Assembly: GCF_900170035.1 (NCBI RefSeq)
Contig: NZ_LT828542.1
Span: forward strand, 144,442 to 176,833
Origin: Desulfamplus magnetovallimortis
Lineage (GTDB): Bacteria; Desulfobacterota; Desulfobacteria; Desulfobacterales; Desulfobacteraceae
Length of the DNA: 32,392 bases
Direction of reading: 5' to 3'
Below the pieces are notes generated by a model that saw only the letters and a list, made by a program, of their open reading frames with translations, searched no databases and was not told the origin of the DNA. The stretch's first letter is position 1, and each line of letters begins with the position of its first letter. Below, piece after piece: positions 1-32,392 of this stretch. Both the position numbers and the translations under genes were made by a program.

Positions 1-221
1 TTTGATATCCAGTAAAATCCAATAATAACCACTATTAACTCCAGAAATAGAGGCCAGTCTCTGGAGAGATTTATGGATGAATTGCTGACATCATTTATGT
101 TAGTAATCAAAAATATCAACCCCACGCAGATAGCAGTTAAAAGCCAGCCTTCCCAGGATACCGGTATCCACATTCTGGAACTCATGCCCACAAACCAGCA
201 TTTGTTTTCGTCATTTTCCAT
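1..221 (-). CDS. Small membrane protein, N-terminal part (runs off left edge)
   Basis: An open minus-strand frame starts with ATG at 221 behind a good ribosome site (AAAGGAG, seven bases upstream) and stays open to the window edge, giving at least 73 residues with no stop. It begins MENDENKCWF, has the motif IPVSWEGW, then a hydrophobic segment (about residues 30-40) and a second one near the edge (LELIVVIIGFYW), so at least two membrane spans are likely. The arrangement recalls small bacterial inner-membrane proteins whose N-terminus carries a WF...P.(S/T)W.GW motif; their function is unknown to me. It lies 32 bp downstream of the solute-binding gene on the same strand and may share its transcript. 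The plus-strand frame over the same bases is judged a shadow because it lacks a ribosome site and recognisable composition. Confidence 0.6.
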   Translation of the reverse strand, partial: MENDENKCWFVGMSSRMWIPVSWEGWLLTAICVGLIFLITNINDVSNSSINLSRDWPLFLELIVVIIGFYWIS

Positions 222-253
222 TGGAGAAGCTCCTTTGCAGGAAACATTTAATA

Positions 254-1018
254 TTATTGTCTATATTTACCATCAAGCAGATCATTATATAATTCGTCAT
301 ATCTGCCTTCGTTTTTAAGAATCGTCAATCCTTGATTAAATATAGCAACCAACGCCTCACTGTTACCCATACATTTAGGAAACATAAGGGAAGCGGATGT
401 TTCAAACAAAGGTCGGGCATCATAAGAGATCAAATCAGCCTGATCCACGGTAAATTGAGTCTGGAGAAACTCAAGACCTGTTAAAACATCCAGTGGAAAG
501 ATATCAATCCTGCCTGCCAGCAGTTTTTTAAAGCAGTGTTCTGTTTTAGGTGCGTTGTCCACTTTCAATCCTGCATCCTCAAGCATTTTTGTTGAGGTCT
601 CCCCAATCATTGTTCCAATTCGATAATCTTTTAGATCTGTCATCTTCTCCCACTTCCGCATGGGTTTTGAACGCAAATGAAAAAAGACAACCTTGGCCTG
701 CATGACAGGAAGACTTCTGTAGAAAAATTCACTATACTCCTTTTCCGTGTCCGCCCAGAAGGATGTAGCCTGATATTCTCCGTTTTTTGCCATCAGATAA
801 GCTCGCTTCCAGGGTAGATAGTCAAAACTTACGGTATAACCTTTTTGCTTGAATGCTTCGGATATCAAATGATTTACAAAACCACCGTGGGGTGCAGAGG
901 CAGATGTCCACGGAGCATACTCTCCACTTGAAATTCTTACTGAATTATCCTGTGCATACCCTGAAAGCGCTATTCCTGAGCAAAGGAAAATCATAATCAA
1001 ACACAGTGTTTTTATCAT
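254..1018 (-). CDS. Periplasmic solute-binding protein, family 3 (amino-acid-binding type)
   Basis: The product (254 residues) is an exported type II periplasmic-binding-fold protein of the SBP_bac_3 kind, which captures small solutes or acts as a stand-alone sensor. The N-terminus MIKTLCLIMIFLCSG... AYAQ-like is a clear signal peptide, followed by VRISSGEYAPWTS, the usual ligand-contacting first strand. The middle (YRIGTMIGETSTKML) matches the second lobe of the family, and the total length is normal. I chose the ATG at 1018 over the upstream TTG at 1033 because GGAAAG sits correctly before the ATG. No permease or ATPase gene adjoins it, so it may be an orphan binding protein; several deltaproteobacterial genomes have many such orphans. 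The ligand cannot be told from sequence. Confidence 0.85.
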   Translation of the reverse strand: MIKTLCLIMIFLCSGIALSGYAQDNSVRISSGEYAPWTSASAPHGGFVNHLISEAFKQKGYTVSFDYLPWKRAYLMAKNGEYQATSFWADTEKEYSEFFYRSLPVMQAKVVFFHLRSKPMRKWEKMTDLKDYRIGTMIGETSTKMLEDAGLKVDNAPKTEHCFKKLLAGRIDIFPLDVLTGLEFLQTQFTVDQADLISYDARPLFETSASLMFPKCMGNSEALVAIFNQGLTILKNEGRYDELYNDLLDGKYRQ

Positions 1019-1278
1019 ATACAATCTTTCCAATAGTAATTTTGTTCCTTATTGCGCTTCTTACCATTTTTCTTTATATTTATCACTGAGCAAGCAGGGC
1101 ATTTGAGTGTAATCTCTATCGTCATATTCTCAATATACATTCTTTTGAAGTTAATATTCAAATATTTATATATTTAAATCAGCATCTTTTTAAAATAATC
1201 ACATGATTTTGACAACTCCTTTGCACTATGCAAAACTGGAATACTCCATTTAATTTACAATGTAACCATTGGAGCCCC

Positions 1279-2412
1279 ATGAGTGAAAGAAAAAAGTTCC
1301 CTATCGGGACACAAGATTTTGAGACGTTAAAACGGAATTCCGAATTCTATTTGGACAAAACACCTCAGATGCATTCCCTTCTGGAATATGGCGGTCGCTA
1401 TAATTTTCTCTCTCGTCCCCGTCGTTTCGGCAAAAGCCTTATGTTATCGGCTCTCAAGAATCTTTTCTTAGGCAAAAAAGAGTTATTTGAAGGTCTTTAT
1501 ATCTATGACAAGCTGGACTTTCAAAAATTTCCGGTTTTGCATCTCAGTTTTGCCGGATTCTCAGAAGGGAAAGATTTAGAGGAGTATATTAAGAATAAGG
1601 GTAAAGTGTTTATCGAAGATGAAGTCATCAAACTTCGGGATTTTGATTATTTTGATATTGGGGAAATCTTGGAGGAAACCAGTCAAAAAGCCGGACAACC
1701 TGTGGTGGTACTGGTGGATGAATATGACAAGCCTATCCTGGTAAATTTGAAAAATCTTAAAAAGGCCGAAGAGGTTAGGCAATATTTTCAGGATTTTTAT
1801 GCTCCGGTAAAAGATAGTGATGAGTATATTCAGTTTTTCATGCTGACAGGACTTACCAAACTGATGAAGATGAACATATTTTCGGTACTGAATAATCTTG
1901 ATGATATTAGTTTTGAAGAAGAAAACAGTGATATTGTTGGTTATACCCAAACTGAAATTGAGGCAAATTTCAGTGAAGAAATAAAGGCGATTGCCAAACA
2001 GCAAAATAAAGCCGATCAAGAGATTATGCAGCAAATCAAAGCAGAGTATAACGGTTATAATTTTGGGAATGAGTCCAATAAGCTGTATAACCCTTGGGAT
2101 ATAAACTCATTTGTTAAAAAAAGAAAATTCGGTTCATACTGGTCGGATACAGGCATTCCCAGTGCGATTAGCGACTATATCAAGGAGAACGCGATTGATG
2201 TACAACAGGTTATTGATTACGAAAGAGATAATAGTCTGATTGTCAGTGAAATGGATTTGCGCGTTCATAATCTGCAACGACTTCGACCGGAAGTGCTTTT
2301 TTTTAATGCGGGATACCTCACTATTCGCAACAAAGATGAACAAAATCATTATTATTTGAAATTTCCCAATAGGGAAGCCGAGCAAGCCATGTTGAAACAG
2401 CGGAAGTTATGA
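1279..2412 (+). CDS. AAA-ATPase-like domain protein, C-terminus truncated
   Basis: This is a P-loop ATPase of the AAA-ATPase_like group (PF09820 type). Walker A is RPRRFGKSLML (about residues 47-57), Walker B is VVVLVDEYDKP (about 141-151), and the family signature YNPWDINSFV...FGSYWSDTG follows. Full members usually run past 500 residues and end in a PD-(D/E)XK nuclease-like domain. This one stops after about 377 residues, just after FPNREAEQAM, where the nuclease part should begin. The stop lies only 22 bp before a MITE copy. I prefer ATG 1279 because GGAG precedes it and residues MSERKKFPIG are the normal family start; an in-frame ATG at 1228 adds 17 atypical residues. The gene is probably a decayed remnant, although the ATPase part is intact. 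Members of this family are often many-copy in genomes; their role is not established. Confidence 0.8.
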   Translation: MSERKKFPIGTQDFETLKRNSEFYLDKTPQMHSLLEYGGRYNFLSRPRRFGKSLMLSALKNLFLGKKELFEGLYIYDKLDFQKFPVLHLSFAGFSEGKDLEEYIKNKGKVFIEDEVIKLRDFDYFDIGEILEETSQKAGQPVVVLVDEYDKPILVNLKNLKKAEEVRQYFQDFYAPVKDSDEYIQFFMLTGLTKLMKMNIFSVLNNLDDISFEEENSDIVGYTQTEIEANFSEEIKAIAKQQNKADQEIMQQIKAEYNGYNFGNESNKLYNPWDINSFVKKRKFGSYWSDTGIPSAISDYIKENAIDVQQVIDYERDNSLIVSEMDLRVHNLQRLRPEVLFFNAGYLTIRNKDEQNHYYLKFPNREAEQAMLKQRKL

Positions 2413-2434
2413 TTAAAAAATAGCATCTTAAACA

Positions 2435-2608
2435 CTCAAAATCGACATCTTATTGCTTTTTTAGAAGTTATTGCAGTTGTCTGAACCAGGATAACCAGGA
2501 TGGATAGGATGCTCAGGATAGATAATCCTGCCTTATCCTGTTAATCTTGGGTATCCTGATTCAGACAGTATTGACAAAGCTCAAAAGAAAATAGGTGTCA
2601 TCTTTGGC
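2435..2608 (+). repeat. MITE-like element, copy 1
   Basis: Non-coding element of about 174 bp. It begins CTCAAAATCGACATC and carries the central hairpin GTCTGAACCAGGATAACC ... GGTATCCTGATTCAGAC. Its right end (GTGTCATCTTTGG) has decayed away from the family consensus, and no target duplication is visible. It starts 22 bp after the stop of the truncated AAA-ATPase gene. Confidence 0.85.
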
Positions 2609-2632
2609 ATCCTTCATATCAACCCAAAAGTA

Positions 2633-2747
2633 GTTTACACTTTTCGGAAAATTTTTGAACCATGATTAAAGGATTTAAAGATTAACATGATGAAAAATCA
2701 GGATAATCCCTTAATCATGAAAATCATGGTTCTGACAAAGTGTAAAC
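2633..2747. repeat. Second palindromic element, 115 bp
   Basis: A separate inverted-repeat element. The outer arms GTTTACACTTT (2633-2643) and AAAGTGTAAAC (2737-2747) are exact complements, and an inner pair GAACCATGATT (2657-2667) / AATCATGGTTC (2722-2732) is also exact, so the sequence can fold as a nested hairpin. It is unlike the MITE family in sequence. A related but weaker structure with TACTTTACACTTT lies at 14246-14303, also just after a MITE copy. Confidence 0.65.
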
Positions 2748-2946
2748 AGGCAAATGAAAGATGCCTCATCTTTGAGTAAATAGGGAGACCACTGGCTGCA
2801 GGTTGATACTCAACTAAATTTGTAGTTCCTGATTGTATATCTTTTCCCAAAATCTTTAATCCCTCTTGCTTTAATGGCACATCTTCTGCATAAAAAATGG
2901 CAAAGAGAGTGCTTAACCTTAATTTTTCAACTGCAAATAATTAATG
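2698..2946 (-). other. Possible decayed coding remnant
   Basis: A minus-strand frame stays open from an in-frame TAA near 2952 to 2698. It reads like protein (FAVEKLRLSTLF, YAEDVPLKQEGLKILGKDI, NLVEYQPAASGLPIYSK) but has no convincing start or ribosome site, and its last 16 codons run into the palindromic element at 2633-2747. I do not recognise the family. The rest of 2748-2989 holds nothing else beyond the leader of the next gene. Chance open frame is a real alternative. Confidence 0.25.
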
Positions 2947-2989
2947 ACAGAGACCTGCAAATTTTTAAAAACATTAAAGGAGAAAAACA

Positions 2990-3883
2990 TTGAAAAACGA
3001 ACATACTGAATGGCAAAAATCATCCTTTATGCTTCTCTTAATACTTTTTATAACCATATCATTGACACCTACCCAGGCAAAAGCTGAGCCGGAACTTTCC
3101 CTTTCATCATTGACAGTCAATGCCGGAGAAGCCTTTCAAATTGAGCTTTCCATTGACACTGACGGTCAGGAGATTTCAGCTATTTCCACTGATCTTAAAT
3201 ATGATCCTGCAATAATACAGATAACAGGTGCAGAACCAGGCCCTGCTGCCGACTCATCCGGAAAAACTGTCATGAGCAATGAGGTGGAGTCCGGTACATA
3301 CCGTATGCTTATACTTTCACTTTCCAGCAATGCCTCTGTGGATGACGGAATTATTGCATACATAACAGGCACGATAAGCAGCAATGCTCCCGGGCATATA
3401 TCAACAATCATACAACTTCCCACAGTTTCGGATCCAGATGCAAATCGTGTAATAGTGCAATTTGATTCAGCTTTTATCACAATAAATGGCAGTGACCTGC
3501 CTGATGAGATAACTGTAAATTCGGTATTGACAGAAGGAGCCTCTTCCATGTCAGTTTCTGCCGGAAGTTATATAAAAGCTTTTGGTTCACAGGGGGCAAA
3601 CAGGCTTACCATATACTCCGGAGGGCGTGTTAACTGCCTTAATTTCATTGGTGCCAACATACTGGACATCAATGAGCCTTCATCAAATTTCACTCTACAT
3701 CGTTCAGGCGCAATGGTGACACTATCAAGCAGCAGCGGCACCCTGATAAAGATTCCTGCTACTTTGACAACCCAGACCCTAAATTTTGAAGAGAGCAGTT
3801 TTGATCTTGTAATAGACAGCGGAAATGTCATGCTGGGAAACCAGGTTATAGGCCTTGATCAATCTTATATCAACACTCCTTAA
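2990..3883 (+). CDS. Exported cohesin-domain protein with C-terminal shared module
   Basis: A 297-residue exported protein. The start is TTG at 2990, preceded by AAAGGAG. A signal peptide (residues about 1-32, ending TQAKA) is followed by a cohesin-like domain, about residues 35-162: LSLSSLTVNAGEAFQIELSI, then ISAISTDLKYDPAIIQI, the typical opening strands, and a closing VQFDSAFITING. Cohesins bind dockerin modules and assemble extracellular complexes. The remaining 120 residues (GSYIKAFGSQGANRLTIYSG ... LHRSGAMVTL ... IKIPATLTTQTLNF ... VIDSGNVMLGNQVIG) form a module also found in the hydrolase-like protein at 14339-16240 and the damaged gene at 10140; its function is unknown to me. A dockerin remnant 3.4 kb downstream supports a cohesin-dockerin system in this genome. 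It may be co-transcribed with the beta-helix gene 130 bp downstream. Confidence 0.75.
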   Translation: MKNEHTEWQKSSFMLLLILFITISLTPTQAKAEPELSLSSLTVNAGEAFQIELSIDTDGQEISAISTDLKYDPAIIQITGAEPGPAADSSGKTVMSNEVESGTYRMLILSLSSNASVDDGIIAYITGTISSNAPGHISTIIQLPTVSDPDANRVIVQFDSAFITINGSDLPDEITVNSVLTEGASSMSVSAGSYIKAFGSQGANRLTIYSGGRVNCLNFIGANILDINEPSSNFTLHRSGAMVTLSSSSGTLIKIPATLTTQTLNFEESSFDLVIDSGNVMLGNQVIGLDQSYINTP

Positions 3884-4013
3884 TGAAATAAAATTTTACT
3901 TCCATAAAAATATTGTAACACCTTAATTTTAAGGTCAACCACAAAGGTTTGCACCTACGGGTGAACTGCGTCCAACAGAGAGCAGAGCCGCCGACACAAA
4001 AAAGGAGGATAAA

Positions 4014-6131
4014 GTGATAAAAAAAACATTGCTGTACGAAAAGACAATGTTACCTAAAATTTCATGGAAACTGCTGTACGAAAAGACATTGACACCTAAA
4101 ATTTCATGGAAACTGCTGTACGAAAAGAGATTGAGACCTAAAATTTCATGGAAACTGCTGTACGAAAAGAGATTGAGGCCTAAAATTCCATGGAAAACTT
4201 TTGCCTGTGCAATCTCTCTTTTATCACTTTTTACAGTGTCAGTACCAGCCGCAGAGCTTGAACTTTACCCCAACTTCCATGCCATGGGCGTGATTGTCAC
4301 CCTTGAAGCTGGTGAAGACCCTGATTCCAATGCGGAAATTTCTGTAAAATATCGGGAAGCAGGGGGAGATTGGAGGCAGGCTTTTACTCCAACACGCACA
4401 ACCTCTTTACAATTCATAGGCTCTCTTTTTTATCTGTCACCAGATACCCTTTATGATGTAAGTGTGGAGTTCAGTGACACTGCCGGCACCCTTGACGGTT
4501 TTGTACTTGAGGGAAGCAGAGCTACCCGAGGAAATATTGATATTCCATCCCCCATTAACAGCTACTTTGCTGCTCCTGATGGTGAAGGCATGGATTGTAC
4601 CATCGGAATGCCATGCTCCCTTTCCCAAGCCATATCCATGGCCCAGGCAGGGGATGAGATTGTGCTTTCAGGGGGTACATATTACCAGGGTGGCTTTTCA
4701 ATGCCCGTTTCCGGCAGCGAAGATACACCTGTGGTTATTCGGGGGATGGAAAACGAAAAAGCTGTGATAAGCGGTGCAGATCCCCAGATTTTTGTCTGGG
4801 AACCTGCGGGAAATGGCCTTTATATATCAGATATCAATGTGCCTGATACCCATCTTGTTACAGTGGATGGAGAGCGTCTTTTTCCCTATGAAAGCCTTGA
4901 AAGCCTTGAAAATCTAACCCACGGTATTTCAGGATTTTATTGCAGTGATACCCTTTTATACCTGCATCTGATGGAGGATAAAGAGCCAAATCTTTCTGAG
5001 GTTCTTGTATCCCGTTTTAACTATGCATTTATGGTGGAGCAGGATCATATTTTTTTCCTTGATATCACGTTTACCCATTTTGGCTGTGGAAGCTGGGCCA
5101 AAGCTATCTACCTAAATAATGCCAATGATATCCTTGTGCGCAACTGCACCTTTGCCGTAAATGACCTTGGAGTTGGCCTGAAACGCAGCTCATCACGCAA
5201 TTTAATTGAGTATTGTGAATTTTATGATACCATTTTCCAATGGCCATGGCATCCTGTAAAGGATTTCTCCCACCTTGAGACCGGCGGTATAAGGTTTTAT
5301 GACCCTGTAAATGGCCGTGGTAATGTTATAAGGCACAACACCTTCCACGACTATTTTGACGGATTTGGAGTGAGTCCGGAAAGTTGTAGTGAAATCACCA
5401 ATGAAACCGATGTTTACGGCAACCTTGTTTATAATGTGGGTGATGATGGCGTGGAGGTTGATGGCAGAGCAGCCAATGTTCGCCTGTGGGACAATGAGTT
5501 CCAGGATGTTTTAATGGGTATATCACTTGCTCCTGTTTATGACGGGCCTGTATATGCAATTTACAATGTTATCCACAGGACAGGTGCCGGAAACAGCGAA
5601 TACACAGGAAGCCCTTTTAAATTCAACAGTGGGTATGACAAATCAGGCACAATGTACCTTTTCCACAACACCTGTGATGCGTGGTATTCCGGTAATAACG
5701 GCATCTATATCAAGGCTCCGGGCACATGGGATAATATTGTATCCCGCAATAACATCTTTTCCGGTACTGATTACGCTCTTCATAACTACAACACAACACA
5801 GCCCGTGGATCTTGATTATGATCTTGTCTATACCAGCCGCACCGATGAATATATCTACTGGACAGGTGTAAACCCCAAACACATCCCTGATCTTCAAACT
5901 TTTCAATCCCTTACCTATCAAGAGACAAATGGGTTAAATGCAGAACCTGAATTTACAAATCCCCAAATTGCTGATTACAGCTTAATGCCTGACAGTTCTG
6001 CCATTGATGCCGGTGTTGTTCTGCCCGGAATAAACGATAATTATAAGGGCTTTGCCCCTGATTTGGGAGCATTTGAAAAGGATTTTAATGTATCAATATC
6101 AAATCCTGCAAATTTGAAAATTGAGTGGTAA
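4014..6131 (+). CDS. Exported right-handed parallel beta-helix protein
   Basis: A 705-residue secreted protein with the right-handed parallel beta-helix (pectate-lyase-like) fold. The start is GTG 4014, set by AAAGGAGG. Residues 6-61 are four tandem copies of a 14-residue unit (LLYEKRLRPKISWK type), then a signal peptide (FACAISLLSLFTVSVPAAE). A fibronectin-III-like stretch (about 80-160) precedes the helix. The helix begins at SLSQAISMAQAGDEIVLSGG and shows repeated coil steps (NANDILVRNCTF, SRNLIEYCEF, GNVIRHNTFHDY, DVYGNLVYNVGDDGVEVDG). The end, SAIDAGV...GFAPDLGAFE, is typical of these proteins. Substrate and enzyme activity cannot be told: the fold covers polysaccharide lyases, hydrolases and adhesins. 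The location after a cohesin-domain gene suggests an extracellular carbohydrate-related role. Confidence 0.8.
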   Translation: MIKKTLLYEKTMLPKISWKLLYEKTLTPKISWKLLYEKRLRPKISWKLLYEKRLRPKIPWKTFACAISLLSLFTVSVPAAELELYPNFHAMGVIVTLEAGEDPDSNAEISVKYREAGGDWRQAFTPTRTTSLQFIGSLFYLSPDTLYDVSVEFSDTAGTLDGFVLEGSRATRGNIDIPSPINSYFAAPDGEGMDCTIGMPCSLSQAISMAQAGDEIVLSGGTYYQGGFSMPVSGSEDTPVVIRGMENEKAVISGADPQIFVWEPAGNGLYISDINVPDTHLVTVDGERLFPYESLESLENLTHGISGFYCSDTLLYLHLMEDKEPNLSEVLVSRFNYAFMVEQDHIFFLDITFTHFGCGSWAKAIYLNNANDILVRNCTFAVNDLGVGLKRSSSRNLIEYCEFYDTIFQWPWHPVKDFSHLETGGIRFYDPVNGRGNVIRHNTFHDYFDGFGVSPESCSEITNETDVYGNLVYNVGDDGVEVDGRAANVRLWDNEFQDVLMGISLAPVYDGPVYAIYNVIHRTGAGNSEYTGSPFKFNSGYDKSGTMYLFHNTCDAWYSGNNGIYIKAPGTWDNIVSRNNIFSGTDYALHNYNTTQPVDLDYDLVYTSRTDEYIYWTGVNPKHIPDLQTFQSLTYQETNGLNAEPEFTNPQIADYSLMPDSSAIDAGVVLPGINDNYKGFAPDLGAFEKDFNVSISNPANLKIEW
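4029..4196 (+). repeat. Four tandem 42-bp repeats within the N-terminus
   Basis: Four in-frame 42-bp units at 4029-4070, 4071-4112, 4113-4154 and 4155-4196, each encoding (K)LLYEK-x-x-x-PKI-x-W-K. Units 3 and 4 are nearly identical, and units 1 and 2 differ at a few bases. The repeats lie before the hydrophobic part of the signal peptide, lengthening its charged N-region from a few residues to more than 60. Confidence 0.95.
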
Positions 6132-6170
6132 TAATCATTTTGAAATGAGTTTTTAATAACTTACCACCTT

Positions 6171-6202
6171 ACTCCCCCTATCACAGACTTGCGAGGGGGA
6201 GT
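6171..6202. terminator. Hairpin between convergent genes
   Basis: Perfect 9-bp stem ACTCCCCCT (6171-6179) / AGGGGGAGT (6194-6202) with a 14-base loop. An outer pair AATGAGTTT (about 6144-6152) / AAACTCATT (about 6220-6228) can extend it. It lies between the beta-helix gene (plus) and the toxin gene (minus) and could end both transcripts. The T-run is short, so rho-independent activity is uncertain. Confidence 0.6.
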
Positions 6203-6228
6203 TTAGGTATCTTATTCGAAACTCATTC

Positions 6229-6639
6229 CTATACTTCTAAAGCAAGGTAGGACTCAAGGGAATGAGAAATTTGGGGAAAATTTTGAAGAATCTTTTTGTC
6301 TTGTGTGACAAGTTTGATTTTTAAATGCTCGGCTAACGCAACAAATTCACAATCATAGGCTGAACAGTCTGATTTAGACACCAAATTCATCACTTGTAAT
6401 GAGGAAATTTGGTACTCTTGATTCGACATTAGGTCTTCAGCTTCTTGGAGAATAGCTATTATTGAATCAAATTCGTATAGTTCCTTTCGGAGATAGCCAG
6501 ACAAGACATTCCTGAATTCACTTTTCCATAAAACAGGAGCTGCCCATTGTGGTTCCTGTTTCAATAATTGTTCAGCAAGATTTGAATACTTTGTGGGCAG
6601 GTAAAGATAACTGATTATGTTTGTATCTACAACGATCAT
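6229..6639 (-). CDS. vapC: VapC-family PIN-domain toxin
   Basis: A 136-residue PIN-domain ribonuclease, toxin of a type II toxin-antitoxin pair. Acidic metal-binding residues are in family positions: D5 in MIVVDTN, E41 in KSEFRNVL, D96 in SAYDCEFVALA and D114 in VTQDKKIL. Length is normal and no lesion is seen. Known VapC toxins cleave tRNA or rRNA and are neutralised by the partner antitoxin. The start codon overlaps the antitoxin stop (ATGA at 6636-6639), indicating translational coupling. The gene ends just before the convergent hairpin at 6171-6202. It could equally be called FitB-like, since the antitoxin is of the ribbon-helix-helix FitA type. Confidence 0.9.
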   Translation of the reverse strand: MIVVDTNIISYLYLPTKYSNLAEQLLKQEPQWAAPVLWKSEFRNVLSGYLRKELYEFDSIIAILQEAEDLMSNQEYQISSLQVMNLVSKSDCSAYDCEFVALAEHLKIKLVTQDKKILQNFPQISHSLESYLALEV

Positions 6640-6878
6640 GGCCGCCCTTCTTCGATTAGAGACTCAATTTCATCAATATCAGCATTTTTCGCTTTGAATT
6701 TACTTCTTAATTGGCGGGCATTTGTGATTCTTTTTTCAGCAGCTACTTTTTCAATCAGCAACTTTTTTTCAAGACATGCAATGATTTCAGAGTTAATACT
6801 TCTATGGTGCAATTGAGCAGAAAGCTTTAAATTCTCGTACAAATCATCTGGTATATTCTTTACAGTAATTGCCAGCAT
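6636..6878 (-). CDS. FitA-like ribbon-helix-helix antitoxin
   Basis: An 80-residue antitoxin partner of the PIN toxin. The N-terminal MLAITVKNIPDDLYENLKLS and RSINSEIIACLEK form a ribbon-helix-helix (Arc/MetJ-like) DNA-binding domain. The C-terminal tail with DIDEIESLIEEGRP is the charged toxin-binding region typical of such antitoxins. I place the start at the ATG at 6878 because GGAGG lies five bases before it; an ATG 12 bases upstream overlaps that ribosome site. Such antitoxins bind their own promoter with the toxin, so autoregulation at 6913-6941 is expected. Confidence 0.88.
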   Translation of the reverse strand: MLAITVKNIPDDLYENLKLSAQLHHRSINSEIIACLEKKLLIEKVAAEKRITNARQLRSKFKAKNADIDEIESLIEEGRP

Positions 6879-6912
6879 TGAGGCCTCCATATTAGAGTTT
6901 CGTTTTTACACT

Positions 6913-6941
6913 ATTATGCTTTCTCAATCATACTAAGTCAA
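6913..6941 (-). promoter_or_regulatory. Predicted sigma-70 promoter of the vapBC-type operon
   Basis: On the minus strand, TTGACT (-35, 6936-6941) and CATAAT (-10, 6913-6918) are separated by exactly 17 bases; each matches consensus at five of six positions. The start codon is 35 bases downstream of the -10. MITE copy 2 is inserted only 11 bases upstream of the -35, which leaves the promoter intact. Confidence 0.65.
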
Positions 6942-6952
6942 TATCAGGTATA

Positions 6953-7126
6953 TTCAAAATCGACATCTTATTGCTTTTTTTAGTTATTGAATTTGTCTGA
7001 ACCAGGATAACCAGGATGGATAGGATGCTCAGGATAGAGATAATCCTGCCTTATCCTGTTAATCTTGGGAATCCTGATTCAGACAGTATTAACAAGGCTC
7101 AAGATGTTGTATGTGTCGGTTTTGAG
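6953..7126 (+). repeat. MITE-like element, copy 2, with 6-bp target duplication
   Basis: A 174-bp copy with ends TTCAAAATCGACA and TGTCGGTTTTGAG. The bases just outside are GGTATA on both sides (6947-6952 and 7127-7132), a clean 6-bp direct repeat as left by transposition. It contains the central GTCTGAACCAGGAT / ATCCTGATTCAGAC hairpin. Confidence 0.9.
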
Positions 7127-7294
7127 GGTATAACAAATGCTAAACTCAGACTTTTACAATGCCGTTCCGTTCGCTGTACTCACGGCACAATTCAATCAAA
7201 ATATGTAAATAAACATTACCTTGATGCTAACTTCGTTTACATTGACAGACATATCTTGTTTTTAAAGGGTGTTATTCTATTATTCTGTTAATGA

Positions 7295-7447
7295 AGTTTA
7301 CAATATCTGTACTGCCTGAATCTTTTTAAATTGAATGGAGGTATTGATTATGTCTTGAATGGTCTTCAGGAGGGTGATATCAATGGAGATGGCGTGACAA
7401 ATATACAGGATGTTATAATTCTTGTTGATTTTGTGCTTGGTGTATAA
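7295..7447 (+). pseudogene. Dockerin-domain gene remnant
   Basis: A frame without a start, open from an in-frame TGA (7292) to TAA (7445-7447), ends in EGDINGDGVTNIQDVIILVD followed by FVLGV. That is a dockerin-type calcium-binding loop (D-x-N-x-D-G......D) plus helix, the classical C-terminal end of dockerin-bearing proteins. Only one of the usual two loops is recognisable, and nothing resembling a catalytic domain is in front of it. It lies between MITE copies 2 and 3. A complete dockerin protein would dock onto a cohesin such as the one encoded at 2990-3883. I infer that the body of the gene was lost. The stretch 7133-7294 shows nothing else I can assign. Confidence 0.6.
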
Positions 7448-7460
7448 GCCATGACTTAAT

Positions 7461-7485
7461 GGGGCGGAGATCTGTAATCCGCCCC
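7461..7485 (+). terminator. Hairpin after the dockerin remnant
   Basis: Perfect 8-bp GC-rich stem GGGGCGGA (7461-7468) / TCCGCCCC (7478-7485) with a 9-base loop, 13 bp after the dockerin stop codon, followed by a weak TGGGTTT tract. It is likely the original terminator of the lost dockerin gene. Confidence 0.6.
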
Positions 7486-7504
7486 TGGGTTTAAGTCTTC
7501 GTTA

Positions 7505-7678
7505 CTCAAAATCGACATCTTATTGCTTTTTCAGAAGTTATTGCAGTTGTCTGAACCAGGATAACCAGGATGGATAGGATGCTCAGGATAGATAATCCTG
7601 CCTTATCTTGTTAATCTTGGGAATCCTGATTCAGACAGTGTTGACAAGGCTTACAAGATCATATGTGTCGACTTTGAG
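7505..7678 (+). repeat. MITE-like element, copy 3
   Basis: A 174-bp copy with both ends well preserved (CTCAAAATCGACATC ... TGTCGACTTTGAG) and the central hairpin intact. Flanks TCGTTA and AAGATA do not match, so no target duplication remains. The following 7679-7858 stretch contains no gene I can support. Confidence 0.9.
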
Positions 7679-7858
7679 AAGATAGGTGATAACAATAGTC
7701 CCAATCCTGTATTACCCCCTGATAACTTGCGTATATTCTGAAATCAAAGAATCGGATAAAAGGTAATAACAGCCATTTGTCATGGTCTTTTATTTGAAAT
7801 ACCACACTCCCCCGCCCCCTCTCTATGCAGCCGGAATGCAACCCTTAAAAACAATCCG

Positions 7859-8191
7859 TCAAGGATGCATTGTTGATCCGTTAAGAGAAAATGACTGCAT
7901 AGGCTTGATCTTGTTCAATGCTTTTTCTTCTGATTTCAATGCAGAATAGAGATCTCTTCTCAATTGGAGATTCATCCAAAAATCGGCTGTGTTGCCAAAG
8001 GCTTTACTAAGCCTTAAAGCTGTACTGGGTGTAATCCCACGCTTTCCGTTTATGATTTCATTGATCCTTTGATAGGGAACATTAATAGCATTAGCCAAAT
8101 CTCGTTGAGTGATACCCATTGGCTTCAAAAATTCCTCCAGGAGCATTTCTCCGGGATGAGTTGGACTTCTATGAGTAGGTATTCTTACCAT
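7859..8191 (-). CDS. higA: HigA-family antitoxin (XRE helix-turn-helix)
   Basis: A 110-residue protein with the HigA signature: THPGEMLLEEFLKPMGITQ (residues about 11-29), a helix-turn-helix (TQRDLANAINVPYQRINEII, about 28-47), then GKRGITPSTALRLSKAFG and the C-terminal FWMNLQLRRDLYSA. HigA proteins bind DNA at their own promoter and neutralise the mRNA-cleaving HigB toxin, whose gene normally lies directly upstream. No HigB-like frame is found on either side here, and higA has its own promoter (8237-8265). It is therefore an orphan regulator or the survivor of a broken pair. The start follows AGAGG. Confidence 0.88.
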   Translation of the reverse strand: MVRIPTHRSPTHPGEMLLEEFLKPMGITQRDLANAINVPYQRINEIINGKRGITPSTALRLSKAFGNTADFWMNLQLRRDLYSALKSEEKALNKIKPMQSFSLNGSTMHP

Positions 8192-8236
8192 TGGAACCTC
8201 TTAAAATTATTCTTGAATGAGTATATCATAAATACA

Positions 8237-8265
8237 ATAGTAATACGGATACCATGCTATTTCAA
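8237..8265 (-). promoter_or_regulatory. Predicted sigma-70 promoter of higA
   Basis: Minus-strand TTGAAA (8260-8265) and TACTAT (8237-8242) with a 17-base spacer lie 46 bp upstream of the higA start codon. GTAT...ATAC symmetry around the -10 might be an operator, which is inference only. Confidence 0.55.
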
Positions 8266-8300
8266 ATGAGTTTTTCTTAAGATTGCTATGTTCAACTCGT

Positions 8301-8394
8301 AGTACAGTTTATATGAAAGTCTCGGTAACAGCCTGTTTTTAAAACGACTTTCATCTCTTCGATTGTGGCTATCATCAGCGATGTACGTTATAAA
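8301..8394. repeat. Dispersed repeat, related to 28071-28162
   Basis: The stretch from GTTTATATGAAAG through GCCTGTTTTTAAAA and TTCGATTGTGGC to GTACGTTAT aligns along its length with 28071-28162 (GTTTAGATGAAAG, GGCTGTTTTAAAA, TTCGATTATGGC, CTACGTTAT). The remainder of 8282-8638 contains a 77-codon minus-strand frame that I do not regard as a gene, and nothing else is supported there. Confidence 0.45.
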
Positions 8395-8638
8395 AAAACT
8401 GTTTTCAGAGATGAATATGGTTGGAAGTCACCGCATAATTCAACAGAGATATGACTCCAGACTTTGAATTTGACTAAAATATTATTAAAGTGTAGTGCTA
8501 ATTTGTTATCTTCAATAATGATCTTGCATAATGTAGGGACAAATCCTCTGTGGTTGCCTCGTCGGATAGGCTTTTTGTAATATATTAAACATACTGCTTT
8601 TCTTATAACAGAAATGAACAATCTCGTGGAGTCAAATA

Positions 8639-9508
8639 ATGCAAAAAAATTTTCAAGGGCTTTTAACCATACATATATCTGTCCTTCTGTTCAGCATGTC
8701 AGGATTGTTCGGCAAATTTCTTCACATATCTCCGAAACTGATTGTTTTTGGAAGAACTGCATTTGCAAGCATTGTGCTTGTCATGGTTCTGCATATCCTT
8801 AAGATTCCCGTCAGGTATAAGAACAGGAAAGATCTCATGGGATTTTTGGTCATGGGAGCCATTCTTGCTGTTCATTGGGTGACATTTTTTTACTCAATAC
8901 AGATCTCCACCGTAGCCATAGGTCTGCTCTCCTTTTCATCATATCCTATATTTGTCACTTTTCTTGAACCATTATTTTTCAATGAAAAACTTCTTTTAAG
9001 AGATATTGGCATCTCTTTAATTGTATTTTCAGGTCTTGTTCTGGTGGTTCCCGAGTTTGACCTTTCAAACAACCTTACTCTGGGAGCCTTGTGGGGTACT
9101 GTTTCAGGCTTTACCTTTGCACTACTCTCCATACTTAACAAAAAATATCTTATAAAATATTCCTCACTCACCATAGCATTTTATCAGGACGGGATTGCAT
9201 GCATGGCTCTTATGCCTTTTATCGGTGGGGAAATTTTCGATATAACTCCATACGATATAGGTATGGTTGCAATACTTGGTGTTGTTTTCACAGCCCTTGC
9301 CCATACCCTTTTTATACAGGGAATGGTAAGGGTGAAAGCACAACTTGCAAGCATTATCACTTGTTTAGAACCTGTTTATGGGATATTGTTTGCTATGGTT
9401 CTGCTGGGTGAAATCCCTTCAATCAAGGTTCTCGGTGGCGGAGTTATAATTATAGGCGGGATTTTGTACGCAACTTATCAATCAAGAGCCAATGCTTCCA
9501 ATGTTTAG
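8639..9508 (+). CDS. EamA-domain transporter (drug/metabolite transporter family)
   Basis: A 289-residue inner-membrane protein with two EamA repeats and about ten hydrophobic spans. The first repeat covers about residues 8-140 (LFSMSGLFGKFLHISPKLIV, ILAVHWVTFFYSIQ). The second covers about 148-283 (GALWGTVSGFTFALLSILNK, ITCLEPVYGILFAMVLLGE, GGGVIIIGGILYATY). This family exports or imports amino acids, nucleotide-like metabolites and drugs; substrate cannot be predicted here. The start ATG 8639 follows GTGGAG. A diverged fragment of a second EamA gene lies at 12130-12440, so this genome region has or had two paralogues. Confidence 0.9.
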   Translation: MQKNFQGLLTIHISVLLFSMSGLFGKFLHISPKLIVFGRTAFASIVLVMVLHILKIPVRYKNRKDLMGFLVMGAILAVHWVTFFYSIQISTVAIGLLSFSSYPIFVTFLEPLFFNEKLLLRDIGISLIVFSGLVLVVPEFDLSNNLTLGALWGTVSGFTFALLSILNKKYLIKYSSLTIAFYQDGIACMALMPFIGGEIFDITPYDIGMVAILGVVFTALAHTLFIQGMVRVKAQLASIITCLEPVYGILFAMVLLGEIPSIKVLGGGVIIIGGILYATYQSRANASNV

Positions 9509-9541
9509 TCTTCACAATTCACCACTGGAGATCAATGTTAT

Positions 9542-9913
9542 ATGCTTTATTCACTTGCATTACCACTTTGTCTGATTTCCATTGGACTTCTTGTGACGGG
9601 TGTCATCCAGGAAAAACACTGGAGGCTTTATCTTCTGAAACTGGTTTGGCTGATTCTTTCAATTTTTGCTGCCTATTTTGCATATGAAGCATGGAAAGGC
9701 AGTATCTATTCTGAAAACTGGGCAATGATCGGCGTGATTTTTATTGTATGGCCAATCTCCGGATTTATATTTCTCTCCTCGGCATTGGAAATCTTCCTTC
9801 TCAGAAAAAAAAGAGAATATCATGCAAGAATCAATAAATACCTCTCTCTTTTTTTCATTATAATAGTTCTGCTTATTTCCTTTTCTCCTTTTCTCATAGA
9901 GTTCATTTCCTGA
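9542..9913 (+). CDS. Hypothetical four-span membrane protein
   Basis: A 123-residue protein with about four hydrophobic segments: residues 2-20 (LALPLCLISIGLL), 32-49 (LVWLILSIFAAYFAYE), 61-84 (AMIGVIFIVWPISGFIFLSS) and 100-120 (LFFIIIVLLISFSPFLIEF). A basic loop (LLRKKREYHARIN) lies before the last span. I do not recognise the family. It begins 33 bp after the EamA gene on the same strand with GGAG upstream, so the two are probably co-transcribed and it may be an accessory membrane protein. Codon use looks like that of real genes here, and the span pattern argues against a chance frame. Confidence 0.65.
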   Translation: MLYSLALPLCLISIGLLVTGVIQEKHWRLYLLKLVWLILSIFAAYFAYEAWKGSIYSENWAMIGVIFIVWPISGFIFLSSALEIFLLRKKREYHARINKYLSLFFIIIVLLISFSPFLIEFIS

Positions 9914-10084
9914 CGGATAATACATAAGTCTCACTCTCTCTTGTATAATACCCGCCTGAACCAGGCATGACCAGAAAGACTTTTTAATTTTTTTTACATT
10001 GAGGCGAAAATTTGTTTTGCATCACTGTGTTCAATTATACCCTTAATTGACACAAAATATTAAAAAAAACGATGGGAGGAGAAA

Positions 10085-10183
10085 ATGAAAAAATTATTTT
10101 GGCAATGCTTTTGTACGATTTTAATAACAAGTCTCTTTCTTGAAAATGCCAGCAACAACAACGCCCCAGCCCATCGTTTTTGA
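10085..10183 (+). pseudogene. Detached signal peptide of the damaged FGE-type gene
   Basis: ATG 10085 has the best ribosome site in the neighbourhood (GGGAGGAG) and encodes MKKLFWQCFCTILITSLFLE, a plausible signal peptide. The frame then stops at TGA 10181-10183 after 32 codons. In a different frame the sequence turns directly into LKMPATTTPQ, which in two paralogous proteins of this window lies about 70 residues into a conserved module. I infer that a deletion joined the signal peptide to the middle of that module and shifted the frame, leaving the downstream frame without its secretion signal. Confidence 0.65.
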
Positions 10184-11507
10184 TGATGACTCCAGAACAT
10201 TAATAATTGATTCAGGATCTGTATTTCTGGGTGACCAGGTGATTGATTTGACTCCTGCCTCAATTGAAAATGAAGGTGGTACCGGTTACAGGGTGATTGA
10301 GTCGGCATCAGAAGAAATAGTGGCCAATGATGGAGGTTCTGTTACTACCGCGGGGGGAGCATCCCTTGATATACCTGCTGGAGCATTACCCTCGGATACA
10401 ACATTATTGATTGAAGTGTTGGAAATAGAAAACGAATCAGATCTAATAGGTACCTGTTTGCGTATTTCTCCTGATGATATTATTCTTGAAAAGCCGATTA
10501 CCATTACAATGCCAATACCCGATGAATTAACTGAAGATGATGAACTTGATGTTTATGAATTTATGGGTGATGATCCAGGGTATTATATACAAACAGGGGT
10601 CTATGCCACTGTTTATCCATCTTATTTTAAAACAACCCGTGGAACTAACACCGACTCTGCAGCTATGCTATCCACAAACACCCTTGGAGGTAAAATATTT
10701 GCCAAGATCTGTCATGCCGGAACATTCACCCAAATCTATGAGGATTATCTATTCAGGGGGTGCAGCAAAGAAGCATTTTTCGATAAAATAAATGACAAAT
10801 ATGACTTAAACACTTCTGAAAATATGCTGGAAAATGTCTCAAAACCAGAAATGAGAGCTTTTGTTGGAACATATTTTACTGAGATAGGAAATATTAATTC
10901 CGGAGATAACGTGAATGAAAACATTTTAACAACTGTCGCTGACAATATTCATGAAGGCAAAAAAATTGTCATATCGTTCGGAAGAAATTCAGGTGAGGAA
11001 TATGCCCATACAGCGACAATTGTAGAAGACAAATGGGGTCAACTGCTAATCCGGAATACCTGCAATGTAGGCCCTGAACTTCGCGATAAATTGGGTGGCG
11101 GTGAGATTGTTGTTTATTATCCTTTTTCTGGTATAGATGAATTCCGGAAATTGAAATCATGTGTTGCCCTGGAAATTGGCATTTGTGGCAAACCCGGCTG
11201 CCTTGGTGATGCATCACAAAATGATCTGGGTATGAAAGTTTATCATCCACTTGAACAGAGATCATCGGGGGCATGGGGGGCAATTAAAATATATGTTGAG
11301 AATGCGGAGCCCACTGATAATCCCTGTGACACTGTTACCAACAACTTATTTGGTATGACCTTTGTTCGTATTGAGCCAGGCACATTCATGATGGGTTCAC
11401 CAGAAGATGAGTGGGGTAGAGGCTCTGATGAACCTCTGCATGAGGTGACTCTGACCCAGGCATATTATATACAGACAACGGAAGTAACCCAGGGCCAATG
11501 GGAGTAA
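10140..11507 (+). pseudogene. Surface protein fragment: shared module, ZU5-like domain, start of FGE-sulfatase domain
   Basis: A 455-codon open frame, out of frame with its own signal peptide at 10085 and ending early at a stop created by a 20-bp duplication. In order: the tail of the shared surface module (PATTTPQPIVF ... IIDSGSVFLGDQVID, residues 4-42); a ZU5-like segment (GGSVTTAGGASLDIPAGALP, about 62-81, and ISPDDIILEKPITITMPIPD); a region of about 200 residues that I cannot classify, with the stretch EEYAHTATIVEDKWGQLLI; then the opening of an FGE-sulfatase domain (FVRIEPGTFMMGSPEDE, LHEVTLTQAYYIQTTEVTQG). The domain continues in the next frame (11498-12133). The nominal TTG at 10140 has no ribosome site, so efficient translation is doubtful. 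Before damage it was probably one secreted protein spanning 10085-12133. Confidence 0.75.
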
Positions 11508-11524
11508 CCCAGGGCCAATGGGAG
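11483..11524 (+). repeat. 20-bp tandem duplication that breaks the FGE domain
   Basis: GTAACCCAGGGCCAATGGGA occurs twice in direct succession (11484-11503 and 11504-11523; the identity extends across 11483-11524). It adds 20 bases, puts TAA in frame at 11505-11507 and shifts the rest by two. Deleting one unit restores a continuous EVTQGQWEAVMDS, exactly the expected FGE-domain sequence. Confidence 0.97.
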
Positions 11525-12133
11525 GCGGTAATGGATAGCAATCCCTCATATTTCAGCAATTGCGGAGAAAATTGCCCTGTTGAAAGTGTATCTAAATATG
11601 ACGTAAATAATTTTATTGATGCATTAAACAGCATGGGAGAGGGAACATATTCACTTCCCACCGAGGCCCAATGGGAGTATGCCGCACGCGCGGGCAGTAC
11701 CGCTGCCTTTGCCAACGGAGATATAACTGAAAACGACAGTTATCAAAATCCTGACCCGAATTTAGATGCCATGGGTTGGTATTACTATAATTCAGATGCT
11801 GATTATTCTGGTTGTTATTCAACCTCCCCCATTTCTAATTGTCGAGGAACCCATCCTGTTGCTCTCAAGGCTCCCAACGCCTGGGGATTGTATGACATGC
11901 ACGGGAATGTTTACGAGTGGTGTTCGGACGGCTATACCACAACCTATGGCGTGGGACCTGTACCAGACTCGGTTACGGATCCTTTAGGGAATCCTTCAAG
12001 TTCAGGTGATGTTGCCAAAGGAGGAGCCTGGGGTACCTCCAATAGTAGCTGCCGCTCTGCGAATCGCTACAATCCGGACAGTTGGGACAGCAACAACCGT
12101 AGTATAGGCTTCCGTCTAAAGTGGATGCCTTAG
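11498..12133 (+). pseudogene. FGE-sulfatase (SUMF1-like) domain, C-terminal part
   Basis: A 211-codon frame carrying the rest of the formylglycine-generating-enzyme-type fold: VTQGQWEAVMDSNPSYFSN, YSLPTEAQWEYAARAGSTAA, NAWGLYDMHGNVYEWCSDGY, then GGAWGTSNSSCRSANRYN and SIGFRLKW. These are the standard landmarks of the fold, here in a surface protein rather than a sulfatase maturation enzyme. The ATG at 11498 is probably not a genuine start; the frame is the continuation of 10140-11507 split by the 20-bp duplication. The last 40 residues, rich in Ser/Asn/Asp at loop positions, resemble the variable C-terminus of FGE-type target proteins of diversity-generating retroelements. The stop codon TAG (12131-12133) lies inside sequence homologous to an EamA gene, so the original 3' end may also be lost. 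Confidence 0.78.
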
Positions 12134-12440
12134 AACCTGTTTATGGGATATTGTTTGCTCTGATTCTGCTGGGCGAAATTCATTCAATCAGGATTATTGG
12201 GGGCGGAGTTATTATTCTCAAAATCGACAACTATAACATCTTGAGCCTTGTCAATACTGTCTGAATCAGGATTCCCAAGATTAACAAAGATAAGGCAGGA
12301 TTATCTATCCTGAACATCCTATCCATCCTGGTTATCCTGATTCAGACAAATGTAATAACTGCTGATAAAGCAGTAAGATGTCGATTTTGAGTATTATTAT
12401 TAGCGATATTTTGTACGCCACTAATCAACAGCAAAAAAGT
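12130..12440 (+). pseudogene. EamA transporter fragment, split by MITE copy 4
   Basis: 12130-12216 encodes LEPVYGILFALILLGEIHSI and then RIIGGGVII. After the MITE, 12392-12440 continues IISDILYATNQQQKSA. Together they match the last 40 or so residues of the intact EamA protein at 8639-9508 (LEPVYGILFAMVLLGEIPSI, GGGVIIIGGILYATYQ). Most differences are conservative, so this is the remnant of a diverged paralogue rather than a fresh copy. The 5' part of the gene is missing. No other gene is supported in 12441-12557. Confidence 0.85.
12217..12391 (-). repeat. MITE-like element, copy 4, with 7-bp target duplication and inferable empty site
   Basis: A 175-bp reverse-orientation copy bounded by CTCAAAATCGACA and TGTCGATTTTGAG. 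TATTATT lies immediately on both sides (12210-12216 and 12392-12398). Removing the element and one TATTATT rejoins the EamA fragment in frame (GGVIII-SDILYAT), codon for codon against GGVIIIGGILYAT of the intact paralogue. It contains the central hairpin with the family's AGGAT/ATCCT arms. Confidence 0.95.
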
Positions 12441-12557
12441 GCATCTTTCATATCATGCCAAAAATTCTTTACATTTTTTTTGGTGCAGGTTCCGGTAGAT
12501 GTCAAGCATGAACACTCACGGAATTTTAGGAAAAAAATGAAACCTAACAAAGTAGAA

Positions 12558-13949
12558 CTAAACAATCTTCAAATATAGAGAGGTGTTCTGTTCTGCTAAT
12601 TGCAATAGAGCTTCTGAAAATCCTGATTTACTAAATAAAATATAGTATTTCCGGGCATCTGCATGCCACTTCACTTTTTGGGATTTCTCTTTCAGCCAGT
12701 AAAACAGTTCCACATCTGTTTTTTGCTTCGTATATTTACATTCTCCAAAAATAATTTTATTCTCATCATCTGACAGTGCGACAATATCAATCTCTTCATT
12801 TTTGTTCCACCATGTTCCCGATTTCAAAATTTTGAAATCAATCTCCCCTTTGCTGCTGAGATCAAGCAGTTTTTCCCTGCAGATCTCTTCATAAACAAAA
12901 CTGACGTGGTTATCACGAAAATTCTGTTTTAGCTTATCTACAACAAAGTCCCGCTGATCCATCTCCAGGAAATGCCGATAAGGGTAAACAAACTTGAACC
13001 AAAAGGTGATAAAATTATCCTTAATCCGGTAGAGTCCTTTTTTGCTTTTTTCCGGATTTTTCTCTGTGACCGGTACGATTCGTTCCACAAGATCAAGCTC
13101 CATAAGCGTCTTTAAATATTTTGTCATGCCGCTTTGATTGATTCCTAAATTTGCTGAAATTTTTCCTATTTTATGATTTCCAGCGGCGATGGATTTGATA
13201 ATTGAAAAGTAGGTCCCGATCTCCCCGACCTCTCTTTCGAGCAGAAAAAAGGGTTCTTCATACAAAAAACTTTGTGGGGCTAAAATATTGGTTTTAATTG
13301 CTTCAAAGATATCCGACAATGGTCTGAACAATTCAATGTATTTGGGCACACCTCCGGTCACAGCATAATACTCTATAAGATCAATTTTTTTGGGGCTTTC
13401 AAAGAACTGATCGTAATAGGAGAATGGAATCTGCTTCAATCGGATCTGTCCGGTTCGTCGGCCGTATAGGGGACTTGAGTAAGATAGGGTTTGCTGAACC
13501 ATCATGTTGATAAGTGATCCGCATAAGATGACCATGATGTTGCTATTAATCAACAACTCATCCCATACCTTTTGGAAAATTGATGGGAATGCTTTATTTC
13601 CTTTTCCGAGATATTGGAACTCGTCAATGACCAAAATTTTTCTTTGATTGGGCAAATGAAGATTGAATAGGGAAAAGATATCATGCCACTCCAGAATCGC
13701 TGCTTTCTGTAATAGAAAATTGCCAGTCATCTCAGCCAATTGATGCTGAAACGTTTTTTTATTTTCATTTTCTGATTCTTCAGTTGCCAAAAAATATAGG
13801 GATTGTTTATTTTTGATAAACTCTTTAATCAAGGTGGTTTTGCCAATCCGTCTTCTACCGTAGAGAATAATAAGAGATGATCTATTTTGATCATATTCAT
13901 CTTTTAGGTATTGTAACTCTGAAATTCTATTGACAAAATGGTTTTTCAT
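12558..13949 (-). CDS. ATPase of the archaeal-type (ATPase_2) family with DUF234-like C-terminus
   Basis: A 463-residue P-loop ATPase. Walker A is LYGRRRIGKTTLIKEF (about residues 29-44), Walker B is KILVIDEFQYLGKG (about 103-116), a sensor-like strand is MVILCGSLI, and the following family signature is LYGRRTGQIRLKQIPF. A winged-helix-like part (KIGKISANLGINQSGMTKYL) and a C-terminal nuclease-like DUF234 region follow. In the latter, WWNKNEEIDIVALSDDENKI and IIFGECKYTK form the E-x-D ... E-x-K pattern of PD-(D/E)XK enzymes. Length is normal, so it seems intact. The function of this family in bacteria is unproven; genomes often carry many copies. GGAG precedes the start, and a perfect 32-bp palindrome ends 12 bp upstream of it, suggesting autoregulation. 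Confidence 0.85.
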   Translation of the reverse strand: MKNHFVNRISELQYLKDEYDQNRSSLIILYGRRRIGKTTLIKEFIKNKQSLYFLATEESENENKKTFQHQLAEMTGNFLLQKAAILEWHDIFSLFNLHLPNQRKILVIDEFQYLGKGNKAFPSIFQKVWDELLINSNIMVILCGSLINMMVQQTLSYSSPLYGRRTGQIRLKQIPFSYYDQFFESPKKIDLIEYYAVTGGVPKYIELFRPLSDIFEAIKTNILAPQSFLYEEPFFLLEREVGEIGTYFSIIKSIAAGNHKIGKISANLGINQSGMTKYLKTLMELDLVERIVPVTEKNPEKSKKGLYRIKDNFITFWFKFVYPYRHFLEMDQRDFVVDKLKQNFRDNHVSFVYEEICREKLLDLSSKGEIDFKILKSGTWWNKNEEIDIVALSDDENKIIFGECKYTKQKTDVELFYWLKEKSQKVKWHADARKYYILFSKSGFSEALLQLAEQNTSLYLKIV

Positions 13950-13960
13950 AGCAGATGCTC

Positions 13961-13992
13961 CAGATTATTATAATTTGAATTATAATAATCTG
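13961..13992. promoter_or_regulatory. Perfect 32-bp palindrome before the ATPase gene (probable operator)
   Basis: CAGATTATTATAATT and AATTATAATAATCTG are exact inverted repeats (15 bp each) around a 2-base centre, starting 12 bp upstream of the ATG at 13949. The unit TGAATTATAAT recurs directly after it (13991-14001), giving a third half-site. The position fits an operator overlapping the transcription start of the gene, bound perhaps by its own winged-helix region; that partner is inference. Confidence 0.7.
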
Positions 13993-14062
13993 AATTATAA
14001 TTGATGTCAAGTCGGATACTTTGGAGTCTCTGCATTATATGAAATTCCTGGCATCCTTTATA

Positions 14063-14227
14063 CTCAAAATCGACATCTTATTGTTTTTTGAGCGGTTATT
14101 GAATTTGTCTGAATCAGGATAACCAGGATGCTCAGGATAAATAATCCTGATTTATCCTGTTAATCTTGGGTATCCTGATTCAGACAGTGTTTACAAGGCT
14201 CAAAAGATCATAGCTGTCGGCTTTGAG
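14063..14227 (+). repeat. MITE-like element, copy 5, with 6-bp target duplication
   Basis: A 165-bp copy, shorter than the others because GGATGGATA is missing from the AGGAT-rich arm. Ends are CTCAAAATCGACA and TGTCGGCTTTGAG, flanked on both sides by TTTATA (14057-14062 and 14228-14233). The central inverted repeat GTCTGAATCAGGAT / ATCCTGATTCAGAC is perfect over 14 bp here. Confidence 0.92.
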
Positions 14228-14245
14228 TTTATATGGCTCCAAAGG

Positions 14246-14303
14246 TACTTTACACTTTTTTGTGAGAGATTCCGGCAAATTAGAGCTTTCTCTTTGTAAA
14301 GTA
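14246..14303. repeat. Short inverted repeat after MITE copy 5
   Basis: Exact arms TACTTTACA (14246-14254) and TGTAAAGTA (14295-14303). The left end (TACTTTACACTTTT) resembles that of the element at 2633-2747 (TAGTTTACACTTTT). It also lies 35 bp past the stop of the hydrolase-like gene and could serve as its terminator. Confidence 0.4.
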
Positions 14304-14338
14304 TAAAGCAGAGAGGCATGCCGAAATATCATAGATTA

Positions 14339-16240
14339 TCAAAATTTCAATAGAACAGGCTCCTGCGTTAAAACAAGAGTGCTCTGATCTCCCACACTAT
14401 CCCATGTATAACTTCCATCATCATCTGGCACAACAGATGTCATCTGGATTGCTCCATCAGGAATATCGTAACTTCCGTCTCCCCAGACAACACAATAACG
14501 GTTACCTGGTGCAGTTGTAATCTGATATATATTTGCACCAGCAGGATCAACATAAACAGCCTCTACTTTATCAAACGGAATAAGCTCACTTGTCAGAAGC
14601 TTCAATGCAGAATAAGATGGGTGAAGCTCTCCAAGATCGCTTCTTATGCCATATAAACGCCAGTTGTTGGTTGGAGTGTCCTGGGAATCAATGTATGTAT
14701 GCCATAGTACCAGAGAATCACCCATTGCATATGCAGGAATTATACGGCGAAAAATATCTGATGCCTGGGATTCATAGGAATTTGGATAATCTGTTCTTAC
14801 GGTAAGAGTACTGCTTGCAGTTGAGCCTGTCTCGGTAAGCCAAACCGTTTTATCTTCCAGATTGTTCTGCTCCATAAATATTGAAAGGGACGCTCTTCTA
14901 TATCCGTAGCTCTGCCACTCAGGGTAATAATGATAATTTATAACATCAAACCAGTCAGAGCCGCCTCCGTCAATTACCCCTTTCAGCCACGTATTTACGG
15001 TATAAGCATCAAGTCCGCTTATTCCAGGCATTACTATAACAGCATAAGGATCCCTCTCTTTTATAAAAGCTGCGGCCTGTGACAAAAACAGCCCCTGCTC
15101 CTCGGGAGAGTAACCACCTGATGGCGGAGGAACCATGTTGGGATAAGGGTTTGTCACTTCAGGTTCGCCTGGATCATATGCCCTCCAGTGATCCATTTCA
15201 TTTCCAAGCTCCCAGTATCTTACATATTTGCCGTAACGTTCTATGACTTTTTCAAGATAATCCTGTGCTTCAGAGCCTAATGTTTTTTGAAAAGCGGCTG
15301 ACTCTGTTTCCCATGGGGGTGTTCCCGATGCAAACTGCATGGTAAACAGAGTTACTACAGGTTCAAAGTCAAGGTTTGTAATTACAGTGTCAGCTTCCTC
15401 AAAATGCCACTGATCATCTTCAGGTTCAACAATATCCCATAGCAGATCTGCCATGACAAACTGGCGGTAAACATGTATGCCCATCTGCTCAAAATCATTA
15501 AAAATCCAGTCTGGCTGCAAATAACTGGTATCATAATTGGCACCTTCATCAGGAAGGTTGTTTGCATAAAAACGTATAAAATTAACACCAATTTGAGGCA
15601 GTTCAGGGCGAGAAGAAAGAATATCTTCACAACCTGCAATTGAAGCTGCATCGGTACCAATAACCTGATCTCCAAGCATTACTTCTCCTGAAGTGATGAC
15701 AAGCGAAAACTCAGAGGCACTAAGATCATCAGGAATATCATCAGTTTTATCAAAAGCGGGCTTGTCACATGCAAAAGAATAAATATCAACGACATCCCGG
15801 GAATTTGAATAGGATACCCCATGAACATATTCAGAAACATCGTCTGCCTGGAAAGTGCTGTCAAATATTATGCTTTGAGGTGTCTGGGTTGCAGGGATTT
15901 TCAAAGAGGTTCTGTCATCTCCCTCAAAAATAACTGTCGCACCGGAACGATATACAGTAAATAGGCATGGGTTGGATTTTATCGTAACAACATTGCTTCC
16001 TGGAAAATTTATCAACCTTGCATCAGCACCAGCCGCAACTGTCAGATTGTTTGCATCAGCCGTTCCATATATTGTAACCAACTCCCCTGCTGACACATTG
16101 GCGCTAAGAGAATCAGAAGTGAGAACAGTAATATTTTCAATTGCATTCAGTTTAGAATAATAAAAAAGAAGGATAAGAAAAAGGATTACAGCAAAAATGA
16201 TGGTAACGAGATTATTGATTCTATTATTGACAAAAATCAT
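14339..16240 (-). CDS. Membrane-anchored glycoside-hydrolase-like protein (TIM barrel, clan GH-A type)
   Basis: A 633-residue protein. The start is the ATG at 16240, preceded by GGGAG; the TTG fifteen bases upstream is less likely. Residues about 10-30 form one hydrophobic span, an uncleaved anchor or signal. Residues about 35-200 are the surface module shared with the cohesin protein (AGELVTIYGTADANNLTV, FTVYRSGATVIF, SLKIPATQTPQSIIF, VITSGEVMLGDQVIG), here with an insertion of about 45 residues. From about 215 comes a (beta/alpha)8-like region: GVNFIRFYANNLPD, WELGNEMDHW with Glu348 as likely acid/base, VINYHYYPEWQSYG, and VWLTETGS with Glu470 as likely nucleophile. The two-Glu arrangement fits retaining GH-A hydrolases; family and sugar substrate cannot be fixed. 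Location outside the cytoplasmic membrane is inferred. Confidence 0.78.
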   Translation of the reverse strand: MIFVNNRINNLVTIIFAVILFLILLFYYSKLNAIENITVLTSDSLSANVSAGELVTIYGTADANNLTVAAGADARLINFPGSNVVTIKSNPCLFTVYRSGATVIFEGDDRTSLKIPATQTPQSIIFDSTFQADDVSEYVHGVSYSNSRDVVDIYSFACDKPAFDKTDDIPDDLSASEFSLVITSGEVMLGDQVIGTDAASIAGCEDILSSRPELPQIGVNFIRFYANNLPDEGANYDTSYLQPDWIFNDFEQMGIHVYRQFVMADLLWDIVEPEDDQWHFEEADTVITNLDFEPVVTLFTMQFASGTPPWETESAAFQKTLGSEAQDYLEKVIERYGKYVRYWELGNEMDHWRAYDPGEPEVTNPYPNMVPPPSGGYSPEEQGLFLSQAAAFIKERDPYAVIVMPGISGLDAYTVNTWLKGVIDGGGSDWFDVINYHYYPEWQSYGYRRASLSIFMEQNNLEDKTVWLTETGSTASSTLTVRTDYPNSYESQASDIFRRIIPAYAMGDSLVLWHTYIDSQDTPTNNWRLYGIRSDLGELHPSYSALKLLTSELIPFDKVEAVYVDPAGANIYQITTAPGNRYCVVWGDGSYDIPDGAIQMTSVVPDDDGSYTWDSVGDQSTLVLTQEPVLLKF

Positions 16241-16268
16241 ATTCACTCCCTGCAATAATATTTTTTTA

Positions 16269-16297
16269 CCGTGAAAATACCCTTACCATTTTCATGG
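16269..16297. promoter_or_regulatory. Inverted repeat upstream of the hydrolase-like gene
   Basis: CCGTGAAAAT and ATTTTCATGG form a near-perfect 10-bp inverted repeat (one mismatch) with a 9-base spacer, 28 bp upstream of the ATG at 16240. The surrounding 60 bp (TTACCGTGAAAAT ... CAGGGGTGGCAGTTGAAT) aligns with the three tandem units upstream of the hemerythrin gene at 21684-21870. It is likely a shared regulatory site. Confidence 0.5.
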
Positions 16298-16330
16298 TCA
16301 GGGGTGGCAGTTGAATTCGGCCATGAAGGT

Positions 16331-17779
16331 TTATGAATCATATAAAATGGCCTTTTTCAGAGCGCCTTTCAGGTCATCCATGGAAAAAGGCTTATGCAGA
16401 AAAGCCTGGGTTTTCACAGAATCCTCACGGGACATGACAAAGGCTTCATCATGACCGCTTGCCAAAATAGCCGGCAGATTCGGTTGAATTTCTCGTATTT
16501 CTGCAAGGGTCTCCCAGCCATCCAGACCAGGCATGGAAAGGTCAGTGATCAAACAGGAAATAACATCCTTATTACGGCGAAAAATCTCTACGGCTTCATC
16601 TCCGCTTGAAGCTTTTACAACTTCAGCTCCCAGTTTTTTAAGCATTGAGGCTGTCATATCAAGAACCATTTTATGGTCATCCACAAGAAGTACTTTTACT
16701 CTCTGAGAAGCCTCCGGTACCCTGACAACAGTTTCAGAATCCCGAACTGCATTGCCTTCAAAGACGGGGATAAAAATTCTAAAAGAGCTGCCATGCCCTA
16801 TCTCACTTTTTACACCAATCATACCTTCCCACGATTTAACTATACCAAAAACAACCGGCAGTCCCAATCCCCGTCCAGTAAACTTTGTCGTATAAAAAGG
16901 TTCAAACAATCTATAAATATCTTCATTACTAATACCGCATCCTGTATCAGTGACATTTAAACATACATATTTTTCTGAAACGGGCGTATGATTTATAGGG
17001 AAAAGTATAACATCAGAAATTTCGGAAGCTAAAATGGTTTTGACAGTTATTGTGACAGCACCATGGTTTTCAACTATGCTTTCAGATGCATTGATAAGAA
17101 GATGATTAATAATCTGCTGCATCTGGCTTTTATTAGCATTGATAATAATCTCGTTATCTGCAAAAACAGTTTCAATATTAATGCCGTTCCTGATTAGTGT
17201 TTGAAAGGAAGAGATTTTGTTCCTGCAGAATTCCACAATATCAAGAGGCTCACGCACTGACTTGGTCTGCCCAAGATAGGTAAGCATCATGCCACTGATA
17301 TCAGCGGCCTTACGGGCAGCTTCCATTGCTTCTGTAAGATTATTTTTTAACGGCGAGTAGATGGGCAGGTCATTCAAGGCAAGTTCAAGATGACCTGTAA
17401 CAACATAAAGATAATTATTAAACAGGTGTGCAATTCCTCCTGCCATTCGGCCAAGACTCTCTGCATTTTTAAGCCTTAAGTTTACGGCCTCAAGCTCTTT
17501 CTGCTTGGCTTGTGCCTTTTTACGTTCCCTGATTTCGTTTTCAAGGCGGGCATTCTGGTCAGCCATTCTACGGTTCTTGGCTTCAAGCTGCTTTTTCAAG
17601 GTATGGATTTCCAGATGGCGGTTAATTCTTGCCAGAACTTCTTTGGACTGAAAAGGCTTGGTGATGTAATCCACAGCACCCATCTCAAAGCCCCTTACCT
17701 TATCTGCTTCCACAAAATTTGCAGTTAAAAAAATCACAGGTATTTCAGAAGTGACAGGATCACTCTTTAATTTTGACAA
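16331..17779 (-). CDS. Sensor kinase-receiver, main part of a frameshifted receiver-kinase-receiver gene
   Basis: A 482-codon frame that starts inside a receiver domain ([32 protein letters not shown], the last half of the fold). Then comes a coiled coil (about residues 58-100) and a kinase region: phospho-acceptor [15 protein letters not shown], where the family usually has AHDFNN, and an ATP-binding domain with [20 protein letters not shown] and [17 protein letters not shown] complete second receiver follows ([13 protein letters not shown], phospho-Asp in [13 protein letters not shown], Lys in FLHKPFS). The first half of the first receiver is in the next frame (17767-18000), separated by loss of one A in an A-run. 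Together they make a soluble receiver-kinase-receiver protein of two-component phosphorelay type. It follows the MASE3 hybrid kinase by 18 bp and is presumably in its operon. Confidence 0.82.
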
Positions 17780-18000
17780 ACTTCAAAGCCATCCATGCCA
17801 GGCATGCAGATATCAAGAAGGATAAGATCTGGTTTTCCATGTAGTGCCTTGTAAAGGCCGCTTTCGCCGCTTCTGGCAACCATAAAATCAAATTTCCACA
17901 TCTTAAGATGCTCTGTAAGCACAGCCAGATTGGCAGGATTATCATCTATAATCAAAAGAGTATGATCTTTGTCAGCCAGTTCGTTTTTTATTGATTCCAT
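17767..18000 (-). CDS. Receiver-domain N-terminal half, frameshifted from the kinase
   Basis: This 77-codon frame encodes the first half of a response-regulator receiver: [13 protein letters not shown] (acid pocket Asp19/Asp20) and [17 protein letters not shown] with phospho-acceptor Asp63. It ends at a stop just after GFEVCQN. The fold's remaining strands are in the overlapping frame 16331-17779. Inserting one A in the run at 17771-17774 (T on the plus strand) gives a continuous [19 protein letters not shown], so the two frames were one gene. As it stands the polypeptide is an incomplete receiver. A ribosome site (AGAGGATGG) precedes the ATG 18 bp after the MASE3 kinase gene. Alternatives are sequencing error or slippage-corrected expression. 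Confidence 0.8.
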
Positions 18001-18018
18001 AACTATACCATCCTCTTA

Positions 18019-20391
18019 TTACATTTTATCCAGCAATGACTTAACAAGCGCCACAATCTCTTCATCATCAAAGGCCACTGCCATTTTGCGAATCCTCTCT
18101 GCAAAGTCAGAATAGCGTGAATCTCTTGCCTTGATTTTTTCCGTCAGATCCTCAATTTGTGCAATCTTGCCAAGTACGGCAAGCTCGTAGAGCATTTCAA
18201 GATCTTCACGGGGCGGAAAAGAGAGCTGGCTCAAATCAACTTCGGATAGATGATTTAATGACTCTTCATCCTGCTTTTGGGGGTTTTCATCCATATATAT
18301 CCATTCAATGTTAAGATGAGAGGCTATAAAATCAAAAAGCACTTCTGATTCAACGGGTTTGGATATAAAATCGTTACACCCGATCTTTTTACTTTCCGAT
18401 TCATCAAGGGGATAGGTGCTTGCAGAGACAGCAAGAACAGGTGTTTTTGAAAATACTGGATCACGGCGAAGCTGAGAGACAAAGTCAAAGCCGTTCATTA
18501 CAGGCATCACAAGATCAGTTATAATCATGTCAGGTTTCATTTTTGCAAGCATATCAAGAGCAATTTTGCCATTTTCTGCCATATGAACAACAAACCCTGC
18601 CGGCTCAAGCATATGTGCAAGCACCATGCGATTTTCAAGGATATCATCAACAACAAGAATTGTCCTGCTGTTTCCGGCATAACCCACTATTGTTTTTGGA
18701 CAGGAAATAGCTTTATCATTGATACTTTTTGCATCTGTCACAGGAAAAAACGCTTCAAACCAGAAAGTACTGCCTTCTCCGAGGGTACTGTCAACCGAGA
18801 TCTTTCCTCCCATAAGTTTTACAAGCTGCTGGCTTATGGCAAGACCAAGCCCTGTACCCTGGAGACGGAGCTGGTTTTCACCCACCTGTGTAAAAGGAGA
18901 GAACAAAGTACCTATATGCTCAGACGCTATACCCACACCTGTATCGGTAACTTTAAAGACAAGGGAGACTTGAGTTCCATATTCACCATCAATTCCGGTA
19001 GAATCTGGTGCTGTATCCTGGCCTGAAACTGCCATTTTTTCTGAAACTCTGCCTTTGCCTTGGGCTGAAGGATATACTGATACAGTTACTGTTCCTCCTT
19101 TGTCAGTAAATTTCACAGCATTACCAATAAGATTCAAAAGCACCTGGCGCAAACGGGTTTCATCAGCAACAATACCCTCCGGAATGGCTTCATCAACATC
19201 AAAAGACAAAGTCAATCCTTTCTGACGGGCACGCATCCTTATGATACCCTCAATGCTGTCCAGGAATCCTGCAAGACCGAATTCCACGGGATTTAGCTCC
19301 ATTTTACCGGCTTCAACTTTGGAAAGGTCAAGTATGTCATTAATCAGGGTAAGAAGATGCTGGCCACTCTTTTCTATAATGGTAAGCCCATCTTTCATGA
19401 AGGTTGTGGCTTCTGGGCGATGGGTTAAAATCTGGGCATAACCAAGAACACCATTTAAAGGGGTACGCAACTCATGGCTCATGTTGGCAAGAAAAGCGCT
19501 TTTTGTCCTGCTGGCAGATTCTGCTTTATCTTTTGCAATCAACAGTTGCTGTTCATTCTCCTTAAGTCTTCGGAACATGACATGAAAGGGATTTCTCAAA
19601 CCTGTGGAGATTATTGCACGGTAAATCATGTAAAATGAAAAAATTTTAAGATAGTGGCCAATCTGGTTGAACTGACCGTAATTACTGACATAGAGGGTAA
19701 AACAGAACTCACTTAAAATTGTTGCAGCCATTGACCACATAAGCAGTCTGTAAACAGAAGGGTTAAATGATTTTCGCTGCCCGTAGAGTACCAGTGCCGT
19801 TACCACAAGTATGGAGATAATTATATATTCACTTATGATCTTGAAGCTTGTCTGATAACCTGTGCCGTCATCGTAATTTTGTACAAAACAGACAGGAAAA
19901 TTCTGCCAGTAAAAAACAGACAAAAGAGTCAAAATAGTTACAACAAAAAACAGTGCCATTAACCAGACATACGGGATACGGGGAAATCGGCGGTTCCGAT
20001 CACTGAGAAGTGCAAACCCAAGCAGGGTAAGACTTTCAATATAGCGCGCAGCAATCCAGAGTTGATTGGCATAAAAGGCATCTCCTGTAAAAATATTCAT
20101 CCCTTTATAGGACATGGTATGAAAGAGATCCAGAATGCCGATAAAAAGATATGCTATACCAAGATAGACAAGATTTGGCTCTTCTGTATAGTCCCTTGTA
20201 TTCCATGAGACAATGAAAAGTGCAAAGGCTATCATGATACTGAAAATCTCGGAAAGTGTATGAAACAGCAGATAACTGTGGTTTTTTGATTCATACAGGC
20301 TTAATACCACAACAACCAGAACAACTGCATTAAACAATAAAGTTCTATTGTTATTACTGACCTGTAAATTGTCAATGTCTGTAGCGTTCAT
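18019..20391 (-). CDS. MASE3-domain hybrid histidine kinase
   Basis: A 790-residue inner-membrane hybrid sensor kinase. Residues about 15-260 form a MASE3-type sensor with about eight spans and the signature YLFIGILDLFHTMSYKGM. A short coiled linker leads to HisKA (FLANMSHELRTPLNG, phospho-His306), HATPase_c (NLIGNAVKFTDKG, VTDTGVGIASEHI, GTGLGLAISQQLVKLMGG) and a receiver (RTILVVDDILENRM, phospho-Asp in MIITDLVMPVMNG, Lys in DFISKPVE). The last 75 residues are helical and typical of this kinase group. All catalytic motifs are present. I chose ATG 20391 because GGAGG lies just before it, whereas the ATG at 20403 overlaps that site. MASE3 ligands are unknown. Its close neighbours on the same strand (receiver-kinase and hemerythrin-GGDEF) suggest one signalling module. 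Confidence 0.93.
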   Translation of the reverse strand: MNATDIDNLQVSNNNRTLLFNAVVLVVVVLSLYESKNHSYLLFHTLSEIFSIMIAFALFIVSWNTRDYTEEPNLVYLGIAYLFIGILDLFHTMSYKGMNIFTGDAFYANQLWIAARYIESLTLLGFALLSDRNRRFPRIPYVWLMALFFVVTILTLLSVFYWQNFPVCFVQNYDDGTGYQTSFKIISEYIIISILVVTALVLYGQRKSFNPSVYRLLMWSMAATILSEFCFTLYVSNYGQFNQIGHYLKIFSFYMIYRAIISTGLRNPFHVMFRRLKENEQQLLIAKDKAESASRTKSAFLANMSHELRTPLNGVLGYAQILTHRPEATTFMKDGLTIIEKSGQHLLTLINDILDLSKVEAGKMELNPVEFGLAGFLDSIEGIIRMRARQKGLTLSFDVDEAIPEGIVADETRLRQVLLNLIGNAVKFTDKGGTVTVSVYPSAQGKGRVSEKMAVSGQDTAPDSTGIDGEYGTQVSLVFKVTDTGVGIASEHIGTLFSPFTQVGENQLRLQGTGLGLAISQQLVKLMGGKISVDSTLGEGSTFWFEAFFPVTDAKSINDKAISCPKTIVGYAGNSRTILVVDDILENRMVLAHMLEPAGFVVHMAENGKIALDMLAKMKPDMIITDLVMPVMNGFDFVSQLRRDPVFSKTPVLAVSASTYPLDESESKKIGCNDFISKPVESEVLFDFIASHLNIEWIYMDENPQKQDEESLNHLSEVDLSQLSFPPREDLEMLYELAVLGKIAQIEDLTEKIKARDSRYSDFAERIRKMAVAFDDEEIVALVKSLLDKM

Positions 20392-20543
20392 GGTCACCTC
20401 CATTTAAGAGTGGGTCTTAAACAACTTGCACTTTTTAAAACAGTCGGCCATTACAGGCCGGCGTTTGGCAATTCTGATTGAGAGTCTTATTTTGTGCTCA
20501 TTTCAGCATTTTTAATTTATCGTTTTACGCTCCATACATCTTC

Positions 20544-21671
20544 TTATGGCTGAACAGATCTCACGCAGTTTTTTCCTGCATTTTTTGCAGCATAAACTCC
20601 GCCATCAGCAGCTTTCACAAGGTCGTCACAAAGTTGCATATCAGAAGAACGGGCAGCCACACCAATGCTTACACTGCCATACCATACCCCCTCGCCTGCG
20701 GGCACACGCAGCTTTGATATTTTTTGCTGAACTATCCCCCCGATATGCATGGCTCCTTCATGGGAAGTATCAGGGCAGATTATCAAAAATTCATCCCCTC
20801 CAAGACGGCACACAATATCATCTGAACGTACAGCATAACAAAGCTCCTTTGCAAGTTTCTTTAATACCACATCTCCGGCATCATGACCAAAGTTATCATT
20901 AATCTGCTTGAATCCATCAGCATCTATCAACATACATGCCATAGGAGAACCGCTTTTTGAAGAGAGTGTCCACAATTTCTTCATCTGTTCCATGGCATAT
21001 CGGCGATTTGGCAATTCAGTTAAAACATCTGTCATGGAAAGAGCTTCAAGGTGAAGATTGGCTTCATGCAGCTCCCTGGTTCGCTCCTGAACTTTAGCTT
21101 CAAGGGTTTCATTCAGCCTTAAAAGCTGCCTATTACGTTTAGACACTTCTTGAAACAAACCGTTTAAAGCCACAATCAGAGGCTCCTTTGTATTGTCTTT
21201 CTCTGAATTTTCTGCATTATAAGCAGCCTCCGGTGTCATACCTGATTCAATAGCTTTGATCTGCCTTGCCATATTTTTATCAGCACCAAGAATGTGATAG
21301 GCAAGCCAGTGAATCAAAAAGCGAAACAGTGAACGAAGATTATCAATATCAAGTTCATTGGAAACAATACTATCTGAAAGCCCATCTGTTATGTTGGATA
21401 TCTCCTGCAAAAAATGTCTGTGATCATCACAGTGCTCATTTACATGGTGTCTATCCACACCAGCCAGAAAAAACATATCCTCCTCTTCCTTAAAATGGTA
21501 GTGAGAATAGTCGTTTAGCTCCTTAAAAACTGCCTGTAGTAAATCAAAACTGAACTCTTCCTGTACAAGAAGATCGCCAAACCGATTTATAACTTCAACA
21601 AGATGACGATGCTGTCTGTCCACTTCAGGCAGATCAATAACATAATCCTGACTCCAACAAAATGATTCCAT
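20544..21671 (-). CDS. Hemerythrin-GGDEF protein (predicted oxygen- or iron-sensing diguanylate cyclase)
   Basis: A 375-residue fusion. Residues 1-135 form a bacteriohemerythrin with ligand pattern H21 (VDRQHRHLVE), H57/H59 and E63 (SHYHFKEEE), H80/H84 (VNEHCDDHRHF), and H121...H126...D131 (HWLAYHILGAD), enough to hold a di-iron centre that binds O2. A coiled coil (about 180-205) connects to a GGDEF domain with intact RLGGDEFL (about 289-296) and an inhibitory RxxD site (RSDD) exactly five residues before it. It should make cyclic-di-GMP with product feedback. It is cytosolic, with no membrane span. AAAGGAG precedes the start. Upstream are three 60-bp repeats with Fur-box-like cores, suggesting iron control, which fits an iron protein but is unproven. 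Confidence 0.93.
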   Translation of the reverse strand: MESFCWSQDYVIDLPEVDRQHRHLVEVINRFGDLLVQEEFSFDLLQAVFKELNDYSHYHFKEEEDMFFLAGVDRHHVNEHCDDHRHFLQEISNITDGLSDSIVSNELDIDNLRSLFRFLIHWLAYHILGADKNMARQIKAIESGMTPEAAYNAENSEKDNTKEPLIVALNGLFQEVSKRNRQLLRLNETLEAKVQERTRELHEANLHLEALSMTDVLTELPNRRYAMEQMKKLWTLSSKSGSPMACMLIDADGFKQINDNFGHDAGDVVLKKLAKELCYAVRSDDIVCRLGGDEFLIICPDTSHEGAMHIGGIVQQKISKLRVPAGEGVWYGSVSIGVAARSSDMQLCDDLVKAADGGVYAAKNAGKNCVRSVQP

Positions 21672-21683
21672 TCATATAGCTCC

Positions 21684-21870
21684 TTTTACCGTGAAAATGA
21701 TTATCATTTTTATAGTTGGGGGTGATTGATACACATTCATGCCCGTTTACCATGAAAATGACTATTATTTTTATACTTGGTGGCAATCAATACACAAACA
21801 TGAGTGTTACCGTGAAAATGACTATCATTTTTATATTTAGGGGTGATTGATACGTAATCAATCATGCCCG
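21684..21870. repeat. Three tandem ~60-bp repeats with Fur-box-like palindromes
   Basis: Three consecutive units, each running TTACC(G/A)TGAAAATGA.TAT.ATTTTTATA...GG(T/G)G.(T/A)AATCAATAC or close variants. The palindromic cores lie at 21693-21711, 21754-21772 and 21814-21832. The first core, GAAAATGATTATCATTTTT, agrees with the classical 19-bp Fur box GATAATGATAATCATTATC at 15 positions by my count; the third agrees at 14 and the second at 13. They lie 20-160 bp upstream of the hemerythrin-GGDEF start. A fourth, weaker relative is upstream of the hydrolase-like gene (16269-16297). Confidence 0.75.
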
Positions 21871-21897
21871 TTTAGACGTATTTTAAACTCAAAATCG

Positions 21898-22139
21898 ACA
21901 TCTTATTGCTTTTTCCGAAGTTATTGCAGTTGTCTGAACCAGGATAACCAGGATGGATAGGATGCTCAGGATAAATAATCTTGCCTTATCTTGTTAATCT
22001 TGGGAATCCTGTTCAGACAGTGTTGACAAGGCTTACAAGATCATAGGTGTCGATTTTGAAGCCTTATCCTGTTAATCCTGGGTATCCTGATTCAGACAGT
22101 GTTTAAAAGGCTCAAAAGGTCATAGCTGTCGGCTTTGAG
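21898..22139 (+). repeat. MITE-like element, copy 6, with a partial second unit
   Basis: A complete unit (21898 to about 22059) is followed immediately by the right half of another (GCCTTATCCTGTTAATC ... CTGTCGGCTTTGAG, ending 22139). The outer flanks are TTTTAAA on the left and TTTTAAG on the right, a near-perfect direct repeat. This looks like tandem duplication or unequal exchange between copies. The following 22140-22252 shows no gene. Confidence 0.88.
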
Positions 22140-22252
22140 TTTTAAGCATATTACCAAGAATAAAGAAAATTTTTTAACAAAATAGACACCCATGAAAGTT
22201 AATTCTCAACAAAAAATGAATCTTCGGACAAATAGAGACTCTCGCATAAGAT

Positions 22253-24682
22253 TCAAATAAAATCCCCATCAATACCATGATTTCCCCTAAGTGCCTCAGC
22301 AGCCAGACGCCCCTGCACATAGAGAGAAAGTGCAGCCACTGCCTTATCGCACACATTGAAAACAGGAACACCATTTTCCATGAGTGCATCCCTTAAAGGA
22401 TCATAAAGACGTCCACCATCCACAACCGCAACAATGGGTGTGTCAACCCTTTGTACCAAATCAGTCAGAAGCTTTTTAATACCCTTGTCGTGATCCATGC
22501 TGTAACGTGATGAGATATCTTTTTCGGCAAGTGTTTTCATTGCAGGTGACATGGGATCAAGGCTGACAACAATTGCATCTACATCTGGATCATCTGCAAG
22601 TGCTTCTGTTATCATTGCATGGGCCTCATCATCAGCAGAGGGGTTTATGTCAAGTGGATTGGAAAGGTTTACAAATGACGAAAGCCCTTTTTCCTCAATA
22701 ATCTGGGAAATCACCAACTTTGTTTTCTTTCCAAATTTCGCAAGCTGCATTGAAAAATCGTCAGAATGGATTGAGTCAGCCATCCCCACTGCCTCAAATC
22801 CTGCACCACTCACAGCAGCAAGCCTGTTGCCGTTAATTATTTTTCTGCTTAAGTTTTCGGATAAAAGGAGAATATCCTGGAATTCAGAGAAATTTCGTGC
22901 AACAATTGCACCAGCTTGGCGAACACAGCTTTCACAGACCATATAGTCGCCGGCAAGGGAAGCTGTATGACCGCTTGTTGCAGCTTTTCCCTCTTCTGTT
23001 CGCCCTGCCTTGTAAAACAGAACATCTTTTCCGGCAAGAACTGCCTCTCTGACTGCCCTGCAGAAGACAAGGCCGTCAAGATCATTAAAGCCTTCAGCAT
23101 ATATGGCAATTACATCTACCCTGTCAGAACCCTTAAAATAGTCAACCATATCTCCGAGTGTAAGATCTGTCTGGTTACCCATTGAGATCATGTAAGCTGG
23201 GCGAAGTTCCGGGCATTGGTGGCTTCTGTGAAGCATAAAGGCACCGCTCTGGCTTATCAGTGCTGCCCGATGAAATTTAAGGTTTCGCTCCTTGGGAAGC
23301 TTTGCCTCAGGAATAAACCATGTGTCATATCCTCCGGGCCTTGATATTACCCCCATGCAGTTTGCCCCAAGAAAGACAGGGCCTCCTTCCGGAGTTGCGT
23401 GGATATCGTTGATTTTCTTCACCACCTGCATGGCTCGCTCTTCGCTCTCTCTGGTCTCTCCCATACCCCCCGGGATGAGCATTACACTTTTTGCAGCATC
23501 AAGGTGAATTATCTCGTCAACAAGATCAGGAACCTGCTCTGCACCAACGGCAACAATAAAAAGATCAATATTTTTATTTAAGCGAGCAATCAGGACGGAA
23601 AGGGAAGGCACACATATAACTCCATCAATTGCATCAACTCCTTCCTTTACAATAAAAATTTTCTCCTTTGAGAAACCTTCGGCAATTATATTGTCAAGGA
23701 TTATTCTCCCAAAATTTTTGCGGGTGGAAGAGACCCCAATTATTGCAATTGTTTCAGGATGAAGAAGATTGTCTATCTTTGAAGTTGGCCTTGGGTTTCC
23801 AATGGATACAGATTGCCTGAACCTGCACATGCCATCCAGTGGCACCATGAGATAGTCGGTGAATGTAAAAGGGTTGATTTCAAGCTCTTCTATTACAAAA
23901 GGTGCATTGAGATTATTCTGGGAATAGTGATTTCCCATTGCTATAAATGAATCAAAACACTCTATAAGCTGCTCATCTGTTACAATTCGACGCTGTCCCC
24001 TGGTAAGGCCGGCAAGTTTTTTATAAGAAATTGTTTGACGGAAGATCTGAAAAAAAGAGTGGCCGTCATTCATGGCTGTGGATGCTGCAACAATGGCCTG
24101 CCCTTTTCTGAATCTTCTGGCATAAAGTTCTGTATCTGTCCCACCAAGGCCTGCGCTGATAACTGTGCCAAACTCCCTTGTGTGGCGAAGCCCCACAATA
24201 AGCTCATTACCAAATGCACCGGAATCAGGGGGCATGAACTGCACCATAAGTACCCCTTTTAGATCCCTGCTTATTGCTGCGGTTAGTGCATCAGAAGATA
24301 AATTCCTGTAACTTTCAGGCGCAGCATCCGGATTGCGCTGTATCCAGTCCGAATAATTTTCAGGAACTTCATAGAGCATGCGGCGAACAGCAGAGCGAAC
24401 TGCATTAGGCGTTTTTTCCACAATTCTGACACCGCTCACCTCTGTCTTGTGGATAATGGTTGGAGATACAATTTTCAAAACAATCTTATTGCCAGGCAGT
24501 GCAACAAGCTCCTCGTCCGATGGTCTTGCTCCCCTGGGAACAAAGCTGCTTTTAGGTGGTGTTTCTGCTCCTGACTGTGAAAGAAGCGCATAAACCTCAT
24601 ATTCATACAAAAAACCACGGCCTTCCTGATGTGCCGTTGTGAACATCTCGGTAATGCTGTCAAAATCAATGGGGAAATTCAT
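22253..24682 (-). CDS. NDP-forming acyl-CoA synthetase (acetate-CoA ligase family, fused subunits)
   Basis: An 809-residue one-chain acyl-CoA synthetase of the ADP-forming type, which makes ATP from acyl-CoA or the reverse. The order is ATP-grasp first (about residues 15-270: IVLKIVSPTIIHKTEVSGVR, MVQFMPPDSGAFGNELIVG, FVIEELEINPF), then the CoA-binding Rossmann part (about 300-430: IAIIGVSSTRKNFGRIILDN, VMLIPGGMGET), then the succinyl-CoA-ligase-like part with ALISQSGAFM and the phosphate-carrying His572 in ATSGHTASLAGDYM. Many family members have the opposite order, so this is the beta-alpha arrangement. Acyl substrate cannot be predicted; acetate or other short acids are usual. It is cytosolic and would suit energy conservation downstream of pyruvate oxidation (PFOR at 28630). 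It stands alone between MITE copies 6 and 7. Confidence 0.9.
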   Translation of the reverse strand: MNFPIDFDSITEMFTTAHQEGRGFLYEYEVYALLSQSGAETPPKSSFVPRGARPSDEELVALPGNKIVLKIVSPTIIHKTEVSGVRIVEKTPNAVRSAVRRMLYEVPENYSDWIQRNPDAAPESYRNLSSDALTAAISRDLKGVLMVQFMPPDSGAFGNELIVGLRHTREFGTVISAGLGGTDTELYARRFRKGQAIVAASTAMNDGHSFFQIFRQTISYKKLAGLTRGQRRIVTDEQLIECFDSFIAMGNHYSQNNLNAPFVIEELEINPFTFTDYLMVPLDGMCRFRQSVSIGNPRPTSKIDNLLHPETIAIIGVSSTRKNFGRIILDNIIAEGFSKEKIFIVKEGVDAIDGVICVPSLSVLIARLNKNIDLFIVAVGAEQVPDLVDEIIHLDAAKSVMLIPGGMGETRESEERAMQVVKKINDIHATPEGGPVFLGANCMGVISRPGGYDTWFIPEAKLPKERNLKFHRAALISQSGAFMLHRSHQCPELRPAYMISMGNQTDLTLGDMVDYFKGSDRVDVIAIYAEGFNDLDGLVFCRAVREAVLAGKDVLFYKAGRTEEGKAATSGHTASLAGDYMVCESCVRQAGAIVARNFSEFQDILLLSENLSRKIINGNRLAAVSGAGFEAVGMADSIHSDDFSMQLAKFGKKTKLVISQIIEEKGLSSFVNLSNPLDINPSADDEAHAMITEALADDPDVDAIVVSLDPMSPAMKTLAEKDISSRYSMDHDKGIKKLLTDLVQRVDTPIVAVVDGGRLYDPLRDALMENGVPVFNVCDKAVAALSLYVQGRLAAEALRGNHGIDGDFI

Positions 24683-24757
24683 GAAATTATCTCACTTTCT
24701 GAAAATAATGGAAAACACAGGTTGCACTGCATAAATGGCAGGCGTATAAAATATAGA

Positions 24758-24932
24758 CTCAAAGCCTACATCTTTGATCTTTTGAGCCTTTTAAACACTG
24801 TCTGAATCAGGATACCCAGGATTAACAGAGATAAGGCAGGATTATTTATCCTGAGCATCCTTCTTATCATGGTTATCCTGATGCAGACAAATTCAATAGC
24901 TGGTCAAAAAGCAATAAGATGTCGATTTTGAG
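24758..24932 (-). repeat. MITE-like element, copy 7
   Basis: A 175-bp reverse-orientation copy with ends CTCAAAGCCTACATC and TGTCGATTTTGAG and the internal GTCTGAATCAGGATACC / GGTTATCCTGATGCAGAC hairpin. Flanks do not match each other. It lies between the divergent acyl-CoA synthetase and methyltransferase genes, so it fills most of their shared promoter region. Confidence 0.9.
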
Positions 24933-24985
24933 TTTACAATATTAGAATTAACCCTTCTTTTCAATAACACAATCCGGAGATAGAA

Positions 24986-25891
24986 ATGAACAAATATATA
25001 AAGCCACAAAAAACAAGTTCACCTGATACAATATCCCGAGGTGATTTACCAGAAAGTATTGTATCCCATTATGGTTCCAGTAATCTTGAATCAAAAATTT
25101 ATGATGGCCTTGCAAAGGCCGGAAAAGATACAGATAATCTTGCCATCAAGGATCTCTCTGTCATTGACCAGCTTCATACAGGTGGGCATATTGCAACCCT
25201 GGAACTTGCGCACAAAGCAGCTATTAAAGCAGGATATCATCTTTTTGATGCAGGCTGTGGCATAGGTGGATCTTCAAGGCTTCTTGCAGAAAAGTTTCAG
25301 TGCAGAGTAACAGGTATGGATCTTGTACCATCATTTGTTCAAGTGTCTGAAAAGCTCTCCATATCTACACATACAGAAGATAGTGTCAATTTTGTCTGCG
25401 GAAACATCATTGATACAGAACTGAAATCAGAAATATTTGATATGGTATGGTGCCAGCATACACTCATGAATATTGAGAATAAAAGGAAAGTTTTTGAGGA
25501 GTTCATGCGGATACTCAAACCTGGCGGAACAGTTGTTTTGCATGAAATCCTCAAAGGTGATGACAACATGCAGGAAGGGATAGCACTGCCTGTGCCCTGG
25601 GCAGCAGCTCCTGAGCACTCATTTCTCATCACCATTGATGTTATAAAGAGTATCATAAACGACTGTGGTTTTAAAGTCCGTTTCCTAAATGATGTGACAG
25701 AACAGGCAAAAGTATGGTGGGAAAAGGTTGATGCCGCATTCAGCAAAACAGAAGGAAGCCCCCCAAAACCACTTGGGCCGCATATAATTTTTGGAGAAAA
25801 TGGAAAATTATTTGGAAAAACCATGACACGCAATCTTAATGAGGGGCGTATCCGCATGATTGAGGCTGCATTGATAAGGATTGAATCTTAA
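24986..25891 (+). CDS. Class I SAM-dependent methyltransferase
   Basis: A 301-residue cytosolic methyltransferase with the Rossmann-like SAM fold. Motif I is LFDAGCGIGGSSRLLAE (starting about residue 86), the acidic loop is VTGMDLVPSFV, the motif IV area is FDMVWCQHTLMNIENK, and the post-motif is RILKPGGTVVLHEIL. The N-terminal lid (VSHYGSSNLESKIYDGLAKA) and the C-terminal part resemble sarcosine/dimethylglycine or small-molecule N- and C-methyltransferases, so a small-molecule acceptor is likely, but this is only by resemblance. GGAGA precedes ATG 24986. The gene is flanked by two MITE copies in the same orientation, and its stop codon TAA shares its last base with the beginning of copy 8. 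Confidence 0.85.
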   Translation: MNKYIKPQKTSSPDTISRGDLPESIVSHYGSSNLESKIYDGLAKAGKDTDNLAIKDLSVIDQLHTGGHIATLELAHKAAIKAGYHLFDAGCGIGGSSRLLAEKFQCRVTGMDLVPSFVQVSEKLSISTHTEDSVNFVCGNIIDTELKSEIFDMVWCQHTLMNIENKRKVFEEFMRILKPGGTVVLHEILKGDDNMQEGIALPVPWAAAPEHSFLITIDVIKSIINDCGFKVRFLNDVTEQAKVWWEKVDAAFSKTEGSPPKPLGPHIIFGENGKLFGKTMTRNLNEGRIRMIEAALIRIES

Positions 25892-26064
25892 TCAAAATCG
25901 GCACCTATGATCTTTTGAGCCTTGTCAACATTGTCTGAATCAGGATATCCAAGATTAACAAGATAAGGCAGGATTATTTATCCTGAGCATCCTTTTCATC
26001 CTGGTTATCCTGATTCAGACAAACTCAATAACTGCTCAAAAAGCAATAAAATGTCAATTTTGAG
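25891..26064 (-). repeat. MITE-like element, copy 8
   Basis: A reverse-orientation copy of 174 bp, ends ATCAAAATCGGCACC and TGTCAATTTTGAG. Its first base is the last base of the methyltransferase stop codon. A degenerate partial copy follows (26065-26117: TTTATCCTGGTTCAGACAAA then CTCAAAAACTGC and AAGGTGTCTT). Confidence 0.88.
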
Positions 26065-26140
26065 TATTTATCCTGGTTCAGACAAACTCAAAAACTGCAA
26101 AAACAACAAGGTGTCTTAAAAACAATTTCAAAGAAATTCC

Positions 26141-27883
26141 TCAATTTAACATCACCCTGGCATCAAATCCTATTATCATGGCTCCCCAGTGCCGGCCATC
26201 AATGTAAATCGGCATAGAAAAATCATTCAGAATTTGACCTGTGTCACGCATATAGGTCTGCAACAGCATTGTTTCTGTATGGGTGCAGCGTCTTTTTTCT
26301 GTGGTATTACTTAAAAAAATCCTCTGATGACGGCTGTTAAGAAGATCTTTTTCAGGATCACCTGTCATCGGCTTAGAAAACTGACTGTGATGGAGAGGAA
26401 GATAGCCGTTTCTGTCAATAAGCAGGCAATATAAGCCGCCTTCTATTTCCTTCAATTTTTCATCAAGAATTTCCTGCATTTTCCTGGCAAAAGGCTCTGT
26501 AAATGATGTCAGGTATTTCTGAGGGTTGGTACCTGGAACTTTTTTGTAGCCGGTATCAAAAAGGTTAACCCCACTATCTTTCAGCTCCACCATTTTTTTT
26601 GTAAAAATCTCCCTGGTATTATGGCAGAAGGATATGAACATATCAAATTTACCTGTTCCGGTTTTGACACCCGATACCATCTCCAGCATCTTCTCTGTAA
26701 CCGAGTTCAGGCTATAAATTGATTTTTCGGTTTCTGACACCTCAATTGCAATCTCTCGGGTTATGGAGTTGATATTTTCAACCATTGAGGTCACTTCACT
26801 ATTGTTGGTTGACAGTTCCTCAATTGCCGAGGCAATCTTTACAAGTTCATCGTTTGCCTTTTCAAAGTCAGCAACCATATCTTTAAAATTGTCAACTGTT
26901 TTACCCACAACTTCCCCTGTCAACTCAGAGTAGCCGCTGATCTCCAGGGTTCCCGACTGTGTCTGCTTTACAATTTCAATCATCTCACTGACATTTTTGG
27001 ATATTGCATCGGTTGCAGGTTTGATCTTTTTTGACAGCTCTCTTACTTCCTCTGCCACAACAGCAAATCCTTTTCCATGCTCCCCTGCCCTTGCTGCTTC
27101 TATGGTAGCATTAAGAGAGAGAAGAGCTGTCATATCAGCAATTTCATTGATGGTGTCAACTATCTTTAAAATACTTGAAGAACTTCTTCCAAGCTCATCA
27201 ACAGTTACCCTGAAGGATTCCACAGACTCATTGATCTGCTTCACCTTTTCCGTCACATCCATAAGTTCCCTGTAGGAACTCTGGGCCAGATCCAGATCCC
27301 TGGTTGTTTTTTCAGCAACATACTGAGTACTTTCAGATACCTCTTTCAATGCACTGTCTGCCTCTCTGCTTGCTGCTGCGACACTCTCGGAAAGCTCCTT
27401 CTGGGTTCCGGCATTTTTTGACACTGCTGCGGCTCTCTTAGCAATACTGGTTGTGCCGAATGCTGTCTCAATCCCGATACCGCGAATTTTCTCCACTGTA
27501 ACTGCAAGCCTTTTGATAAAGGCCGAGTAGCTTTTTCCAATTTTTAATGCAGCCTCTGTTTCAAAATTAACAGATGGCTCTGAAATATTTATCCTGCCAT
27601 CATCTGAAACAGCAAACATGGATTCAATACCTGAAAATGTCCCGTGAATCATTTTTTTCAATGTGCTGACTGCGGCAAAAGCCCAGAAAAGAGAAAACAA
27701 AGACAAAAGAAATCCGGCAATCAAAAAGTTTTTTGCATATTCAGGATAAAAAAAGCTTCCTGAGAGGCAGATAAAAGAAAAAAAATTCAGCAGAAGTAAA
27801 GAGTACACACCTCCAGATATCCTGCTTTCAGGGTTTGGGAACAGCAAAACCATGATTTTCTCAAAAAATCGTGTTTGACTCAT
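26141..27883 (-). CDS. Methyl-accepting chemotaxis protein with C-terminal sensory region
   Basis: A 580-residue chemoreceptor. Two hydrophobic segments (about residues 24-47 and 50-72) anchor it with no periplasmic domain of useful size between them. The long coiled coil (about 140-430) includes the conserved hairpin tip [20 protein letters not shown] followed by [17 protein letters not shown], which contacts CheW and CheA. After it, about 150 residues ([50 protein letters not shown]) form a PAS/Cache-like sensing domain, so the signal is probably detected in the cytoplasm at the C-terminus. GGAGGG precedes the start. No other chemotaxis gene is adjacent. Receptors of this layout are common in deltaproteobacteria; the ligand is unknown. 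Confidence 0.9.
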
Positions 27884-28054
27884 ATTTTCCCTCCATCAAA
27901 ATAGATATTGAACTACATCTTACATTTTTAGAATCACATTTATGATGCAATAAATATACAAAATCATTTTTCTTCACAATTTTCAAGTCAAAATCTAAAA
28001 CGGTGAAAATTCGCCTTCTACCGGCAAATTTTGATCTTTTTTCGTATATCGTAC

Positions 28055-28150
28055 ATGGCGGATTTCCGCCATTTACGTTTAGATGAAAGCTCCACAAGTG
28101 GCTGTTTTAAAAAAGTTTTAAACACTTCGATTATGGCGTTTATCCGCCAT
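28055..28150. repeat. Pair of ATGGCG / CGCCAT palindromes in a dispersed repeat
   Basis: ATGGCGGA-TT-TCCGCCAT (28055-28072) is a perfect palindrome. 78 bp further on lies ATGGCG-TTTATC-CGCCAT (28133-28150). Both are followed by (T/C)TACGTTTA or CTACGTTAT. The part from 28071 on aligns with 8301-8394. The unit contains a plus-strand frame of 97 codons (28031-28324), which I regard as fortuitous. Apart from this and the sites listed below, 27884-28629 has no gene. Confidence 0.5.
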
Positions 28151-28351
28151 CTACGTTATTTGATAAAGCTCCAGAATATCTATTCAGGTACATCTTTTGC
28201 TTTTATGATAAGTTCAACAAATGCAATCAACATACACACAAAACTTTGGCATCAAGGTAGTACCATTGAGTTTTTCGGGAAAACCATGTTTACTGTTTAC
28301 ATGATTTTTTTTTTATTGTATTAAAGGCAATCATATTGATTTAGAGAGCGC

Positions 28352-28371
28352 TTTGCCTTTTTAAAGGCAAA
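28352..28371. terminator. Short perfect hairpin upstream of PFOR
   Basis: TTTGCCTTT (28352-28360) and AAAGGCAAA (28363-28371) form a perfect 9-bp stem with a 2-base centre, followed by AAAAGAG. It could be a terminator for leftward transcription (T-run on the minus strand) or simply a structural palindrome. Confidence 0.35.
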
Positions 28372-28449
28372 AAAGAGACAATCGGATTTTAATTCTATTC
28401 TTATGTATGCCCATAGTCAGGGCACCCGACGAATTATAAAACAATAAAA

Positions 28450-28493
28450 TTGTAAAAACAGTCTGTTACAAAGATTTTGACATAAACTATAAA
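28450..28493 (+). promoter_or_regulatory. Candidate promoter and operator of the PFOR gene
   Basis: TTGTAA (28450-28455) and TTACAA (28466-28471) are perfect inverted arms 10 bases apart. TTACAA also reads as a weak -35 box with TATAAA (28488-28493) 16 bases downstream as a -10, so the inverted repeat would overlap the polymerase site. The arms recall redox-regulator half-sites (TTGTGA/TCACAA type), but the spacing is not that of a normal Rex site. Assignment is tentative. Confidence 0.4.
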
Positions 28494-28581
28494 AGAGGTT
28501 ACAACAGAAAAAAAGCAAACAAAACACTATTTTTCATGCCAGGACTTTTTTTGGTAATACCAATCAACACAATTTTAGTAA

Positions 28582-32136
<3,555 letters not shown>

Positions 32137-32148
32137 TTAAAAAACGAG

Positions 32149-32188
32149 AAAACGGGGAGAGATTTTAAATCTCTCCCCGTTTTTGTTC
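32149..32188 (+). terminator. Strong rho-independent terminator after PFOR
   Basis: AAAACGGGGAGAGATTT (32149-32165) and AAATCTCTCCCCGTTTT (32167-32183) are perfect complements with a T-rich end, 13 bp after the stop codon. The A-rich left flank means it may also act on leftward transcripts. Confidence 0.93.
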
Positions 32189-32377
32189 AATAAGACACTA
32201 TCAAAAAAGACACTATCAAAAATTCCTGTGGTGCAGAAATTCCTATGGAGGATTGACTCGCCTTCTTCGGTTCTAATTATCCGAAATCAGGATTTTTTTG
32301 CGAACAATTTTCGTTTCTGCGTGATTAGATCTGCAGTAACGGCATCCATACGGAATTTTAATGTATTGTCTTTTATT

Positions 32378-32392
32378 CTCAAAGTCGACACC
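32378..32392 (-). repeat. MITE-like element, copy 9 (cut by window edge)
   Basis: The last 15 bases, CTCAAAGTCGACACC, match the terminal inverted repeat of the family. CGACACC, as in copy 8 (CGGCACC), suggests reverse orientation. Only the end is visible. Confidence 0.55.

Follow-up and report, generated by a model that had tools for sequence, protein, structure and literature searches.

A MITE family of Desulfamplus magnetovallimortis enclosing a hairpin that occurs across phyla and appears to have a GxxExxY gene-bearing form

At least two systems are nested in the short repeats, here called family A, that are abundant in a 32,392-nt stretch of the Desulfamplus magnetovallimortis genome (hereafter the window; it is part of contig C3 of the 6.68-Mb assembly). 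We think it likely that these are a MITE of the DDE type, family A proper, and a separate cross-phylum hairpin, the core, with a gene-bearing form that contains a GxxExxY gene. The family A repeat is a real, ordinary and well supported MITE. What appears to be unusual is the hairpin inside it, which is shared between phyla, and the GxxExxY protein as the partner of this hairpin.

Eight copies of family A lie in the window, together with the first bases of a ninth (32378–32392, forward strand) that is cut by the window end. The first-pass annotation had reported this count and the same starts except for one, which is 21888 and not 21898, and it was also right about the presence of both orientations, the exact repeats at the edges of three copies and a large internal hairpin. 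Copies 1 (2435–2606), 2 (6953–7126), 3 (7505–7678), 5 (14063–14227) and 6 (21888–22060) are on the forward strand; copies 4 (12217–12391), 7 (24758–24932) and 8 (25891–26064) are on the reverse strand. Copy 2 is bordered by a 6-bp target duplication, GGTATA (6947–6952 and 7127–7132), and the stretch 6947–7132 folds as a single long hairpin (-74.2 kcal/mol as RNA, z -7.6). Its inner core occupies 6995–7084 (forward), with the arms GTCTGAACCAGGAT at 6995 and ATCCTGATTCAGAC at 7071–7084, and its edges are those seen in other MITE families. Exact duplications also border copy 4 (7 bp, TATTATT; core 12259–12347) and copy 5 (6 bp, TTTATA; core 14107–14185). Direct repeats were absent at the edges of copies 1 (core 2479–2566), 3 (core 7549–7636), 7 (core 24800–24888) and 8, which has part of another core beside it (26068–26109). 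The ends are CTCAAAATCGACA and TGTCGRYTTTGAG, in agreement with those first described, except at copy 1, where the right end is decayed and its position approximate, and at copy 8, the right end of which has diverged. The right half of a further copy (22061–22139, forward) abuts copy 6 and is fused to it, the outer flanks being TTTTAAA and TTTTAAG. Pairs of family A ends 150–200 bp apart with at most 3 mismatches per end numbered 7 in the window, against a total of 6 over 100 mononucleotide shuffles.

A profile built from the eight window copies gave 310 matches, 137 of them near full length, in a sample of 2,395,686 bases (36% of the assembly, in chosen and therefore non-random contigs). The median length was 174 bp. 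Density was uneven, differing several-fold between contigs, and with 72 profile matches in 400 kb of C3 and 15 in the first 400 kb of C1, the eight copies per 32 kb first noted are atypical as a genome-wide density. Both ends could be assigned in 130 of the 137 near-full-length copies, and the 129 without N formed the set for duplication counts. Exact direct repeats just outside the ends were found at 6 bp in 62 of these 129 copies, at 7 bp in 13, at 5 bp in 5 and at 8 bp in none, and the duplicated target is TAWNTA. When flanks were re-paired at random, repeats of 6 bp averaged 1.6, with at most 7 in 200 rounds, and repeats of 7 bp averaged 0.2. Thus, the flank comparison over many copies that the first-pass annotation had proposed gave duplications far above chance, and its suggestion of a MITE with 6–7 bp AT-rich target duplications and no visible transposase is supported on many genomic copies.

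Uninterrupted relatives were also sought for 75 duplication-bearing sites after joining their flanks. A loose script criterion was passed by 29 of the 75, two of which are self matches (C1:280314 and C9:95271) and several of which are poor; clear empty sites include C3:48265, C3:190604, C4:13323, C3:396311, C1:693381 and C3:156659. The copy at C3:48265–48435 is nested in the loop of an older family A copy and has the duplication TATCTT. Within the window, copy 4 is inserted in an EamA gene fragment, whose 3' end it splits, and the intact 3' end of a paralogue (9365–9508, forward) is the empty version of this target. Open reading frames of at least 150 codons ran across the joint at 4 of 73 joined sites (2 of the 75 were dropped for N) versus 1160 of 1895 TAWNTA positions, and the intergenic placement of the copies may be due to selection or to target choice. 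Many family A copies are young, 24 of the 129 being within 3% of one copy, and copy 3 of the window has 99% identity to 20 other full-length genomic places scored. The same element with its flanks was found in a genome of the same genus (locus L064 in G008) and in Desulfamplus sp. nS315bin3 (locus L176). Extra AGGAT units were seen at C3:63290, 113950, 196040 and 332050. The hairpin middle of family A expands and shrinks.

Reading frames between family A end pairs (2.0 Mb) included no recognisable transposase, and no autonomous element with family A ends was found in 2.0–2.4 Mb of the 6.7 Mb, ends outside the family A matches having been listed in 2.4 Mb. IS1634 elements have target duplications of 5–6 bp and ends starting with C, and in these features IS1634 and other DDE families resemble family A. 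However, the transposase search of the whole assembly, which covered two DDE families (IS1634 and DDE_Tnp_1), found no locus with family A ends, and elements of both families were rejected as its parent. Family A is probably a non-autonomous MITE of the DDE type that would be moved in trans by a transposase, with a 6-bp (sometimes 7-bp) target duplication and a preference for TAWNTA.

The core is a hairpin of ~90 bp. AGGATT units make up its two arrays, which are inverted with respect to each other, and its outer edges, GTCTGAATCAGGAT and ATCCTGATTCAGAC, are fixed. In 2.0 Mb, 166 cores were detected, 119 with family A ends on both sides, 27 with an end on one side and 20 with neither; several of these 20 belong to other MITE families. 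Family B, with the ends TTCTACTTTGTTA, comprises 25 pairs by a loose pattern (some surely chance), 11 of which have a core. Of the 25, seven show an exact 4-bp duplication, and six of these seven have a core, which is degenerate at C2:374414. Family C, with the ends GGGGTTGGTTYTAATTTCGG, comprises three pairs, all with a core, and its 8-bp duplication ATATTTTG is exact in one, retained at 7 of 8 bases in another and absent in the third. When one A, two B and two C elements were compared by BLAST, matches were confined to the core except for 9-bp words, and the edges were identical: A 44–133 matched B 29–118 (87% identity), A 50–134 matched C 41–129, and B 29–118 matched C 26–128. Because the edges of the core stay the same in MITEs whose ends are unrelated and whose duplications are of 4 or 8 bp, the nested architecture is not one element. 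The first-pass annotation had taken the outer terminal repeats and the inner hairpin together as pointing to one specific mobiliser; this is not supported, since the core has its own fixed edges and occurs in other MITEs, alone and across phyla.

It is likely that the core was captured by family A and by at least two other MITE families, in which it is seen, and that it has multiplied with them. Several unrelated transposon families carry this one hairpin, a clean example of such sharing. Bacterial MITEs, of which parts of PMC3733652 name RUP, NEMIS, Bcr1, ERIC and YPAL, resemble family A in being non-coding sequences of 70–300 bp with terminal inverted repeats, a target duplication, many intergenic copies and a hairpin fold; family A differs from them in that its middle is a second repeat that other MITE families also contain and that stands alone in other phyla. 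Some further arrangements were noted. In the family C element at C1:552271–552533, which has a perfect 8-bp duplication, the core loop is split by ~100 bp of other DNA. Another repeat family with the ends AGTAGTTTACACTTTT is present in the window at 2629 and 14244 and has 155 ends in 2.4 Mb, most of the listed pairs having no core; a core between ends similar to AGTAGTTTACACTTTT occurs in four loci of Desulfobacterales HSG16 (L149, L156, L163 and L181).

An exact-arm scan that left out the own genome and very near genomes found at least 49 core stretches in several phyla. Among the matches listed, the hosts are Dehalococcoidia, other Chloroflexota, Desulfobacterota, Bacteroidota, Kapaibacterium, a MAG named cyanobacterium, Candidatus Caenarcanum, Beggiatoa-like bacteria and Methylomonas, the names being, apart from some phylum names, those of the records. 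One core query had 133 matches in a Dehalococcoidia genome (G235) and 77 in its congener (G238), both strands of the palindrome being counted. Among the matches listed in these two genomes, most span the query from ~499 to ~589, or to ~668 where the query has a further arm, and some extend about 20 bp further left; the few that match outer flanks represent orthologous sequence or have nothing to do with the core. In Dehalococcoidia, the core stands alone. Only AA(A/T) is conserved outside these free cores. A target duplication beside them was not clear (2.0 vs 1.6 ± 0.4 for 17 copies, 2.6 vs 2.0 ± 0.3 for 25 copies), and there is thus no direct proof of core movement. For one Dehalococcoidia core that was sought for an empty site, the two flanks were on different contigs. 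One core query had no match in phages, and in plasmids it matched two cyanobacterial records over about half of its length. Among the neighbours of 49 core loci, no gene group was common to more than 3 loci.

The gene-bearing form of the core appears to be a GxxExxY gene between hairpin arms. By HMM, this gene belongs to NCBIfam TIGR04256 and Pfam PF13366 (PDDEXK_3) of the PD-(D/E)XK superfamily. Two such genes are present in the D. magnetovallimortis genome (loci L011 and L012), the family scores of the two being 135 and 150 bits; the protein at L012 has 123 aa, and the protein P0001 matches the family with E 1.9e-38. A script found core arms within 300 bp on both sides of the gene in 5 of 59 GxxExxY loci, namely L012 of the present genome, L192 of Bacteroidales, L303 of Dehalococcoidia, L304 of Cytophagaceae and L308 of Desulfobacteraceae, and by arm positions a sixth genome, Methylomonas (L306), has the same arrangement. 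The gene lies between two core arms at 2399–2924 in L192, and in L303 a complete hairpin is found on each side, the right one overlapping the 3' end of the gene. At L011, the other gene of the present genome, the flanking array is built of another unit, CACGGAA, and the AGGATT core was found at none of the 29 top GxxExxY loci of the phylum, apart from one chance match in L213. In L282 and L308 the arrangement is not that of simple hairpins: several single core arms that point one way precede others that point the opposite way.

GxxExxY genes over the cut-off were found in 13 of 15 chosen core-bearing genomes (G244 and G249 had none, and G249 is probably the same MAG as G008), a proportion that is not directly comparable with the 70 of 198 sampled genomes of the host phylum or the 101 of 198 of the phylum of G245, because the phyla differ. 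Five genus relatives with core-like matches had no GxxExxY match over the cut-off (G001, with one match below it, G003, G007, G008 and G009). Nuclease activity of the protein is assumed from family membership and from the conservation of the D...ExK residues in 30 aligned sequences (D66 in 97%, E76 in 90% and K78 in 90%). Sequence comparison found no solved structural relative, a single-sequence structure model had a pLDDT of 36, too low to be of use, and no relatives were confirmed in viral contigs.

Flanking inverted arrays look general to GxxExxY genes. For each gene, we took the score of the best inverted match that joined ~300 bp upstream to ~300–360 bp downstream; the loci were the best-scoring matches of each search and thus non-random, and 18 was chosen as the mark once the scores had been looked at for the first time. 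Scores of at least 18 were obtained for 13 of 24 GxxExxY loci in the phylum sample (5 cut loci dropped), 16 of 24 in core-bearing genomes (6 dropped) and 7 of 20 in a third set, from the phylum of G245, which leaves 11, 8 and 13 loci, respectively, below the mark. Mismatched upstream and downstream pairs reached it in 1.3–4% of cases (2.1% for the third set, p 5e-11), and none of 96 did when positions in the first two sets were shifted by 900 bp. Rank tests gave p 6e-14 and 3e-13 for these two sets and 0.55 for ParE, a control in which none of 23 loci scored 18 or more (7 dropped); with 600 bp upstream, ParE showed a slight excess of inverted matches (median 10.5 vs 9.5, p 0.045), again with none reaching 18. 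The positive control, Y1_Tnp, gave 11 of 16 (14 dropped). The arms are made of tandem units, with a best period of 9 nt in 17 of 32 arms and of 8–10 nt in 26 of 32.

The type of unit follows the protein. Arms could be sorted into unit classes at 38 of 59 loci (21 dropped), the motif classes having been written after the arms were seen. On the GxxExxY protein tree, in which L208 is a very long branch, these classes require 7 changes compared with 16.8 after shuffling (0 of 200 as low), and nearest tree neighbours share the class in 32 of 38 cases (shuffled 12.8, maximum 25). The AGGATT-core proteins of Chloroflexota, Desulfobacterota and Bacteroidota group together: they require 1 change compared with 4.8 after shuffling, and none of 500 shuffles was as low; the branch support of this group is weak (91/0). 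Two genomes (G241 and G243) each encode GxxExxY proteins that differ in their arms and also stand apart on the tree, and host relatedness alone is therefore insufficient to account for the match between unit and protein.

These associations suggest that the GxxExxY protein most likely acts on the array of its own units, by recognition of the array and processing of the hairpin, and that gene-less hairpins may spread through this processing, as has been proposed for RAYT and REPs. If the protein inserts cores, fixed edges would be expected at GTCTGAATC; mobility by GxxExxY is inferred. The likeness to REP/REPIN sequences and RAYT, as described in parts of PMC2817692 and PMC3733652, lies in a gene between inverted copies of a dispersed palindromic unit, in units and proteins that co-vary and in many gene-less copies. 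The GxxExxY system differs in its protein, which by HMM is PF13366 of the PD-(D/E)XK superfamily and not a tyrosine transposase, and in its units, which form tandem ~9-bp arrays, with one unit type in several phyla. More tentatively, a large class of mobile DNA that has no name could have GxxExxY proteins as its dedicated mobilisers. In this class, inverted tandem arrays of clade-specific ~9-bp units (AGGATT, CACAGAG, CGCAGAG, CGCCAAG, CACGAAT and others) would surround a small PD-(D/E)XK gene in several phyla, hairpins that lack the gene would descend from these units, and DDE MITEs would repeatedly capture the hairpins, which may help synapsis of the MITEs or silence their insertions; we hold this wider proposal as a whole to be possible, at somewhat less than even chances. 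If GxxExxY does move or process its own array, a function would be given to a widespread family, unnamed repeats would be explained, and RAYT/REP would have a nuclease-type counterpart.

It is also conceivable, albeit rather unlikely, that GxxExxY and the arrays form one system that does not serve mobility, the arrays being sites for autoregulation, chromosome organisation or defence, and that MITE transposases and recombination disperse the hairpins. The absence of a clear target duplication at free cores is consistent with this, as are the predominance of cores inside family A in the present genome (119 of 166 with both ends) and the genomes that have core-like matches without a GxxExxY gene over the cut-off. 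However, the many free cores of the Dehalococcoidia genome G235 (133 matches, both strands of the palindrome being counted) require some spreader that serves them, the gene has inverted copies on its two sides, like the gene of a transposable unit, and joint transfer of unit and protein is argued for by the single protein group that shares one unit across Chloroflexota, Desulfobacterota and Bacteroidota.

It is very unlikely that the core is a structured RNA with a function, or a terminator, maintained through selection on base pairing. Six cores folded as DNA all beat their shuffles (z -3.4 to -11.4), which would agree with it. Yet the AGGATT units are conserved and the spacers between them variable, and the spacers of paired arms are no more alike within a copy than between copies: likeness was 10.1 within the same copy vs 12.8 between different copies in Dehalococcoidia (15 copies), and 6.1 vs 5.5 in other genomes (33 copies; 432 of 2000 permutations as high). 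This speaks more for a unit recognised by its DNA sequence than for selection to keep the stem perfect. Rfam gave no match in the window at gathering scores, and at cores it gave sub-threshold plant microRNA matches only, a T-box in L145 being away from the repeat. The idea of an expressed hairpin RNA, raised at the outset, is thus unsupported by Rfam or by compensation between the arms in the variable spacers.

Less probable still is a REPIN nature of the core, with a RAYT (Y1_Tnp) protein as its mover. An inverted pair of short units, intergenic and in high copy number, is what would be expected of a REPIN; Y1_Tnp matches number four in the present genome and occur in 10 of 15 core-bearing genomes, and inverted repeats flank 11 of 16 scored Y1_Tnp loci. 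RAYT was nevertheless rejected as the core mover, since two Dehalococcoidia genomes with cores (G235 and G246) have no Y1_Tnp match and Y1_Tnp genes are not flanked by the core: 30 fetched Y1_Tnp loci gave one core arm, 2.2 kb into L256, the four loci of the present genome gave none, and no GTAG/CGTC foot was noticed by eye. Finally, a single ordinary MITE family whose hairpin arose inside it and has no separate life would fit the presence of the core in all 89 of 89 family A end pairs with a duplication (40–420 bp apart) and the folding of the element at 6947–7132 as one hairpin, but for the core it is already contradicted, and hardly credible, given MITEs that have these 90 bp and edges together with unrelated ends and duplications of 4 or 8 bp, a family B element that has the 4-bp duplication without the core (C7:88223), free cores in Chloroflexota and cores in several phyla.

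Parts of PMC8934634, PMC12085832 and PMC9756366 name GxxExxY, PF13366 or TIGR04256. In the open-access literature, we found neither a described role of the GxxExxY family nor a link between it and dispersed hairpin repeats; the core strings tried occurred in no open-access paper, and other unit strings occurred only in papers unrelated by title. The novelty of the core and of its link with GxxExxY is provisional, as it refers to the open-access literature.

Several other features of the window were observed. A single family B end (TTCTACTTTGTTA) at 12557 lies directly beside an open reading frame at 12558–13949 (DUF234/ATPase_2). Tandem repeats of ~61 bp (TTACCGTGAAAATGAC...) occur three times at 21686–21860, and similar sequence elsewhere in the genome is a target of family A. 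The start of the open reading frame 4014–6131, which encodes a beta-helix protein, contains tandem 42-bp repeats, visible as four 83-nt windows with 42-bp spacing at 3988–4196. A cohesin-domain protein is encoded at 2990–3883, and a reading frame that looks dockerin-like by eye is found near this gene, at about 7370–7447.
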